Part shown: one piece after another, positions 1 to 64,000 of the stretch
Position numbering within the stretch: position 1 is the first letter of the stretch
How the letters are laid out: each line of letters opens with the position of its first letter
NCBI RefSeq assembly: GCF_900100715.1
Contig: NZ_FNCA01000004.1
Location: 124,001 to 188,000, forward strand
From: Methanolobus vulcani
GTDB taxonomy: Archaea; Halobacteriota; Methanosarcinia; Methanosarcinales; Methanosarcinaceae
Length of the DNA: 64,000 nt
Direction: 5' to 3'
Notes under the pieces: generated by a model
Databases searched by the model: none
Seen by the model: the letters and a program-made list of their open reading frames with translations, nothing else
What the model was told of the DNA's origin: nothing
Made by a program: the position numbers and the translations under genes

Positions 1-378
1 AATACACAACTTATTTAAATCAATTGCGCCTGATTCACGGATTCCCCTGTCAGTGACACGGGCCATTTCAATGGCATTCTCTTTTGGAGGACCAGCCTCA
101 AAATCAGGAGAAGCTATTGGATTTAGTTCCATACTTGTGATAATGACACCTTGATCTGCAGAATCCGGGAAAGGTGTACCTACCTGTAGTTTTACTCCTA
201 CAAGGATCTCAGTACCGCCCATCTTTATCCAGGCAGATCCTTCTGCCTTTTCTATAACGTTAGTCCTGATCTCAATATCCCTTATCTCATCAAAAGCACG
301 CCCATCAGAACGCTGACCTTTGAGCATAAGGTTGTAAATATAATCTTTCTTAAGTACTGACATTACTTGATTGCCCAT
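1..378 (-). CDS. rrp42: Exosome complex protein Rrp42 (N-terminal part, cut by window edge)
   Basis: Only the first 126 codons are present; the gene runs off the left edge. The protein opens with a short helix and then the LKGQRSDGRAFDEIR stretch typical of the RNase PH fold of archaeal Rrp42. In the archaeal exosome Rrp42 alternates with Rrp41 in the hexameric ring; it is the non-catalytic ring subunit but is needed for RNA binding and 3'-to-5' degradation. The ATG at 378 has AGGTGA a few bases upstream, overlapping the end of rrp41, so the two are probably translationally coupled. It is the last gene of this superoperon visible here. Confidence 0.93.
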   Translation of the reverse strand, partial: MGNQVMSVLKKDYIYNLMLKGQRSDGRAFDEIRDIEIRTNVIEKAEGSAWIKMGGTEILVGVKLQVGTPFPDSADQGVIITSMELNPIASPDFEAGPPKENAIEMARVTDRGIRESGAIDLNKLCI

Positions 379-387
379 GATCTCACC

Positions 388-1440
388 TCAGGCCTTCTCT
401 TCATCATCTTCATCTTCAGTGGCATCCTCTTCATCCACATCAGTGAAAGACTCTTCAAAATCCTCTACCATCTCGACAGCTTCGAAATCAGAATGAGATT
501 CTACGGAATCTAGGTCTTCATCTTCGTCGTCCTCAGATTCAGGCCCAGGTTCATCAACTGAATCCTCGCCAGCATCTTCAACCTCTTCTTCCTGATCAGC
601 ATCATCGTCGGATTTGTCTTCAGACTCTTCCTCACCTTCAACATCATCACCGGATGGTTCAAGAGTGGATTCCACAAGGGCAGAAACATCAACTTCTTCC
701 TCATCGTCAGATATCTCTACATCTTCAAGTTTTGTGAACTTGTTTTTGAGAGTCTCTTTCTGTAATTCCATTATCTGACGACATCCTTCCTTACACATCT
801 CAATTGCCTGTTTGAACTCTTCCGGAGTAACGTCACCGTCCATCTGGACAAGTGTTATCTCGCCGTCGGAGGTCATAGCCATTGGGATGTCAGCATCACC
901 ATAGTTGTCTTCAGGCTTGTTAAGGTCAAGCACAAGCTGACCGTCAACCTTTCCTACTGCACATGCAGAAACAAGTCCCTTCATAGGAATACCTGCATCA
1001 GCAAGAGCCATACATGCCGCATTGATAGCTGCAGTTCTTGTACCTGCATCGGCCTGGAGTACCTCAGCAAAAACATCAATTACTGCACCAGGATAAAGGT
1101 GAGTAAGTACAACAGGCTCAAATGCCTCACGGCTTACCTTTGATATCTCAATACTTCTTCTGCTTGGACCTGGTCTTATACGATCCTCTACAGAAAAAGC
1201 TGCCATATTATAACGGTATCTAATCAGTGCAGAATCAGCTTTCTGCAATCTTCTTGGGTGAAGTTCCCTTGGGCCGTAAACAGCCGCAAGTACCTTGTTC
1301 TTACCCCATTCTAAATAACATGAACCATCAGCCCTGGAGAGTACACCTATCTCCATTTTCATTGGCCTGATCTCATCAACACGCCTGCCATCCAGACGTA
1401 ATCCATTTTCATCAATGAACTTTTCAGGTTTATCACTCAT
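388..1440 (-). CDS. rrp41: Exosome complex exonuclease Rrp41 with long acidic tail
   Basis: Catalytic RNase PH subunit of the archaeal exosome, which degrades or tails RNA phosphorolytically. The RNase PH domain covers about residues 15-235, with LDGRRVDEIRP near the start, the phosphate/RNA-binding arginine-rich loop HPRRLQ, and the catalytic aspartate motif NYGDADIPM. After about residue 240 comes an unusual tail of roughly 110 residues made mostly of Asp, Glu and Ser. A longer reading from 1464 is possible, but GGAG lies 8 nt before the ATG at 1440 and MSDKPEKF matches the usual family start. The gene sits between rrp4 and rrp42, the classical order of the archaeal exosome operon. Confidence 0.95.
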   Translation of the reverse strand: MSDKPEKFIDENGLRLDGRRVDEIRPMKMEIGVLSRADGSCYLEWGKNKVLAAVYGPRELHPRRLQKADSALIRYRYNMAAFSVEDRIRPGPSRRSIEISKVSREAFEPVVLTHLYPGAVIDVFAEVLQADAGTRTAAINAACMALADAGIPMKGLVSACAVGKVDGQLVLDLNKPEDNYGDADIPMAMTSDGEITLVQMDGDVTPEEFKQAIEMCKEGCRQIMELQKETLKNKFTKLEDVEISDDEEEVDVSALVESTLEPSGDDVEGEEESEDKSDDDADQEEEVEDAGEDSVDEPGPESEDDEDEDLDSVESHSDFEAVEMVEDFEESFTDVDEEDATEDEDDEEKA

Positions 1441-1492
1441 ATTAATTCTCCAATGTTCACACATTCTCCCTGATCAAAAAGAGTCACTCTGG

Positions 1493-2269
1493 TCAATCAT
1501 CATCTTCCAAAAGAGCATCCACTTTTCGGTAGGTATCTTCCCTTATCTCACTTTCGTCTTCCGTATCTTCTGTGAGATCTTCTTCAAAAACAGCTTCATC
1601 CTTCTCTGAAACAAATTCATCCTCACCTTTCAAAAAAAGAGAGATCCTATCAGTCAATCCTGATGTGTGAGAATGTTTCATTATAAGCTCAATAGCCTCT
1701 GTAAGAAGGTCCATTTCACTATCTTTTCCTTTTATCCATATTCTTCCGTTCTGGCCTACGAATACCTCACAATTAGTCTCTTTCTTAAGCATTGATACCA
1801 TAGAACCACCATGCCCTATGATACGAGGAACCTTCGTAGGAGTTACTTCAATAACACGACCCTTGTCGAGAAGTCTCAGACCACGTTCTCTCATGGTCAA
1901 TTCGACCTTCATGGATGAACTTACATCTTTCACACGAAGTAAGGCTGATGAGCCTATACCCATGTACTCCGCCATTTTTTCCTGCTCCACACGCCTTGGA
2001 TATTCAGACACGTGCAACAATCCGTCATATGGCGATCCAATATCAAATATCCAGTTAGAGGGTGTTACCTCTATAACAGTACCAATAACGTAATCCCTGG
2101 AAGAAGGAATATATTTTCCAGAAAAAGGAATAACTGATATCTTGTTCTTGGCGTTCTTAACTCCGTATAAAAGTGAATAGACTTTTCCGTCCTTTACATA
2201 CGTACCAGGACCGGAATCAGTCTTGTTTTCAGACAAAAGTTGTCCAGGAATTACAATTTCACGTTCCAT
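1493..2269 (-). CDS. rrp4: Exosome RNA-binding cap protein Rrp4
   Basis: Trimeric cap subunit that feeds RNA into the Rrp41/Rrp42 ring. Domains in order: an N-terminal beta domain (about 1-60), an S1 RNA-binding domain (about 60-130, with GTVIEVTPSNWIFDIG) and a KH domain (about 140-200) with the GxxG loop in PRIIGHGGSM. From about residue 215 the protein ends in an acidic tail. Length (258 residues) is normal for the family plus this tail. It follows SBDS by 9 nt and precedes rrp41, so it is clearly part of the same transcript. Confidence 0.95.
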   Translation of the reverse strand: MEREIVIPGQLLSENKTDSGPGTYVKDGKVYSLLYGVKNAKNKISVIPFSGKYIPSSRDYVIGTVIEVTPSNWIFDIGSPYDGLLHVSEYPRRVEQEKMAEYMGIGSSALLRVKDVSSSMKVELTMRERGLRLLDKGRVIEVTPTKVPRIIGHGGSMVSMLKKETNCEVFVGQNGRIWIKGKDSEMDLLTEAIELIMKHSHTSGLTDRISLFLKGEDEFVSEKDEAVFEEDLTEDTEDESEIREDTYRKVDALLEDDD

Positions 2270-2278
2270 TATGGGGCC

Positions 2279-2971
2279 TCATAATAATTTAGTTTCAGCA
2301 TCACCTTTTGTAAGATGATTCACAAGGCCATAGAAATCATTCTGCAGCCCAGCAGGCATTTTGATCACGGCTACCCATGAACCGTCATTCTGCCATTCAT
2401 TCTTTACAAGGGTTGCAAAGCCGGCAATTTCACCATAGGATTTTGCCGCATATTCAGCCGGAATCCTTACAGCTACATCGACCTCTTCAAACCTTATAGG
2501 TATTATCGGACGAATAGCTTTCATTACAATATTAACCTGCTCATCAACACCTTTCAAGGGATCGATGTGAATCTTTGCCTCTTCCATCGCCTTTTCAATT
2601 CTGGCAGGAGGATGGGGCGCCCTTGTCTGGGGGTTTATAGCATTTTGTGCAATAATTGTTATGACCTGCCTGGTCTTCTCCTCCAGAATCTGCTTTCTTT
2701 GCTCTTTTGTGAGCTGGAGTTCACCATGCAATATGATCTGCCTGGCAACATCCATGATATTGTTAGTTTCAAAAGCACTTACAAGCTCAGATTCTCCGGC
2801 ATGGTCTCCTTGCGCAGCGTCAGTAAATACTGATTCTACAGCAATGATGTCCTCAATATTGACATCATCGCCTCTTTTCAGTGAAAAAGCACCTTCAGGT
2901 TCAACTAAAACCTCGAACTGATGCTTACCTTTCTTGAGCCTTGCAATGACAGACTCATCAAGAGATACCAT
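2279..2971 (-). CDS. sdo1: Ribosome maturation protein SDO1/SBDS homolog
   Basis: Archaeal member of the Shwachman-Bodian-Diamond syndrome protein family. In eukaryotes the protein helps release the anti-association factor eIF6 from the large ribosomal subunit; the archaeal homolog is thought to act in ribosome maturation too. Motifs seen include the N-terminal VSLDESVIARLKKG segment, the QILEEKTRQVITIIAQNAINPQ helix pair, and the PIRFEEVDVAVRIP start of the third domain. At 230 residues it has normal family length. It lies between psmA and rrp4, its conserved place in euryarchaeal exosome operons. Confidence 0.95.
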   Translation of the reverse strand: MVSLDESVIARLKKGKHQFEVLVEPEGAFSLKRGDDVNIEDIIAVESVFTDAAQGDHAGESELVSAFETNNIMDVARQIILHGELQLTKEQRKQILEEKTRQVITIIAQNAINPQTRAPHPPARIEKAMEEAKIHIDPLKGVDEQVNIVMKAIRPIIPIRFEEVDVAVRIPAEYAAKSYGEIAGFATLVKNEWQNDGSWVAVIKMPAGLQNDFYGLVNHLTKGDAETKLL

Positions 2972-2996
2972 GTTAGTTCACTCCAATGATTGCTAA

Positions 2997-3785
2997 TTAT
3001 TCCTCTGATTCCTCGCTTTCAGAGTTTTCATTTTCTTCTTTCACTTCGTCCTTGAGCTCGTCACGAACTCTTGAGACAAAACCAGCAACTTCCTCTTCAG
3101 AAAGCTTCCTGAACTGACGATCATCAAGGGTTACAACACCAAGCTCAAGGGTAGCTGCATCAACTTTCCCTTCTGTTGATTTGTAAAGGGCCTTCATTCC
3201 AAGCATGATTGCAGCATCAATGTCCATATCTTCCTGATAATCTGCCTCAAATATCTCCATGAAAGCATTTCTTCCAGCACCGATTGCAGTTGCCTTATAT
3301 TCCAGCAATGCCCCGCTTGGGTCACTCTCAAAGAGACGTGGACGTGAATCGTCGACTCCTGCGATAAGAAGAGCCGTACCATATGGACGGACACCACCGT
3401 ATTGTGTGTATGTCTGCTTGTGATCACAGATCTTCTTGGCAATAACTTCGACACCTATTGGTTCGTCGTATGAGACCATATTTATCTGTGCTTCGACCCT
3501 TGCCCTGTCGACAAGAGCACGGGCATCAGCTACGAGTCCTGAAGTGGCAACACCTATGTGGTCATCTATCTGGAAGATCTTCTCAATTGATTCTGCTTCT
3601 ATCAATCTGCTTGTGATCCTTTTGTCTACAAGCAATACCACACCATTCTTTGCTTTTACACCGGCTGCGGTTGTGCCTCTTTTAACTGCTTCTCTTGCAT
3701 ATTCTACCTGGAAGAGACGTCCGTCAGGACTAAAAACTGTGATGGCTCGATCATACCCCATCTGTGGCGTCATTTGCATCTTCAC
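2997..3785 (-). CDS. psmA: 20S proteasome alpha subunit
   Basis: Forms the outer gating rings of the archaeal 20S proteasome. The alpha-subunit signature is intact near the N-terminus ([20 protein letters not shown]), followed by the alpha-fold strands and the [16 protein letters not shown] region. The last about 20 residues are Glu/Asp/Ser-rich. Two starts are possible: a GTG at 3785 with GGAG 5 nt upstream, or the ATG two codons further in (3779), which gives the [11 protein letters not shown] start common in relatives. The gene is transcribed with the RNase P and exosome genes, linking protein and RNA turnover in one operon. Confidence 0.95.
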
Positions 3786-3847
3786 TTCATCTCCTGATTT
3801 ATTTATAAATAACAGAATATATACGATAACTAACTGAAATACGCTCT

Positions 3848-4228
3848 CTACTCATTTATATGTGACTGTTCTTCGGGGTTAAATATACCGACACCCTCTA
3901 AATACTTTTTTGTTGCACCAAGAACAGTACCTGAAACTCCGAGAACATGAATAAGAACTCTTTTTCCTTTTACATTTGTAATGGTGGCCAGAACAGCCCG
4001 TGTCTGTGAAACATGATCACGATCACAGCTTATTACGCCCTTATTATCATCAAAGGCAAAAAGCCAGATATTGCACTCGCTCGAACCAAGATCACCAAGA
4101 AGGCTTCCAGAAGCTGAGAATATCTCCCGGATAAGTTCGTCCCTGCTAACCAGTGAATTCTCCTCAGCTATAAGCTCAAAAGCAAGATACCGCTTATTTT
4201 CCCGCATGGTTGGCGGAAGAATCTTCAT
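3848..4228 (-). CDS. rnp2: Ribonuclease P protein component 2 (Pop5)
   Basis: Pop5-type protein subunit of archaeal RNase P, which together with Rpp30 supports RNA-catalysed 5' maturation of tRNAs. The sequence opens [18 protein letters not shown], the usual start of archaeal Rnp2, and contains the alpha/beta RNA-binding fold across 126 residues, including the segment RTRAVLATI-like strand around residues 75-95. It overlaps the stop of rnp3 by four bases (ATGA), which fits the known Pop5-Rpp30 pairing in the enzyme. Confidence 0.92.
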
Positions 4229-4962
4229 TGACCATCACCTTCACCTGTAACATCCCCGGGCATACGATCTACGATCTCGACACCCTCAAACACATATTTT
4301 GAAGAAGGACGATTCCCTGAGATTATGTTTTCAGGAGTGGTGGACAAGCCATAAACAGCTTCCTCTTTTGTCATACCAAAAAGTCCTGCAAGAGCCATTA
4401 ATTCCCTTGGTGCTCGCAGATCATAGCAGGATCTTGCGTTGGATGTAAGAATAAATGGAACATCATATTTACGGACAAGTGCCAGATCTTTTCTGAAATT
4501 GGACAAAGTCCTGACCCTTCTTCCTCCGCGCTGGATGATGACTTCACCAAGATCGAATGAAATTGCGACATTATTGTCACTTGCAGACTTTGCAAGAACA
4601 TGATTCAGACCATTATCCTTCATTGATCCAAAACCACAAAGAATGTCCACATTGGAGTTCTCAACGGCTGCACGGTTTATATTCTCACTACCACCGCGTA
4701 CAACTATAACATCGGTGTTTTTACGGTATTTTCCCACCATTCCGTGTAAGCGGGAAGGATTATCTACTCTGATCTCAACACCACTGAAAACTTCAAGATC
4801 ACCGATCTTCGTTGCCTTTTCCAGATGACAGCTATCGGAGGGATTGGTAATAGCAATTCCACCAAATTCCAGCCTGGAAGAAAAGGCAGCCATTTCTTCG
4901 ATCGTGTTTCTACCTTCTGGCGCAGAGTAAACATTCAGATCATAAAAAACAGATCTAGCCAA
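4225..4962 (-). CDS. rnp3: Ribonuclease P protein component 3 (Rpp30)
   Basis: TIM-barrel Rpp30 subunit of archaeal RNase P, partner of Pop5. The N-terminal FYDLNVYSAPEGRNTIEEM and the later FILTSNARSCYDLRAPRE and LFGMTKEEAVYGLS segments are characteristic. The start codon is a TTG at 4960-4962; a strong GGAGG lies six bases before it, which settles the choice. The start overlaps the end of the upstream exosome-subunit gene by 8 bases and the stop overlaps rnp2 by 4, so the three are tightly coupled. Confidence 0.93.
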   Translation of the reverse strand: MARSVFYDLNVYSAPEGRNTIEEMAAFSSRLEFGGIAITNPSDSCHLEKATKIGDLEVFSGVEIRVDNPSRLHGMVGKYRKNTDVIVVRGGSENINRAAVENSNVDILCGFGSMKDNGLNHVLAKSASDNNVAISFDLGEVIIQRGGRRVRTLSNFRKDLALVRKYDVPFILTSNARSCYDLRAPRELMALAGLFGMTKEEAVYGLSTTPENIISGNRPSSKYVFEGVEIVDRMPGDVTGEGDGQ

Positions 4963-5410
4963 ATAATTCCTCCACTATCAGCCCCGCCTGAACACGGTTC
5001 TTCGGATAAGTGGCTATTTTCACTTTAACAGTAATGGCATCGGACGATGAACTCAGTAACAGTTTCCCCAGAAAAGCCGCTTGTTTGTCAAACCTCATAT
5101 GGAATAACTGATCATCGTCTAGCCTGTCAGGCATTTCACTGCGCAGGTTCTCTACATCTCCAGGGCTCATGTTTTCCCTGATAAACCTGGCAAGTCGTAC
5201 AGAATCCGATTTGCGTGAGATCTGCGAACTGAGCATCACAGACGGATTACCATAGTGACCTTCAATATCAGTTACGTCTACAAGTTCATCGGTAACATCA
5301 TCGTCGGACATGCCAGTGGCATTCCGTAAAAATAAGTCCAGGGCACCTCGTACCCTGGAAAGATCCTCAGTTGAGTGCGCGATCACGCGCAAGTTGATAT
5401 AGTGGATCAC
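4955..5410 (-). CDS. RNA-binding exosome-associated protein (COG1325 type)
   Basis: A 151-residue protein of the archaeal family predicted from genome context to be an exosome subunit (COG1325). It opens [26 protein letters not shown] and ends with [24 protein letters not shown], giving an alpha/beta fold related to ribosomal protein L5. The start is a GTG at 5408-5410 that overlaps the TGA of rpl15e (GTGA), with GAGGTAA just upstream. Its biochemical role is not established; a role in RNA processing is inferred from its constant position among rpl15e, RNase P and exosome genes. Confidence 0.85.
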
Positions 5411-5997
5411 TTACCTCTGTTAAGGTTGGATCTCAGGCTTGGCCTGGTCTTTTCAGTACCGGTTCCACGGGTCATCATACCTCTGCCCTTGCGGCCTGCG
5501 CTGGTCTTACCGCGCTGTGCACGTCCCTTGTGAGTGTTGTTACAGATCCAGTTGAGGTTCTTGTCACTCTTAATTACAGGGTGGCTTGGATCTACAAGGA
5601 TAACCTCGTACCACTTGGATTTACCGTCGTCGCCTACCCAGTAGGAGTTGAGAACTTCCATGTTAGGGAATTTCCTGTCAGCACGCTGTTCAGCGATTCT
5701 CTGAATGCTCATTCCACCAGTGATCTTGTTCTTACCCATGCGCTGTGTACGCCTTCCACGGATATATCTGGCCTTTCTAAGACCTCCTCTGCGCACCTTT
5801 ACACGAGCTACAACGATACCCTGCTTTGCCTTGTATCCAAGGGAGCGGGCACGGTCAATACGAGTTGGACGCCTGATCTTTGTTACAGATCCCTCTTTTC
5901 TCCATTCCTGGAGCCTTTCCCACCTAAGTTCACGGACATATGTGTTGTCCGGGTCTTTCCATGCGTCCCTTACGTATGCGTAATATGATTTTGACAA
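5407..5997 (-). CDS. rpl15e: 50S ribosomal protein L15e
   Basis: Large-subunit ribosomal protein eL15, 196 residues, highly basic. Recognisable segments are [13 protein letters not shown] at the start, [15 protein letters not shown] near the end and [21 protein letters not shown] in the middle. The start is a TTG (5995-5997) preceded by AGGTGA at six bases; no ATG exists at the expected N-terminus. It is the first gene of the RNase P/proteasome/exosome superoperon, so the promoter in 6001-6227 probably controls all nine genes. Long open frames on the opposite strand here are shadows. Confidence 0.95.
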
Positions 5998-6174
5998 ATT
6001 TGTTCACCTAAGTTTCATTTCTAGTTTCACGGTTCAGCTTTTAAGATTTACAAAAGCTACATTCCCACGGGACTAATCCCGACAATGAAACAGGACTACT
6101 ACTTAGCCCAATTGAATTTAAACCTTTGCACAATTCAGATATAAAAATACAAATTTCCACAGGACTAATGTAAA

Positions 6175-6184
6175 TTTATATAAA
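6175..6184 (+). promoter_or_regulatory. TATA box for the small membrane protein gene
   Basis: TTTATATAAA with purines just upstream fits an archaeal BRE/TATA element. It lies about 45 bases before the ATG at 6228, which also has AGAGGA at 6216-6221. The same 230-bp gap must hold the divergent promoter of the rpl15e superoperon on the minus strand; a TTTAAATTC-like element near 6110-6120 is a candidate. Confidence 0.5.
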
Positions 6185-6227
6185 GTCAGTTCAGTATAAG
6201 TAAAAACCATTTTTCAGAGGAAAAAAA

Positions 6228-6536
6228 ATGAACAGATCAAAACTGAACTACTACATCGATATCTTGCTGACAGTATTATTCATAATAGTTGCCATTACAG
6301 GTTTTGTATTATACCTTGCTATCCCTTCAGGAGTACGACAGGGAAGATATCAGGAATTCATAGGAATTACCAAAGCAACATGGACACTGGTTCACAACAG
6401 ATCTGCCATTTTGCTAACATTATTCACAGGCCTTCATTTTGTTCTGCATAAAAGATGGATGTGTTGCATGACAAGGAATTTGTTCAAAAAAGAAGAAGAC
6501 CAAAAAGACACAGAGTGTGAAATCATAAATATTTAA
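6228..6536 (+). CDS. Small two-helix membrane protein, DUF4405-like
   Basis: A 102-residue protein with two predicted membrane helices (about 10-30 and 55-75) separated by a short polar loop. The second helix holds two regularly placed histidines followed by LHKRWM, a pattern like DUF4405, a family related to the membrane b-type cytochrome fold; heme binding is therefore possible but unproven. The C-terminal 25 residues are charged and cytoplasmic. It has its own promoter and Shine-Dalgarno and no obvious operon partner. The adjacent response regulator gene converges on it. Confidence 0.6.
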   Translation: MNRSKLNYYIDILLTVLFIIVAITGFVLYLAIPSGVRQGRYQEFIGITKATWTLVHNRSAILLTLFTGLHFVLHKRWMCCMTRNLFKKEEDQKDTECEIINI

Positions 6537-6580
6537 ACAAATGCTCAGATTCAAATAATTTCAAATAAGCGATATTCAAA

Positions 6581-7342
6581 TCACTCAAATTTACTTAGAT
6601 CTTCCCCTGAACGCAGTATACCTGTAATTTCACCATCGTCATCCATAAGGACAACATCATACCAGCGCATAGGGATTTCTTTTCCATCTTTTGCAAGTAC
6701 AACGTGCTCGGCAAATTCCGGTGGCTCCGATTCACCGGAGATGATCTTAGTTAACTCATCCTGAAGTTCTGTACATTTCTCTTCAGGTACAAGGAACTTG
6801 ACAAAATCATGACCAATGAGCTCGAACTCATCGTAACCCAATACTTCGTTACCTTTGCGGTTCACGAGATTTATCTTCATATCACCGTCAAGCACAAAAA
6901 CAACAAAACCGGCAATATCAAGATAGTTCATTGCCTCGTTCCTCTCTGCAAGAACCTTATCTTGAAGGTGTTTTATACGCAGGAGTGATTTCACCCGGGT
7001 CACAAGTTCAAGACGATTTACAGGTTTACCAAGGAACTCATCCGCACCAACCTCGATACCCTTTATACGGTCATCCTTTCCGGATAATGCGGTAACCATC
7101 ACCACTGGCAGGAACTGGGTCTCTACGGAAGTCTTTAAAACCCTGCATACCTCATACCCATTCATATCAGGCATCATCACATCAAGCAGAATAATATCCG
7201 GCTTTTCGGCCTTTACCTTATCCAGTGCCTCCTGCCCACTATATGCAGGAATAACATCATAATCAGATTTAAGGTAAAGTCCCATTAGCTCTACTATAGC
7301 CTGCTCGTCGTCAACAATGAGTACTTTATCCCTGTGGTGCAT
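6581..7342 (-). CDS. Response regulator with receiver and PAS domains
   Basis: Two-component signalling protein of 253 residues. The receiver domain (about 5-120) has the acidic pair at 11-12, the phospho-acceptor Asp54 in IILLDVMMPD, Thr84 and Lys106 in LGKPVNR. A linker helix leads to a PAS domain (about 135-250: IAGFVVFVLDGDMKINLVNRKG, LGYDEFELIGHDF). There is no DNA-binding or kinase domain, so it probably passes the signal to another protein; such stand-alone REC-PAS proteins are common in Methanosarcinales. No histidine kinase gene lies nearby. Confidence 0.85.
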   Translation of the reverse strand: MHHRDKVLIVDDEQAIVELMGLYLKSDYDVIPAYSGQEALDKVKAEKPDIILLDVMMPDMNGYEVCRVLKTSVETQFLPVVMVTALSGKDDRIKGIEVGADEFLGKPVNRLELVTRVKSLLRIKHLQDKVLAERNEAMNYLDIAGFVVFVLDGDMKINLVNRKGNEVLGYDEFELIGHDFVKFLVPEEKCTELQDELTKIISGESEPPEFAEHVVLAKDGKEIPMRWYDVVLMDDDGEITGILRSGEDLSKFE

Positions 7343-7545
7343 GAATCATAGGCTCCCTTTTTACACGTGAATTAAATAAATACATTGCAATATAAATTTA
7401 ATGGTAACCTTCCAATCTTGTTACATTATATTAGTAAAATTATTTTAAACTTTACTATTAATTATATAGTTCTATCTACATATATAGTTTAGGCATAGAA
7501 AGAGTTACTCGCCCTGCATTAGGGCTTCTAAAAAGAGAAGATAGA

Positions 7546-7740
7546 TGGGGTTGGTGAGATTCGAACTCACGATCGACGGGTCTCTCCGAACAGCTGAAAA
7601 AACAGCCATGTTCTCATGAGCACATATCAGTGCTCCAACGGCTCCTCACAAACCAACCCCGTCGGGTTAGTCTCAGTAGACCCGTTGTTCATCATTTATC
7701 CGCTGGAGCCCATCGCCATGCCGGGCTAGGCCACAACCCC
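7546..7740 (-). tRNA. tRNA-Trp (CCA) with a 121-nt intron
   Basis: Exon 1 is 7703-7740 and exon 2 is 7546-7581, giving a 74-nt mature tRNA. The acceptor stem GGGGTTG pairs with CAACCCC, discriminator A; the T arm is GTGAG-TTCGAAT-CTCAC; the anticodon stem ATGGG pairs with CCCGT and the loop reads CTCCAG-A, anticodon CCA. The intron lies between positions 37 and 38, the usual archaeal site. The splice sites form a bulge-helix-bulge: exon CUCC pairs with intron GGAG, flanked by 3-nt bulges AG^C and AG^A. The 3' CCA is not encoded. Confidence 0.95.
7582..7702 (-). ncRNA. tRNA-Trp intron acting as C/D-box methylation guide RNA
   Basis: The intron carries box C ATGATGA (7689-7695), box D' CTGA (7673-7676), a C'-like GTGAGGA, and box D CTGA (7627-7630). 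The guide before box D (GCCGUUGGAGC) pairs with the exon 1/intron junction so that the nucleotide five bases from the box faces C34; the guide before D' (ACGGGUCU) pairs across the 3' splice site so that the same rule points at C39. Introns of euryarchaeal tRNA-Trp, best studied in Haloferax volcanii, are known to guide 2'-O-methylation at positions 34 and 39. The pairing here was worked out directly from the sequence. Confidence 0.9.
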
Positions 7741-7780
7741 ATAAATTCGGGTAGTATCCCCTGAATACATCTTATCAAAG

Positions 7781-7790
7781 ATATATTTAG
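7781..7790 (-). promoter_or_regulatory. Probable TATA box of tRNA-Trp
   Basis: On the minus strand CTAAATATAT lies about 40 bases before the first tRNA nucleotide, suitable for a transcript with a short leader. The element sits between the tRNA and the end of cobT, so the tRNA probably has its own promoter. Confidence 0.5.
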
Positions 7791-7809
7791 CGGTACTACA
7801 CATCTACGC

Positions 7810-8886
7810 TTATATATCTTCACCGGCAACTCGGGCAAGATCCCCGAATTTGCACAGTTCATCGCAGAGTTGCTCTATCTTTGAGCGCAACTCTTCCATT
7901 GAATAACCATACATGGCCGTGAGGTAGATTCCTCCACCTGCGCCGACACCTTCTTTCACAAAGCCGACCTCATATTGCTGCAGACCCTTAAAAGAAGACT
8001 TACCAAATTCAGGATCAGCTCCTTCATAATTTGCACCAATCTCAGCCATCAGATCCACAAAATTGGCAGATTCATCACGAACCACATAACTTGTGGTAAC
8101 TATCTTAATATTATCAGTTGGATAGCCCATGTTTTTTATGGCAGCAAATATCGAGGCCATCTGGGTACCTCCTGCAAGGACTACAGGAGTATCGCCAAGA
8201 CCTGCAGTAATTCCCGCAACTGCAACCATCATAGGATCACCTACAGAAGCTATTGCTTTAAGCGGATCATCACGCAGAGAACCAAATGTGATCCCTGACG
8301 ATGAAAGGGCCTCCTTCACAACCTCTTTTTTAAGGGTCAGAGGATTTGCATCGGAACTGCTGCTAACATTTCCATCATAACCAAGTGCCTGCAGTAATGC
8401 ATTTGCAGTGGTGGTTCCGGCAGGGATGCTTTCACCTATCATGACAAAGTCGTGTTCCTTTGAAAGCTTCTCCCCAAGTTTGAAAGCGTTATCAAAAGCC
8501 TCCTGTACATTATGCACAGCAACAGGATTTCTGATATCATCACCTGGCTTTCCTCCGATATCTACAAGAGGAACCTGTTTAGACGGAAGGACCTTCAGAC
8601 CTGAATTAACGAATATATGAGGAACACCTGTTATCGAAAGAGCTGCACGTGTAATGAGTGCAGGAGTAGGCGTATCATATGGAGGCGTCATAGGTAAGAT
8701 AGGAATATCAATAATAGTTCCTGTCTCAAGAACCTCTGCATCACCGGCAGGCGTGTAGTCTGTCAGTTTAGCAGTCTTTCCTGCTGCGGAAAGACCTTCG
8801 ATATATGCAGTCTCCGTATTTCCAAGAACACAGACGAACAACGGTTTTTCAGGTAACCGGACTTTTTCAGTTGATAACGTATCCAT
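7810..8886 (-). CDS. cobT: Archaeal CobT-type nicotinate-nucleotide phosphoribosyltransferase
   Basis: A 358-residue member of the archaeal TIGR00303 family related to bacterial CobT, which makes the alpha-ribazole-type nucleotide of the lower ligand of cobamides. Glycine-rich segments IGESIPAGTTTANALLQALG (about 150-170) and GDTPVVLAGGTQMA match the phosphoribosyltransferase core. Methanogens need cobamides in bulk for methyltransferases. The enzyme's exact base substrate in archaea is uncertain. The start at 8886 has AGGCGA upstream. It lies just downstream of proS on the same strand with about 50 bases between. Confidence 0.85.
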   Translation of the reverse strand: MDTLSTEKVRLPEKPLFVCVLGNTETAYIEGLSAAGKTAKLTDYTPAGDAEVLETGTIIDIPILPMTPPYDTPTPALITRAALSITGVPHIFVNSGLKVLPSKQVPLVDIGGKPGDDIRNPVAVHNVQEAFDNAFKLGEKLSKEHDFVMIGESIPAGTTTANALLQALGYDGNVSSSSDANPLTLKKEVVKEALSSSGITFGSLRDDPLKAIASVGDPMMVAVAGITAGLGDTPVVLAGGTQMASIFAAIKNMGYPTDNIKIVTTSYVVRDESANFVDLMAEIGANYEGADPEFGKSSFKGLQQYEVGFVKEGVGAGGGIYLTAMYGYSMEELRSKIEQLCDELCKFGDLARVAGEDI

Positions 8887-8939
8887 ACCAATCGCCTAGA
8901 TGTATTTTACAGGGAGTATATGACTTTTTCCGGATTGAC

Positions 8940-10373
8940 TCAATATGTCCTTGCAACATATACTTTGGTTTCAGCATCTGCGCCACATACCGGACACTTC
9001 CCCTTACATTCTTCCTGATCAGTTGGTATTCCAAGTATTCCTGCACCAATATCATCTTCCAGTTTCAGGCCACATTCCTTGTTACCACACCAGAAGATCT
9101 TTGCAATACCTTTTGGAAGATTCTCTTTGACATCATCAAGGTCCTCACAATCAAAAACACGTGAATAGACACTTTCCTTTGCCTTTTCGTATAGTGAATC
9201 ATGAATATCATCAAGCATTGAAGACACGTCATCAACAATAGTATCCAGGGAAAACTGCTGTTTCTCTCCGGTATCACGGCGTACAAGCATGGCTGCATTG
9301 TTCTTGAGATCCCTTGGACCAAGTTCAAGTCTTACAGGCACACCTTTCATTTCCCACTTGTAATACTTGGCACCCGGACGGTCGTCACTTGCATCCATTT
9401 TGACGCGAATTCCCACTGCCTCGAGTTTACTCATGAGATCTTCACAAGCTTCAAGGACACCTTCAGCTTTCTTGAAAATGATAGGAATTATTACAACCTG
9501 AACAGGAGCAATTGCTGGTGGAAGAACAAGACCCTTGTCATCTCCGTGGATGGAAATGAGAGCAGCTATGGAACGCTCGGAAACTCCATAACATGTCTGG
9601 TGGGCATAGACCTGTTCTCCTTCAGCATTCTCATAAGTTATATCGAATGTCTTCGCAAAATTGTCACCAAGGTGGTGAGCAGTACCTACCTGAAGCGTCT
9701 TTCCATCTGGCATCAGTGCATCAGTAGCTATTGTATAATCTGCACCTGGGAACTTGTCCCAGTCTGGTCTTTTGGACGCAAGTACAGGAACAGCAAGCTG
9801 ACGATAGAAATCAGTGTAGATCCTGATAGCTTCATCAACCTGGGCTGCCGCATCATCCCATGTAGCATGGACTGTATGAGCCTCTTTAAAAGAAGTGATC
9901 TCACGAAGTCTTATAAGAGGACGTGTGTGTTTTGTCTCATATCTGAAAGTGTTGACTATCTGATAGAGCTTAAGTGGCATGTCCGCATGTGACCTTATCC
10001 AGAGCTTGTACATTGGATAGATAGCAGTCTCACTGGTTGGACGGAGTGCAAGTTTCACATCGAGGGGGGTCAGACCACCATGAGTTACCCAGTAAACCTC
10101 ATCTTCAAATCCTTTGATGTGCTCTGCTTCTTTCATGAACTCATTTTCAGGAATAAGAAGTGGAAACATGGTTTCCTGATGATCTTTATCAAGAAGCCTG
10201 CGCATGATATCATAAACATTTCTTCTGATGTTAAATCCAAATGGGAACCACACATAAAGTCCCTTTACAGGATAACGTACATCCATGATCTCGCCCTTTA
10301 AGAGCAGATCGTTATACCATTCACTGAAATTCTCTTTAGAAGGAAGTGCAGCATCTTTTTCTTGCTCTGCCAT
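8940..10373 (-). CDS. proS: Prolyl-tRNA synthetase (archaeal/eukaryotic type)
   Basis: Class II synthetase of 477 residues that charges tRNA-Pro. Motif 2 is seen in [17 protein letters not shown] (about 140-160), followed by SFKEAHTVH and the anticodon-binding domain (about 280-380). The C-terminal domain carries paired cysteines (WCGNKECG and [10 protein letters not shown]) for a structural zinc, and the chain ends in a conserved tyrosine, as in archaeal ProRS. There is no bacterial editing insertion. The 210-bp upstream gap has TATA-like CTATAAGC on the minus strand near 10430 and perfect palindromes further up. Confidence 0.96.
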
Positions 10374-10463
10374 TTATTCACCTTATAAGTTTCATACTTG
10401 ATTTGGCTACAATAACTAATACATTGCTTATAGCCATTTCCTTTCATAACCGGACAGAGACAG

Positions 10464-10538
10464 ATGTCACTAATGACATGGAATTATAAAATCAGGTATA
10501 AAAACAATTATCCGGATAATATTAGATTTTCCGGATAG
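10464..10538. promoter_or_regulatory. Palindromes upstream of proS
   Basis: ATGTCA-CTAA-TGACAT spans 10464-10479, and a perfect 14-bp palindrome ATTATCCGGATAAT spans 10507-10520, followed by a second TTTCCGGATA at 10528-10537. They lie between the end of zpr1 and the proS promoter. On the minus strand the 14-mer is followed by TTGTTTTTAT, so it could instead end zpr1 transcription. Whether it is operator or terminator cannot be settled from sequence. Confidence 0.4.
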
Positions 10539-10584
10539 ACAAGATTTTAAAAAAACTAAAGTGGAATCTTTGAACAGCCAGACT

Positions 10585-11223
10585 TCAATCAGTCAGACGG
10601 TGCTCTGAATCGCTGGCATCCAGTTCCATTTCAGAGGAGCTGGTATCAAAGACGATCATACCTGTTTTAAGATTACCAGCCTCTTCAGGAGCAAGTACAC
10701 ATGACTTGACCTTTTCAGAAATAATTGCACTATTACCGAAAGGATCCTCTATGACAACGGTTATTTGCCTTTGCCCTTCAATTGCGTCCCTAAGAATATT
10801 CTGAATTTCAAGACCATGCAATTGCTTTTCTTCATCATCCTCGCACCATTTGGTTGCTGTTATAACAACATTGAGAATCCTGTCAAGTATACCCTCGATA
10901 TTGGTTATGTATGATTCAGATATGGAACCAGGTTCAACATCAATTCCAAGCTCAGGTATCCTTATGGTACCTGAAGTCGATCGTACTACCCTGCTGTTGA
11001 GATCCTCAAGATCCTCTACCAGCAACTCATAGCGCATTGGTTCTTTCTGAGTAAGAATTAGAGTGTCAGCAAATCTGAAACTGCAATCGCATGCCGCAGT
11101 GATGTACATTACCTCACCAAAATAAGGAATTTCATCACTCTGCCAGCTGATGATCAGCTCTTCATGGCAGAGAGGACATGAAGTCCTAGTTACAAATTTC
11201 TGACAGGAGTCGTTTTCGCTCAA
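10585..11223 (-). CDS. ZPR1-type zinc-finger protein
   Basis: A 212-residue archaeal member of the ZPR1 family. The N-terminal zinc finger has CPLCHEEL (about residues 16-19) paired with a CDC motif about 30 residues on, followed by the beta-helical ZPR1 domain (LDSRVVRSTSGTIRIPELGIDVEPGS-like region, about 70-100; FLEGIL-type helix about 105-125). In eukaryotes ZPR1 acts as a chaperone for elongation factor 1A; a similar role for the archaeal protein is plausible but inferred. Its ATG overlaps the TGA-type end of sepF by four bases. Confidence 0.85.
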   Translation of the reverse strand: MSENDSCQKFVTRTSCPLCHEELIISWQSDEIPYFGEVMYITAACDCSFRFADTLILTQKEPMRYELLVEDLEDLNSRVVRSTSGTIRIPELGIDVEPGSISESYITNIEGILDRILNVVITATKWCEDDEEKQLHGLEIQNILRDAIEGQRQITVVIEDPFGNSAIISEKVKSCVLAPEEAGNLKTGMIVFDTSSSEMELDASDSEHRLTD

Positions 11224-11600
11224 TATCTGCCACCAATTATCTTTGACCTGTCGATCTTGATACCTGTTGGAGTTACAAGAACCTGGTCTTCCTTGATACC
11301 GGCTATATCGCCATGAACATCCATTACTACTTCTTTGAGATCCTTCAAAGCACGGTCAAGTAATAACTTATCAACCTTGATGTTTGAAATGTCTATCATT
11401 ACGATGTTACCATCATAGATCTCTTTTTTGAGTGCGGTCAGCTCATTGAGGTTTGTGAGTTCTGCAACACGGATGTAAGTCTCTGCAGGCTCGTCATCCA
11501 TTACCTCTTCATACTTGGTAAGGTCAAGTTCAGTATACTCATCCTCAGTGGTTGAGCTTTTGCTGCTGCCACCAAACAATTTGTTAACAATATTTGCCAT
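11220..11600 (-). CDS. sepF: Cell division protein SepF
   Basis: A 126-residue SepF, the membrane anchor for FtsZ in many archaea. It has a short amphipathic N-terminal helix (MANIVNKLFGG), an acidic linker (about 15-45) and the SepF core with IRVAELTNLNELTALKKEI, NIVMIDISNI and VLVTPTGIKI. No FtsZ gene lies in the window. It is the first gene of a two-gene unit with zpr1 and has its own upstream gap of about 170 bases after the PUA-protein gene. Confidence 0.88.
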   Translation of the reverse strand: MANIVNKLFGGSSKSSTTEDEYTELDLTKYEEVMDDEPAETYIRVAELTNLNELTALKKEIYDGNIVMIDISNIKVDKLLLDRALKDLKEVVMDVHGDIAGIKEDQVLVTPTGIKIDRSKIIGGRY

Positions 11601-11772
11601 AATTCGCCCTCATGTATTCAAAAACACTGTTATATTAATAGCACTAATACTTAAAATGTTACCGGAATGGATTGCATATACCGGACCATGATCAGTATTA
11701 TCTACTGCTGTTATTTTAGTTACTGGTATTCTGATATTTATATTCAATCTCATCCTATTTTAATGATTTCTT

Positions 11773-12255
11773 TTAGATGTCCAGATTCCAGAGCTTATCG
11801 CCTACGTAATGAATGGATTTTACACCCTTTCCAGTGTTTCCTGTCATCTCAGCGCCCGGTATCAATGCAGTCCCGATCGCAAGAGGTTTGCTGTGGGCTT
11901 CCTCAATAATGATAACCGGATCGCCTTCCTGAATATTATCATCTGCAGCAACTATGCCAGGACACATAATATCAGCACCATTAACCACAAAACGAACAGC
12001 ACCTGAATCTACAGTTACCACATTCTTCATCAGGCCAAGTTTCAGTACTCCCTTTACTGTCGGGAAGTAGAATTCATCGATCTGGAAAAGCAAAGGTTCC
12101 CCGTCAACCAGTATTAGGGAAAGATCATCTATGTTTGCTGTTTCAAACTTGCTTTTTTCCAGTTTTTTTGAAGCATCACCAAAAACAGAAGTGATATCAC
12201 TTAAAAGCTGATTCTTTGCAGATTTCCTTAACTGTACCCTGGACTTAATTTTCAA
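11773..12255 (-). CDS. PUA-domain RNA-binding protein (MCT-1/COG2016 type)
   Basis: A 160-residue protein with an N-terminal alpha/beta pre-PUA domain (MKIKSRVQLRKSAKNQL) and a C-terminal PUA domain (about 78-155), including VTVDSGAVRFVVNGADIMCPGI and the GDPVIIIEEAHSKPLAIG strand pair. Relatives are eukaryotic MCT-1 and the N-terminal half of Tma64/eIF2D, which act in tRNA release and reinitiation on 40S subunits; the archaeal role is not settled. It stands alone between valS and sepF on the minus strand. Confidence 0.85.
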   Translation of the reverse strand: MKIKSRVQLRKSAKNQLLSDITSVFGDASKKLEKSKFETANIDDLSLILVDGEPLLFQIDEFYFPTVKGVLKLGLMKNVVTVDSGAVRFVVNGADIMCPGIVAADDNIQEGDPVIIIEEAHSKPLAIGTALIPGAEMTGNTGKGVKSIHYVGDKLWNLDI

Positions 12256-12383
12256 CTGATCACCTGTCAGATAAAATATTTTGATTTGGATTGTTTTTCG
12301 TTAATAATCTTGTAGTTGATACTATTTTTATTCCTATTAGTAATTCCACTAATTCTGCTAGATATATTACTAAAGTAAGTAAA

Positions 12384-12423
12384 GGATGCTTTAAAAGAGT
12401 TATGTGAAACACATAAAGCATCC
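12384..12423 (-). terminator. Hairpin after valS
   Basis: GGATGCT (12384-12390) pairs with AGCATCC (12417-12423), and the inside pairs again (TTATGTG-AAA-CACATAA). On the minus strand it lies about 60 bases after the valS stop and is followed by T-rich sequence, fitting a terminator for valS. Confidence 0.55.
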
Positions 12424-12485
12424 TGAAATAGTATTTGCAAGATATTCCTGAGATTGTCGATTACCTACCGACATCACCTTCCATA

Positions 12486-15077
12486 TTACCTGATAATTAC
12501 AACAGGAACTCCGCTGATGTCAAGAACATCCACAGCCCTTCCTGCAGAAACTACCTCTTTCTCGATCTCAACGCATTCAGGTTCAAGCTCAATTGTCTGG
12601 CCATCTACCTCAACAATGACCTTACCACTTGCAACCTCATCTGCGATCTTCTTTGGATTTGCTTCTGTAAGTGCATTGATAATTGCCTTAGCCTGTCCCC
12701 TGAATTTTGGACCGATCATACCCATATTTGGTTTGACATTAACAGGTACGTGCTCAAAGTCAGGTTCACCGTCGATCATCTCTACTGGAGAATTGGTAGC
12801 TCCAAGTACGTCTGTCAGGTCATCAAGGCTTCCATATATCTCTATCTTCTCAAGAGGAGCGTTCAATGCCATTCCGTGCTCAGACTTGTAGCGTCTGACA
12901 TTACTTGCGATTTCTTTGATGAACTCACCGGATTTTTCTACATCTTCATTGATAAGTGAATCACAAACATCAGGCCATGCCTGAACATGAACACTGTCTT
13001 TACCTATGCGTGAGAACATTTCCTCTGCAAAGAACGGAGCGAATGGTGCAAGCATGCGTGAAAGCGCATCAATTGCCACATACAAAGTGTATCTTGCTGC
13101 CTTCTTTCCAGCTTCATCCTCACCATAGAGACGTGCCTTTACAAGCTCAATATAGTTGTCTGCAAGTACATCCCATGTGAAACCTCTTACAGCCTTGAAA
13201 GCTTCATCGAACTGGTATTTTTCCATTGAATCCGTTACTGAAGCTATGAGCCTGTTGAGATTGCTAAGAAGCCATTTATCAACAATTTTAAGCTCTGAAA
13301 CATCAATTTCACTGTGCTCGTAGTCCTCAAGATGGGACATGCTGAACCTGTAAATGCTCCACATCTTGGCGAAGAACCTTGATGCTGAAACGACATCTTT
13401 CCAGCGGAACATTACGTCTGAGCCTGGTGAACCACCAATTGCAGCCCACTGCCTGAAAGAGTCAGCACTATAATCCTTAATTACTTCTTCCGGTGAAATG
13501 ACATTGCCAAGTGACTTACTCATCTTGTGTCCGTCCTCACCAAGAACCATACCGTTAATGAGAATTGCATCCCATGGCCTCTTGCCCCGGATTGCCATTG
13601 ACCTGAGAATTGTATAGAATGCCCATGTCCTGATAATATCATGACCCTGTGGACGAAGCTGTGTAGGAAGTCTCATTTCGTGGTCTGTGAGCCAGCCGGA
13701 AACATGCAGTGCTGTTATTGATGAGTCCATCCATGTATCCAGAACATCCTCTTCTGCCTCGAATTCTGTGCATCCACATTTACAGGCTTCTGGTGGCTGC
13801 TGTGTTGTTGGATCGATTGGCATCCACTCTTCCCTGGCAACCATTGTTTCACCACATTCCTTACAATACCATACAGGGATCGGGGTTGCGAAAAGTCTCT
13901 GGCGGGATATACACCAGTCCCATTCCATGGTGTTGTTCCAGTTGTCAAGCCTGACCTTCATGTACTCTGGCAGCCACTCTATTTCATTTGCTGCCGTTGC
14001 AATCTCATCATTAGGTATTTTAATGAACCACTGACGTTCTGAAAGGATCTCAATAGGAGTGCTGCATCTCCAGCACATACCAACATTCTGATCAAGTGAT
14101 TTCTGCTCATAGAGATAGCCTTCACTTTTGAGGTCTTCGATAATTGCCTGCTTACATTCAGGAATTGTCATTCCCTTGTACTTGCCTGCAATTTCGGTCA
14201 TAAGACCCTGCTTGTCAATTGCCTTGCGCAGTGGAAGACCATGCTCCAGCCACCATCTGACATCCTGCTTGTCACCGAAAGTACAGATCATAACAACACC
14301 TGTACCAAATGTTGGGTCTACTGCTTCATCGCCAATTACCTTTACTTCGTGGCCAAAGAGCGGTACTTTTACAGTTGAACCAATGTGCTGTTTGTAACGC
14401 TCATCCTCAGGATTTATCACAACTGCAACACAGGCTGCAAGTAATTCCGGTCTTGTGGTTGCTATCTCAAGACCATCGAAATGCAGGAAATTGAGCTTTG
14501 TTTCCCTTGCATCATACTCAACTTCTGCAAAAGCAATAGCAGTTTCACATCTTGGACACCAGTTCACAGGGTGCTCGGACTGATAGAGACGATCCATATC
14601 ATACATCTGCCTGAAAGACCTCTGGGTCTTGGAATAATACTCAGGCTCCATTGTCACAAACTCATTGCTCCAGTCTGTGGAGAAACCAAGATTCAGCATT
14701 GTCTGTCTCATCTTCTCGATGTTACCAACTGTGAGCTCACGGCACATATTCCTGAACTCTTCTCTTGGAACCTCATTCTTTGTGATGCCATGGATCTCTT
14801 CGACCTTTACTTCTGTAGGAAGACCGTGACAATCCCAGCCCTGTGGGAACATCACATTGAACCCGCACATACGCTTGTATCTTGCAACAAAATCGATGTA
14901 ACACCAGTTAAGGGAGTTACCGATATGGAAATTTCCGGTAGGATATGGCGGTGGAGTATCAATGATGAACTGGGGCCTGCTGTTGTCTTTCCAGTCAAAG
15001 TGATACATGGACATATCCCATGAATCGCGCCATTTAGGCTCTATTATGTGTGGGTCATATTCTTTAGGAATTGTCAT
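12486..15077 (-). CDS. valS: Valyl-tRNA synthetase
   Basis: Class I synthetase, 863 residues from the chosen start. The HIGH motif appears as HIGN in [16 protein letters not shown] (about 45-60), the editing domain covers about 180-350 with [12 protein letters not shown], and KMSKS is intact (HKMSKSLGN, about 530). The anticodon-binding domain follows, then a C-terminal extension. The ATG at 15077 has GGAGAG six bases upstream and gives MTIPKEYDP; an ATG ten codons earlier (15107) has no good site. It is probably transcribed alone. Confidence 0.96.
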
Positions 15078-15669
15078 TGTGACTCTCCGGTAAATGCGAT
15101 AAAACATAATTTAATGTATTTGATATTATGTGAAATTAGTCAATTCATTGAATGTATTGATTGTGTTTTTATCCTAAGTGGTGTAAGATTATTTAAATTA
15201 TCTGGTTAGACCCGGAACACCGGAGCATGCGGATAAGAGCATTAATAAGAACCGGAAGGAACTTGATAAGTATCTTACTTTACTAAAAAGAGGCTGCCCT
15301 TGCACAAAGAGTATCTTGCAGAAAACTCCAGGGCAAGAGGTCATTGGTGTACGATCGAAAGCAAACATTTCCTTGACGAATGGGTGATGATACCGCCTGG
15401 AACATATGCCCTATATTCTGCCCGGTTATGTGCGAAAGGACAAGCCACCAATTGTGAGGGGAATTTAGTATATCAATTTTACTATTTTGTTTTCCTAATG
15501 TACATAACTACACGAAAAAATGCACAAATAATCATCAATCAAAATCCATATTACATCGCAACCGTGGTACCTCCGTATTTTGAATATAAATATCAGGAAA
15601 CCGAAAACACTTTATAGAAATCTCTTCAATTGTATGAAGGGGAAGCAAAAGGGTTAATCCGGTGATATA
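15078..15669. other. Long gap without a confident gene
   Basis: About 590 bases between divergent valS and the DsrE gene. The first 120 bases are AT-rich and should hold the valS promoter. An open frame on the plus strand runs from a TTG at 15300 to 15617 (105 codons) and is open upstream to about 15270; its first 60 codons have ordinary composition but no recognisable motif, no Shine-Dalgarno, and its second half looks random. Several CCGGA words occur near 15211-15257. It may be a decayed gene or an unrecognised RNA. Confidence 0.3.
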
Positions 15670-16020
15670 ATGACCAGAAAAGTAGCTATTTTTGCTTTTA
15701 ACGGAGAGGAGATGTGTTTCATCCATTCCTTGATGAATACACTTGATATGAAAGATAAAGGCTATGATGTGAAGCTTATAATCGAAGGTTCTGCAACCCG
15801 ACTTGTGAAGGAGGCAGAAGATGGGAAGAAACCATTTACTGCGCTATACCTCAAAGCAAAGGATGCGGGACTTATAGACTGTGTATGCAGAGCATGTGCA
15901 TCAAAGATGAAAAGCCTTGAAAGTGCTAAACATCAGGAACTTCCGCTATGCGATGAAATGTTCGGACATCCAAGTATGGCTCGCTATATGAATGATGGTT
16001 ACGAGATAATCGTAATTTGA
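15670..16020 (+). CDS. DsrE-family sulfur-relay-like protein
   Basis: A 116-residue cytoplasmic protein with the DsrE/YchN-like fold: MTRKVAIFAFNGEEMCFIHS at the start, a strand-helix repeat, and a cysteine-rich segment CVCRACASKM (about 77-86). Members of this family bind or pass on sulfane sulfur, or have unknown roles. The cysteine cluster could take part in such chemistry but no partner is encoded beside it. It is followed after about 55 bases by ferritin, so the two may share a transcript. Confidence 0.75.
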   Translation: MTRKVAIFAFNGEEMCFIHSLMNTLDMKDKGYDVKLIIEGSATRLVKEAEDGKKPFTALYLKAKDAGLIDCVCRACASKMKSLESAKHQELPLCDEMFGHPSMARYMNDGYEIIVI

Positions 16021-16074
16021 TTTATACATATATCAGAACAGATAGTGAAACAACATTAAGAACGGAGATTGTAA

Positions 16075-16590
16075 ATGTTAAGTGAAAAGATGATAGCAGC
16101 CCTCAACGGGCAGATCAACAAAGAGATATATTCCGCATATCTTTACATGGATATGTCAGCTCACTGCACATATGAAGGGCTTGACGGTTTTGCCAACTGG
16201 TTCATGGTACAGTATCAGGAAGAAATGACCCATGCAATGAAGATATATGACTATGTGAATGATCAGGGCGGAAAAGTTGTTCTTGAAGCAATAGAAAAAC
16301 CACCGGAAAGCTTTGGAACTCCGTTAGAGATGTTTGAAGCAACCCTCAAACATGAACAGTTCATCACAAAATCAATCTACGATCTTGTAACCCTGGCAAA
16401 TGAAGAAAAGGACTACGCCACACAGATATTCCTCCAGTGGTTCGTAACAGAACAGATCGAGGAAGAAGCAAATGACAATGAACTTATTGCAAAGCTCAAG
16501 CTTATAGGCAGCGATGGGAACGGTCTCTATATGCTTGACAAAGAACTCCTGGCAAGGGTGTTCACACCACCTGCTGCATCAGAGGAATAA
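16075..16590 (+). CDS. ftnA: Non-heme ferritin
   Basis: A 171-residue ferritin that oxidises and stores iron. The four-helix bundle carries the ferroxidase residues: Glu17 in NKEIYSAYLYMD, the EEMTHA motif (about 49-54) giving Glu and His, and the EEKDYAT and FVTEQIEEEAND helices with further acidic ligands. Heme-binding residues of bacterioferritin are not seen. The start has GGAG 10 bases upstream (aacggagattgtaa). Neighbours DsrE and superoxide reductase suggest a role in managing iron under oxygen exposure. Confidence 0.93.
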   Translation: MLSEKMIAALNGQINKEIYSAYLYMDMSAHCTYEGLDGFANWFMVQYQEEMTHAMKIYDYVNDQGGKVVLEAIEKPPESFGTPLEMFEATLKHEQFITKSIYDLVTLANEEKDYATQIFLQWFVTEQIEEEANDNELIAKLKLIGSDGNGLYMLDKELLARVFTPPAASEE

Positions 16591-16658
16591 GAACTAAATA
16601 TCGTTGTACAAACTTAATGTTATCAAAAACATAACAATATGAGTAAAAGGTGAGACAA

Positions 16659-17009
16659 ATGGAATTTGAAGAAGTACTGAAAGGAAAGGAAGTTGAGGGT
16701 AAAGAGAAGCACGTCCCTGAGATAGACATTATCAGAGGACATGGACAGGCAAAGGCAGACTTTGTACGTGTAACTGTCGGGAAGGAAGTAAAACATCCGA
16801 ACACTGTTGAGCACCATATCGAATGGGTCGAACTTTACGGTGTTACTAAAGATGGAAAAACTGTCGACTTTGGAAGAATGAACTTCGAACCTGTTCACAC
16901 AGAACCTACAGCTTCATTCCACGTAAACAACATTGACGACTTCAAGGCTTTCTGTGCACTTGAATACTGTAACATCCACGGCGTGTGGAAGAACTGTATT
17001 GAAGTTTGA
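16659..17009 (+). CDS. Superoxide reductase (neelaredoxin type)
   Basis: A 116-residue one-iron superoxide reductase that reduces superoxide to hydrogen peroxide without making oxygen. The N-terminal EKHVPEI has the catalytic Lys and first His ligand (about 17-18); further ligands are His46 (KHPN), His52 (VEHHIEW), and the Cys104/His107 pair in CNIHGVW. It lacks the N-terminal desulforedoxin domain of two-iron desulfoferrodoxin. The ATG at 16659 is chosen over a GTG at 16650 because AGGTGAG lies just before it. Placed after ferritin, it fits an oxidative-defence operon. Confidence 0.92.
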   Translation: MEFEEVLKGKEVEGKEKHVPEIDIIRGHGQAKADFVRVTVGKEVKHPNTVEHHIEWVELYGVTKDGKTVDFGRMNFEPVHTEPTASFHVNNIDDFKAFCALEYCNIHGVWKNCIEV

Positions 17010-17034
17010 ACGTTCAAAAGAAAAAATTATCATT

Positions 17035-17060
17035 TGTGGCATCAGTCGCCACATCTTTTT
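17035..17060 (+). terminator. Terminator after superoxide reductase
   Basis: TGTGGC (17035-17040) pairs with GCCACA (17048-17053) around a 7-nt loop, followed by TCTTTTTT. It lies 25 bases after the superoxide reductase stop. Confidence 0.7.
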
Positions 17061-17130
17061 TATATTTGTCCATTCCCATCTTTCATTAAAAGCATCGTGC
17101 AACTGAGTTGAAAGAAAAAGAGGGACAACT

Positions 17131-17232
17131 GTGATCAAAAAACTTATTGGGAAATTTGCATTCCTTGCCATCATAGTCGGCATTATGGCAATGATCATAT
17201 TGAATTATGTATTACCCTACATGCATGCATAA
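17131..17232 (+). CDS. 33-residue single-helix membrane peptide
   Basis: GTG start with GAGGGA five bases upstream, ending at TAA 17230-17232. The product starts MIKKLIGKF, then one hydrophobic helix of about 18 residues rich in Ile, Ala, Met, and ends NYVLPYMHA. Basic residues before the helix suggest the N-terminus stays inside. It follows the terminator of superoxide reductase by about 70 bases and converges on ahbC. No function is known to me; the combination of ribosome site, start and clean helix makes a real small protein likely but not certain. Confidence 0.5.
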   Translation: MIKKLIGKFAFLAIIVGIMAMIILNYVLPYMHA

Positions 17233-17247
17233 GAGAAAAAAGGTTAC

Positions 17248-18447
17248 TTAAGAATCGTTGTAACCTATCTCTTCCTTGGTAAGATAACATGCAGGATCGT
17301 CTGCCCAGGTGTTACCATAGATAGCTTCTGCCCTTACACGGAAGTTTCCATTACAGACATCGAACCATTTGCAGTGTGCACACCTGTCAGCTTTTTCCTT
17401 TATCAGAGGCTTACGGTCTTTTAGTCCTGCCATGAGTTCATCACTGGTATCTCTCCAGATCTCACTGAACTTGCGCTCTCTTACATTGCCAAATGTGTAA
17501 TGTCTCCAGAACTGGTCAGGATGCACGGAACCGTCCCATGAAACACATCCAAAACCAATTCCGGTAGAATTGCCCCTGTTCATGTTCAATAGTTCAAGAA
17601 CTTCCGCAGCCCTTTGCGGATCCTCTTTCAGAAGGCGCATGTAGATGTATGGGCCATCACAGTGGTTATCCACAGTTAGAACCTCAGCTTTCAGACCTTT
17701 TGCATGAAGTTCTTTTGTCTTGTCCATTAGCAGGTCAACAGTCTTGCGGCTTTCCTCAAGACTTAGATCCTCGTTAACCATTTCAGAGCCACGACCTGAA
17801 TATACAAGGTGATAGAAACAGATACGAGGAATATTCTCCTTTTCCATCAGTTCAAATATTGCAGGGATATCATGGACATTATGGCGATTGATGGTAAACC
17901 TCAGTCCCACCTTTATACCTTCCTTCTGGCAGTTGTGCAGACCCTGGAGAGCTTTATCAAAAGAGCCTTCAATGCCACGGAACTTATCATTTGTATCTCT
18001 CATGCCGTCAAGAGAGATACCTACATAGGAAAGACCGATATCTTTGAGCTTCTTTGCCATCTCTTCTGTGATCATAGTACCGTTTGTTGAAATTACAGCC
18101 CTGATACCCTTTGAACGTGCATAGCCTGCAAGCTCAGGCAGGTCTTTCCTCATGAGAGGTTCTCCACCTGAGAACAATATCACAGGACAACCGAAATCTG
18201 CAAGGTCGTCTATGAGACCTTTACCTTCTTCAGTGGACAGTTCATTTTTGTATTCCATGTCTTTTGAATGAGCATAACAATGGACACAGCGAAGGTTGCA
18301 GCGCTGGGTGACATTCCAGACTACTACTGGCTTTTTATCCTTTGAGAACTGGAGCAGGTGTGATGGGAGTTTTTTAGAATCACGCCCGTACCTGAGCGCG
18401 TCCGAGGGCTCCACAGTTCTACAATAAAGTTTTGAAATTCCTATCAT
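17248..18447 (-). CDS. ahbC: Radical SAM 12,18-didecarboxysiroheme deacetylase (AhbC)
   Basis: Radical SAM enzyme of 399 residues in the archaeal siroheme-dependent heme pathway; AhbC removes two acetate groups from didecarboxysiroheme to give iron-coproporphyrin III. The SAM cluster motif is Cys50-x3-Cys54-x2-Cys57 (QRCNLRCVHC), followed by the SGGEPL motif (about 95). The C-terminal SPASM-like part has Cys in GFGCVSW and in RCAHCKWFDVC for a second cluster. The choice of AhbC over the related AhbD is from memory of the N-terminal sequence and from the hemD and sumT genes beside it. Confidence 0.82.
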   Translation of the reverse strand: MIGISKLYCRTVEPSDALRYGRDSKKLPSHLLQFSKDKKPVVVWNVTQRCNLRCVHCYAHSKDMEYKNELSTEEGKGLIDDLADFGCPVILFSGGEPLMRKDLPELAGYARSKGIRAVISTNGTMITEEMAKKLKDIGLSYVGISLDGMRDTNDKFRGIEGSFDKALQGLHNCQKEGIKVGLRFTINRHNVHDIPAIFELMEKENIPRICFYHLVYSGRGSEMVNEDLSLEESRKTVDLLMDKTKELHAKGLKAEVLTVDNHCDGPYIYMRLLKEDPQRAAEVLELLNMNRGNSTGIGFGCVSWDGSVHPDQFWRHYTFGNVRERKFSEIWRDTSDELMAGLKDRKPLIKEKADRCAHCKWFDVCNGNFRVRAEAIYGNTWADDPACYLTKEEIGYNDS

Positions 18448-18589
18448 TTTCGGACTCCGAATAAAAGATAAAAGAAGATTGTTCTATTATATGCGAAACT
18501 CCTATACCATCATCCTATATTACATCTATGGTAGATAGACTGGAAGAAGTACTATAAAAACAATCAAAAAAAAAGAAAAAGTGGAAATG

Positions 18590-19387
18590 CTAGTTTAACG
18601 TATCCATAACTTTCTTGAGAATCTCTTCGAATGTGAACTTTCCCGGAGTTACTGATACCCTTACACCATAGCTTTCAATTGTCTGAGCGGTTGGCTCACC
18701 AATAGCAGCAACAACGGACTTATTCATAATTCCAATCACGTCGCTTTTTGTGACCTGGTCGGTGGCATGCTCAAAGAAGTTACGCACCATCATAGAACTT
18801 GTAAATGCAAAAACATCAACTTCACCTGCAAGCACCTTACGTATGAATTCTGCCTGCTCCTGCCCATCAGGTTTTGTCAGGGTATAGACATTAGTCTCAT
18901 GAATTTCGGCCCCACAGCTTTTCAAACCATCTATCAATAGAGTAGAACCATAGAAACTTCTTGCAGTATCGATGACCTTACCCTTAACATCGGAACAGAG
19001 ATATTCCACAAGACCTTCTGAACTATAAACTCCCGGCATGCCAAGTACATTTATGCCCATATCATCCAGTGCCTTGCACGTAGTCGGTCCGATAGCGATT
19101 ACTTTTGTAGAATTGAGGGCAGCAATGAATTTTTCATGCTCATCGGCAGGAATCTTATCCAGTGTGAAATCTATGCCATTTGCACTTGTAAAAATCACAT
19201 AATCCGATTTTCCTGCCATTACCCTTTCAACAAAGCCATCGAAGAACTCATCCTTCATGCCCTCAAGTTCGATCATTGGAACTGCAAGCGGTTCAAAACC
19301 CATATCTTTTGCAAGTTCCACAGAATCTTTCAGGTAACGTTTGGGTCTCATTATAGCAAGTACAGGTCTTTTGGACTTTTCTGTCAA
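18590..19387 (-). CDS. hemD: Uroporphyrinogen-III synthase
   Basis: HemD closes hydroxymethylbilane to uroporphyrinogen III, the branch point to siroheme, heme, F430 and cobamides. Two alternating alpha/beta lobes are visible: VIFTSANGIDFTL (about 65-78), VIAIGPTTCKAL, and the second-lobe VFAFTSSMMVRNFFEH and VVAAIGEPTAQTIESYGV. Sequence conservation in this family is low, so recognition rests on these strands and on sumT directly upstream. The start is probably the TTG at 19387, with AAGGTG six bases before it; a GTG at 19396 would add three residues. Confidence 0.85.
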   Translation of the reverse strand: MTEKSKRPVLAIMRPKRYLKDSVELAKDMGFEPLAVPMIELEGMKDEFFDGFVERVMAGKSDYVIFTSANGIDFTLDKIPADEHEKFIAALNSTKVIAIGPTTCKALDDMGINVLGMPGVYSSEGLVEYLCSDVKGKVIDTARSFYGSTLLIDGLKSCGAEIHETNVYTLTKPDGQEQAEFIRKVLAGEVDVFAFTSSMMVRNFFEHATDQVTKSDVIGIMNKSVVAAIGEPTAQTIESYGVRVSVTPGKFTFEEILKKVMDTLN

Positions 19388-19399
19388 AGATAACACCTT

Positions 19400-20167
19400 C
19401 TAATCAAAATAATTTGAGACCTGCTCTCCAAGAATATCGTGCAATGATACAACGTTACCAATTATGGTAATTGCAGGTGCCTTTACACCTCTCTCCTTTG
19501 CGACTTCTGCGATATTCTCAAGAACACCAACGGTTACACGCTGGTCAGGTCTTGTGCCTTTTTCAATAAGAGCAACAGGTGTTTTTGGATCCTTGCCGAA
19601 TTTCATAAGTTCACCGACATTTCTGCCAAGCATTTTGACGCCCATGAAAATGACAATGGTACCATCGAACTTTGCAAGTGTTTCCCAGTCAAGAGCTGTT
19701 TCCTCTTTTGTCGGGTCTTCGTGGCCTGTGATGAAAGTCACCATTGATGCATGATCCCTGTGGGTCACAGGAATGCCCGCATATGCCGGAACTGCCACGG
19801 CTGATGTGATACCTGGAACAACCTCAAACTCAATTCCTTCTGCAATGAGTTCCTCGGCCTCTTCTCCGCCACGGCCAAACATGTAAGGATCGCCACCTTT
19901 GAGGCGCAGCACATCCTTTCCTTCCTTTGCTTTCTGGATGATAACAGCATTGATCTCGTCCTGTGTGAGGGTATGATCACCTGCATGCTTACCTGCATCG
20001 ATCTTTTCAGCACTGTCAGGAATAGAATCTATTATCGCCTTACCCGGAAGCTGATCGTATACCACGACTTCAGTTGTATCAAGTAACCTGCGTGCCTTAA
20101 TGGTCAATAATTCCGGGTCACCCGGGCCTGAACCAACTAAATAGACTTTACCATATTTCTGGGCCAT
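19400..20167 (-). CDS. cobA: Uroporphyrinogen-III C-methyltransferase
   Basis: SUMT transfers two methyl groups from S-adenosylmethionine to uroporphyrinogen III to make precorrin-2. The family motifs are all present: VYLVGSGPGDPELLTIKA at the N-terminus, DAGKH-x-HTLTQDEINA, RLKGGDPYMFGRGGEE (about 90-105), and GITSAVAVPAYAGIPVTHR. At 255 residues it is the stand-alone archaeal form. It precedes hemD by a few bases, so one transcript makes both enzymes around uroporphyrinogen III; precorrin-2 feeds siroheme/heme, cobamide and F430 synthesis. Confidence 0.94.
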   Translation of the reverse strand: MAQKYGKVYLVGSGPGDPELLTIKARRLLDTTEVVVYDQLPGKAIIDSIPDSAEKIDAGKHAGDHTLTQDEINAVIIQKAKEGKDVLRLKGGDPYMFGRGGEEAEELIAEGIEFEVVPGITSAVAVPAYAGIPVTHRDHASMVTFITGHEDPTKEETALDWETLAKFDGTIVIFMGVKMLGRNVGELMKFGKDPKTPVALIEKGTRPDQRVTVGVLENIAEVAKERGVKAPAITIIGNVVSLHDILGEQVSNYFD

Positions 20168-20226
20168 GTTAGTGAGATCCTCTTAATCTTTATCAGAATG
20201 GTAATGAACTTACCAAGTTATAAATA

Positions 20227-20248
20227 TGCATCGTCTTGATAAGATGCA
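20227..20248. promoter_or_regulatory. Inverted repeat at the sumT promoter
   Basis: TGCATC (20227-20232) and GATGCA (20243-20248) form an inverted repeat with a 10-bp spacer. On the minus strand it lies just upstream of a TATA-like ATTTATAAC at about 20217-20226, ahead of the sumT-hemD unit. Position and form fit a dimeric regulator site. Confidence 0.4.
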
Positions 20249-20372
20249 AAACAAGGTAACTTTATAAGTATTCAAAAAAGCGAAACCCAGTAGATAAAAC
20301 AAAACCAATGTGATAAAAAGATTTAAAAAATACAAAGCAAATCTTATTAAATATAAAATAAATATAAATAGA

Positions 20373-20396
20373 GTGCCGTACCGTTAGATACCGCAC
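20373..20396 (-). terminator. Imperfect hairpin after the DUF1699 gene
   Basis: GTGC (20373-20376) pairs with GCAC (20393-20396) with further imperfect pairing inside. On the minus strand it follows the DUF1699 stop by about 20 bases and leads into T-rich sequence. Confidence 0.4.
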
Positions 20397-20415
20397 CTTT
20401 TCCAACCCTAACAAT

Positions 20416-20814
20416 TTATTTTTTGCTCAATATGTAGAACAACATTTCTTTGTTTAACTTACCTTCACGCTCAAGTTTACTTACTATATTCTCATCAGAC
20501 ATGCCTTCTGATTTAAGCTCTTTGATCTTATCAAGCAGCGCCGGAGCGATACTATAATATTCGTTTATGTCTTTCCTGTGGCCCCAGACATCGCCTTCTA
20601 TGAGCTTAATACCTTGCATTTGCATGAACATCTCGATGGACTTTGAGACTGTACGTCTGTAAGAACTCGGAATCTGGATAACTTCCACTTTAGGACATGT
20701 CTGGACCAGTGAAAAAATATCCTTGTTCGATGGTCTGAAAGCAAGATGAATCACCTTCTCACCTGGATTCAGGTGTGGTATCTCCTCTCGCGAGCTTACA
20801 ACTCTTATTTTCAT
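20416..20814 (-). CDS. DUF1699 family protein
   Basis: A 132-residue protein that I recognise as DUF1699, a family known to me only from Methanosarcinales. Conserved-looking segments are MKIRVVSSREEI, HLAFRPSNKDIFSLV, a PSSYRRTVSKSIEMFM helix, and LIEGDVWGHRKDINEYY. No catalytic or metal-binding pattern is visible; the C-terminal third (SEGMSDENIVSKLEREGKLNKEM) looks like a helix-turn-helix-like or small helical domain. Function is unknown. It stands alone between the sumT and hisD genes. Confidence 0.75.
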   Translation of the reverse strand: MKIRVVSSREEIPHLNPGEKVIHLAFRPSNKDIFSLVQTCPKVEVIQIPSSYRRTVSKSIEMFMQMQGIKLIEGDVWGHRKDINEYYSIAPALLDKIKELKSEGMSDENIVSKLEREGKLNKEMLFYILSKK

Positions 20815-20917
20815 AAGTCTCCCTCACCTCCAGTTCGTTGAGAACTTATTAAAATAATGTATGTGCTCACCTTTTAAATAATTACCGATTTAGAAAATAA
20901 AAAAATATGAAGGTATA

Positions 20918-22198
20918 TTATTCAAACCTGGTTCTTATAGAATCTGCATGTGCCTGCAGACCCTCTTTTTCAGCAAGAGCAATTACAGAATCTTTCAAAG
21001 TTTCAAGTCCCTTCTTACTGATTCTCTGAATACTTGCAGACTTCATAAAGTGTGCAAGATTAAGCCCTGAGTAAATCCTTGCATAACCTGCAGTTGGCAA
21101 TACGTGATTAGTACCTGATGCATAGTCACCAACAGGAACAGGCGCATAGTTGCCCACAAATATAGAACCTGCATGTTCGATCCCCTCAAGAACCTCATCA
21201 TCGTTCTCAACCATGATCTCAAGGTGCTCAGGTGCAAATTCATTTGAGAACTTTATACATTCTTCCATTGAGTCCGTTACAAGAATAGCGGCATTTGCAA
21301 GGGAAGTATTAACTATCTCCGTCCTGAGAGTTTCTTCTGCCTGTTTAAGTACCTCAGCCTTGACATCTGCGGCAAGTTTCTCAGAAGTTGTTACAATAAC
21401 AGATACTGCATTAGGATCATGCTCCGCCTGGGCGATCATGTCTGAAGCTGCCATCCTGGCATTGCATGAATCATCAGCTATGATGAGCACTTCACTTGGC
21501 CCGGCGGGGAAATCGATCTCAGCCATGTCCCTTACCTGCATCTTTGCAGATGTTACAAAAACATTACCCGGACCAACTATCTTGTCAACCTTCATGACGG
21601 TTTCAGTACCGTATGCCATACCGGCAACTGCCTGCACGCCACCTATCTTATAAACATGATCTGCTCCCGCAACTTTTGCCGCCGCAAGTGTCAATGGATT
21701 AACCTTTCCATCCTTGCCAGATGGAGTACACATTACCACATTCTTAACACCGGCAACTTTTGCGGGAACTATGGTCATTAGAGCTGTGGAAGGATATGAT
21801 GCTCTTCCACCAGGCACATAGGCCCCAACACTTTCAAGGGCTGTGAATTTCTGTCCAAGTTCGATTCCCGGTGAGACTTCAATGAACCATGTCTTTTGTG
21901 GCATCTGAGCTTCATGGAACCTGCGGATGTTGCCTGCAGCGAACTCAAGATGCTTCATAAGTTCAAGATCAATGCTTGCCGCAGCCTCATCGATCTCTTC
22001 CTTTGTGACCTCAATAGCCTCTATATCAGCACCATCGAACTTCTTAGTATATTCACGCAGGGCTGCATCGCCATTATGCTTTACATCTTCAAGGATAGCT
22101 GCAACTGTATCTTCAACATTTGCAAGATCTCCGCCACCACGTCCTATCAGTTTGTTCTTTTCTTCATCTGTAAGTTCGGATAGTTTCTTGTAAAGCAT
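20918..22198 (-). CDS. hisD: Histidinol dehydrogenase
   Basis: Catalyses the last two oxidations of histidine synthesis, from histidinol to histidine, with NAD and zinc. The family signature is clear: [18 protein letters not shown] (about 190-207), [27 protein letters not shown], and the C-terminal [12 protein letters not shown] and [13 protein letters not shown] with zinc ligands. Length 426 is normal. It is not next to other his genes, which are scattered in these archaea. Confidence 0.96.
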
Positions 22199-22326
22199 AG
22201 TATTTCCCCTGAGGTATGTGAATTGTTAGTAATGATGTGTTTAAAGATAATGATTATTTTCTGATGCATATACCTGTTCATCATATATAACGCTTAGAAC
22301 CTGCATTCAGCCATAAGAACAATAGC

Positions 22327-24579
22327 CTATTTTTCAAAGTCACTGAAAGTGCTCTGCTCTCTTTCCATAAGCGAACTCATTGTTCCTGATTTAAGTCCTT
22401 CACCTGAGCCAGATGGTCTTAATCCAGAAGCAATGCCAAGTTCCTCAAAGAGCTTTCTGGCAGTTTTGGGGCCGATCAATTCTGAAACAGTATCAATGTC
22501 CGAGCTTTTGATAGCCTGCACTGTTTTAAGTCCACTGTCATAGAGCTTACGTGCACGCACACGACCAATTCCCCTGATGCTTACAAGCTCGATAAGATCG
22601 GATGAGGCTCCGTAGTGTATCCTTTTTTCCAGCAATGCAACATGGCTGGAAATATCTGTTGACATTTCAGGAGAAATAAGTCCTGCAAGTCTTGAAGTGG
22701 AATGCATGAGCCACTCTGCAATATCTGAAAATGCATGGACATCACCCTCACCAACACCGAACTTCTTTGTTATCTGGTCAAGGGATTTCTCTTTGATCCA
22801 ATCTTCTACCAGAAGTGCAGTTTTCACTTCTGCCATGAACCATTCGTAATCAACTTCCTTTGACCTTGGAGGGACCTCCACAAACTCTTCGCTGCGAGCC
22901 ATAATAATATCGTTGATCACTTCATAATCGCTGGCTCTCATGTAGAGCTGTCTCATATCCGGCGTTTTGCATATCAAATGCAGAAGGGTCATATCAGTGA
23001 TATACTCAGCTTTAGCTTTTTTAAGACCTTCTACTATGTAAGCACCAGAAAGAGGATCGATGTAGAGAGTAGAAACAAGTCTTCCAAGAACTGTCGGCAG
23101 CAGAGTATCTTCACCCTCTAGCATACCATGATTTCTCAGAAAATCAAGACATTCATCTACAACATCCATGATCCCCCAGGTATCGTTCTGGTGAGCAAAG
23201 AACGTGGCTTCGATAAATTCCAGAAGACCTTCCCTTGTTGTTGCAAAACCATTGACTATTGTTGAAAGGATGTGAGTTCTCAATGCATTCTCAGAACCAA
23301 GCTTGGACCAGATATCCTCTGCATCAGCATCAATATAATTGTCAAAAAGCCCTGTCATTTCATTGTATGATTTTGCGATAAGGATAGATTCCCCATAAGG
23401 ATCAAGGTGCGGCCTGCCTGCACGACCTGCCATTTGTTTATAGTCCAGCACAGGGATTGGCTGCATACCATAATTGGGATCATAACGCCTGTAACTCCTG
23501 ATGATCACCCTTCTTGCAGGAAGATTGAGTCCTGCTGCAAGGGTTGGTGTGCTGGAAATTACTTTTATTTTGTTAGTTCTGAACCCATCCTCCACAATCC
23601 TGCGATGTGCAGAATTAAGTCCTGCATGGTGGAAAGCAGTTCCATTTCTGACACACTTTGCCAGTTCATTGGCTGCTTCGGTCTCACCATTCTCTATAAT
23701 CTCCTCCACAAGTTCATCAAGTGCTTTCCTTGTTGGTTTGTCAAGAATTTCAGCTACTTTTGTGCCCGCTCTTTTAGCAAATGAGACGCTGTTCTTTCTA
23801 CTGCTTTCAAAAACAAGACACTGACCACCTTCTTCCAGTGTATCCAGCACCACATTAACAGCCTCATCTTTTGTCCTGGATACAATACGTTTCTGTGAGC
23901 CATGGAAATTTATGTTTCCATTAAGATAGACCCCTTCCTGAAGGCGTGTTGGTCTCCATTCACTGAGCACCAGTTTTGCTTTCAGCCAGTCAGCTATCTC
24001 ATAAGCATTTCCCACAGTTGCTGAAAGAGCAATTATCTGACATCCGGGATTTAACTTCATGAGCTTTGTGAGAGTTACTTCCAGTGTCGGACCTCTGTTG
24101 GCCGAATCAAGCAAATGCACCTCGTCAACCACAATTGTGGTTATTTCCTGCATCCAGGAAGTCTCATTACGTAAAAGTGAATCCGTCTTTTCAGATGTAG
24201 CAACTATAATATCATTGGAACCAAGCCGCTCATCTCTTGACTCAAAATCACCTGTGGATATGCCAACCCTCAGACCTCCGTTTCCTTCTCCTTTTACTGA
24301 TACTGATGAGAATGTTCTGAAACGGTCGAACTTCTCACTTGCAAGTGCACGCAGAGGAACGATATAGAGAGCCTTTCCTCTGTTTGATATGGACTTTAGC
24401 ATAGCAAGCTCGGCAAGAAGTGTTTTTCCCGAAGCTGTAGGAATCGCAGCTAGCAGGTTTTTCCCTTCAAGAAGGCCTTTTTCAATTGCTTCAGCCTGTG
24501 GTGGATAGAGTTCTTCTATGCCAGAATCAAGATAAAAACGTATAACAGCTTCCGGCAGTTCCAGGGATTCGATCTTCAT
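22327..24579 (-). CDS. hel308: ATP-dependent DNA helicase Hel308
   Basis: Archaeal superfamily 2 helicase of 750 residues that unwinds lagging strands at stalled forks. Walker A is [10 protein letters not shown] (about 44-53), Walker B is VVDEVHLLD (about 143-151), motif III is LSATVGN, and motif VI lies in [16 protein letters not shown]. The winged-helix and ratchet domains follow (about 400-640), and the C-terminal helix-hairpin-helix domain shows [17 protein letters not shown] (about 665-681) and [14 protein letters not shown]. The tail ends STFSDFEK; many relatives end in a PCNA-interacting QxxLxxF-like box, and QSTFSDFEK resembles it. Confidence 0.95.
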
Positions 24580-24680
24580 GATAACTCTGTTTTAAGAGAG
24601 GGTTATGTCTAATTAAAATTGTCCTTTCCAGAATATTCAGAATTATCTGCATCCTGAATGCAAAAAAGAAAAATGAGAAA

Positions 24681-24696
24681 GCAGCAAAAATGCTGC
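24681..24696 (-). terminator. Terminator after the aquaporin gene
   Basis: GCAGCA (24681-24686) pairs with TGCTGC (24691-24696) around a 4-nt loop. On the minus strand it starts 6 bases after the stop of the aquaporin gene and is followed by TTTCTCATTTTTCTTTTTT. Confidence 0.7.
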
Positions 24697-24702
24697 CAAA
24701 TT

Positions 24703-25452
24703 TCAGTTATTTTCTTTTGCCTCTGCCACATAATCATAGAGGAAAGCTGCAACCAGAGCACCAACTATCGGTCCTACGATATAAATTGGGAACTGCCACC
24801 AGAAATTCGTACCCCCCATAAGAAAATCCGCGAGATACGGACCAAAGGTACGGGCCGGATTTAGCGATGAACCAGTTATGTTTCCCACTACAATGATATC
24901 TGCAGCCACAACTAGTCCTATTGCAAGTCCGGCAAAACCTGCAGGTGCCCTTTTATCCACCGCTGAACCCATGATGGTCAGCATAAGGAAGAAAGTTGCA
25001 ACCGCCTCACAGAGTATAGCCTGACCGTAACTCACACCATCGAACATTGCTGTGGCACCAAGACCTGTAGCAACAGCCCTGCTTCCCAGAATAGCAACAA
25101 TGGTGAAGGATGCAAGACTTGCACCTACCAGCTGAAATACGATGTAACTAACCATATCCTTTGCAGGGAAACGTCCTGTTGCCCATAATGCAATGCTTAC
25201 AGCCGGATTGATGTGTGTTCCCGAGATATGACCAAAGGCATATATCATTGCAATTATCGCTATGGCAAAAGCAATGCCTATAGCAAACCATGCTGCGATA
25301 TCAATACCCACGTTAAAACTATTACCAGGTATTGAATCTGTACCCTGGATCAGCAGAACGGTTGTGACGACTGACCCTGTTCCCAGGAATACCAGCACAT
25401 AGGTCCCGATCAATTCAGCGATGGATCTCTTTAACAGACCCGGTTCTGACAT
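24703..25452 (-). CDS. aqpM: Aquaporin/glyceroporin-family channel (AqpM-like)
   Basis: A 249-residue MIP-family channel with six membrane helices and two half-helices. Both NPA boxes are intact: HINPAVSIALW (NPA at 82-84) and SSLNPARTFGP (NPA at 198-200). AqpM of Methanothermobacter passes water and, weakly, glycerol and hydrogen sulfide or carbon dioxide. Which solute is used here is open. AGGTGA lies eight bases before the ATG. It follows the DUF2193 gene with a hairpin between, so expression may be partly coupled. Confidence 0.92.
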   Translation of the reverse strand: MSEPGLLKRSIAELIGTYVLVFLGTGSVVTTVLLIQGTDSIPGNSFNVGIDIAAWFAIGIAFAIAIIAMIYAFGHISGTHINPAVSIALWATGRFPAKDMVSYIVFQLVGASLASFTIVAILGSRAVATGLGATAMFDGVSYGQAILCEAVATFFLMLTIMGSAVDKRAPAGFAGLAIGLVVAADIIVVGNITGSSLNPARTFGPYLADFLMGGTNFWWQFPIYIVGPIVGALVAAFLYDYVAEAKENN

Positions 25453-25476
25453 GAAATCACCTACCTGAAGACAAAA

Positions 25477-25495
25477 TGTGCCTTAGAAAGGCACA
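25477..25495 (-). terminator. Hairpin between the DUF2193 and aquaporin genes
   Basis: TGTGCCTT (25477-25484) and AAGGCACA (25488-25495) form a perfect 8-bp stem with a 3-nt loop. On the minus strand TTTTGT follows at once. It begins 8 bases after the DUF2193 stop and ends 25 bases before the aquaporin start, so it may be a full or partial terminator. Confidence 0.65.
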
Positions 25496-25502
25496 CCTGT
25501 GA

Positions 25503-26987
25503 TCAAACTGCCTCCGTCCAGTTGCAGTACTTGCACTTGTAGTCGAAGTAGTTGGCTGCACAGAACTTGCAGGTACGTGCAGGTGAATGAGGCTCTGTCT
25601 TGTGCAGGGCTATGATGTTTGTCATCATGGTAGCTGTTACAGGCTCACTTGTCAGCAGGCATGGGAAATCAGCCAGACGCATAAGGGCTGAGAACCTGAC
25701 CGTGATAGCGCATGCAGGATATGTATAACGCTGCGGGTTATTGAGAACTTCATTCTTTTCTATAGGTTTCAGGTCAACAGGTATACCCTGAACCATGCCA
25801 CCCATACCCCTTGGCTTGTGATCTATGATGCGCTCTCCCTTTTCGATAAGATCGATGAAGTCGACATTGTGGAGTTCGGCTGCCGCACCTCTTGTTGGAT
25901 TGTTGAGTACAAGGTTGTGGTATCTCTTGACCAGCAGATCAAGCACCATCATTGTGGTAAAGCCATCCATCCAGAGAATCTTTGTGGTGGCGGCAGCGGC
26001 GGCATCAGTTGCAATTGTCAGTGGTGAATACTCGTCCTTGAACTTGCCCATGGCATTGTTCATTGTGCCATCCATAACTTCAGTTACGGCATTGATGACT
26101 GCCATCACGACATCGTCCTTTGTCATGTTGAACATTGACTGGGAGATATGATGGGCAACATCACCAACACCATATGCAGGAACAGTAACGATGTTTCCGT
26201 AGAAGACATCTGCATCCATGGCAGCTTTGACAGTTTTCTTCATTCTGTTTTTGTACTCACTCATATACTTCTTTACGTCAAAGGATATGTGCCCTGCCTC
26301 ATCCATGAGCTTGGACTGGGCAGCCATGGGTGAATCATATACCATCTGAAGCATTTCGATTTCTTCTTTTATGGCTTCAGAAGGAGTTTTACCATTTTCA
26401 ATTGCCATCTGGAATTTTGCACCAATACCATATGATGTGTTCATACCCCATGATTTTGAAGAAAGGATTGCTCGTTTATGGTCAACGGGAATATCTGTTT
26501 TCTGAAGTATCCTGTTGACTACATTGCTTGTACTTCCCGGGACAAAAGCAAAGTCTACAACACAGGTAGGACCATAGAATCCACCATACCTTCTGATGGA
26601 TTCTTTACCGATGAGAGCTTCTGATCTCCCTATTTTGTCAATGAACTTTTCCACTGATGCCCTGAATGCAGGATCCTCCTCATACAAGATATCAAGAATA
26701 GGTGGTGTCTGATAGTGTTCGACAAATGGGTCATCCTCCGGCCTTACGCTATCCGTTAAGCTGGAAAGGACTTCATAATGCGTATTTACTGAATTGACAT
26801 GAAGGTCAAACACTTCTTTACACTGATTGCCCTTCGGTTTCATCTTGTTAACGGCATCAACATAGGGTTTTGCATCCTCCACCTTAAAAGCGGTACCTCG
26901 CTTCTTATTGATGGTGCTGACGACGGCTTTCTGTGCATTCATGGCTTCTGTTGCCATTTTGTCGTATATTTCATTCATATTAGTCAT
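25503..26987 (-). CDS. DUF2193 family protein (probable)
   Basis: A 494-residue protein that I match from memory to DUF2193, an uncharacterised family of methanogens. It is rich in small conserved blocks such as RRYGGFYGPTCVVDFAF (about 135-150), SSKSWGMNTSYGIG and NPTRGAAAELHNVDF, and ends with a zinc-ribbon-like tail, Cys-x2-Cys (TCKFC) and Cys-x2-Cys (CKYC). There is no signal peptide or membrane helix. The ATG at 26987 follows GGGGC; an in-frame ATG at 26978 is an alternative. It resembles no known methyltransferase motif. The downstream aquaporin is the only neighbour on this strand. Confidence 0.75.
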   Translation of the reverse strand: MTNMNEIYDKMATEAMNAQKAVVSTINKKRGTAFKVEDAKPYVDAVNKMKPKGNQCKEVFDLHVNSVNTHYEVLSSLTDSVRPEDDPFVEHYQTPPILDILYEEDPAFRASVEKFIDKIGRSEALIGKESIRRYGGFYGPTCVVDFAFVPGSTSNVVNRILQKTDIPVDHKRAILSSKSWGMNTSYGIGAKFQMAIENGKTPSEAIKEEIEMLQMVYDSPMAAQSKLMDEAGHISFDVKKYMSEYKNRMKKTVKAAMDADVFYGNIVTVPAYGVGDVAHHISQSMFNMTKDDVVMAVINAVTEVMDGTMNNAMGKFKDEYSPLTIATDAAAAATTKILWMDGFTTMMVLDLLVKRYHNLVLNNPTRGAAAELHNVDFIDLIEKGERIIDHKPRGMGGMVQGIPVDLKPIEKNEVLNNPQRYTYPACAITVRFSALMRLADFPCLLTSEPVTATMMTNIIALHKTEPHSPARTCKFCAANYFDYKCKYCNWTEAV

Positions 26988-27185
26988 GTTAGCCCCTTTT
27001 GTTCTTGAAAGTGACAACTAGACCTGAAAGAAGTGTTCAATCAAATTCAAATAATAGTTTAAAAATATATAAATGACAAACAATCTAGCTACCGCTAAGC
27101 ATGCTTGTTTTTCCCAAACAACACTCCTTCATCAGGATGTTAATTCACTCCATACAATAATCTGAGACTATACATAATAAAGATT

Positions 27186-27219
27186 TCGAAACTTAAGAAA
27201 TGTTGTCGAAACTTTATTA
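27186..27219 (+). promoter_or_regulatory. mscS promoter with a repeated TCGAAACTT element
   Basis: TCGAAACTT occurs at 27186-27194 and again at 27206-27214, 20 bp apart. The second copy runs into TTATTAAAA and fits a BRE plus TATA box, about 40 bases before the mscS ATG. The first copy may be an upstream regulator site or chance. Confidence 0.45.
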
Positions 27220-27256
27220 AAAGTAACAATAAGCTCATATCTATTCAGTTACTAAT

Positions 27257-28186
27257 ATGTTGCAGGGTTATATGACTGACATTTTAGCAATACCAGAATG
27301 GGCAACATGGAAGCTTGTTAACCTGCTAGTCGTTATCATAATTATATTACTTACTATTTTTCTTGCAAGATTCGTTGACAGGTTACTTATAAGGCAATTC
27401 AACATCGTAAGCAAAAAGATGAATGTAGACCTTACAAGTTACAGGGTTGTAAGACACACTGTAGTTGCTGCGATATATCTCATCGGCATAATGATTGTCG
27501 TTAACCTTATACCCTCACTTGAGACTCTTTCCATTACTCTTTTTGCCAGTGCAGGTTTTGCAGGTATTGTTCTTGGTCTTGCAGCACAAAGTACGCTGTC
27601 AAATATCATTTCCGGTATTTCTCTGGCAGCATTCAGGCCTTTCAGAGTGGGAGACCTTGTAACCATCAAAGATGAATACGGAAGGATCACTGATATCACA
27701 CTCAGGCATACAGTGGTCAGGACATGGGATAACAGGAGACTCATTATTCCTAACAGTGTGATAAGTGAGGACGCAATCATCAACTGGTCCATCGAAGATC
27801 CAACAGTCAACTGGCCAATTGATATTGGTATCAGTTACGATGCGGATATTGATAAGGCAAGACAGATTATGATATGTGAGGCAAGAAAACACTCAAACAC
27901 CATGACTTTCAGCCAGATCAAGAAATATCACCCTGATATGAAGAAAGAGGAAGTTGTTACTGTTCGTGTAAGGGAACTTGGAGATTTTGCGGTTATTCTC
28001 AGGCTACTTATCTGGGTCGATGACAGGGATATTGCCTATGACACCGGATGCGACATCAGGGAAGCAATCAAAAAGAGATTTCATGCCGAAGGAATTGAAA
28101 TACCATTCCCATACCGTACCATTGTGTACAAGAAGGATCTGCAGGCAGAAGTCTCCGCAATAGAGGAAGAAAAAGTATCTGTATGA
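27257..28186 (+). CDS. mscS: Small-conductance mechanosensitive channel (MscS family)
   Basis: A 309-residue MscS-type channel that opens on hypo-osmotic shock. Three membrane helices occupy about 15-130; the pore-lining helix and start of the beta domain show the family motif AGFAGIVLGLAAQSTLSNIISG and FRPFRVGDLV. The cytoplasmic vestibule (about 150-300) includes IPNSVISEDAIINWS and ends IEIPFPYRTIVYKK. A second in-frame ATG lies five codons in. It is transcribed alone and ends at a strong terminator. Confidence 0.93.
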   Translation: MLQGYMTDILAIPEWATWKLVNLLVVIIIILLTIFLARFVDRLLIRQFNIVSKKMNVDLTSYRVVRHTVVAAIYLIGIMIVVNLIPSLETLSITLFASAGFAGIVLGLAAQSTLSNIISGISLAAFRPFRVGDLVTIKDEYGRITDITLRHTVVRTWDNRRLIIPNSVISEDAIINWSIEDPTVNWPIDIGISYDADIDKARQIMICEARKHSNTMTFSQIKKYHPDMKKEEVVTVRVRELGDFAVILRLLIWVDDRDIAYDTGCDIREAIKKRFHAEGIEIPFPYRTIVYKKDLQAEVSAIEEEKVSV

Positions 28187-28221
28187 AAGAAGTAATTGAG
28201 CTCTTCAATAAAAACAGGATT

Positions 28222-28250
28222 TGTGGCATGAACCCATGCCACACTTTTTT
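28222..28250 (+). terminator. Strong terminator after mscS
   Basis: A perfect 9-bp stem TGTGGCATG/CATGCCACA (28222-28230, 28235-28243) with loop AACC is followed by CTTTTTT. It lies in the 82-bp gap between convergent mscS and trpB2 and may serve both strands. Confidence 0.8.
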
Positions 28251-28268
28251 AGATTTTTAGAACAAAAT

Positions 28269-29567
28269 TTAGTCGTTGCTCAGCTCACCGCTGAAGTACT
28301 TGTCATAGGAACCCATGTCAAAGTGACCATGTCCACTGAGGTTGAACAGGATGGTCTTCTCCTCACCGGTCTGCTTGCATTTGAGTGCTTCATCGATTGC
28401 GCACTTAATAGCATGTGATGATTCAGGAGCAGGAGCAATTCCTTCGCTGCGTGCAAATGTTACTGCTGCATCAAATACTTCTACCTGGTGATATGAGGTT
28501 GCTTCCATGATTCCGTCTGCAACGAGCTTACTGATAATTGGTGATGCACCGTGGTACCTGAGACCTCCTGCATGGATTGCTGGTGGTATGAATTCTGAAC
28601 CGAGTGTATACATCTTAAGGAGAGGTGTCATCTGTGCCATGTCACCGAAGTCATACTTGAACTCACCTGATGTGAGTGTTGGACATGCGGATGGCTCGAC
28701 TGCTATGAATCTTGTATTGGTCTTGCCTGCGAGGTTGTCCCTGATGTATGGCAGACTTACACCGGCAAGATTACTTCCACCGCCACAGCAACCGATCACG
28801 ATATCAGGATAGTCCTCTGTCTTGTCAAACTGTGCCTGGGTCTCAAGACCGACTACTGTCTGGTGAAGACTGGTGTGGTTAAGGACACTGCCCAGTGCAT
28901 ACTTGGTGTTGTCGTTAAGAGCTGCATCCTCAATAGCTTCACTGATGGCTATTCCTAGACTTCCTGTTGTGTCAGGGTACATTTCACGAATCTTTCTTCC
29001 AAACTGTGTGTCCGGACTCGGGGATGGGACTACTTTTGCCCCCCATAGATTGATAAGTGACTTTCTGTATGGTTTCTGGTAGTAACTTGAACTTACCATG
29101 TAGACCTTACATTCGATATCAAAATAATTACAGCAAAGTGATAATGCACTGCCCCACTGGCCTGCACCTGTTTCTGTTGTGATCCTTTCAGTGCCTTCTT
29201 TCATGTTGTAGTATGCCTGTGCGATTGCAGTGTTTGGCTTGTGGCTTCCTGCGGGACTGACACTTTCGTTCTTGTAGTAGATCTTTGCAGGTGTTCCCAA
29301 TGCCTTTTCAAGCCTGTGTGCCCTGTGCAGAGGTGATGGTCTCCAGAGAGTGTATATTTCCCTGATCTCTTCAGGAATATCGATGTATTTCTTGGAGCTG
29401 ATCTCCTGATTGATGAGTTCCTTTGCAAATATAGGCTCAAGGTCCGCAGGGTTCATCGGCTCATTGGTTGCAGGGTTCAGTGGTGGTTCTACCGGCATGT
29501 CTGCAAGTATGTTATACCACTGTTTCGGCATTTCATTTTCGTCAAGTAATATCTTTGTATGGTCCAT
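28269..29567 (-). CDS. trpB2: Tryptophan synthase beta chain-like protein, TrpB2 type
   Basis: PLP enzyme of 432 residues related to tryptophan synthase beta chains, long TrpB2 form. The PLP lysine is Lys110 in [11 protein letters not shown]; the phosphate-binding loop is [11 protein letters not shown], and the active-site glutamate region is [12 protein letters not shown]. TrpB2 differs from TrpB1 by its N-terminal extension and poor binding to TrpA; it can make tryptophan from indole and serine, perhaps as a salvage enzyme. No trpA or other trp gene is near, which agrees with a stand-alone TrpB2. Confidence 0.93.
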
Positions 29568-29694
29568 AGTTTATACCTCTGTAAAAAATAGAGTCTCTGA
29601 TGTATATCAAAGTACATTAGAGTGATATTTAATGCTTTTGATTTATGCATAAAGCCGAATTTACTATAAAATAACAAATAACTGAATTAATTAA

Positions 29695-30141
29695 TCAGCT
29701 TACTTCTATCGATTTTAGATTTGGTTTTTCCCAATCACTGAACTTGTGTATCCTTATGGAAATAACCTTGATCTCACCCGGACCTAATTCAGCATTCATA
29801 GAAGCTTCATAATGCCTGAAAGTCGACATATCATCATCAAAGGATACATCCGCAGAGATCTTGTTAATGTAAATCCCCGATGCTTCAGTGTTTTCAAGCG
29901 TGATCAGTATTCTGTCAACAGCAATTTTCCAATCTGTTACCTGAATCCCATCAGGAACTAGGATAGTCTCTCCAGATTCTCCATACTGTTCTTCAATGGA
30001 AAATGAATCAACATCAGTACTTTCGAGTGTATCTATAATTTCCTCAGTCTCGGCCCCATTTTCAGTACAACCGGACAGTAAAATAGCTATCAATATTACA
30101 ATAAATACATTGAGTGCAACCACACACTTTCTTTCCAGCAT
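29695..30141 (-). CDS. Secreted lipoprotein of unknown function
   Basis: A 148-residue protein with a lipoprotein signal: basic start, hydrophobic stretch (about 8-22) and lipobox LLSGC with Cys at about residue 25. An acidic linker follows, then a small beta-rich domain (about 65-148: VTDWKIAVDRILITLENTE, IYINKISADVSF) that looks immunoglobulin-like. No family is recognised. It is the first of several surface proteins in an AT-rich stretch and seems to be transcribed alone. Confidence 0.65.
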   Translation of the reverse strand: MLERKCVVALNVFIVILIAILLSGCTENGAETEEIIDTLESTDVDSFSIEEQYGESGETILVPDGIQVTDWKIAVDRILITLENTEASGIYINKISADVSFDDDMSTFRHYEASMNAELGPGEIKVISIRIHKFSDWEKPNLKSIEVS

Positions 30142-30239
30142 TCAACCACCATAAACAATTGAAGTGATATCGTTTATAAATATATCTGAAATTAGTTGAA
30201 AAATAAAGTAACAGAGTAATCATATATTATTCTTTATTG

Positions 30240-30475
30240 AAAATTGGGCTCCGTAGAAAAAATGGGAGGGAATTCGACAATGAATTATATCATAATAGAA
30301 ACTTGGTCGAAACGATGTTCTCTGTCCTGAAAAAGAAATATGGGGAAGAAGTAAAGGCAAAACGTTATCATAAGCAATCAAAAAAAGTAAAATTGAAGCA
30401 ATTAGTGCACAACCTTGACAGGTATGTCAAGGTTGTGTTTATTATTCAAACAAGGATTTCTACAGAACCAATAAA
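30240..30475 (+). mobile_element. Remnant of an IS transposase (C-terminal part)
   Basis: About 75 codons read as the C-terminus of a DDE transposase of the IS5/IS1182-like kind: [20 protein letters not shown] supplies the third acidic catalytic residue region (the YHNRNLVET helix with conserved Arg and Glu), then [18 protein letters not shown] and a final [11 protein letters not shown]. There is no start codon beyond a TTG at 30237, no N-terminal two thirds, and no terminal inverted repeat that I can identify, so it is dead. A perfect hairpin lies inside it (30408-30437). It sits between two lipoprotein genes and marks past insertion or rearrangement. Confidence 0.7.
30408..30437. repeat. 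Perfect 13-bp inverted repeat in the IS remnant
   Basis: CACAACCTTGACA (30408-30420) and TGTCAAGGTTGTG (30425-30437) are perfect complements around GGTA, followed by TTTATTATT. It lies inside the transposase reading frame ([11 protein letters not shown]). It would be a stable hairpin in either strand's RNA and could stop transcription out of the element. Confidence 0.8.
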
Positions 30476-30510
30476 CCAATTAATTTTAAGCATCAACTTT
30501 CTGATGAGTG

Positions 30511-31186
30511 TTAATATATAGTAAATATTTCTTTGTCTTCAGTCCATGTGATTTTGATGTAGTCATAATATCTAGAATTAATTGTCATTTCAGCTTCTTT
30601 TATTTCTTCGGGATTCAAATCACCAACATAATACCGATGAAGCAATTTACCTTCCACGATTAATTCCTTCTGTGTAGTTTGTCCAGTATATTCTTGTTGA
30701 TATGGACTATTGTAATCCACCAGTCCCGCATTATAAGAAGAGCTATCATTTGTCAAAGCCTCATATGCAACAGTTTCAAATATCTGTGCTTTATTTGGGA
30801 AATCCCCAGGATGGAAATTCCAATTATAAGTGACACCAACCACTCCACAGTACACATCATTTGCAGTAGCATCACCTGAATTAATAACTCTATATATGTA
30901 TCACATTATCTGTCATTGATGTTGACATGATTCTGAGTTCAGGATTACCCATTGGCTCTGGAGTTTGTATACTTTCAGATGTTTCAAGTTTGACTGATGA
31001 TTCCGGGTTATCAAACGATGCATTTGTTTCGTTGCTTTCTTCATTCATTTTAGACCCATCTTCAACTACTTGTTGTTTTTCTACCTGATTTGTACTAGAA
31101 TCTGTACAACCAGAAGCAATCAATGCCACAAAAATTAACATAATAGTTCCTATTTTTAGAATATATTTCAAATCAAATACCTTCAT
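30511..31186 (-). pseudogene. Lipoprotein gene broken by a 2-nt frameshift in a TA run
   Basis: The first frame (30890-31186) encodes a lipoprotein signal with lipobox IASGC, a Ser/Glu/Asn-rich linker, and the start of a domain (PELRIMSTSMTDNVIH). The second frame (to 30511) continues RVINSGDATANDVYCGVVGV and the rest of the domain. They would join smoothly if one TA unit were added in the run tatatat at 30891-30897: HIYRVINSG. So one gene of about 225 codons is split, either by real slippage (decay or phase variation) or by a sequencing error. The domain is beta-rich and unassigned. Confidence 0.75.
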
Positions 31187-31407
31187 AAAAGTAATTTTTC
31201 ATAAAGTAAACATTAGAATAATAATGTCAGTTATAGATATTACTTTTTAAATAATTTACTGTAGCGAGCATTGTTATAAATTCTTATAAATTTTGGATCT
31301 CCTCAATATAAGCGGGATTACAAAAATCTATACAATTTCCTTTTATCAATAAGATATTTAGCTAATTATCTTGCTTTTAATAACAGAGTATAACTCCACA
31401 TAACAGA

Positions 31408-31614
31408 CTACTTCTTGTAGGGAACTTTCTTGTTTATCCATAAATTAAACTCCTCAGTAACCTTCTTAGCTTCCGAATGTTTTGACCCTAGAAAATAACT
31501 TCCAGTTCTGATAAAGTCTTTATTACCCATTTTACCCGACTCATTAAGACTGAGTACAATAAAATCAACTCGGAATCTGAAAGACTCTTGCAAATCATCT
31601 TTTCCTATACACAC
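31408..31614 (-). CDS. Hypothetical 68-codon open frame
   Basis: Starts at a GTG inside the end of the sarcinarray-like gene (20-base overlap) and ends KKVPYKK. The sequence (FIVLSLNESGKMGNKDF, HSEAKKVTEEFNLWINKK) has ordinary protein composition, with alternate starts inside. No Shine-Dalgarno is convincing and no family is recognised. It could be a small third gene of the operon, or the leftover of a larger gene. Confidence 0.3.
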   Translation of the reverse strand: MCIGKDDLQESFRFRVDFIVLSLNESGKMGNKDFIRTGSYFLGSKHSEAKKVTEEFNLWINKKVPYKK

Positions 31615-32191
31615 TTACAACAACCAATGCGAGCACAGCACACAGCGTAGTAAATGCCGGAGTAGTCGGAGAAGTACTGTCACCAGATGATTCACCTGTG
31701 GATTCCTTAGGTGTTGAAGGACCATCGTAGTACTCTTCGGATATTGTGACGTAGGCGGCGGTGAATTCGCCACTTGTAATTAATTTAGCTGTGTTTAAAT
31801 CGTTCATTTGGTAGAAGAAATCAATAGGTGCACTTCCACCAGCCCATTCTTCATTTGGAGCAACAGTCCACTCAAATACTCTTGTTTCATTTACTTCCAT
31901 AACTTCATCTGTAAATGACCCCAACCTTGGTGTTGGGCCTTCTATAATATCAAAATCGTTTTCCCCAATAGATGTTAACATAACAGAAAGAAAGTTCTTT
32001 TTGTAACAAGTCACTTCAAATCTTAATTTGAATGGTTCACCAATTTTTAACAGTGGTTTTGGAATTGATGCACCAGGATACAATTGGTCATTATAGTACA
32101 TATCAACTTTAAGATTGGAACTTTCTGAAGATGCGGGCATAGAAAATAATACTAAAAAGCAAACGGTACATGCAATAATCAATTTATACAT
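31595..32191 (-). CDS. Sarcinarray/MAST-like surface protein with C-terminal sorting signal
   Basis: A 198-residue exported protein. It has a signal peptide (about 1-23), one beta-sandwich domain (about 27-155; LYPGASIPKPLLKIGEPFKL, WTVAPNEEWAGGSAPIDFFY), a Ser/Thr/Pro-rich linker, and a C-terminal tripartite tail: TPAF, a hydrophobic helix, and the basic end YRKR. Such tails are recognised by archaeosortases (PGF-CTERM-like), although the motif here is PAF. The domain resembles the sarcinarray family MAST-domain proteins of Methanosarcina, from memory. It begins 9 bases after the 1342-residue surface-protein gene. Confidence 0.65.
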   Translation of the reverse strand: MYKLIIACTVCFLVLFSMPASSESSNLKVDMYYNDQLYPGASIPKPLLKIGEPFKLRFEVTCYKKNFLSVMLTSIGENDFDIIEGPTPRLGSFTDEVMEVNETRVFEWTVAPNEEWAGGSAPIDFFYQMNDLNTAKLITSGEFTAAYVTISEEYYDGPSTPKESTGESSGDSTSPTTPAFTTLCAVLALVVVSVYRKR

Positions 32192-32200
32192 ATTCTTTCC

Positions 32201-35200
32201 TCAAAATTGTGATTCAAAATAATCGTAAGCCGTTGATTTTTCATCTCTTTCACCAATTTTATCTCCCACGCCTTTTGCACCAGGACCTACTATAGTTGCT
32301 GCATAGCCTGAAAAATCAAACGTTACTTCTTGGTTTCTTCCAATAGCAACCAAATTTCCATTTTCGTTTCTTTTAGTAGGATGGATAATCCTCTCGTTTT
32401 TTCGAATGTAACTCTGTGCATCGTGTCCGAAATATGGATTGAAAATACACTCATTGTCATTATCAATAACTTCGAACTTTTTGTACGCACCTTTCACATC
32501 ATACTCCCACACATTCACAGTACACACCCAATTCGGCGGAAGCACAGGCAGACCACATGGAACATATTCCAGGGACTTTTCAAGTCTCTTTTCGATCTTT
32601 TCGGCAAGCTGACCTGTAAGTTTTTCACTTGATTCGTCCAGTTTGTTTTGTAACTCATTGTTGATGTTCTCAAAACACTGATCTATGGTGTCCTGGCATA
32701 GTTCAATTGACTTGCAGATGCCTTCTGATACTCCTATACGCAGATCAGCTTCAAGCCGGTAAAGAACGGCATCCATTTCATCAGAATCTATTGTTGGATT
32801 ATCAGTTTGTATTTTCAGGCTGATGCGATACAGAATCTCATCCTGTAACGTGTTATCGGAAGCCATATCCACTATATTCTCATCGGAAAGCGAGTCAAGG
32901 TAAGTCTCTGTGATTGTTCTCACGTCATCTTCGCTGATCCAGGTGCTTAGAACCGGGTCGCTGGAAACTTCATCAACAATAGCTGTGGGAACCTGTTCCC
33001 TGATGGCATCGCTGTATTCACTCATCATTTTGCTGCGGTTCTGTTCAATAAAAGTGGTATCCGTTGAGACTCCGTTTGTGACAAGTTCAGTACTGTCGCT
33101 TGCAAGATCTTCAAGAAGGGAATCAATCTCAGCATTTGCATCTGAAATACTCTGGCTCATTGATTGAGAGACCATATCTTTTAGTGGTTCGGAAGCCTCC
33201 GAAAGCATTCCTGCAATATCATCACCTATGCCTGTGGAAAAAACACATACATTTCTGACTGCTAGTGGATAGACTGCTTTTCCTGTTGCATCCTCCCATT
33301 TGTATTGATTCTGGAGATCAAAATCCGGGTCATGGTACAGATAATCAGGGTACTGGTCCACAACTATTGTCATATTCTCGGTCCAGTTGTACTTGCTATT
33401 GGGCATTCCTACTACCTCCATTGTTTCGATAATACCCATTTCAGATGCCAGGGCTGTTGAAGCTTTATCCATGGCAGGGTTGTTGAAGATAACATCTGTT
33501 GATACTTTATTTTGCACAAGATCAAGAAGAGAATGTCCCTGTTCCTGTTCAAAAGATTTGTCGATATATTCCTCAAAAGAATTTTCTACATTTTTGTTCC
33601 GTTCCTTCAGTTCCTTGAGCAAACGGTCATAAGCCTCATTCTTTGAAATTGCACGACATGCATCACTACTGGTACTGAACTGACCTGAATCCAGATATTG
33701 AGATTGTTGAATAAAAGAATCTCGTTTGTAAGAAGCTTTCATTTCAGCAGCAAGGTCAAGTGAAGCCTCCTGAATCAATGTGGTTGGATTCTTCCCCAGA
33801 TTCTCACCAAGCAAGTACACTTCCCTTGTAGGATTATCAGTATTAATGGCATTGAACATGCTCTCCATTTCCCGGCTCATGTTCTTATGAAGCCATGAAG
33901 GAATATCGCAATAGACCTTCTCATCAGAAAGGTAAGTTCCGTCACTGTAAGTGTTGTATCCCTTTTCAATCTCAGCCAGATTCACATGCCGATCACGATA
34001 CTTATCTGCCGCATCACTGCATCCGGGATCATATTCCGGAAGGCCGTTGACGATTACGGTAATGTTCCTGTAATCATTGGCACTTCCTGCATCATAAGAG
34101 GAAACTAAACCATTATAACCACCAGAAGGCAGGTATTGGTGATAGACAATAGTTATGTTCTCTGTCTCGGTCTGAGTATGGGGAACCGAAAAACTATCCG
34201 TGAGTACCCTGTTCACCGAACCGCCAGAATCGCCGGAGTGATGAGTAAAGGATCCCGTCATGGAATTATATGTATTATACCACCAATGATAAGTATAATC
34301 GATTTTCCAGGACGTCTTGATCCTGAGTTTGATATTGTACGTTACTCTCCAGTCGAAACTATGGTTTTCCCATGAGAGATAGCCATCCGTACGTTCAGAG
34401 TCAAGCAGATTGTCATTACCCAGATAAGCATAGGAAACGTCCACACTGTCGCAGTTTATATCCGTTGAAACATGGTCAACATCTACATCAGTAAAATACC
34501 AGCTATGGGATGATGGAGTAAGACTTATCTTATGATCCAGATCAATAACGCCATTCCACTCGTAATCAGATGCCAGCGCACATGTATGTGATATCTTAAC
34601 CGGATAATGGCCTTTCCACGTTATATCTTTTCCACTGTATGAAACAGAATCATAGGTAGTAGGACCAGACTGCAAGCCATAAGGAATAGCTGTATCAAAT
34701 CCATCCCTGTAAACCTGGCCCTGTACCGTGCCACTGTAAACCTCATGAGTTACATCATGCAGCAGGTCAGGATAGGCATCGTTCCATTCATCATCATTGT
34801 AGACCCAGTTACTGTAAACCTCATTGGTGAAATTGGAAACAGAGACAATGATCTTAGAATTATTGACAACTTCTTCCATTGTTATGTTGGCTTCTTTCAT
34901 AGATCCATTGACACCCTGTTCAACACTTATGTTGAATGTCCCATGTTCTGACAGCTCATCGTATGTTGTGCTGATATTTTTCCCGGAATCATCTTCATAT
35001 GAACTCGTGCCTTTTTTCACGTCTTCATAGAGAACTTTGCCATTGTAATATGTGGTGTAGGTCAAAGCCCAGGGGTCTACTGAATCGAAAACACGTTTCT
35101 GTGTATAGAGAGTACCTGCATTCACAGAAGCTGCTAATGACGGACCGGTTACGATATTAAGAGGGCCATTCAGGTAATGCTGCCACGGACCATAGATAAA

Positions 35201-36229
35201 AGTCCTGATGTTGGTGGCTCCAAGCACAATATCCGATGTGATTCCACCATTAAGTTCATTTTTATATTCATTTACCAGTTCCTCAAGTAAAGGTTCCCTG
35301 GATGTTATGAGAGCACTCACATTCATGGAACCGGCTCTTGTTCTATTGTCTGTGAGATCCACAATGGTGTAATTGAGATTCTCAACGGTCATTGTATAAT
35401 ATACAGGATATCCCGGATCATCTGTTGGAGACCTGCTGATCTCTCTTTTGAGCGTACCGTTGATCATATCTATCCTGATCTGCAAAGGAGACACATCAGG
35501 ATCGATATTGATAGCATAATTGTTGAAAGTGTGCTGGTTTTCCTGATATGATGTACTTAGATATTCGTTGAAATACTCCGCTGTAATATCTTTAAGTGGA
35601 CTGCTGCCTACATTTAACCAGTTCACCGCTTTCTCCTCGCCATCGTACTCAAGGACAAGATAGGCATATCCGTATTCTGCGTTTGCAGGAATGACTAGTT
35701 CCTCTTCAAATTCAGAACATGTCCAGAACGAATGGGTTTCATCATAGGATATGGACTGGTAAACTGCCCCTGAGCCACTTTTAAGGATCAAAGTTCTTGG
35801 TTTGTCAGAAAACAGGCATGATATAGCTTCTAACACATTAGACGGAAGACTTACGCTAACCTGAATAGTATCTCCGGGTTCTGCATTCCTGTTATCCGGC
35901 TCAATGGAAAAACCGTCAGAGTCAATTTGTTCGTAAGCAAGATCCTCGGGTTTTATGACAGGATGTTCTCCCTGCCATGCAAGAGCTTCCATGCCCGCGT
36001 AGTTAAGACAGCGTGCAAGGTCAGATGAAGCAAATTCCACTGCAGTCTTTTCCATATCTGTAGTATCCGTATTGTGTATAACTTCTGCCAGCGCATAGTC
36101 AGTCTTTGTCAGGTATATCGATGCAACCACAGCAAAAAGCAGAATGAATATACCGATCACCGCAAAGGGAATATAAGCCCGGGTGTCCTGGCTAAAGCTT
36201 CGTTTTTCATTTGCGGGATCGGATATCAT
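32201..36229 (-). CDS. Giant membrane-anchored surface protein, DUF7286-like
   Basis: A 1342-residue protein with a cytoplasmic N-terminus of about 17 residues, one membrane helix (about 20-42, YIPFAVIGIFILLFAVV) and a very large extracellular part with many N-x-S/T sites. Beta-rich repeats with Trp and Tyr cover about 100-750; helical, Glu/Ser-rich coiled segments cover about 760-1240; near the end GLPVLPPNWVCTVNVWEYDVKG resembles the conserved C-terminal block of haloarchaeal DUF7286 proteins, as does the N-terminal helix. Those are encoded with pilus-type secretion genes. The N-terminal hydrophobic helix without a cleavable signal suits a pilin-like or pseudopilin-like subunit. Function unknown. 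Confidence 0.75.
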   Translation of the reverse strand: MISDPANEKRSFSQDTRAYIPFAVIGIFILLFAVVASIYLTKTDYALAEVIHNTDTTDMEKTAVEFASSDLARCLNYAGMEALAWQGEHPVIKPEDLAYEQIDSDGFSIEPDNRNAEPGDTIQVSVSLPSNVLEAISCLFSDKPRTLILKSGSGAVYQSISYDETHSFWTCSEFEEELVIPANAEYGYAYLVLEYDGEEKAVNWLNVGSSPLKDITAEYFNEYLSTSYQENQHTFNNYAINIDPDVSPLQIRIDMINGTLKREISRSPTDDPGYPVYYTMTVENLNYTIVDLTDNRTRAGSMNVSALITSREPLLEELVNEYKNELNGGITSDIVLGATNIRTFIYGPWQHYLNGPLNIVTGPSLAASVNAGTLYTQKRVFDSVDPWALTYTTYYNGKVLYEDVKKGTSSYEDDSGKNISTTYDELSEHGTFNISVEQGVNGSMKEANITMEEVVNNSKIIVSVSNFTNEVYSNWVYNDDEWNDAYPDLLHDVTHEVYSGTVQGQVYRDGFDTAIPYGLQSGPTTYDSVSYSGKDITWKGHYPVKISHTCALASDYEWNGVIDLDHKISLTPSSHSWYFTDVDVDHVSTDINCDSVDVSYAYLGNDNLLDSERTDGYLSWENHSFDWRVTYNIKLRIKTSWKIDYTYHWWYNTYNSMTGSFTHHSGDSGGSVNRVLTDSFSVPHTQTETENITIVYHQYLPSGGYNGLVSSYDAGSANDYRNITVIVNGLPEYDPGCSDAADKYRDRHVNLAEIEKGYNTYSDGTYLSDEKVYCDIPSWLHKNMSREMESMFNAINTDNPTREVYLLGENLGKNPTTLIQEASLDLAAEMKASYKRDSFIQQSQYLDSGQFSTSSDACRAISKNEAYDRLLKELKERNKNVENSFEEYIDKSFEQEQGHSLLDLVQNKVSTDVIFNNPAMDKASTALASEMGIIETMEVVGMPNSKYNWTENMTIVVDQYPDYLYHDPDFDLQNQYKWEDATGKAVYPLAVRNVCVFSTGIGDDIAGMLSEASEPLKDMVSQSMSQSISDANAEIDSLLEDLASDSTELVTNGVSTDTTFIEQNRSKMMSEYSDAIREQVPTAIVDEVSSDPVLSTWISEDDVRTITETYLDSLSDENIVDMASDNTLQDEILYRISLKIQTDNPTIDSDEMDAVLYRLEADLRIGVSEGICKSIELCQDTIDQCFENINNELQNKLDESSEKLTGQLAEKIEKRLEKSLEYVPCGLPVLPPNWVCTVNVWEYDVKGAYKKFEVIDNDNECIFNPYFGHDAQSYIRKNERIIHPTKRNENGNLVAIGRNQEVTFDFSGYAATIVGPGAKGVGDKIGERDEKSTAYDYFESQF

Positions 36230-36570
36230 AGACTAACCTTTTTTCAGCTTTTATGAGCTGGACATTGCAGGTAAGAAGAATATTTAAACTTTGTTATTTT
36301 ATTCTATTTTAGCTTAAATTTTATAACTGACATCCTATATTCATTTGTGTGAGAATAAAATCAAAAATCGAATATTTGTTCATGATAGGATTTGCTCAGA
36401 TATACCGAAACTAATCGAAACTGTAAAATATACTACATTTATACTAGCAGACATAATTAACTGAAAGTTGTAATTATCCATTCAGCTTTCTCAGCAATAA
36501 CTGAGCATTAGCTGTTTACAGAATTCAAACATTCAATATTTACAATTCACACTTATCAGGTTGGCACAAA
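36230..36570. promoter_or_regulatory. Divergent promoter region of the surface-protein gene and hisS
   Basis: A 341-bp AT-rich gap with no gene. On the plus strand CCGAAACT (36405-36412) and TCGAAACT (36415-36422) lie 10 bp apart, and the second leads into GTAAAATATAC, a likely BRE/TATA for hisS. That would give a leader of about 120 bases containing CTCAG-caataa-CTGAG (36490-36505). The minus-strand promoter of the large gene lies near 36290-36320. Confidence 0.4.
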
Positions 36571-37806
36571 ATGAAGATCACTAAACCAAGAGGCACACGT
36601 GATTTCCTCCCGGAGGACACAAGGAAAAGAAGATATGTAGAAGGCATACTGCGCCAGGTAGTTAAAAACTGGGGATTCAGTGAAATAATCACACCCACAT
36701 TCGAGAACCTGGAACTCTTTACCCTTAAATCAGGCGAAGGTGTAATCGGAGAGCTTTACAACTTCACTGACAAAGGCGACAGGGAAATGACACTGCGTCC
36801 CGAGCTTACAGCACCTGTAATGAGGATGTATGTCAATGAGATGCAGGCATATCAACAGCCTTTGAAATTATTCTACTTTGAAAACTGTTTCAGGTACGAG
36901 AGACCACAGAAGGGACGCTTCAGAGAGTTCTGGCAGTTTGGAGTCGAACTTATAGGCAGCAAAAGAATGGATGCTGATGCCGAAGTAATTGCCCTTGCAA
37001 CAGAGATGCTTAAGGCTGTAGGAATAAAAGGCGACCTGAACGTAAACAACCTTGGAGTTATCAGGCATCTTCTAAGTGTTCTTGAAACCGAGAACCAGAG
37101 CAAAATAATGAGACTTGTTGACAAGAAAGATTATGAAGGACTTGATAACTTCCTTGAAGAAATAAACGCTCCTGCCGACCTTCGTCAAAAACTTATCGAA
37201 CTTATCTCACTCACCGGCAATGATGCAATTGCAAAAGCAAGAGATATTCTGGGAGAACTTCCTGAAATAGATGACTTCCAAGAACTTCTTACCATGCTGG
37301 ATGCCTACGGAGTGGAATATACAATCAACTTTGGAATTGCCAGAGGACTTGATTATTACACAGGAACTGTTTTTGAGATTTACGCAGAAGGACTCGGTGC
37401 CCAGAACCAGGTATGTGGCGGCGGTTCATACCAGCTTATCCAGCTCTTTGGAGGCGGAGATGTCCCATCAACAGGTTTCGGTCTTGGTTTTGACAGGATA
37501 ATGGAAGTATGTGAACTTGAAACACCTGATGATGTACCTGTTGTAATCATTGCAAAAGATAGCACACGCCTGGATGCAATAAAAGCAGCCAATGAACTCA
37601 GGAAACACATGCCTGTTTACAATGATTTGATGAAGAGGAACTTCAAGGCTCAGTTATCACATGCCAATAATATTGGTGCAAAGCATGTCATTATCATTGG
37701 TGAGAAGGAAGTTGAAGCCGGAAAGGTAATGTTAAAGGATATGGTAAGCGGTGAACAGGAACTCCTGGTCATCGACGAAGTCATTACAAAACTCACAAAC
37801 AAATGA
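36571..37806 (+). CDS. hisS: Histidyl-tRNA synthetase
   Basis: Class II synthetase, 411 residues. Motif 1 is in the [15 protein letters not shown] region, motif 2 is [20 protein letters not shown] (about 109-128), and the histidine-binding motif [14 protein letters not shown] (about 253-266) and motif 3 [11 protein letters not shown] are intact. The anticodon-binding domain follows from about 325. Its TGA overlaps the ATG of a pilin-like gene (ATGA at 37803-37806), so the four surface genes downstream are expressed with it. Confidence 0.96.
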
Positions 37807-38294
37807 ACCGCTTTTCCGGAACTTTTCTGAAGAACGAGAGGGCAGCAGACGCCCTCCCCATGAGAATGGTGGTTGCTGTAATAGCAATAGGAGCATTATT
37901 ACTATTGATGTCAGGTACCGTTTCCTCTCTAATTGAAAGTGAGCAAACATATACCACCAAAACCATCATTTCTGAAATTGAATCAAATGCCGAGCAAATG
38001 TCGGCAAAAGGTTCAGGCAGCATTGTTACCCTTGATGTGAACGTTCCTTCAGGTGTGGAGATCATATTTGGAGCGCTTCCTGAAAATGAAGATGCCTGGC
38101 CCTCAGATGCCGATAACTATTATATTGAGATTAATGGGAAGCAGATCATTGGAGAGTCATCTGCATCTTATTCTAATTCCACATTAAATGACAGTTTTAT
38201 TCTCAATCCAGGATCTCACATATTGACTCTTGAAAGTGTCCGCGATCAAAATGGAAAAATTTTTATTGCACTTAGTGATAAGTCGCAACCATAA
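37803..38294 (+). CDS. Pilin-like membrane-anchored protein 1
   Basis: A 163-residue protein with a short charged N-terminus ([19 protein letters not shown]), one hydrophobic helix (about 20-42) and an extracellular part that is a small beta-rich domain with several N-x-S/T sites. The layout, with no lipobox and no C-terminal anchor, fits an archaeal pilin or pseudopilin with an N-terminal helix for assembly. No classical prepilin peptidase site is obvious. It overlaps hisS by four bases and the next gene by one (TAATG). Confidence 0.65.
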
Positions 38295-38923
38295 TGAAAG
38301 AACGAAAAGAAGTTGGCATTAACCATCTGATCACGGATGATTCTGCCTGGATAGACTTGCTGCTCTCAAAAACGGCATTAATACTGGCTACTCTGATAAT
38401 ACTTGCAGCAGTTTACAGCCTTGCAGGCAGCTCTGCAGACCTTGTCAGAAAAGATGAACTGGAAATCATAGCCACAGAGATTGCTTCAAACATAGATTCG
38501 GCAGGATCATCCCGTTCAGATAATTCTGTCAACTGCATTACATTTGATCCTGAAAGCTATGAACAGCAATTAAGCAAGAGAAACGAACTGAACATATCGG
38601 TCAGCGGTGAGTATATATTCTGCACTTTAACAGAGAACGGACGAGACATCTCAGCTGCCAGGCAGCTAAGTTACAGGACACTTCCTCTAAGTCCCAATAA
38701 ATTCCGCAATTTACTATCAGGAACATTCGGTGCAGATGGCAACAGCAGCCAGCCGATTAACTCTGCTTTTCCATACGCTGACGTAACTGATTTTCTTGCT
38801 GATAGAGGAACTGGAGAGCTTTATCTTAATACAAGTAAAGAGCTTCATATTCAGAAAACAACAGTATTTGTTACAGACGGAAGCGAGGTGAACGGACTTG
38901 AATATATCCTCGTTTACCAGTGA
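38294..38923 (+). CDS. Pilin-like membrane-anchored protein 2
   Basis: A 209-residue protein with a cytoplasmic stretch (about 1-25), a membrane helix (about 26-48, TALILATLIILAAVYSL) and an extracellular part of about 160 residues with one cysteine pair (NCITF and IFCTL). The start of the extracellular region (RKDELEIIATEIASNIDSAG) is a helix as in pilin stalks. It has the same architecture as its neighbours but no recognised family. It shares one base with the previous gene's stop. Confidence 0.65.
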   Translation: MKERKEVGINHLITDDSAWIDLLLSKTALILATLIILAAVYSLAGSSADLVRKDELEIIATEIASNIDSAGSSRSDNSVNCITFDPESYEQQLSKRNELNISVSGEYIFCTLTENGRDISAARQLSYRTLPLSPNKFRNLLSGTFGADGNSSQPINSAFPYADVTDFLADRGTGELYLNTSKELHIQKTTVFVTDGSEVNGLEYILVYQ

Positions 38924-39404
38924 TGAGAGAGCACTTCTCGAACCAAATAATGACATCATAGCCACTGCTCTTGTTGTTATCGGTTTTATTGTATTTGCTG
39001 CGATCCTTTCAAAGACATTCATCGCATTCAACGGCAACTCCCAGGCACTTGAGAACTATGAACAGGCTGCAATGATAGCAAGTGATATTGCATCCTACCC
39101 GCCGCTTCAGGGAAGCAGGCAGGAACTAATTTCTGCAGATACACTGGAGGTGCTGGCAAATCCTTCACAAGACCCGCAATCACACTACATGTTCTTCCAC
39201 CGGTTTTCATCAAACCTTGATTTCTATGTAGAGGTACGAACTGATGACGGTAATTATCAATGGATCATCAGTGAGGGAAATACTGCATTGAACGGGAGAG
39301 ATGTAATAGCTTCATCAGTACCTGTTGTGATAGAACTTGGAAGCAATGCACGCTGTGAACCCGGGACGATAACCGTGAAACTTGTGCAGAACGGATGGAG
39401 TTGA
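38898..39404 (+). CDS. Pilin-like membrane-anchored protein 3 (TTG start)
   Basis: A 168-residue protein with an N-terminal charged segment, one helix (about 19-42, IATALVVIGFIVFAAIL) and an extracellular part with ENYEQAAMIASDIASYP, a stalk-like helix, then beta strands. The start is a TTG at 38898, chosen because GAGGTG (38885-38890) lies at the right distance and no ATG precedes the helix; it overlaps the previous gene by 26 bases. Family not identified; related in layout to the haloarchaeal DUF7283-DUF7288 set. Confidence 0.6.
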   Translation: MNISSFTSDERALLEPNNDIIATALVVIGFIVFAAILSKTFIAFNGNSQALENYEQAAMIASDIASYPPLQGSRQELISADTLEVLANPSQDPQSHYMFFHRFSSNLDFYVEVRTDDGNYQWIISEGNTALNGRDVIASSVPVVIELGSNARCEPGTITVKLVQNGWS

Positions 39405-39444
39405 AAGTCGACCCTGAAAACGAAATAAAAAACGGTGATTATGA

Positions 39445-40620
39445 ATGAGAATTATAGACGATGATAGTGGATTTTCTACCAGCATTGATGCAATTTTGTT
39501 CCTCGTACTGGTATCCGTCTCTGCTGTAATACTTTTTCCATCTATTGCTGCGGATGAGCAGTATCGTTCCGCATCCTATTCATCTGCACAGGATATGGAT
39601 ACCCAGCTCATGAACACAATAATGAGCAGCACACTGGAAGAATTTGAGTATACTGTAAAACCAGCCGAACTTGCTGGAATTGATGTGAATCTATCGGAAG
39701 ATTCAATTCTTGGAAATGCCGAAGATACACTATTTGCAAAAGAGCAACAACATCGTACATTTTCAGACCTTGTAGCCGAAGGCCTTGTGCTTGGTCTGGT
39801 CATGGAAAAGAACGGCACTGAAAAACCTCTGAATCCAATGACAAAGATGCAGAGAATAGAAACTGAAAAAGCTATCGAAGAACATCTCAAAAGGACTATA
39901 GGACAGAGATACAATTACAGGTTTGAGGCACACTGGCAACCTGTTTCAGGATACAATATACACAGCGACATAGTAGTAGGTGAAACAGCTCCGTTGGATG
40001 CCATTAAACAGAAAGCCAGGATATCGGTTCCTGTGACATATACTGTAACTAGAGACGAAATATGTCAGCCATTCAATGAAAGCAATATCTATGCTTCTGT
40101 GAACTCACCAGATGCTGACAAAGAACTTCATAACATGTTCAACTCAAGTATTATTACAGCATCTGAAGGAGCTTCTGATATAATAACAGATATCGTATTT
40201 CCGTATGAATACCTGTCATCACTTAATGGAACTGAGATATCCATAGACAGCGAGCAACTTGCATGCATTGCAGGGCCGGATAATGCAAATTACAGCAGTC
40301 CGATCATCAAGAGTGCGCTTGGTTGCGTGAACTACACTGTAAAAGACCTGTACGGACTTAACGTTGAACTGACAACTGAAGAACAAAGTATCAGTCTGGA
40401 TTTTGTGAATATGGCACATGACCTTATCAAAGAGAAAAATACTAACCTGATATCAGAGCATATATTTGCGAGCCAGAGTGATGATATCGACCAGACTGTT
40501 GCCCTCATATGTAATGCATCTGATAACAGCAGCAGAATTGAACTTGCAGATACACAACTCTCAAAGATATACAGGACCGCAAATCCTGGTGGTGCGGATA
40601 TTATAATAATGATCTGGTGA
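39445..40620 (+). CDS. Pilin-like surface protein 4, DUF7284-like
   Basis: A 391-residue protein with an N-terminal DSGFSTSIDAILFLVLVSVS helix (about 8-32) and a long extracellular part. The GFSTSIDAILFL start and the HRTFSDLVAEGLVLG segment (about 110-125) resemble haloarchaeal DUF7284. Later regions hold VSVPVTYTVTRDEICQPF and four cysteines. GGTGA lies 12 bases before the ATG at 39445, after a 40-base gap. It closes the hisS-led operon. Confidence 0.65.
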   Translation: MRIIDDDSGFSTSIDAILFLVLVSVSAVILFPSIAADEQYRSASYSSAQDMDTQLMNTIMSSTLEEFEYTVKPAELAGIDVNLSEDSILGNAEDTLFAKEQQHRTFSDLVAEGLVLGLVMEKNGTEKPLNPMTKMQRIETEKAIEEHLKRTIGQRYNYRFEAHWQPVSGYNIHSDIVVGETAPLDAIKQKARISVPVTYTVTRDEICQPFNESNIYASVNSPDADKELHNMFNSSIITASEGASDIITDIVFPYEYLSSLNGTEISIDSEQLACIAGPDNANYSSPIIKSALGCVNYTVKDLYGLNVELTTEEQSISLDFVNMAHDLIKEKNTNLISEHIFASQSDDIDQTVALICNASDNSSRIELADTQLSKIYRTANPGGADIIIMIW

Positions 40621-40844
40621 AGGAAGGAATGCATTATTTCCAGTAGTCCTGCAATCATAACATATATATTACATGATGCTCTTCATTGGTAGCACTTCGC
40701 CAATCACATTAATATTTTATCGAACCGACTCCCAAGTTCAAGAGTTCGATAAGGATCAAAACATCATCTATATTGAATTCCATCTAAATTCAATGTAGAA
40801 CTAATTAAATCAAAACTCAAATTACAATTATCAGGAGGAAGCTA

Positions 40845-41303
40845 ATGGCAAAAATGCACACCCGTAGGAAAGGAAACTCCGGACCTACAAGACCACTTCG
40901 CACAGAAGCACCTTCATGGTCAACAATGACCAGCGAAGAAGTAACAACCGTGGTTACAGACCTCTGGAAGCAGGGCGTAAGCACAAGCGAGATTGGAATG
41001 ATTCTCAGGGACAAATATGGTGTACCTGACGTTAAGATCGCAACCGGTAAAAAGATTACAAAGATCCTCAGAGATAACGGTGAAAAGTTCGCTGTACCTG
41101 AAGATCTCTACAACCTTATCGTAAAGGCAATCGGAATGAGGAAGCACATGAGCTACAACCACAAGGATGTACACAACAAACGTGCTCTCCAGAACACCGA
41201 ATCCAAGATCAGAAGATTGGTAAAATACTACCAGTCCGCAAAGGTTCTTCCAGCTGACTGGAAATACAAGCCAGAAACAGCTGAGATGCTGATCACCAGA
41301 TAA
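40845..41303 (+). CDS. rpsO: 30S ribosomal protein S15 (uS15)
   Basis: Archaeal S15, 152 residues, longer than the bacterial form because of the N-terminal extension ([22 protein letters not shown]). The S15 core follows at about 75-150, with [28 protein letters not shown] and a [18 protein letters not shown] end typical of archaeal/eukaryotic versions. A strong AGGAGG precedes the ATG by seven bases. It has a terminator directly after, so it is transcribed alone here. Confidence 0.96.
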
Positions 41304-41329
41304 GCATTTTCAGATTAAATTATAAACTC

Positions 41330-41370
41330 TTGTTTGGCCAATCAGTCAAACAAAACTTTTCTCTTTTTTA
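41330..41370 (+). terminator. Terminator after rpsO
   Basis: TTGTTTG (41330-41336) pairs with CAAACAA (41347-41353) around a 10-nt loop; AACTTTTCTCTTTTTT follows. Confidence 0.7.
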
Positions 41371-41493
41371 ATTGGATTTAACGCTGCCTTAGTTGTAGCT
41401 CTGTAAATGAATTCATTTGGGTGTAGAAATCCATAGTTATCTAAAACACTTATGAAGGTAACTTATAAATTGTTTTAAAGAGCATTATATGCC

Positions 41494-42711
41494 ATGAAAG
41501 CTGTCATACTTGCAGCCGGTGAAGGAAAACGATGCCGGCCTCTCACACTCACAAGATCAAAAGTAATGCTCCCGGTGGCAAACAAACCTATTCTTGAACA
41601 TATCATCAATGCTCTTGTTAAAAATGATATTAAAGAGATAATTCTGGTTGTCGGTTACAAAAAAGAGCGCATCATGGACTATTTTGAAGATGGGATCAAT
41701 TTTGGTGTGAAAATTAAGTATGTAGAACAAAAAGCACAGATAGGGACAGCACACGCCATTCTTCAGGCACGTGATCTAATAGGAAAGGATGATGAAAAGT
41801 TCGTTGTCGTGAATGGAGACAATATAATAGGACCAGACGCTATTGCGGACCTGATAATTGGAGAAGAAGGTGATGCAACATTACTCACATGCAAAAAAGA
41901 TAATGTCAGCGGATATGGAGTAATAGTTGCAAAAGGAAAAAAAGTTGTTGAGATCATTGAAAAACCAAAGACTCTTGTAAGTCACCTTATCAATACAGGT
42001 ATCTATCTTTTCAAGAGTGATATTTTTGACATGATCGAAAAGACTTCCATATCAACAACTGGTGAGTACGCAATAACAGATACCCTTCAAATGATGATCG
42101 ATGAAGGAATGCCCGTAACAACTGCAATAACAAACGCTGAATGGCTTGATGCAGCTTATTCCTGGAATCTGCTTGAAGCAAATACAATTGTTCTGGGAGA
42201 TTTTGAGACTGACATTTCAAAAGCAAAAATAGAAGATAGTGTCAGCATAAAAGGTAGTGTTTCCATAGGCAGGAACACAACCATCAGATCCGGATCGTAC
42301 ATTGTTGGACCGGTTGTAATTGGTGACAACTGCGACATAGGTCCAAATGTAGTCATATTGCCTTCCACAAGTATTGGTAATAACGTATCAGTTGCATCAT
42401 TCACATACATAAAAAATAGTATACTGATGAATGATATCCGTATCGGTACCCACAGCAATATATCAAGCTCCGTTGTAGGAAGCAATGTTACAACAGGTCC
42501 AAACTTCATCACAGAAGAGGGTGAGAAGCTGATTATTATTCTTGAAAATGAGCTTCATGAAGCCGGAAAGCTTGGAACGGTCATAGGTGATGATACGGAT
42601 ATTGGCGGAAATGTACTTGTCCGTGCCGGAAAGATGGTTTCATCCAACTGTCGCATCAGTTCCGGAAAGACAATTTCAGAGGACGTACCAACAAATGCAC
42701 TTATAAATTAA
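41494..42711 (+). CDS. glmU: Bifunctional sugar-1-phosphate nucleotidylyltransferase/acetyltransferase, copy 1
   Basis: A 405-residue GlmU-like protein. The nucleotidyltransferase domain (about 1-235) starts [18 protein letters not shown] with GxGxRxxP and Lys of KVMLPVANKP; metal-binding VVNGDNI follows. The C-terminal left-handed beta-helix (about 250-405) shows hexapeptide repeats (VVIGDNCDIGPNVVILP). Archaeal forms make UDP-GlcNAc from GlcN-1-P in two steps; other sugars are possible. Immediately followed by glmS. A second, similar gene lies after glmM. Confidence 0.88.
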   Translation: MKAVILAAGEGKRCRPLTLTRSKVMLPVANKPILEHIINALVKNDIKEIILVVGYKKERIMDYFEDGINFGVKIKYVEQKAQIGTAHAILQARDLIGKDDEKFVVVNGDNIIGPDAIADLIIGEEGDATLLTCKKDNVSGYGVIVAKGKKVVEIIEKPKTLVSHLINTGIYLFKSDIFDMIEKTSISTTGEYAITDTLQMMIDEGMPVTTAITNAEWLDAAYSWNLLEANTIVLGDFETDISKAKIEDSVSIKGSVSIGRNTTIRSGSYIVGPVVIGDNCDIGPNVVILPSTSIGNNVSVASFTYIKNSILMNDIRIGTHSNISSSVVGSNVTTGPNFITEEGEKLIIILENELHEAGKLGTVIGDDTDIGGNVLVRAGKMVSSNCRISSGKTISEDVPTNALIN

Positions 42712-42727
42712 GGTAAGGGTGATAAAA

Positions 42728-44557
42728 ATGTGCGGAATAGTTGGATATATTGGGGATAATCAGGCAGTACCTATATTGCTAGAATCTCTTAAGATGCTGG
42801 AATACAGAGGATACGACTCTGCCGGTGTAACTGTATTTAATGAAAAACTTGAAACATATAAGATTGCAGGCAGGATAAAGGACCTTGAGGGAGTTATTCC
42901 TGAAAATGTATCCGGAAATGTGGGTATTGGCCACACTCGATGGGCAACACATGGAAAACCTGAAACAAGAAATGCTCATCCTCACATATCATCAGACATA
43001 TCAGTTGTTCACAACGGTATAATTGAGAATTACCTAGAACTCAAGGAAAGACTAATCGAACAGGGATATGAGTTCAAATCAGACACAGACACCGAGGTCA
43101 TTGCACATCTTTTACATTTCAATATGAACTGTGATAGCGAAATGTGTCTGCTGGATGGTCTTGCTAAAACCGTAAAAGAACTTGACGGATCATATGCCAT
43201 TGCTGCCTTATGCAACAACGATCCGGGTTTAATAGCATTTGCAAGGAAAGACAGCCCTCTGGTAATAGGAATTGGAAATGGAAGTAACTATGCTGCATCT
43301 GATGTTACTGCTTTTTTGAAGCACACAAAAGAAGTCATATTCATAAACGATAATGAGGTCGGTCTTCTAAGGCCCGATTCAATAGAGATCTATGACCTTG
43401 AAGGAAACTCTGTTTCAAGAGACACAGAAACAATAGAATGGGATCTTGAAGCTGCAGAGAAGGCAGGTTATGAACACTTTATGCTCAAGGAGATTCACGA
43501 GCAGCCAACTTCCATACAGAACACCTTTGCAGGTAAGCTTTCTGAGCTTGAAGGAACTGTCACACTTGAAGAGATATATCTCAAACCTGACGAGGTCAAA
43601 AGGCTAAGAAGAGCCACAATTATAGCTTGTGGAACTTCCTGGAATGCCGGTATTCTTGGAAAATATCTCTTTGAGAAACTTGCAGGCCTGCATACTGATG
43701 TTGAAACCGCATCCGAGTTCAGGTATAGTAATCCGGTTCTTTGCGGAGAGGAACTTACAATTGCAATCACCCAATCCGGCGAGACTGCCGACACTCTTGC
43801 AGCGGTCAGGAGTTCAGCCTCTTACGGATGCCGCAGTATTGCGATTACAAATGTAGTTGGGAGTACAATCACAAGGGAATCAGATAGTGTGCTCTATACC
43901 AGAGCCGGACCTGAGATAGGAGTTGCTGCAACAAAGACATTCACAGCCCAGCTTATGGCACTCTATATGCTTGCGATAAATCTTGGAAGAACACGAGGAG
44001 TTATCAGTGCCAATGAGGCAAAAGACCTTATAGTTGGCATTAAAAAGCTTCCCGGACAGATACAGAAAGTGCTCAGCAGGAAGGAAGCAATTAACGAATG
44101 TGCTGTGCAGTTCGCTGATAAAAGGGACTACTTCTTCATTGGACGCTACCTGAATTACCCGGTAGCTCTGGAAGGAGCTTTGAAGCTTAAGGAAATCTCA
44201 TACATTCATGCTGAAGGTTATGCAGCAGGCGAACTTAAACACGGCCCGCTGGCACTAATCACAGATGAGACACCGGTCGTTGCCATAGCCACTAAAGGTC
44301 ACACTTATGAGAAGATACTGAGCAATATCAAGGAAGTAAAGGCACGTGATGCAACGGTTATTGCGGTTGCAGATGATGATGATACGGAAATTGACAAGTA
44401 TGTAGATGTGGTTATACGTGTGCCACCTGCACATGAGTTACTCTCACCCGTACTTTCCTCGGTTGCACTGCAGTTGCTTTCATATTACACTGCACTTGCA
44501 AAGGGATGTTCCATTGATAAACCAAGGAACCTTGCAAAGAGTGTGACCGTTGAATAA
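42728..44557 (+). CDS. glmS: Glutamine-fructose-6-phosphate aminotransferase
   Basis: Makes glucosamine-6-phosphate. The N-terminal Ntn-type glutaminase begins with the catalytic cysteine directly after the start Met (MCGIVGYIG), so the true start is the ATG at 42728, which has GGTGAT before it; a GTG nine bases earlier would block it. Two SIS domains follow (about 280-440 and 450-600), with CGTSWNAG, ITQSGETADT and KEISYIHAEGYAAGELKHGP. The chain ends NLAKSVTVE as usual. It is second in the glm operon. Confidence 0.95.
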   Translation: MCGIVGYIGDNQAVPILLESLKMLEYRGYDSAGVTVFNEKLETYKIAGRIKDLEGVIPENVSGNVGIGHTRWATHGKPETRNAHPHISSDISVVHNGIIENYLELKERLIEQGYEFKSDTDTEVIAHLLHFNMNCDSEMCLLDGLAKTVKELDGSYAIAALCNNDPGLIAFARKDSPLVIGIGNGSNYAASDVTAFLKHTKEVIFINDNEVGLLRPDSIEIYDLEGNSVSRDTETIEWDLEAAEKAGYEHFMLKEIHEQPTSIQNTFAGKLSELEGTVTLEEIYLKPDEVKRLRRATIIACGTSWNAGILGKYLFEKLAGLHTDVETASEFRYSNPVLCGEELTIAITQSGETADTLAAVRSSASYGCRSIAITNVVGSTITRESDSVLYTRAGPEIGVAATKTFTAQLMALYMLAINLGRTRGVISANEAKDLIVGIKKLPGQIQKVLSRKEAINECAVQFADKRDYFFIGRYLNYPVALEGALKLKEISYIHAEGYAAGELKHGPLALITDETPVVAIATKGHTYEKILSNIKEVKARDATVIAVADDDDTEIDKYVDVVIRVPPAHELLSPVLSSVALQLLSYYTALAKGCSIDKPRNLAKSVTVE

Positions 44558-44584
44558 TCATTTTATTTTTAGAGAGGATAACAA

Positions 44585-45886
44585 ATGAAGTTATTTGGAT
44601 CTTCAGGCATCCGCGGACTTGCAAATGTGGAAGTTACCGTAGACCTGGTACTGAAAGTTGGAATGGCTCTTGGAAAATCAAAAAAGACTGCTGTTATTGG
44701 CAGGGACCCAAGGGTAGCAGGGGAGATGATAGAGCTTGCAGTAATTTCCGGTCTGATGTCTGCAGGCTGTGATGTTGTAAGAGTTGGTCTTGTAACAACT
44801 CCAACACTTGCATACGCAGCAAGGAATTACGATTGTGGTGTAATGATCACTGCATCACATAACCCTGCAAGCGATGTTGGAATAAAACTATGGAATCCTG
44901 ATGGGATGGCATTTGATTCAGCCCAGCAGGAAGATATCGAGGATATCATCGAGAAGGAAGATTTTGTTTATGTTCCCTGGAATAAGGTAGGCGAGATCAC
45001 CACATACGGAAATGCAGTAAGGGATCATATGGATATGATACTCAGCCACTCCAAGGGTGCACCAATCCGTGTTGTAATTGATTGTGGAGGCGGGGCGGGA
45101 GGCACAATTACACCTTTCCTTTTACGCGAGATGGGATGTGAGGTTATCACACTTAATTCACAGCTTGACGGGCATTTCCCTGCACGCAATCCTGAACCCA
45201 AAGACGAGAATCTCTGGATGCTGAAAAAAGCCGTAAAAGAATTCGATGCAGCTCTTGGAATAGCTCATGATGGTGACGCCGACAGGATGATGGCTGTTGA
45301 TGAGAACGGACTTTTCCTTTCTGGAGATGAAATGCTTGCTATTTTTGCACGCTTTGAATGTAAAGGCAATCCTAAAATTGTAGTTCCGGTTGACACATCA
45401 ATGATAGTTGATGACTCCATGCCCGGTTCTACTGTTGTTCACACGAGGGTCGGAGACGTTTATGTTGCCGAGGAAATGAAGAAACGGAATGCTGATTTTG
45501 GAGGAGAGCCTTCTGGAAGCTGGATATTCCCAAGAATTTCCTACTGCCCGGATGGAATTTATGCAGCAGCCCTGCTTGTTGATATTGTGAAAGAGAAGAA
45601 ACTCTCAGAACTGCGGGAGGAGCTTCCTAAGTATCCGACACTCAGAAGCACAGTTGCATGTGACAATGATAAAAAAGCTGCTGTAATGCAGGCTATAAGT
45701 TCAAAACTTGAAAAGATGGGTGAAGTTTCCAGCATCGATGGAATAAGGGTTGATATGGAAGGCGGCTGGGTGCTTGTGAGACCTTCGGGAACTGAGGCAA
45801 AGATAAGAATCACAGCAGAAGCCAGACAGGATGTTGATAAGCTGCATGCTAAGGTTAAGAATATAGTAAAGGAGTGCCTCAAATGA
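44585..45886 (+). CDS. glmM: Phosphoglucosamine mutase
   Basis: Converts GlcN-6-P to GlcN-1-P. The phosphoserine is Ser91 in [11 protein letters not shown]; the metal-binding loop is HDGDADRM (about 226-233), the sugar-binding loop GGEPSGSW (about 305), and the phosphate-binding loop [12 protein letters not shown] near the C-terminus. At 433 residues it is the archaeal alpha-D-phosphohexomutase form. Context (glmS before, glmU-like after) favours glucosamine as the substrate over mannose or glucose. Its TGA overlaps the next ATG (ATGA). Confidence 0.92.
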
Positions 45887-47091
45887 AAGTAGTTATTCTT
45901 GCTGCCGGTGAAGGCACACGCATGAGGCCTCTTACTGCTTCAAAACCAAAAGTGATGCTTCCAATAGCTAACAAGCCAATGATGGAGCATACTATCAATG
46001 CGGCAATAAAGGCAGGTGTGAAAGAATTCCTGATCGTTACAGGTTACCGTGAAGATGCTATTAAGGATTATTTCAAAGATGGAAGTCACCTTGGAATCAG
46101 TGTTGAATACGTGCGCCAAGAAGAGCAGCTTGGAACTGCAAATGCCATTGGTTGCGCAAAAGGTTTTGTGAAAGGTCATTTCATAGTGCTTAACGGGGAT
46201 ATGCTTGTCAGTACAGAACATATCGCTCATCTTGTATCAAGAACAGAAGATGCTATTATCAGCGTCAAGAAAGTGGAAAATCCTTCCCATTTCGGAGTAA
46301 TTGAATCCGATGGACAGAAAGTAACACGCATCATTGAAAAACCTGAAAAACCGCCTACTAACCTTGCAAATGCGGGGATATACCTATTCCATGAGGTTAT
46401 CTTCGATTACATTGCAAAAACCGGTAAATCATCAAGGGGAGAATATGAAATTACTGATTCCCTGCAGATGATGATCGATGATGGTCTCAATGTTGGTTAC
46501 GAGCTTCTGGAAACCGAGTGGATCGATATTGGCAGGCCATGGGATATTCTGGATGCTAACAAGGTACTGCTTGAAAATATCGATAATACCTGTGAAGGGA
46601 TAATCGAACCCTATGCAACACTTCATGGTAATGTGAAAGTTGGAAAGAACACCATTATCAGAAACGGGGCATACATTATGGGCCCTGCCATTATAGGCGA
46701 TGACTGTGATATCGGCCCTAATTGCTTTATCAGGGCTTCAACTGCAATTGGTAATGATGTTCGCATTGGAAATGCAGTTGAGATTAAAAACACTGTAATT
46801 ATGGATGGCACAAATGTTGGTCACCTCAGTTATGTCGGTGACAGTGTCATAGGAACAAACTGTAACTTCGGTGCCGGCACAAAGGTTGCAAATCTCAGGC
46901 ATGATAACAAGAATGTAAAATCAGTTATCAAAGGCGAGGTTGTAGATACCGGAAGGAGAAAGCTCGGTGTTATCATGGGTGATGATGTTCACACAGGCAT
47001 CAATTCCAGTATCAATATCGGTACTGTAATGGAAGCCGGAAGTTCAACTATGCCGGGTGAAGTTTTGATGTACAGAAGAAAGACTAATTAA
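45883..47091 (+). CDS. glmU: Bifunctional sugar-1-phosphate nucleotidylyltransferase/acetyltransferase, copy 2
   Basis: A 402-residue paralog of the gene at 41494. It has [31 protein letters not shown] and a beta-helix with [20 protein letters not shown]; the end ([22 protein letters not shown]) resembles the acetyltransferase part of archaeal GlmU. The ATG at 45883 overlaps glmM's stop and has GGAG eight bases upstream; a GTG at 45874 is rejected. This copy may be the real UDP-GlcNAc enzyme and the other act on a different sugar, or the reverse; sequence alone does not tell. Confidence 0.88.
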
Positions 47092-47122
47092 GGCTCGTCG
47101 CCATCTTTATTTGGAGATTCGG

Positions 47123-48463
47123 ATGAATTTAAATATCGAGATGCAAAAACTCAAGGAACTGGCACGAGAAGCGGCAGACATAATTGAGAAGTATGAGCAC
47201 GTACGTGTGATTTCCCATAACGATGCCGATGGGCTGACATCAGCCGGTATTATCTGCCAGGCCCTATTAAGACAAGACATCCGTTATCATACATCCATTG
47301 TGCCACGTCTTGATAAATCCGTTGTGGATATGGTGAAAGAAACCACAGCAGACGATGATCTTGTGATTTTCTGTGATATGGGAAGCGGCCAGTCAGATAT
47401 AATCTCCGAAATCAAGCAGGAAATAGTTGTACTTGATCACCACGTCCCAGTTGGTGAATCTCCTGCAAAAGTACTGGTAAACCCGCATATCGTGGGAATT
47501 GACGGTGCAATGCACATATCCGGCTCAGGAGTCACTTTTTTTGTATCAATGGAAATGGAACCTGCAAATATTGACCTGGCGGGACTTGCTATTGCAGGTG
47601 CTGTGGGTGACAAACAGATTTTCAGTACACTTAACGGCCATATTCTTGAAGAGGCTGTGAATGCTGAAGTTGTCTCAATTAAAAAAGGGCTGAAAATCGG
47701 TGACGGAGATATTGCAAAGGTGCTTGAATATACGCCTGAACCTTATCTTGACATAACCGGTGACAGTGAAAAGATAGCCCAGTTCCTTGATTTCCTTGGA
47801 ATTGAAGGAAAAATCGAAGACCTGAACCCGGACCAGACAAAAGCCCTCACTTCAGCCGTTGCACTCAAACTTGCAAAAAATGCAAGTCCTGAGGCTGTGG
47901 ATGCTGCAATCGGTGATATTTACATACTTAACAACGAGATAGTTTCCAATGTCTATGACCTTGTTGCAATTCTCAATACCTGTGGCAAGGCTGAAAAATA
48001 TGGAATGGGACTTTCCATATGCCTTAAAGACAAAACACATCTGGAAGAAGCAAGGGACATGGCAATTTCTCATCAGATATCCATTGTTGAGAATATCAAA
48101 AAAGGCATGGATATGGTCAAAGAAGGAAAAAGTATCGGTTACCTGATAGGTACCGACATGGAGTCTACAGGCATGATTGCCAGTACATTTGTCAGGTATG
48201 TAAATCCTGATATGCCTTTTGTTGCAGTAAACCAGGTTGATGATCTTGTGAAGGTTTCCGCAAGAGGAACCCGTGCACTTGTTGGAAAAGGACTTGACCT
48301 TTCATTTGCACTCCGCGAAGCTGCAAAATTAGTTGGTGGCGAAGGCGGCGGACACAATGTTGCATCAGGTGCATCAATTCCACCCGGAACTGCCGAGCAG
48401 TTCATTGCTAAGGTTGATGAGATAGTTGCAGAACAACTCCCTAAACAGGAGAAGGCTGAATGA
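47123..48463 (+). CDS. RecJ-like DHH-family phosphoesterase
   Basis: A 446-residue DHH/DHHA1 protein. The catalytic motifs are SHNDADGLTS (about 31-40), FCDMGSG, DHH at 105-107 (VVLDHHVP), and the C-terminal DHHA1 loop GGEGGGHNVASG. Archaeal relatives are single-strand nucleases near the replisome (GAN) or RNA exonucleases. The start is the ATG at 47123, six bases after GGAG; a TTG at 47111 is the alternative. Its end overlaps pcc1 by four bases, an old archaeal gene pair. Confidence 0.88.
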   Translation: MNLNIEMQKLKELAREAADIIEKYEHVRVISHNDADGLTSAGIICQALLRQDIRYHTSIVPRLDKSVVDMVKETTADDDLVIFCDMGSGQSDIISEIKQEIVVLDHHVPVGESPAKVLVNPHIVGIDGAMHISGSGVTFFVSMEMEPANIDLAGLAIAGAVGDKQIFSTLNGHILEEAVNAEVVSIKKGLKIGDGDIAKVLEYTPEPYLDITGDSEKIAQFLDFLGIEGKIEDLNPDQTKALTSAVALKLAKNASPEAVDAAIGDIYILNNEIVSNVYDLVAILNTCGKAEKYGMGLSICLKDKTHLEEARDMAISHQISIVENIKKGMDMVKEGKSIGYLIGTDMESTGMIASTFVRYVNPDMPFVAVNQVDDLVKVSARGTRALVGKGLDLSFALREAAKLVGGEGGGHNVASGASIPPGTAEQFIAKVDEIVAEQLPKQEKAE

Positions 48464-48693
48464 AGATAACTACAACTATTGAATTCAAGGATGAAGGTGC
48501 CATACAGGTTGCAAAAAGAATTGCAAATTCACTGGCTCCTGATAACCTGACTAATATGCATACAGAAGTCAGTGATGAAAGTGTAAGTATTCACATTTCC
48601 ACTGAAAAGATAACTTCACTCATTGCCACGGTGGATGATCTGCTTATGAATGCAAAACTTGCAGAAGAAATAGCAGAAGACCTTGAAAAATGA
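48460..48693 (+). CDS. pcc1: KEOPS complex subunit Pcc1
   Basis: A 77-residue Pcc1, the dimerising subunit of the KEOPS complex that makes threonylcarbamoyladenosine at position 37 of tRNAs. The fold (two helices against three strands) is visible in MKITTTIEFKDEGAIQVAKRI and VSIHISTEKITSLIATVDDLL. ATGA overlap with the DHH gene makes them coupled. Other KEOPS genes are not in the window. Confidence 0.88.
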   Translation: MKITTTIEFKDEGAIQVAKRIANSLAPDNLTNMHTEVSDESVSIHISTEKITSLIATVDDLLMNAKLAEEIAEDLEK

Positions 48694-48834
48694 GTAACTC
48701 TATCTTTTTTGGCCCTGTAGAAAGCATCATAAAAACTTCCGTGGCTTGAAATTTCAATAATCCTATGTAAACATATTATTTAGTGCTTTCATCAAAATGG
48801 CATTGCCCATAAAGTACCTAATTTTATGGTCAAA

Positions 48835-49638
48835 TTACTCAACTGGAATTACATCTCCATTTTCATCATAATATTTCACAGTATTTGATATTGTTGTTGT
48901 ATATGGACTTTTGATTCCTTCCTCTATATGCAAAAAGTTAAGTTGCTCTTTGTAGAAATTAACATCTATTAATAACCAACCATCTTCATCATTCATAGTT
49001 AAATCCATAATGATATACGGTTTATCTTTGTTAATTGGAAGCGGTTGCTGTGCATTGTCATATTTAGTGTTGATTTCATCTGCAATTGTGTCTGCCTTAT
49101 CTTCATCCTTATTAATTTCGTAGTCCGACAGCACAAACATGACCTTGTTTGTTACAGGGTCAATTAGTTCTATAGAGTTATCCTGTATGTTATACTTGTA
49201 ATCTTTTCCCTGTCCATATGTTTCGGACATAGTTACAACATTTTTATCGTATATTCTTCCATTTTCTGGTTGTACATAGTATGTATATACCCCGTATCTG
49301 TCAAGGTTGGCTGCAAAAAATGTAATTGTTTCATCTTCACCAAGGTTAGCATGGGAGTAGACCACACCGTTGGAATACCTCTTTGCACCCTCAAATTTTA
49401 CCATAATACTATCTTCATACTCATAATAAATAGTTCTAAGATGAATATAGTTAGTATCAATACCTTCCTCTTCAATGGCTTTCTCTGCTATGGCTGTCAG
49501 TTCCCTACCATATTCAGACTGGGTGTCTATTACTACAGTTTTGTGGGAATCATTGATAGCATAAACTGCTGTGATAAGGAAAATAGAAACTATGGTAATG
49601 CTGATGAATATGATTTTGTAATTTCCTTTAAATTTCAT
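48835..49638 (-). CDS. Hypothetical membrane-anchored exported protein
   Basis: A 267-residue protein with an N-terminal hydrophobic helix (about 7-28) that is either a signal peptide or an anchor, and an extracellular part with acidic and Tyr-rich strands (YIHLRTIYYEYEDSIMVKFEGA, DRYGVYTYYVQPENGR, MVDLTMNDEDGWLLI-like). It repeats a strand-turn pattern, but no family is recognised. The ATG at 49638 has GAGAGG ahead; an earlier ATG at 49653 lacks a site. It has its own promoter and lies in an AT-rich gap, as accessory genes often do. Confidence 0.6.
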   Translation of the reverse strand: MKFKGNYKIIFISITIVSIFLITAVYAINDSHKTVVIDTQSEYGRELTAIAEKAIEEEGIDTNYIHLRTIYYEYEDSIMVKFEGAKRYSNGVVYSHANLGEDETITFFAANLDRYGVYTYYVQPENGRIYDKNVVTMSETYGQGKDYKYNIQDNSIELIDPVTNKVMFVLSDYEINKDEDKADTIADEINTKYDNAQQPLPINKDKPYIIMDLTMNDEDGWLLIDVNFYKEQLNFLHIEEGIKSPYTTTISNTVKYYDENGDVIPVE

Positions 49639-49949
49639 GCATCTGCCTCTCATATAATATAAGATTTATAAGTATATATTGCATTTGCATAAAAATGGAG
49701 GATTTATTGAATTTATTGTATCAGTTACTCGCCTTTTTTTACTACTTAATTTCAATCATGTACTCTTATAGAGGTTCTTGCATCTTTTTATGTACCATTC
49801 ATATATCATTATAGTCAAAAGTAGACTTTACGAGCAAGCCCCATCAAAATTAGAATTTATATTCAATCATTATGATTTATTTTAACTTTTGATTGTGTAG
49901 GTGCTTGACTTTTCCCTTTGGAACTCTACCGAACCCCTTTTTTGTCTTT
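49639..49949. other. AT-rich gap between the hypothetical protein and uracil-DNA glycosylase genes
   Basis: About 310 bases with no open frame of note. On the minus strand TATAAATC and AATATATACT (49661-49680) look like the promoter of the hypothetical gene. The remainder is the 3' flank of the glycosylase gene; no convincing hairpin is seen. Confidence 0.5.
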
Positions 49950-50525
49950 TTATTCCAGTTCCCAGAGATGCCTGTTATTATCAATCAGCGTATTCTGTTC
50001 CTCAATCCTTGAGCGCTGGTAAATAAGTGCTGCCGGATGGTATATTTTCAGAAGAGTATATTTCCCATCTACCGCTCTTGGAACTCCCCATTCAAGTTTT
50101 TCACCATTGCAGAATGCCTTCTCTGCAGTGTTTCCGAGAAGTATGATCACTTTTGGATTTAGCAATTGAATCTGTGCTTCAAGAAATGGCTTGCAGGCTT
50201 TTATCTCGCTTTTGAGAGGATTGCGGTTTTTCGGAGGACGGCATTTGATCGTGTTTATAACTGCATAGTCCTCGCCTGAAAGTCCCATGTACTCGATCAT
50301 GCCATCGAGATTCTTGCCCGCCCTGCCACAGAAAGGGACACCGGTTTCATCTTCGTTCTTTCCTGGAGCTTCGCCAACAAAAACAACTCTCGGAGTTATG
50401 GAGCCTTTGCTGATTACTTTATTGGTTACAGTCTCATGAAGCTGACAGTCTGTACATTCAAGTATTTCTTTTTCAACAGCTTCAAAACCCTTTTCCACAA
50501 GTTCACTTACTGACCTGACTGCCAT
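49950..50525 (-). CDS. Uracil-DNA glycosylase family 4
   Basis: A 191-residue iron-sulfur uracil-DNA glycosylase that starts base-excision repair of deaminated cytosine. The four cluster cysteines are Cys24 and Cys27 (ECTDCQLH), Cys94 (KCRPPKNR) and Cys111. The active-site motif GEAPGKNEDETGVPF (about 51-65) and the C-terminal HPAALIYQR are intact. It follows panE on the minus strand by about 55 bases and may share its transcript. Confidence 0.93.
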   Translation of the reverse strand: MAVRSVSELVEKGFEAVEKEILECTDCQLHETVTNKVISKGSITPRVVFVGEAPGKNEDETGVPFCGRAGKNLDGMIEYMGLSGEDYAVINTIKCRPPKNRNPLKSEIKACKPFLEAQIQLLNPKVIILLGNTAEKAFCNGEKLEWGVPRAVDGKYTLLKIYHPAALIYQRSRIEEQNTLIDNNRHLWELE

Positions 50526-50581
50526 ATGATCACTGTTCCAATCCTAGTTTCAACATTAATTCCAACTTTAGTTTGCAATCC

Positions 50582-51511
50582 TTATTCCTGTTTCAGTTTT
50601 TGTGCCTGCAATGCTTCCATGAAGCGAATCTGTTCTGAAATGAATGTGTTGTATGGTGCATCAATTCCAAGTTTCTTTGCCCTTGATACTATTGCACCGT
50701 TGAGGAAATCAATCTCAGTCTTTCTACCAGAAGTGATATCCTGGTACATGGATGAGTGATGTTCTGCAGTATTGGGTAGCTGGAAGTCATGCAGGAAAGC
50801 AAGATATTCTTCTGCGGTCTTCCATGGAAGTACAACACCTTCTGCTTCAGTGACCTTGAAAGCCTCATGAACAATGTTCTCTATAATACTCCATGCGTGT
50901 GAGTTCTCAAGTTTTCCGTATGGAACTCCCATGACCGCACCAAGTGGATTGAGGGCTGAATTGTACAGGACCTTAGACCAGACTGAACTCATGATGTTCT
51001 CTGTTCCGTTTACCTGAATACCCGTACTTTTAACCAGATCAACAAGTTTGAGTACGCTTTCATCAAGTCCTGAAGGGAATCTTCCGAGGTTCATTGGTCC
51101 GGTTTCAACGGATACATGAATCTTTGCGTCGCCTGCCCATTCAAAACCGGTAATTATGGTTCCTCCGATTACCTTGTCGGTATATCTGGCAATGATCTCC
51201 TCATTGCCAAGACCGTTCTGCATGCTGATAACCTCCCTGCCTTTGATTATATCGGCAAATTGTTCGCAGATAGATTCGGTTGCTGTGGACTTGGAAGTAA
51301 TGAATATATAATCATAATCATCCTCTGGAGCATTTTCAGAACAACTGAATTTACAGGTGGCTTCACCCCAGATGCCTGTCATCTTAAAACCATCTGTATT
51401 TATTTTCTCAGCATGCCTCTGGCGACAGACTGCGTGTACATCACAAACAGAAGATAATTTTGCAGCAAGGGTCAGACCCACTGCTCCTGCACCTAATATC
51501 AGGACTTTCAT
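50582..51511 (-). CDS. panE: Ketopantoate reductase (2-dehydropantoate 2-reductase)
   Basis: NADPH-dependent enzyme of 309 residues that reduces ketopantoate to pantoate for coenzyme A. The N-terminal Rossmann motif is LGAGAVGLTLAAKLS (about 6-20); MQNGLGNEE and the C-terminal domain helix with SMYQDITSGRKTEIDFLNG are family signatures, including the conserved Lys and Glu. Archaeal CoA synthesis uses this step. It is divergent from serS across a 200-bp gap. Confidence 0.93.
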   Translation of the reverse strand: MKVLILGAGAVGLTLAAKLSSVCDVHAVCRQRHAEKINTDGFKMTGIWGEATCKFSCSENAPEDDYDYIFITSKSTATESICEQFADIIKGREVISMQNGLGNEEIIARYTDKVIGGTIITGFEWAGDAKIHVSVETGPMNLGRFPSGLDESVLKLVDLVKSTGIQVNGTENIMSSVWSKVLYNSALNPLGAVMGVPYGKLENSHAWSIIENIVHEAFKVTEAEGVVLPWKTAEEYLAFLHDFQLPNTAEHHSSMYQDITSGRKTEIDFLNGAIVSRAKKLGIDAPYNTFISEQIRFMEALQAQKLKQE

Positions 51512-51658
51512 AGAGCACCTCTTTTTTGCCTTAGACGCTTTTTTCCGTTAAAAGAATAACTCTTGGAGCATAACCAATTAAGAGAAGCTCTTAATTAGCA
51601 AAAGATACATCTTGCATAAAGTAGCCTGAGGGCTCGAAATAACAATAACGTTCATGAA

Positions 51659-51676
51659 AAGCAGTTATAACTGCTT
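51659..51676. promoter_or_regulatory. Perfect 18-bp palindrome ahead of serS
   Basis: AAGCAGTTATAACTGCTT is a perfect palindrome 40 bases before the serS ATG. Its centre TTATAA could be part of the TATA box, so a protein bound here would block transcription. No regulator is encoded next to it. Confidence 0.55.
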
Positions 51677-51715
51677 GATTTTCCCTATTACAATCATACA
51701 GAGGAATGGAAATCT

Positions 51716-53287
51716 ATGGAAGCAAAGAAAAGAGATGAATGCTGTCCGGTAGATAAACCGGAAGGTGCAGGAATTACAATTGACTTCAAATTCAGATTGG
51801 AGTGTTCACTTAAGACAAGTGCCGATGCAACACCGGCTACAGATGTTGTTGACAAGTATATCCATGAAGCTAATCACAGTATTCTTACCAAGGGTGCACC
51901 GGAAGGACAGGGTGCAAAGGTCACAGGATGGAAAGTAGATGGTGACAGGATAAAGCTCGTTATTGAATCCGGCAGGTACGTGCGTGTCCATGATGCGCTG
52001 CTTCGTATGAGAAAACCTCTTGCAGGAAAGCTTGGAAAGGAGTTTAAGATTGGTATTCGTGGAATCGAGGTCGAGTCCTACACAATCGAGGTGCCTTCTG
52101 AGAAAGAACTTCCTCCAATGAAGATACCTTATGTTGCAGAAATGACATACAACGACGGAATTATCAGATTAGTTCTTGATGTTGACGAGTCTGCAATGTC
52201 AAACCGTGTTCCTGACAGGATACTTTCCCTTATGGAGGATAAGATAGAGCAGCAGTCCTACGGTGGAAAGACTGAGCACTGGAATATCCTCTGGCAGAGC
52301 GAGAAGAAAGACCACAAGTTCAACGAAGACCCTACCAAGGCAATGATGGATGCTGGCTGGCTTAAGAGAGGTGCCAGCAGGGGACAGTGGATACATGGTC
52401 CACAGTCTACCAGAATGTTCAGGACTTTTGAGAGGATTGTTCTTGAAGAACTTCTTGAACCTCTTGGTTACAGGGAAATGATCTTCCCAAAACTTGTGCC
52501 ATGGGAAGTCTGGCAGAAATCCGGACACGCAAAAGGTGTCTATCCTGAGATTTACTACGTATGTCCCCCAAAGACAAGGGACCCTGAGTTCTGGGAGGAA
52601 GTTATTGATCATTACAAGGTAACCCTTGAGGTTCCAACTTCTCTTATCAAAGATAAGATTGGTGATCCTATCGGTGGAATGTGCTACGCACAGTGTCCTC
52701 CATTCTGGACATACCTGCAGGGTGAGACCGTTCCAACTGACGAGTTCCCGATAAAAGTGTTCGACAGGTCAGGAACTTCACACAGGTATGAAAGTGGTGG
52801 AATCCACGGAATGGAACGTGTGGATGAGTTCCATAGAATTGAGATTCTCTGGGTAGGTACAAAAGAACAGGTTATCAAGACTGCAAATGAACTCCATGAG
52901 AAGTACATGTACATCTTCAACGAGCTCCTTGACCTTGAATGGAGAAAGGCATGGGTAACACCTTGGTTTATGGCACAGGAAGGACTTACAGGAGTTTCCG
53001 AGCAGACCGAAGCAGGAACAACAGATTATGAAGCTGTACTGCCTTACCGCGGCGAAGATGCTGAGTGGCTGGAATTCCAGAACGTCAGTGTAAACGGAAA
53101 CAAGTATCCATCAGGATTTAATGTCAAATGTCAGTCCGGTGAGGAACTCTGGTCAGGATGTTCCGGTGTTGGGCTTGAAAGATGGGCTTCAGCTTTCTTT
53201 GCACAGAAAGGAATTGACCCTGAGAACTGGCCTGAGGAATTCAGGAAAAGAGCAGGAGAGATTCCAAGGGGAATTAAGTTCCTCTGA
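51716..53287 (+). CDS. serS: Seryl-tRNA synthetase, type 2 (methanogen type)
   Basis: A 523-residue class II enzyme of the rare methanogen type, with a different N-terminal tRNA-binding domain (about 1-170) and an active-site zinc. Visible motifs are [24 protein letters not shown] (motif 1 region), [16 protein letters not shown] (zinc Cys, about 322-337), [21 protein letters not shown] (motif 2, about 361-381), and [15 protein letters not shown] (motif 3). Methanosarcina barkeri carries this type besides the bacterial one. The start follows AGAGG by about 11 bases. Confidence 0.93.
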
Positions 53288-53329
53288 ATACGTTTTTTAA
53301 AAAATAATTAATCTGGAAAAAAATAGTTA

Positions 53330-53358
53330 AAATTAAAGGAGCAGGGTTCCTTTAATTT
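53330..53358. terminator. Bidirectional terminator between serS and the oxidoreductase gene
   Basis: AAATTAAAGGA (53330-53340) pairs with TCCTTTAATTT (53348-53358) around a 7-nt loop. It overlaps the stop of the minus-strand oxidoreductase and is followed on the minus strand by TTAACTATTTTTTT. serS also has GTTTTTTAAAAAATAATTA just after its stop. Confidence 0.6.
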
Positions 53359-54287
53359 ATTTCTATCACAACTTTTCCTTTCACACTGTTGTCTCGCTGG
53401 TATTTTAGCGCTTCTGCCGCTTCATCCAGTGGGAAAAAACGGTCAATATTCACTTTTATAGCTCCGGCGTCAAAGAGCTCTGCGAGTTTCTTCAGGCTAT
53501 CGCTGTTGGTCTGTGTGAACTGCCCTATGGCATTAACCTGATATTTGTTCATCAGTTCAGTGTCCGGCTGCCCTAGCATGGATACGATCACGCCACCTTT
53601 TTTCAGTACCTTGAACGATCTTTTATACGTATCTCCGCCTACCGTATCGAAAACTGCATCATAATCCTTTAGTATTTCTTCAAATACCTCGTCTTTGTAA
53701 TCGATTATCTCATCGGCACCGAGCTTTTCAAGATACTGCGCTTTATCCTTTCTGGCAGTTGTAGCCACATATGCTCCCATATGTTTTGCAATCTGGATTG
53801 CCATTGACCCAATTCCACCAGAACCACCATGAATGAGAATCTGCTGACCTTTTTTCAGCTTAATCTTGTTATAGATTACGTCAACTGCACTTACTCCGGT
53901 AAGAGGTAAAGCCGCAGCTTCCTCATCACTTGCTTTTTCAGGCATTTTTGCGATCAACTTAGGTTCTGTTGACAAGTATTCAGCAATAGCTCCTGAACCT
54001 CCCATTCTGATCCCGGCAGAACCATAGACTTTGTCATCGATGTCATATTGTGTGACACCCTCCCCCACATATTCAACAGTACCGGCAAAATCATCGCCAA
54101 CCGTCAATGGGAAATTATCAGAAATTGCCTGACTCATATATCCTTCTGTTATTTTCCAGTCAATTGGATTAACACCGGCTGCATGTACTTTAACAATGAC
54201 TTTTCCGGGCAAAAGGTCTGGAATCTCTACATTCTTGTTTATTCTTACTACATCTTTTCCATATTCACTTATCTGGGCGGCTTTCAT
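53352..54287 (-). CDS. NADPH:quinone oxidoreductase-type dehydrogenase (zinc-less MDR)
   Basis: A 311-residue medium-chain dehydrogenase/reductase of the quinone-reductase branch. The N-terminal GroES-like domain has VHAAGVNPIDWKITEGYM and GDDFAGTVEYVG; the nucleotide-binding motif is GGSGGIGSMAIQIAKHMGA (about 145-163). The zinc-binding cysteines of alcohol dehydrogenases are absent. The ATG at 54287 has GGAGG 9 bases upstream and gives MKAAQISEYG. Substrate unknown; reduction of quinone-like or enal compounds is the usual activity. Confidence 0.88.
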   Translation of the reverse strand: MKAAQISEYGKDVVRINKNVEIPDLLPGKVIVKVHAAGVNPIDWKITEGYMSQAISDNFPLTVGDDFAGTVEYVGEGVTQYDIDDKVYGSAGIRMGGSGAIAEYLSTEPKLIAKMPEKASDEEAAALPLTGVSAVDVIYNKIKLKKGQQILIHGGSGGIGSMAIQIAKHMGAYVATTARKDKAQYLEKLGADEIIDYKDEVFEEILKDYDAVFDTVGGDTYKRSFKVLKKGGVIVSMLGQPDTELMNKYQVNAIGQFTQTNSDSLKKLAELFDAGAIKVNIDRFFPLDEAAEALKYQRDNSVKGKVVIEIN

Positions 54288-54438
54288 AGTCACTCCCTCC
54301 ACTATTTAACCTTTAATTAAGTCTGCCAACATAAATTTATGATAGCGAATAAAATAAGAAATTAAACATTAATATTCTTTTGTAAAAACGACGATAAAGA
54401 AAATAAAATGTTCAAAAATAAAATTCACAGATACTTGT

Positions 54439-55098
54439 TTATTTACCAAAAGCATCCTTCTTTACTTTCCTTATAAGAGCAACAAATTCCCGGGTTTCCT
54501 GTTCCACATCATCGCTGCATACAACAGCGGAAATAGCAACCAGACTGTCAGCGCCACCTAGAATCACACTTTCACTGTTCTGCTTATTGATGCCACCTAT
54601 GGCAATAATAGGAATTTTGATAGCATCTTTCACAGCTCTGATGCTTTCCGGACCAATGCCGCTTCCGGCATCCTTTTTAGTGGAAGTATTGAAGATCGGA
54701 CTGAGACCTACATAATCAGCACCCATTTTCTCAGCTTCAAGGGCTTCTTCTACAGTGTGAACTGTAAGACCGATTATTTTGTCTGGCCCAAGAAGGTCTC
54801 TTGCAGCGTCTATTGGCATGTCATCCTGCCCGATGTGCACTCCATCAGCATCCACAGCTAACGCAACATCAACACGATCATTTACAAGGAAAATTGACTC
54901 TCTGCCACACAGTGTCTTAATCTGTGATGCTTCAACTATCATGTCCTTTGTACTGATAGACTTCTCACGATACTGTATTATTCTGCATCCTGCAGCAACA
55001 GCTTTTTCTACATCAGATAGTGTACCTTTTCTGGACAGACCGGAATCTGTCACAAGGTAGAAATCAATTTTATCCAGCAGTGCTCTTTTGTCAGTCAT
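54439..55098 (-). CDS. thiE: Thiamine-phosphate synthase
   Basis: Joins hydroxymethylpyrimidine pyrophosphate and thiazole phosphate to thiamine phosphate. The TIM barrel signature is complete: [13 protein letters not shown] at the start, [55 protein letters not shown], and [12 protein letters not shown]. The ATG at 55098 follows the thiM stop by five bases; a TTG at 55110 would overlap it. Together with thiM this gives the salvage branch of thiamine synthesis. Confidence 0.95.
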
Positions 55099-55103
55099 CG
55101 GTT

Positions 55104-55889
55104 TCAACACTCTTCAAAGTTCATCATGGACTGTGCTTTTTGGTCGGAAAGATTGTAGACCTCATCATAGAGATACATCTTAAAGGTTCCAGGACCTGCA
55201 GACTTTTGGGCTGCAAGTTGTCCTGCAATTCCGAAATAGCAGAGTGCGTCCTTTGCAGCTTCACAGAAATCCGAGTTTACTCCGGCAAAAGAACCGATTA
55301 TTGATGCAGCCATGCAGCCTGTTCCGACAATTGAACCCATGAGTTCGTGTCCGTTCTTAACAACGAATGTCTTTTCTCCGTCACTGATAATATCCTCAAC
55401 ACCTGTCATTACAACTACACATGATCTGGCTTTTGCAAATTCCTTTGCAAGCTTCTTAGGGTCAGCTTCAATGGATGTAGCCTCAACTCCTCTTGTAATT
55501 GCATTCTCACCTGCAAGTTTTGCAATCTCAGAGTAGTTGCCTTTGATTATATCTACACGAACAGAATCAAGTATTTTTGCAGCCATTTCATCACGGAACT
55601 TTGTTGCACCGACTCCTACTGCATCGAGGACTACAGGCATGTTATTCTCATTTGCAGCCTTTGCAGAAAGTATCATTGCATCGATGAGTTCTGTAGTAAG
55701 AGTTCCGATATTAAGGACAAAAACTGTGGAAATGCCGGTCATATCAGCACATTCTTCAGGAGCATGAGCCATTATTGGAAGAGCACCGAATGCTCTTGTG
55801 ATGTTTGCACAATCATAGATGGTTACCCAGTTTGTGATGTGATGTACCAGCGGTTTAGATTCCCTTATAGATTCAAGCGGATTTTTCAT
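55104..55889 (-). CDS. thiM: Hydroxyethylthiazole kinase
   Basis: Phosphorylates the thiazole alcohol so that ThiE can use it. The ribokinase-like fold shows [17 protein letters not shown] (about 14-30), [30 protein letters not shown], and the catalytic Cys/Gly loop [12 protein letters not shown] (about 198-209). The start has GGGG nine bases before it. No TPP riboswitch motif is seen upstream. Confidence 0.95.
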
Positions 55890-56216
55890 TGAAGTGCCCC
55901 TTTTAGTTTTTGATATTGATACTTATGAGATTAACATACCTATGTTTATCAGTTGTTCAACTATGATTGCATAGAGAAGTATTTATTCATAAAATACTTT
56001 TTGTAACCATCATTGGCTGAATAAAAACTTAATACAGGTTTTTTCGGGTCAGACCTAACCGATTTGTTTATATATGGATATGCATAGTATAGAGAGCCAA
56101 TTTATCAGTGCATACATCATCTCATAATTACTTATGACAGCTCGTTGAACAATTACAGATTACAAATATTCATTAAATTATATCATTAAATCACACTCAT
56201 CTGGAGGAATTATTAC
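55890..56216. promoter_or_regulatory. Divergent promoter region of thiM and rps3ae
   Basis: A 327-bp gap without a gene. On the plus strand TTTATATATG (about 56067-56076) is a good TATA box for rps3ae and implies a leader of about 110 bases. The strip next to thiM is AT-rich; no TPP riboswitch core or clear operator is seen. Confidence 0.5.
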
Positions 56217-56807
56217 TTGGCAAGGAAAGTGCAGAGAAAGTTAGACAAATGGAAGTCAAAGACATGGTACAACGTAGAAACACCGGAATTCATCAGCAGG
56301 ACAAACATTGGTGTTACACCTGCAGAAGAGCCTGAACAGCTCATCGGTCGTGTCGTTGAGACCACAGTCGGCGAAATTGCTAACGATTTCACAAAGCATA
56401 ACACAAAACTCAGACTCGAGATCAATGATGTCAACGGTGACATCGCAAACACAAGATTCCTTGGTCATGAGATCACAACAGATTACCTTCGCTCAATTGT
56501 AAAGCGTCAGACCTCAAGGATAGACGCAAACCTTGACGTAACAACAAAGGACGGATACGTCATCAGAGTAAAACCAATATGCTTCACTGTAAAGAGAGCA
56601 AGATCAAGCCAGATCAAAGGCATCAGGGAAGTAATGGTTAAGATCGTCAAGGAACGTGCAGCAGAACTTAACTTCGAACAGTTCATCGAAGAAGCTATTA
56701 TGGGTAAGCTTTCCGCAAACATCTACAGGAACGCAAAGTCCATCTACCCACTCAGAAGGGTAGAGATCAGAAAGACAGAAGTCAAATCTGTCCCTGCAAA
56801 AGCTTAA
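56217..56807 (+). CDS. rps3ae: 30S ribosomal protein S3Ae (eS1)
   Basis: Archaeal eS1, 196 residues, basic N-terminus [19 protein letters not shown], then [26 protein letters not shown] and the C-terminal [13 protein letters not shown]. The start codon is a TTG at 56217-56219; a perfect GGAGGA (56203-56208) stands eight bases before it and no ATG is in frame, so it is clearly used. In many archaea this gene follows pcc1; here 7.5 kb of other genes lies between. Confidence 0.95.
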
Positions 56808-56832
56808 ATTTGAATTGGATTTAAAACAAATG

Positions 56833-56866
56833 GGTGGTCTGTGCCACCTGATTACATCTTTTTTTT
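56833..56866 (+). terminator. Terminator after rps3ae
   Basis: GGTGG (56833-56837) pairs with CCACC (56844-56848) around a 6-nt loop; a run of eight or more T follows at about 56858. Confidence 0.65.
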
Positions 56867-56898
56867 AATTGATTCATTTCAGGAAGCGAAGCTTTAGA

Positions 56899-57138
56899 TC
56901 ATTCGGATATATGTGCTTTACTTTCGTACTCGTCACGTATTAGTTTCATCATCTCCAGGTTCGCATCGATGACAAAGGCACCTATATAACCACAATACTT
57001 GCAGTGGTAAAGACCTTCAGTGCCACCTGCCTCATAATAGAGTTCTGGACTGCCACATACAGGACAAACTTCTATCAAGTCTTCGTCTTCATCAGATTCT
57101 TGGACATCCATTAGTTCGATATCATTGTTGTCTTCCAC
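56899..57138 (-). CDS. Small zinc-ribbon protein
   Basis: A 79-residue protein with an acidic N-terminal third (DNNDIELMDVQESDEDED) and one zinc ribbon: Cys-x2-Cys in EVCPVCGS (about 25-28) and Cys-x2-Cys in HCKYCGY (about 46-49). The tail is a charged helix. The start is a GTG with GGAG eight bases upstream. Such ribbons bind nucleic acid or transcription partners; no function is assigned. Confidence 0.75.
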   Translation of the reverse strand: MEDNNDIELMDVQESDEDEDLIEVCPVCGSPELYYEAGGTEGLYHCKYCGYIGAFVIDANLEMMKLIRDEYESKAHISE

Positions 57139-57278
57139 GATAGCATCTCCTTTAGATTCCCCACGTGACGTGTACCGGTAATATAATATGGAAATTCAAA
57201 TGATATAAACTATCTGATACTGAAGCGTTGATATTCGTAAAACTCATAAAGTCGTCAAAATCAAACAGATTGTTCCAG

Positions 57279-58229
57279 TTATGGCGGATATGGACAGAAG
57301 AGTGTCTGTTTTGAAAGATACTCCACATTATATTTTTCTGTCATTGACATGAACCATCGCCTCAATTCAAATATCACAGAGCTATCTGTTCTCAACTTCT
57401 GTAATTGCTGCATGAATTTGAATTTTTCAGCGGCACTGAGATGTCTTGAAAAATAACCAAACGCATGCATGAAAGCATTGATAACATGACCACTTTGCGG
57501 AGCTTCTGATATAATCTGCATTAAATATCCAGTGTAATCCTCATACACTTTTTCAACCGGCAAATTCTCCCGGTTAGCAACTATGTTTCCCATAGTTGTC
57601 ATTGCCTGCTTATTATAGGCCATGAAAAGAAGCTTGTTTACAGTATGGAACTGCACCAGTGAATTAAGTTTGCATGACATGGATGCATCCCTGAAAGATG
57701 CAAGTACAAAAACCTGTGTCAGAAAATGATCCCTCTTTATCGGGTCTTTGAACTTTTCTTCATCTATTATAGGGATTTCAGGATATTTTTTAAGTACAGT
57801 TTCCGCAAAGAACCCATTCCCTTCGTGATAAGTATATTCTTCTGCCTCTGCATCAGGAAATACTTTGGTCGTACCAGCTCCGCATGATGGAGATTTGGAT
57901 TTGAGTATGAAACCATCAAAATCATCCAGTCTATCGAGGTAAAACCGGGAAAACGACTCCATCTTGTCGGTCAGGTCAAGTCCTGTTGCCGTTTGTATCA
58001 GTTTCCTGCTGCCATCTTCAATGTCCTCAACTATGATTATAGGTTCCCTTGGAATCCCAAGACCAATATCATATTCAGGACATACATCAATGAGTTCAGC
58101 AAATGGTTTCATGGCTTCTGCTAAAGGAAGTTGGACGATCTGTCCATCATAGCGACAGTGATCAAAGCCAAGACATCTGCTGATCACAATTATTGGGCGT
58201 GAAAAACTGCATTTGGGATGAGATTCCAT
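57279..58229 (-). CDS. DUF523-DUF1722 fusion protein
   Basis: A 316-residue protein with an N-terminal DUF523 domain (about 10-150: VISRCLGFDHCRYDG, LIDVCPEYDIGLGIPR, LKSKSPSCGAGT), whose conserved cysteines suggest an iron-sulfur or zinc site, and a C-terminal DUF1722 domain (about 180-310: helices with FHTVNKLLFMAYN and INAFMHAFGYFSRHL). The start is the ATG at 58229; the longer open frame to 58316 has no family match upstream. Bacterial relatives include YbgA. It follows gltX, perhaps on the same transcript. Confidence 0.85.
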   Translation of the reverse strand: MESHPKCSFSRPIIVISRCLGFDHCRYDGQIVQLPLAEAMKPFAELIDVCPEYDIGLGIPREPIIIVEDIEDGSRKLIQTATGLDLTDKMESFSRFYLDRLDDFDGFILKSKSPSCGAGTTKVFPDAEAEEYTYHEGNGFFAETVLKKYPEIPIIDEEKFKDPIKRDHFLTQVFVLASFRDASMSCKLNSLVQFHTVNKLLFMAYNKQAMTTMGNIVANRENLPVEKVYEDYTGYLMQIISEAPQSGHVINAFMHAFGYFSRHLSAAEKFKFMQQLQKLRTDSSVIFELRRWFMSMTEKYNVEYLSKQTLFCPYPP

Positions 58230-58312
58230 ATTAAGTAAAACAGTAAACTGGAAAAAAGACTTTTTGGGTAAAATAATAAAAAAGAATAGGGGTTTGAAGT
58301 CCCCTTTTCTTT

Positions 58313-60022
58313 TCACTTATGTGTATAATAAGCCACGACGTCGCCATCTACAGAATCGATACGGCAGAACCCGAATCTTTCGAACTGTACTATCTTATCA
58401 AGCTCAGTTGTAACCTGCTTTTCACCGATACCTGTAAACTCACCATCAGGTGACAATACTCTTACAGGAACTCCGTCCATTGGTGCCCAGTGGATAATTC
58501 TCATCTTTTCCTTTTTCACTGACTCGATAGAATCACCGATATGCTTTGCCTGCAGAGGCTCCATAGAAATGACCTCTAAATTGAAAAGATCCTTGAGCCT
58601 GAGCTTTGAGCCGACCTGGAGTTTTTCAGCATCCTCACTGCAAATGTACACCTTATCAGCAACATCAATCTCACGGCATCCCCTGTCTTCTGTTGGATGC
58701 AGTGATGGATTTACTGTGCATGGTTCTGCATCTGTGATCTCGATCTCAACAGGATCCCATACAAAGAAATACCTGTTTGCAACCGGGTCGATAAGTTTGC
58801 GGTTCTCGGCATAGAGAGTGTCCATACTGATACTGATATCAGTTTCTCCTACACCCATCTCAATGAAGAACTTGCGTATGGCTTCAGGGAGAATACCTCT
58901 CCTGCGCATTGCACGAAGTGTTGGAAGACGTGGGTCGTCCCAGCCTGAATACTCGCCATCCTCGATGGCCTTACGCAATGCACTGGTACTGAACTTACCG
59001 AACTCGTGCATCTTCACACGACCCCAGTGAGTTGTTTTCGGATATTTCCATCCAAGATAATTGTAAATATAGGTCTGGCGTTTCTCACTGTCCATCAGAT
59101 CTTTACCTCTGATGATGTGAGTCATCCCAAGTTCATGGTCTTCAATAGCACCTTCAAAGTCAAGAAGAGGCCAGACACAGTACTTATCATCAACTTCCGG
59201 ACGTGGGTGAGGAACCTTGACGATCCTGAATGCTCCAAAATCACGAAGAGCAGGGTCTTTGTGAGTAATATCGGTCTTAATACGCAGGACAGCAGATTTC
59301 TCCTCGTACTCTCCGGCAAGCATCTTGTCCCAATGCATGAGGTTCTCTTCCGGACTTACATCCCTGTGAGGACATGCCTCCTTGGCATCCTTGAATTTCT
59401 TGAAATCCGCACCGTCACAGAAACAGACGTATGCCTTTCCCATTTCGATGAGCTTTCTGGCATAGTCATAATACATCGGGATCCTGTCCGATGCAATGAC
59501 GATCTCATCAGGGTCAGCACCAAGCCATTTACAGTCATCCACATACCAGTCGTATGCTTCAAGCATCGGACGCTTTGTCTGAGGATCAGTATCATCGAAG
59601 CGTATGATGAATTTGCCGCCATATTTCTTCACATATTCAGAGTTGACAACGATACCACGGGTACTTCCAAGGGTTGGTGGTCCATTTGGATTCGGTGCAA
59701 AACGCATAACGACTTGCTGACCCTCTTCAACATCAAGTGCCTTAAGACCCTTATCAGGTTCCTTCTTTGTATTGAGCTCCTCAATGAGTTCAGGTGCAAT
59801 AGCTTCAAGACGTGCCTGCCACTCTTCGGGAGTTTTCCTGGCAACTTCTGCAAGGATCTCTTGAATTACAGGTCCGACTTCCTTTGCCATTGGACGCAGG
59901 TGAGCACATTCACCCATCACACGACCCATAACAGCACCAATCTGTGGTGCCTGGCCGTATTTTACAGCATTCTGCAATGCATATTTCTCTATGGTTTTTT
60001 TATCGTCGTCAGTTAAAGTCAT
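58313..60022 (-). CDS. gltX: Glutamyl-tRNA synthetase (archaeal type)
   Basis: A 569-residue class I enzyme of the GlxRS archaeal/eukaryotic branch. The N-terminal helical extension (about 1-95) is archaeal; the HIGH motif is replaced by the PNPNGPPTLGSTRG segment (about 109-122), and the KMSKS-like loop is FGKFSTSALR (about 345). The C-terminal beta-barrel anticodon domain follows (about 400-569). As in other archaea it should charge both tRNA-Glu and, with later amidation by GatDE, tRNA-Gln. GGAG lies seven bases before the ATG. Confidence 0.95.
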   Translation of the reverse strand: MTLTDDDKKTIEKYALQNAVKYGQAPQIGAVMGRVMGECAHLRPMAKEVGPVIQEILAEVARKTPEEWQARLEAIAPELIEELNTKKEPDKGLKALDVEEGQQVVMRFAPNPNGPPTLGSTRGIVVNSEYVKKYGGKFIIRFDDTDPQTKRPMLEAYDWYVDDCKWLGADPDEIVIASDRIPMYYDYARKLIEMGKAYVCFCDGADFKKFKDAKEACPHRDVSPEENLMHWDKMLAGEYEEKSAVLRIKTDITHKDPALRDFGAFRIVKVPHPRPEVDDKYCVWPLLDFEGAIEDHELGMTHIIRGKDLMDSEKRQTYIYNYLGWKYPKTTHWGRVKMHEFGKFSTSALRKAIEDGEYSGWDDPRLPTLRAMRRRGILPEAIRKFFIEMGVGETDISISMDTLYAENRKLIDPVANRYFFVWDPVEIEITDAEPCTVNPSLHPTEDRGCREIDVADKVYICSEDAEKLQVGSKLRLKDLFNLEVISMEPLQAKHIGDSIESVKKEKMRIIHWAPMDGVPVRVLSPDGEFTGIGEKQVTTELDKIVQFERFGFCRIDSVDGDVVAYYTHK

Positions 60023-60199
60023 TATAGATCTCCGGGAAAATCAAATATGAGCATTAAATATCAAATACTGGTCAAATACCAGAATAACATGAATTCCGCT
60101 GTGGGATTTCTGTTGTTTGGCAATCATCAATATAGTAGAGTGAATTATTAGAACTGAACTTAAAAGATATGGTCGATCATAAATGAAACAGGAATTCTT

Positions 60200-60499
60200 T
60201 CAGAAAGAAGTACCTATTTCCTTTACTTCCTCAGCCCTGTCGATAAGTTCTTTGATGTTCTTTTCAAAATCAGACAGGAATTCTTTTACTGCGTCTCCTG
60301 CAACCGCACCGTGTGAAGAAGGTTTGATAAGTTGTTCCTGTTCAAGCACACGTAGAGAATAGCGTACTTTATGTGTTGGCATACCGGTTTCCTCTGCGAG
60401 TTTGAGTATACCAATAGGACCTCTTTCAACAACTACTTTTAAAACCTCTAAATGACGCTGGGAAAGTTCCAGCTCTTTATTAACCTGATCGAATAGCAT
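60200..60499 (-). CDS. Winged-helix transcriptional regulator
   Basis: A 99-residue protein with an ArsR/MarR-like winged helix-turn-helix (about 10-65: SQRHLEVLKVVVERGPIGILKL, MPTHKVRYSLRVLEQEQLI) followed by a charged helix that may dimerise. Its ATG overlaps the stop of the FAH-family gene by one base (TAATG). Effector and targets are unknown; the overlap suggests it controls or is co-controlled with the hydrolase. Confidence 0.8.
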   Translation of the reverse strand: MLFDQVNKELELSQRHLEVLKVVVERGPIGILKLAEETGMPTHKVRYSLRVLEQEQLIKPSSHGAVAGDAVKEFLSDFEKNIKELIDRAEEVKEIGTSF

Positions 60500-61230
60500 T
60501 ATGCAACCTCGTTGACCAAAGTTCCTATTCCTTCAATCTCCACTTCAACAACATCGCCGGGGCAAAGTTCACCTACTCCCGGAGGAGTTCCTGTTGCAAT
60601 AATATCACCAACCTCCAGTGTCATAACGCTGGAAATGAACTCCAGAAGATAAGGAATATCAAATATCAGATTGCTGGTGTTGGAATCCTGCTTAATTTCA
60701 CCATTTACGCGACTTACAATGGAAGCGTTCTCGGGATCAAAATCCCCAACAGGCACTACAAAAGGACCCACCGGTGCAAAAGTATCAAAACTTTTAGCCC
60801 TTGTCCATTGTCCATCCTTCTGCTGCAGGTCGCGAGCTGTCACATCATTAAAACAGGTGAATCCTGCAATTACATCATAAGCCCGGTCATAAGTTATATT
60901 CCTGCACCTTTTCCCAATAACAACAGCAAGCTCTGCTTCATAATCTACCTGCTTGCTTATTTTAGGATACATAATCTTTCCATGATTTCCAATAACAGCT
61001 GATGGTGGTTTTATAAACAATATTGGTTCTTCAGGAACAGACATACCAAGTTCAGTGGCATGGTCGTGATAGTTCAAACCCACACATACTATCTTTGACG
61101 GATTTGAAGGTGGAAGTATTTCCAGTTCGGAGAGTTCGCACTCCATGAAAGAGCCTTCCATGGAAGTAACTTTATTTCCATCAACCTCTCCGTAAAATAC
61201 ATTATCATTATACCTGAATCGTCCGAACAT
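60499..61230 (-). CDS. Fumarylacetoacetate hydrolase family protein
   Basis: A 243-residue FAH-fold enzyme. The metal-binding glutamates are in [15 protein letters not shown] (about 90-105), with [16 protein letters not shown] before and [14 protein letters not shown] and [13 protein letters not shown] after. Substrates of relatives include oxaloacetate tautomer, acylpyruvates and 2-oxo-hepta-3-enedioate. In a methanogen the substrate is unknown. It overlaps the regulator gene and diverges from the transporter gene. Confidence 0.88.
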
Positions 61231-61337
61231 TAGTGGAACTGTTTTGTTTTCATTGTAGATAAGGATAAGTATTGAAAATATCCGACATCATAGTCCCAAG
61301 TTAAATATTTAAGCAAACCAACAGATTTGAAGCTGTA

Positions 61338-62579
61338 GTGATAATAGCATTAGCAATTCTAGCCATTGTGTTCTTTCTTACAGCCGTGAGACAGGTAGGG
61401 AATGTAAGACTTGGTATCTGGCAGATAATGACCCTTGGTGCGGTCGGAGTTATTCTCACAGATCAGATATCAATAGCTTCCGCCATTAAAGCTGTCAATA
61501 TCGAAGTTATACTATTTCTTTTCGGGATGTTCACAATCGGGCAGGCTCTTGAAATGAGTGGCTATCTTTCCCATCTTTCGTACCGCTTTTTTAAAACTGC
61601 AGGTTCCGTCGATCTGGTAGTACTATACATCCTTTTTGGAATGGGATTTGCCTCCGCTTTTCTTATGAATGACACACTTGCTATAATCGGAACCCCAGTG
61701 GTTCTTCTGCTTGCAAAGGACCATCATATCAATCCAAAATTGCTTCTGATGACGCTCGCATTTGCTGTGACAACTGGAAGTGTAATAAGTCCTATAGGCA
61801 ACCCCCAGAATCTTCTGATAGCAATTGAAAGTGGTATGCAGAATCCATTTATTGTTTTTATGGAACATTTGTTTCTTCCAACTACTATAAACCTGCTAAT
61901 TGCATACTTATTCCTGAGGATTGCATACAGGAAGAATTTCACTTCAACTGTTTTGAGTCATTCAAAACAGGTTATAAGTGATCAAAAACTTGCAGGACTT
62001 TCCAGAATTTCACTGGCACTTGTCCTTTTTCTTGTATTCGTAAAGATACTAATAGCAATAACCGGATTTGCAGGAAATTTCAATCTGAAACTCACATACA
62101 TAGCCCTGATAGCCTCAATTCCGGTTCTTATATTCAGTGAAAGGAGAAAAGAAGTACTGAAAAAAATGGATTGGCATACATTGATATTCTTTGTATCCAT
62201 GTTCATTCTCATGGAAAGTGTATGGGACAGCGGATTCTTCCAGAATATCATTTCTTCATCCGAAATTGACATCAGCACAGTGCCAATGATCCTTACAATA
62301 AGTGTGACGCTCAGCCAGTTAATATCTAACGTTCCACTGGTGGCTCTTTATGTTCCCATACTTTTGCATGCCAATGTTAGCACAGGAGAATTTGTAGCGC
62401 TTGCAGCAGGAAGTACCATATCTGGAAATCTTTCCATATTGGGCGCTGCGAGTAACGTTATTATCATACAGAACGCCGAACGCAGAAGTAATATCTCACT
62501 TGGATTCATTGAATTTGCCAGAATTGGAATACCTCTGACCATAGTGCAGACATTTGTTTACTGGCTGTTCATAGGATAA
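61338..62579 (+). CDS. ArsB/NhaD/SLC13-type anion transporter
   Basis: A 413-residue membrane protein with about ten helices, of the citrate-transporter-like/ArsB superfamily. Conserved patterns are FLMNDTLAIIGTPVVLL (about 110-126) and SPIGNPQNLLIAIESG (about 150-166), and in the second half SNVPLVALYVPIL and GNLSILGAASNVIII. These paired loops suit an elevator-type ion-binding site. Substrate may be a dicarboxylate, arsenite, sodium or tungstate-like ion; not resolved. The start is a GTG at 61338 with only a weak site. Confidence 0.8.
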   Translation: MIIALAILAIVFFLTAVRQVGNVRLGIWQIMTLGAVGVILTDQISIASAIKAVNIEVILFLFGMFTIGQALEMSGYLSHLSYRFFKTAGSVDLVVLYILFGMGFASAFLMNDTLAIIGTPVVLLLAKDHHINPKLLLMTLAFAVTTGSVISPIGNPQNLLIAIESGMQNPFIVFMEHLFLPTTINLLIAYLFLRIAYRKNFTSTVLSHSKQVISDQKLAGLSRISLALVLFLVFVKILIAITGFAGNFNLKLTYIALIASIPVLIFSERRKEVLKKMDWHTLIFFVSMFILMESVWDSGFFQNIISSSEIDISTVPMILTISVTLSQLISNVPLVALYVPILLHANVSTGEFVALAAGSTISGNLSILGAASNVIIIQNAERRSNISLGFIEFARIGIPLTIVQTFVYWLFIG

Positions 62580-62637
62580 GAGCGATGAAAGTAATAAGCC
62601 TATAGCAACTATAGAATCTAACTGCAAAAAAAAATAA

Positions 62638-62680
62638 AGATATCCTGCAAATGGATATCTGTTTTATGTTGATTTTTTTT
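62638..62680 (+). terminator. Terminator after the transporter gene
   Basis: AGATATCC (62638-62645) pairs with GGATATCT (62653-62660) around a 7-nt loop; GTTTTATGTTGATTTTTTTT follows. Confidence 0.75.
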
Positions 62681-62697
62681 AACTATGAGCTTACATT

Positions 62698-63855
62698 TTA
62701 AATTATCTTAGAGAGAATCAGCACAATAAGCATTGCCACAACACCTACTGCCCAGAACTTGAGAGTTTCATTCAATGGTATTCTTATATCCACAAGATCA
62801 GCTCCTGAGATTGCAACTGGTTTTGAGCCCGCTATACTGCTAGAAGATGAGTTGTACCCCACTGCCTGTCTTTTTGGTGCTTCGGACATCGGAGGTACTG
62901 AAGCAGCCACTGGTGTATTTGCCGGTGTGCTTACAGGTGCAGACCTTATTGTTTCAGGTTCGGTCCTTCTGATAATATTTTCATCATCTTTATATGAAGA
63001 AACAGGTTCCTGGGGTGCAGGTGCTGATGGAGATGAGAATGTGTCTTCCTTTTCTTCCATAGGTTCATGAGATGAGAACACAGATGGTTCATCTCTTTCA
63101 ACAACTGATGATGAACCAGAGATCACATCATGTTCTGTGGATTCTGATGATGAAACAGAACTTCTTCCGAAAACATTCTCTTCCGGCTCTCCCTGGGATT
63201 CATAGCCTGAATCCTGTTCTGTAGAAGTTTCTGACTCTGATGCAGGTTCAGATACAGACTCCGTTTCTAAATAGGAGTTAACTTCTGGTTCTGTATCGAT
63301 ATCTTCAATGAGCTCTTCCTGCTCTTCAACATAATCTTCATTTACATAAGAAGGGGAAACATTATCTGAATCATCATCTGAAATCACATTGCTGAATATT
63401 GATTCATCGCCAACCGGTGGCCTGTATGATGAAACACCTTCATCAGAAGGTTCAGAGGGGGTGACAATCTCAGGTTCTGAAAGAAGCTCTTCTTCCATAA
63501 TCTCTTCTTCGATTATAGGTGTAGGAGGAGTTTCAGCCTCATAGACATCTTTCTCCACTAAAGGAGCAGAGTTTACACTTGCTGATGATCCAGCTGTAGC
63601 ACCTATCAGACCCTGATAATCCGGATCCACTTCTATGGCAAGATCAAAGCTCTTTTTGGCTTCCTCGAAGTGTCCCATTTTTTCAAGAGCTTTGCCTTTC
63701 TTGAACCATGCTTCAGCACTATAAGGATCGATATCCAGTGATTTTGTATAATATTCAACCTGTTTTTCAAGCGTTTTGGCCGAATCACCCATTTTTATCC
63801 AGTTCTCAGCAGCTTTCTGCTTCTTCTTTGATTTTACGTCATCTAACATTCCCAT
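62698..63855 (-). CDS. Tail-anchored TPR protein with long acidic linker
   Basis: A 385-residue protein with two tetratricopeptide repeats at about 15-85 (AENWIKMGDSAKTLEKQ, AEAWFKKGKALEKMGHFEEA, FDLAIEVDP), then about 250 residues of low-complexity Ser/Glu/Pro-rich sequence, and a single C-terminal membrane helix (about 365-383, FWAVGVVAMLIVLILS). The TPRs would face the cytoplasm, making a tail-anchored adaptor. The start at 63855 follows AAAGGTG. The linker is the lowest-complexity stretch in the window. No function is assigned. Confidence 0.75.
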   Translation of the reverse strand: MGMLDDVKSKKKQKAAENWIKMGDSAKTLEKQVEYYTKSLDIDPYSAEAWFKKGKALEKMGHFEEAKKSFDLAIEVDPDYQGLIGATAGSSASVNSAPLVEKDVYEAETPPTPIIEEEIMEEELLSEPEIVTPSEPSDEGVSSYRPPVGDESIFSNVISDDDSDNVSPSYVNEDYVEEQEELIEDIDTEPEVNSYLETESVSEPASESETSTEQDSGYESQGEPEENVFGRSSVSSSESTEHDVISGSSSVVERDEPSVFSSHEPMEEKEDTFSSPSAPAPQEPVSSYKDDENIIRRTEPETIRSAPVSTPANTPVAASVPPMSEAPKRQAVGYNSSSSSIAGSKPVAISGADLVDIRIPLNETLKFWAVGVVAMLIVLILSKII

Positions 63856-63873
63856 GTAAACACCTTTTTCAAA

Positions 63874-63889
63874 CCGGAAAGTTTTCCGG
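63874..63889. promoter_or_regulatory. CCGGAAA inverted repeat ahead of the TPR gene
   Basis: CCGGAAA (63874-63880) and TTTCCGG (63883-63889) form an inverted repeat with a 2-bp spacer, just before the TPR gene start (about 20 bases). Its core resembles the TCCGGA palindrome ahead of proS. It could be an operator near the ribosome site; too short to be certain. Confidence 0.4.
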
Positions 63890-64000
63890 AATTATTCAAA
63901 TAATCAGTACCTTGAACCCAGTCATTAAATTGTTTATCTATTTAATAACTGTATTTGCATTTTTAATGCATGTATGACGTATATAAAAAGATATGCATTT

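Follow-up and report, generated by a model that had tools for sequence, protein, structure and literature searches.

In the window, that is, the whole stretch of 64,000 nucleotides of Methanolobus vulcani DNA that was analysed, two overlapping open reading frames lie on the minus strand between positions 30511 and 31186. The upstream one (30890–31186; 98 aa, ATG start, TAG stop at 30890–30892) encodes a signal peptide, a lipobox-like LIASGC motif (judged by eye), an acidic, low-complexity linker and the start of a C-terminal domain with the motif PELRIMS. It is overlapped in a different frame by the second one (30511–30900), which remains open for 129 codons from stop to stop, or 114 aa counted from its first GTG, and carries the C-terminal domain. 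Both meet at the tract TATATAT (30891–30897, plus-strand letters), which comprises 3.5 units, and from the frame positions adding or removing a single TA unit suffices to join them. An earlier sequence-only reading had already placed the meeting point at this TA run and proposed that one TA unit joins the frames, and its coordinates were right. The codon-usage log-odds, trained on 33 window ORFs of at least 250 aa each, supported the first frame over the interval of about 31090 to 30910 and the second frame at position 30880 and below, with the coding signal swapping from one to the other between 30910 and 30880. The signal was neutral or slightly contrary at 31120–31180 (the signal-peptide end) and at 30670–30730.

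The split gene is located between two intact minus-strand genes, a small lipoprotein gene downstream (29695–30141, 148 aa), which was matched in seven other genomes of the genus (in five of them nearly over its whole length), and a gene of the sarcinarray family upstream (31595–32191; NCBIfam TIGR04209, E 1.8e-47, over cut-off). The gap between these neighbours amounts to about 1.45 kb in the window and to about 105 bp in G010 and G020, the two genomes that keep them side by side. DNA similarity between the window and G010 stops at 30187 and restarts at 31622, with 80 bp between these points in G010, and the protein similarity of the sarcinarray gene extends to residue 197 of 198. The window thus contains an extra stretch of about 1.4 kb (30188–31597) that is absent from both genomes, where an unrelated spacer of about 80 bp occupies the same place. 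Other members of the genus showed different arrangements. In G005, an apparent hisS start comes within about 0.2 kb after the small lipoprotein gene, and in G017 and G025 the small lipoprotein and sarcinarray genes are tens of kb apart. In five genomes (G001, G002, G008, G009 and G025), only about 70–220 bp separate a match to window positions 29500–29647 from the sarcinarray gene, so that neither lipoprotein gene fits in between; the corresponding distance in G015 is about 1.8 kb. On its other side, the sarcinarray-family gene of the window adjoins a gene whose product has 1342 aa and matches DUF7286 (together 31595–36229, minus strand).

From left to right, the extra 1.4 kb consists of the tail of an IS5-family transposase gene, the split lipoprotein gene and the tail of a Cas1 gene. 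The transposase fragment (30251–30470, plus strand) covers positions 242–288 of the 289 of the NCBIfam model transpos_IS5_2 (E 2.2e-12, below the curated cut-off) and also matched Pfam DDE_Tnp_1 under the cut-off (E 0.0021). Among the matches listed, relatives of this tail were found in many of 27 genus genomes; the rest of its own genome yielded no more than a partial match of 74 nt at E below 1e-3. The Cas1 fragment (31304–31598, minus strand; Pfam Cas_Cas1, E 0.0039, below the curated cut-off) represents the C-terminal part of the protein. Compared by tblastn with a Cas1 from the genus (L084), it showed 67% identity over 92 residues (E 1.6e-30) and was interrupted in frame by two stop codons, of which one is TAG. 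The genome contains one other Cas1 copy, which is full length, and relatives of the Cas1 tail recur across the genus among the matches listed.

Cas1 genes and their tails are present in several copies in several genomes of the genus (L059–L062, L084, L085, L087, L161–L180). Of 27 loci viewed, 12 were full length and 15 partial, and 13 of the 15 partial ones extend as far as the C-terminus (at least to residue 394), counts that are biased as the query consisted of the C-terminal part only and the loci are a subset of the matches listed. Where an upstream frame was visible, 10 of 11 full-length Cas1 genes (L060, L087, L161, L167, L168, L170–L172, L175 and L178) were preceded by a similar-looking frame that appeared HTH-like by eye (103–259 residues covered); it stops 9–15 nt ahead of Cas1 residue 4, an arrangement that resembles a two-gene module. 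The exception was L084, with a frame upstream of Cas1 that looked Hcp-like by eye. The start points of the Cas1 fragments at 31598 in the window and at L085:1172 differ by no more than two residues and fall on a YDLQE motif, and each fragment directly follows the stop of an unrelated gene, the sarcinarray gene in the window and a gene judged TrmB-like by eye in L085.

The sequence-only reading had taken the two frames for one original lipoprotein gene and had suggested a search for an intact homolog. Such genes are present in two genomes, each from another genus of the same family: L106 (positions 1231–1905 in G355), a single frame of 224 aa with a TTG start, and L107 (1261–1860 in G060), a single frame of 199 aa. 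They share 33% identity over 203 columns. Both were found with the 3' piece only, and the 5' piece played no part in finding them. Nevertheless, the 5' piece matched the N-terminus of L106 (35% over 101 columns, E 3e-10 in a single comparison) and that of L107 (33% over 97 columns, E 5e-11), and the 3' piece matched their C-terminal parts (L106: 31% over 135 columns, E 3e-16; L107: 26% over 131 columns, E 2e-7). In the alignments, residue 90 of L106 corresponds to residue 98 of the 5' piece and residue 91 to residue 4 of the 3' piece; in L107, residue 79 pairs with residue 98 of the 5' piece and residue 81 with residue 5 of the 3' piece. Since the matches of both pieces meet end to end on L106, the two frames were once one gene, and as two intact proteins are each matched by the 5' piece and then the 3' piece, the split goes beyond chance. 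A natural end of the homologs at the first frame had been named as evidence against this view; both genes found (2/2) continue past the junction and run unbroken through the site of the lesion in one frame. The intact homologs thus support the proposal of a single original gene.

L106 resembles the window gene in its signal peptide, a lipobox-like Cys, an acidic linker and a PELKIMS...NVGNGTAKDVYCG domain, with matches to both pieces, and L107 displays the same architecture. They differ from it in their unbroken frames and their surroundings. The gene ahead of L106 resembles a tape-measure gene, with a match to tail length tape measure in PHROGs (E 5.3e-13) and one under the cut-off to Pfam TMP_3 (E 1.3e-6); near L106 lies a tRNA-Leu gene, on the far side of which the genes look chromosomal by eye. 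The stretch with L107 encodes a phage-type integrase (Pfam, E 2.6e-24), a primase (PHROGs, E 2.4e-44) and the small subunit of a terminase (PHROGs, E 5.1e-32). Virus-type genes therefore adjoin both intact homologs (2/2), and the similarity to each of them spans both halves of the window gene, which by sequence belongs with this element-borne family. A TIR-domain gene (L145:9302–9868; Pfam TIR_2, E 1.8e-8) adjoins L107 in the G060 element. At the window copy itself, no recognisable provirus or integrated element was found: the IS5 and Cas1 fragments flank the gene, no integrase was seen beside it, and the window contains no tRNA gene.

The lipoprotein family is rare, comprising three known sequences only. 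At E ≤ 0.001, the 3' piece gave no match in 99 other genomes, including 26 other Methanolobus genomes, and was thus found in its own genome only (1/100), where no second copy was detected at E values up to 10. Within a sample of 392 phylum genomes, seven were matched at E ≤ 0.05, namely the own genome, G355 (L106; E 1.8e-11), G060 (L107; E 0.0014) and four with weaker matches that ranged from E 0.019 to 0.047, two of them within the genus (G002, E 0.026; G023, E 0.031). A profile of the whole protein matched 57 of 111 family genomes at E ≤ 0.01, strongly in three of them (own genome, G355 and G060). The matches in the other 54 were weak, with an E value of 1.4e-7 for the best and above 1e-4 for most, and mainly covered the first third of the profile with the signal peptide and linker. 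The surroundings were viewed for four of the longer ones (G321, G447, G360 and G390); judged by eye, G321 and G447 resembled nucleases and G360 a substrate-binding protein, and these three seem to be unrelated lipoproteins. From the 392 phylum genomes, a profile restricted to the C-terminal domain recovered the own genome, G355 and G060, and five further genomes matched weakly and in part (E 1.2e-4 to 0.0027).

At the thresholds used, the 3' piece had no match in Pfam, NCBIfam, PHROGs, plasmids or solved structures, and L106 and L107 had none in Pfam or PHROGs. Matches of the 5' piece in Pfam and NCBIfam (best E 0.016 and 0.021, respectively, under the curated cut-offs) were dismissed as signal-peptide noise. 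Pattern scans, which reach close relatives only, yielded 27 matches for the 3' piece in genome_contigs and seven in viral_contigs, none of them a relative; likewise, no relatives were among the 18 and one matches obtained in viral_contigs for L106 and L107, respectively. Structure prediction of the 3' piece from its single sequence resulted in a poor model (mean pLDDT 40.4).

The sequence-only reading had offered decay, error or a phase switch as explanations of the split. A switch by slippage in the TA tract would be in line with a dinucleotide tract at the junction of a surface-protein gene where one unit more or less brings the frames together, and the gene shares with bacterial phase-variable surface genes based on simple sequence repeats that a repeat lies inside a surface-protein gene and that its length sets the frame. 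Unlike in those genes, the tract comprises only 3.5 units, occurs at chance frequency and is unconserved. Known phase-variable dinucleotide tracts are far longer than 3.5 units. Of the alternating TA tracts in the window, 12 reach 7 nt or more (11 are exactly that long), compared to a Markov expectation of 8.05 on average (range 3–12 in 20 first-order controls), and a second 7-nt tract lies in the tail of the same split gene (30514–30520). The junction tract itself is therefore no more than chance would produce, being neither longer nor more frequent, and nothing singles it out. No minimum length for phase-variable dinucleotide tracts was found in passages of PMC11868660 and PMC2831843. The tract is also not kept at this place in the homologs, as the junction codons of L106 and L107 contain no alternating TA tract of at least 4 nt. 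Furthermore, the spacing between KIMS and an N-x-G anchor is 13 residues in both homologs, whereas the window frames joined via one TA unit would have 14; the homolog spacing does not fit the loss of a TA unit, although a difference of one residue could also be natural and the homologs number only two. Taken together with the missing second copy in the own genome (E up to 10) and the lack of a match in the rest of the genus (E ≤ 0.001), these results make a phase switch very improbable, and it is decay that is best supported among the options proposed at the outset.

The main rival to decay is an intact gene in which a sequencing or assembly error has produced the apparent frameshift. The assembly is indeed a draft (2.95 Mb, 20 contigs), and coding bias is seen in both frames near the junction. 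Only one lesion is visible in the gene, with the second frame open over 129 codons and its coding bias mostly kept; from this it follows that decay, if real, would be recent, and that a sequence error is also compatible. The affected site, however, is a short alternating tract and not a homopolymer, and the surroundings are themselves decayed, with a truncated transposase and a Cas1 tail containing two stops, so that we regard an error as unlikely. Two further explanations would leave the split gene functional. Recoding, by programmed frameshifting or by pyrrolysine read-through, might yield the full protein, given that the first frame stops at TAG and that this codon may be read as pyrrolysine because the genome encodes PylS (over the curated cut-off). 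Read-through of the TAG gains three residues and then encounters a TAA, so that it cannot join the frames, and both homologs are single-frame genes that need no recoding to produce one protein; this leaves recoding barely plausible. Two separate genes, the second starting at its own GTG (30855) behind the first, would account for the frame of 114 aa, but L106 and L107 each form one protein, and the GTG is the codon for V within the conserved VYCG, so that a product starting there would be without the domain start and signal peptide. We consider such an arrangement highly improbable. Independently of the split gene, PylS matches of equal score are located at the extreme ends of contigs C4 and C16 of the window's own genome, G000 (bases 6–713), which suggests an assembly-breaking repeat or a duplicated pyl region.

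Overall, the locus is best explained, with a probability of roughly 0.78, as a horizontally acquired, probably virus-borne lipoprotein gene that is now a frameshift pseudogene in mobile-DNA debris. In this scenario, a lipoprotein gene of a rare and patchily distributed family would have been acquired horizontally, most likely carried in by an integrated virus-like element, and would have persisted amid mobile-DNA debris with the IS5 tail on one side and the Cas1 tail on the other. As neither an integrase beside the window copy nor a tRNA gene in the window was seen, we infer the arrival by a virus from the setting of the relatives. With the frame shifted where the C-terminal domain begins, presumably by a real mutation, translation would then end after about 98 residues. 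The predicted product would consist of the signal peptide, the lipid anchor and the linker; since it would be without the folded domain, loss of function is expected. With ordinary frameshift pseudogenes in mobile-element scrap, the gene has in common the broken frame, the patchy distribution and the truncated IS and Cas1 neighbours; it differs in showing one visible lesion only, so that it would be young if the frameshift is real.

For the interpretation of archaeal genomes, these results remove a false lead, as a short TA run in AT-rich sequence does not by itself amount to a phase switch. What is new here is only mildly so and is confined to the rare element-linked lipoprotein family. To our knowledge, few surface-acting cargo genes are known in methanogen proviruses. 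Our most likely guess for the role of the intact family, by analogy with phage lipoproteins, would be a surface function serving the virus, such as the exclusion of related viruses. More broadly, and as a tentative idea that we hold to be rather doubtful, proviruses of the Methanosarcinaceae may carry rare surface-anchored lipoproteins that perhaps block the entry of related viruses, the window copy being an inactivated relic of one of them. If the link to such elements is true, a small lipoprotein family would join the cargo of methanogen proviruses.

Follow-up and report, generated by a model that had tools for sequence, protein, structure and literature searches.

Subclade 4F of the archaeal pilus ATPases has a Cys-rich N-terminus and is prominent in methanomicrobia (PMC4858521, Makarova 2016). 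Its dedicated small pilin (arCOG02981) usually stands alone, is prone to tandem duplication, and occurs with other components in Methanocella. Further parts are a coiled-coil protein (arCOG07564), an S-layer-like protein and, in haloarchaea, an FtsZ-family neighbour (PMC4858521). The haloarchaeal PilB2/PilC2 regulon lies next to cetZ2, and its biological role is called unknown (PMC9856176).

The window, a stretch of 64,000 nucleotides from Methanolobus vulcani, contains a set of pilin-like genes beside hisS. The features of this set match those of the predicted 4F and PilB2-C2 type IV pili, with its ATPase a putative 4F member, and we read it as a variant of these pili and not as a new system. 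An earlier note on this DNA had called the system possibly undescribed, which does not agree with these precedents (PMC4858521, PMC9856176). In common with them, the M. vulcani set has TadC next to a GspE with a Cys-rich N-terminus, small pilins that stand alone in tandem, a large surface protein, the DUF7311/7285/7284/7286 set and perhaps the coiled-coil protein. The N-terminal extension of its GspE reads CPYRS..CSEC..C, and is similar in relatives. Candidates for the small pilins typical of 4F are present as a tandem pair on contig C5, and their counterparts adjoin GspE-TadC in the f5 and f14 genomes. The set differs in that its genes lie over three contigs, the pilin genes stand behind hisS, and a sarcinarray partner is added. 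It also departs from haloarchaeal PilB2-C2 in that DUF7286 and sarcinarray contain a variable block, of which relatives have cassettes. No CetZ/FtsZ-family gene was recognised beside the M. vulcani loci; such a neighbour is not required, because it is a haloarchaea-specific feature.

The haloarchaeal counterpart is usually a single cluster in the order coiled coil (DUF7310)-DUF7311-GspE-TadC-DUF7283-DUF7285-DUF7284-DUF7286. A CetZ gene was found beside it in the two loci checked (L124 and L125), and the cluster fits the PilB2/PilC2 regulon adjoining cetZ2. The DUF7310 match is clear in haloarchaea and stands at only 0.019 in L220, and the M. vulcani coiled-coil protein gave no DUF7310 match. 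The earlier note had likened the window genes to haloarchaeal DUF7283-DUF7288 sets that travel with GspE/TadC. The relation and the company of GspE and TadC in one cluster are both borne out. The membership needs correction: the members are DUF7310, DUF7311, DUF7283, DUF7285, DUF7284 and DUF7286, and neither DUF7287 nor DUF7288 was seen in the haloarchaeal loci examined. In the open-access literature we found no paper on DUF7283-7288, and sarcinarray in one table only.

The gene set around hisS

The genes and the variable segment in the window are as follows.

31595..32191, minus strand: sarcinarray family MAST-domain surface protein, 198 aa (NCBIfam TIGR04209 1.8e-47, TIGR04204 6.5e-45)
32201..36229, minus strand: DUF7286 protein, 1342 aa (Pfam PF23957 1.4e-39, residues 947-1335)
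32201..32437, minus strand: hypervariable C-terminal end of DUF7286 (the tip, residues about 1265-1342), from dS and distance tests
36571..37806, plus strand: hisS, histidyl-tRNA synthetase (PF13393 5e-64), conserved neighbour
37803..38294, plus strand: P1, DUF7311-like pilin, 163 aa (hhalign to haloarchaeal DUF7311 96%, 3.6e-9; a single-pair figure, not a database E-value)
38294..38923, plus strand: P2, N-terminally anchored pilin-like protein in the DUF7283 position, 209 aa (from gene order)
38898..39404, plus strand: P3, DUF7285-like pilin, 168 aa (hhalign to haloarchaeal DUF7285 97%, 4.2e-11; likewise a single-pair figure)
39445..40620, plus strand: DUF7284 protein, 391 aa (Pfam PF23955 6.9e-16)

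The earlier note had placed five open reading frames and hisS between 32201 and 40620, and all six lie exactly there; its DUF7286-like protein of 1342 residues is indeed matched by that Pfam family. The set itself extends to 31595, since the note had overlooked the sarcinarray gene. This gene is directly 3' of DUF7286 on the minus strand, and rpsO follows DUF7284 on the plus-strand side. The sarcinarray protein is a full-length family member with an N-terminal signal peptide and, by the NCBIfam ArtA-sort signature, an ArtA-type C-terminal sorting region. The DUF7286 protein has an N-terminal anchor followed by a very large outer part. Its nearest named matches, from M. bombayensis and M. vulcani, are 81% identical. 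The genome has a single DUF7286 gene and a single sarcinarray gene. Overlaps join hisS to P1 (4 bases), P1 to P2 and P2 to P3; therefore hisS, P1, P2, P3 and DUF7284 are probably co-transcribed. About 1.1 kb beyond the sarcinarray gene, an ORF at 30237-30521 looks by eye like the C-terminal piece of an IS transposase.

Searching Pfam with the smaller proteins gave no convincing match for P1 or P2, and for P3 a weak DUF7285 match only (0.072). Profile comparison of P2 with DUF7283 was not significant. The profile searches suggested in the earlier note have thereby placed DUF7286, DUF7284, P1 (as DUF7311) and P3 (as DUF7285), and have left P2 unmatched.

DUF7286 was found in 60 of 100 relatives, by a family model derived from haloarchaea that weak copies may escape. 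A sarcinarray gene accompanies it in all 39 non-haloarchaeal loci read and in none of the 15 haloarchaeal ones. The order hisS-P1-P2-P3-DUF7284-rpsO recurs across genera of Methanosarcinaceae, and among the loci read the DUF7286-sarcinarray pair lies away from this run except in Methanolobus, the only genus in which DUF7286 adjoins hisS. The f5 and f14 genomes have a single run P1-P2-P3-DUF7284-DUF7286-sarcinarray. This recurrence across Methanosarcinaceae and f5/f14 means that the layout is not due to chance. hisS flanks the set in Methanosarcinaceae only and is absent beside it in the f5, f14 and haloarchaeal loci. As the f5/f14 run is complete without hisS, this gene is a synteny partner and not a component; the notion of a system built around hisS reduces to synteny. 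Two other neighbourhoods were observed. Genes that look by eye like MoxR, DUF58 and vWA-type genes lie near DUF7286 in g6/g12 genomes (L054 2-5619, L055 2-679, L062 3-4346), and vWA and MoxR are listed as possible pilus regulators (PMC4858521). G107 (L129 161-6046) has, immediately upstream of P1 and on the other strand, a second group of pilin-like proteins with an N-terminal anchor.

All five window families carry D-x-x-[A/G] just ahead of the N-terminal hydrophobic stretch (P1 28/32, P2 31/32, DUF7284 28/33, DUF7286 46/48). The chance level, from other N-terminally anchored ORFs in the same loci, is 31 of 193. The automatic count for P3 is unreliable because a downstream D-x-x-A inside the helix was caught; its alignment consensus, DERAxLEP, contains the motif. 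The AlphaFold model of P1 has a helix at residues 17-69 (53 residues) and an eight-strand all-beta domain (pLDDT 84), and that of DUF7284 a helix at 10-53 and an alpha/beta domain (pLDDT 80). Profiles and models of both proteins gave no significant match to a solved structure in the PDB, and the fold evidence is therefore supportive in outline only. In this outline the window proteins appear type IV pilin-like, with an N-terminal helix, a peptidase-type site at which cleavage is predicted, and a globular head. What the earlier note had said of pilin-like proteins is thus upheld by the layout, the motif and the two helix-plus-head models, with no solved pilin matched.

The shaft probably lies elsewhere in the genome. 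In f5 and f14, GspE-TadC is adjoined by one small pilin or by two, which have an Ig-like head and motifs such as DERGVEGLPVR. M. vulcani has this family as the tandem pair on C5 (39741-40676), which matches CarboxypepD_reg and DUF7382 weakly. Counting full-length matches only, 60 of 100 genomes have both the small pilins and the GspE described below, 7 the GspE only, none the pilins only and 33 neither. The two C5 pilins are the best candidates for major pilins. A coiled-coil gene lies beside them, and similar genes lie beside the f5 small pilins and beside P1 in L129.

A probable GspE/TadC motor

Seven T2SSE matches were found in the M. vulcani genome with Pfam. They belong to the archaellum locus (C13), four other pilus-type loci (C8, C15, C9 and C20), a PIN-domain ATPase on C5, assigned from sequence, and a divergent GspE on C10:

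C10 11888-14566: divergent GspE, 893 aa, followed by a 655-aa TadC

The five best-scoring loci were examined as the motor; the C10 GspE, being divergent, comes only sixth in Pfam score. GspEs of the haloarchaeal DUF7286 clusters match it with 220-277 bits and the five other M. vulcani GspEs with about 48-111 bits only, which makes it by far their nearest homologue in this genome. Those five match the C10 GspE with 55-111 bits. The adjoining TadC (L216 10530-12497) matches haloarchaeal TadC with up to 221 bits.

The C10-type GspE and DUF7286 occur together in 60 of the 100 genomes; 7 have the GspE only, none has DUF7286 only and 33 have neither (Fisher 6e-20). The relatives are not independent, and presence was therefore shuffled within genera, four of which contain both states. 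The observed agreement, 93/100, was attained in none of 20000 shuffles. The dependence is one-way: DUF7286 never occurs without the C10-type GspE. Decay or incomplete assembly seems to lie behind several exceptions. The GspE is shortened in G004, split by about 20 kb in G025 and in two pieces in G097; G058 has a GspE with a stop and a 279-aa DUF7286 remnant, and in G057 the pilin run is broken. The earlier note had placed the motor genes outside the window and proposed a search of the genome for an ATPase and a platform; the C10 pair, whose GspE tracks DUF7286, answers to both.

Flanks of about 40 DUF7286 loci contained no GspE/TadC outside haloarchaea. The M. vulcani set is dispersed over contigs C5, C10 and C14, which may still be near each other on the chromosome. 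Other loci were considered as the motor and rejected: orthologues of the pilin-free GspE/TadC loci L046 and L047 agree with DUF7286 in only 65 and 52 of 100 genomes, and L048 and L049 are also present in genomes without the set (39 genomes checked). A search for a prepilin peptidase that tracks the set found none. In most genomes there is just one A24 peptidase, with or without the system, so processing is probably shared; an A24 gene lies beside GspE in f14 only. In two f14 loci (L221 12456-14597, assigned by Pfam, and L227 12853-15438, assigned by sequence likeness), a HerA-like ATPase (DUF87), an A24 prepilin peptidase and a DUF7311-like pilin adjoin GspE-TadC.

The DUF7286 tip and sarcinarray block

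Together with the sarcinarray gene, the last ~75 residues of DUF7286 make up a hypervariable block that is linked and has a genealogy of its own. In 16 Methanolobus genomes, tip and sarcinarray distances correlate at r 0.75, while tip and body correlate at 0.14, sarcinarray and body at 0.13, and the two halves of the body at 0.76. The partial correlation of tip and sarcinarray is 0.74 (0/5000 permutations); in the wider family of 32 sequences it is 0.62 (0/2000 permutations). Synonymous divergence also changes at the block. Between the window and G001 or G022, dS is 0.7-0.8 in the N-terminal part, 1.8 or saturated in the tip and 1.5-1.7 in sarcinarray. With G010 as the comparison, tip (0.61) and sarcinarray (0.43) lie below the N-terminal part (0.99), although G010 is no nearer by hisS (0.68, versus 0.44 and 0.65 for G001/G022). 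Most simply, these values would mean that recombination exchanges tip and sarcinarray jointly.

G049, G061, G041, G026 and other relatives have DUF7286 copies in tandem that are truncated at the 5' end, each with a sarcinarray gene of its own behind it. Many of the genomes analysed are drafts, and several cassette arrays stop at contig ends. One truncated copy in G049 is 99-100% identical in DNA to the full gene for about 1 kb, after which identity falls to ~60% through the DUF7286 end and sarcinarray; the dS values of this pair are 0 (body), 1.6 (tip) and 1.0 (sarcinarray). G061 has an arm of 83-99% identity, then a stretch of 52-69% and a right end that is partly conserved. In these relatives only, cassettes are a possible source of new blocks through gene conversion. 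M. vulcani has one copy of each gene, and there the source would therefore be another species or strain.

The arrangement in relatives resembles Neisseria pilE/pilS and Borrelia vls, with a complete gene, truncated copies, near-identical arms and a variable end. It differs in that two adjacent genes vary as a unit and that M. vulcani has one DUF7286 copy. We found no earlier description of the DUF7286-sarcinarray pairing or its joint variation, and the linked block is new as far as found in the open-access literature.

Several further features of these genes were observed. A second variable zone lies at window positions 33952-34672 on the minus strand (DUF7286 residues ~520-760), where DNA identity to G001/G022 is 55-76% between stretches of 80-90%. 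Four sarcinarray genes in tandem follow one DUF7286 in G016 (C7:148533-150846) and in L060 (11088-14353), and in L060 one sarcinarray is fused to a 53-residue DUF7286 remnant. Four g8 genomes (G032, G042, G048 and G054) have a lone sarcinarray in a frame of 235-236 aa without DUF7286 and GspE; sarcinarray may therefore have a role of its own.

Proposed assembly and alternatives

The C10 GspE would power assembly, with TadC as the platform. The shaft would probably consist of the two small tandem Ig-type pilins of C5, and P1, P2, P3, DUF7284 and DUF7286 would be processed at their shared D-x-x-[A/G] site and then join the filament as minor or tip subunits. The C-terminal end of DUF7286 would then be displayed outward. 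That a linked pair varies together suggests contact, and an exported, C-terminally anchored sarcinarray is the natural partner, so the surface-anchored protein may bind the DUF7286 end. On the same cell, it would be a cap or anchor that must fit; on a neighbouring cell, it would be a receptor in a matched ligand and receptor pair. The pair might set the specificity of adhesion, and recombination, whether with truncated cassettes or across species, could create new specificities by replacing both partners at once. Ups pili of Sulfolobales, which act in species recognition, would be comparable should the pair determine partner specificity. They differ in that work cited in PMC8416519 ascribes their specificity chiefly to the major pilin UpsA and to S-layer glycans, and not to a linked protein pair.

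The component identities, the gene order, the dependence of DUF7286 on GspE and the linked block are established at the level of sequence and phyletic pattern. A pilus with a dedicated motor is highly probable. A recognition role of the tip-sarcinarray block is tentative, falling just short of an even chance, and the combined account, a pilus of the 4F kind with a dedicated motor and an exchangeable tip-sarcinarray recognition module, is moderately probable. Counting against the combined account are P1 and DUF7284 without a solved pilin match, P2 unmatched to DUF7283, the missing set-tracking peptidase, and the lone sarcinarray of g8, by which sarcinarray can act alone. It is possible, though rather unlikely, that the block serves recognition of self and non-self or of partners, with tip and sarcinarray as one allelic block and reserve cassettes in some species; linked ligand-receptor recognition loci would then be comparable.

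An ordinary 4F adhesion pilus might also produce such a pattern if its exposed proteins drift fast, for example under virus pressure, with no matched-partner or switching role. Exposed pilin-like proteins do commonly evolve fast (PMC4858521), and most Methanolobus genomes are single copy without truncated DUF7286 cassettes. However, drift alone would neither raise dS with dN across a sharp boundary nor leave tip and sarcinarray with a common genealogy uncoupled from the adjacent body. Virus pressure on both could still act, and we hold drift to be an unlikely explanation. The long carrier with a variable C-terminus, the small gene directly downstream and, also downstream, truncated copies of the C-terminus that have a small gene of their own recall contact-dependent toxins. 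DUF7286 would then have a toxic C-terminal end, sarcinarray would be the immunity protein, and the cassettes would be orphan modules as in CDI/Rhs. Those polymorphic toxins have a C-terminal toxin domain and a dedicated immunity protein, which the DUF7286-sarcinarray pair does not share: the variable ends remain homologous within one family, Pfam finds no toxin domain, and copies differ by 40-50%, not by swapped folds. Sarcinarray is exported and anchored, unlike the usual cytosolic immunity proteins, and a toxin/immunity function is very improbable. Assembly by another GspE/TadC pair, such as the pilin-free loci on C8 or C15, is in keeping with pilins acting in trans, as proposed for archaea (PMC4858521), and with the presence of two pilin-free loci in this genome. 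The agreement of 65 and 52 of 100 genomes for C8/C15-type orthologues, against 93 for the C10 GspE, leaves only a very small probability for it.

The combined account, a 4F-type pilus with its own motor and an exchangeable tip, would tie the unnamed families DUF7283-7286, DUF7310, DUF7311 and sarcinarray to one pilus type. Methanosarcina acetivorans, a tractable methanogen, is positive for DUF7284, DUF7286 and sarcinarray. With the linked variable pair, the question of whether archaea choose partners via matched, exchangeable surface proteins becomes testable.
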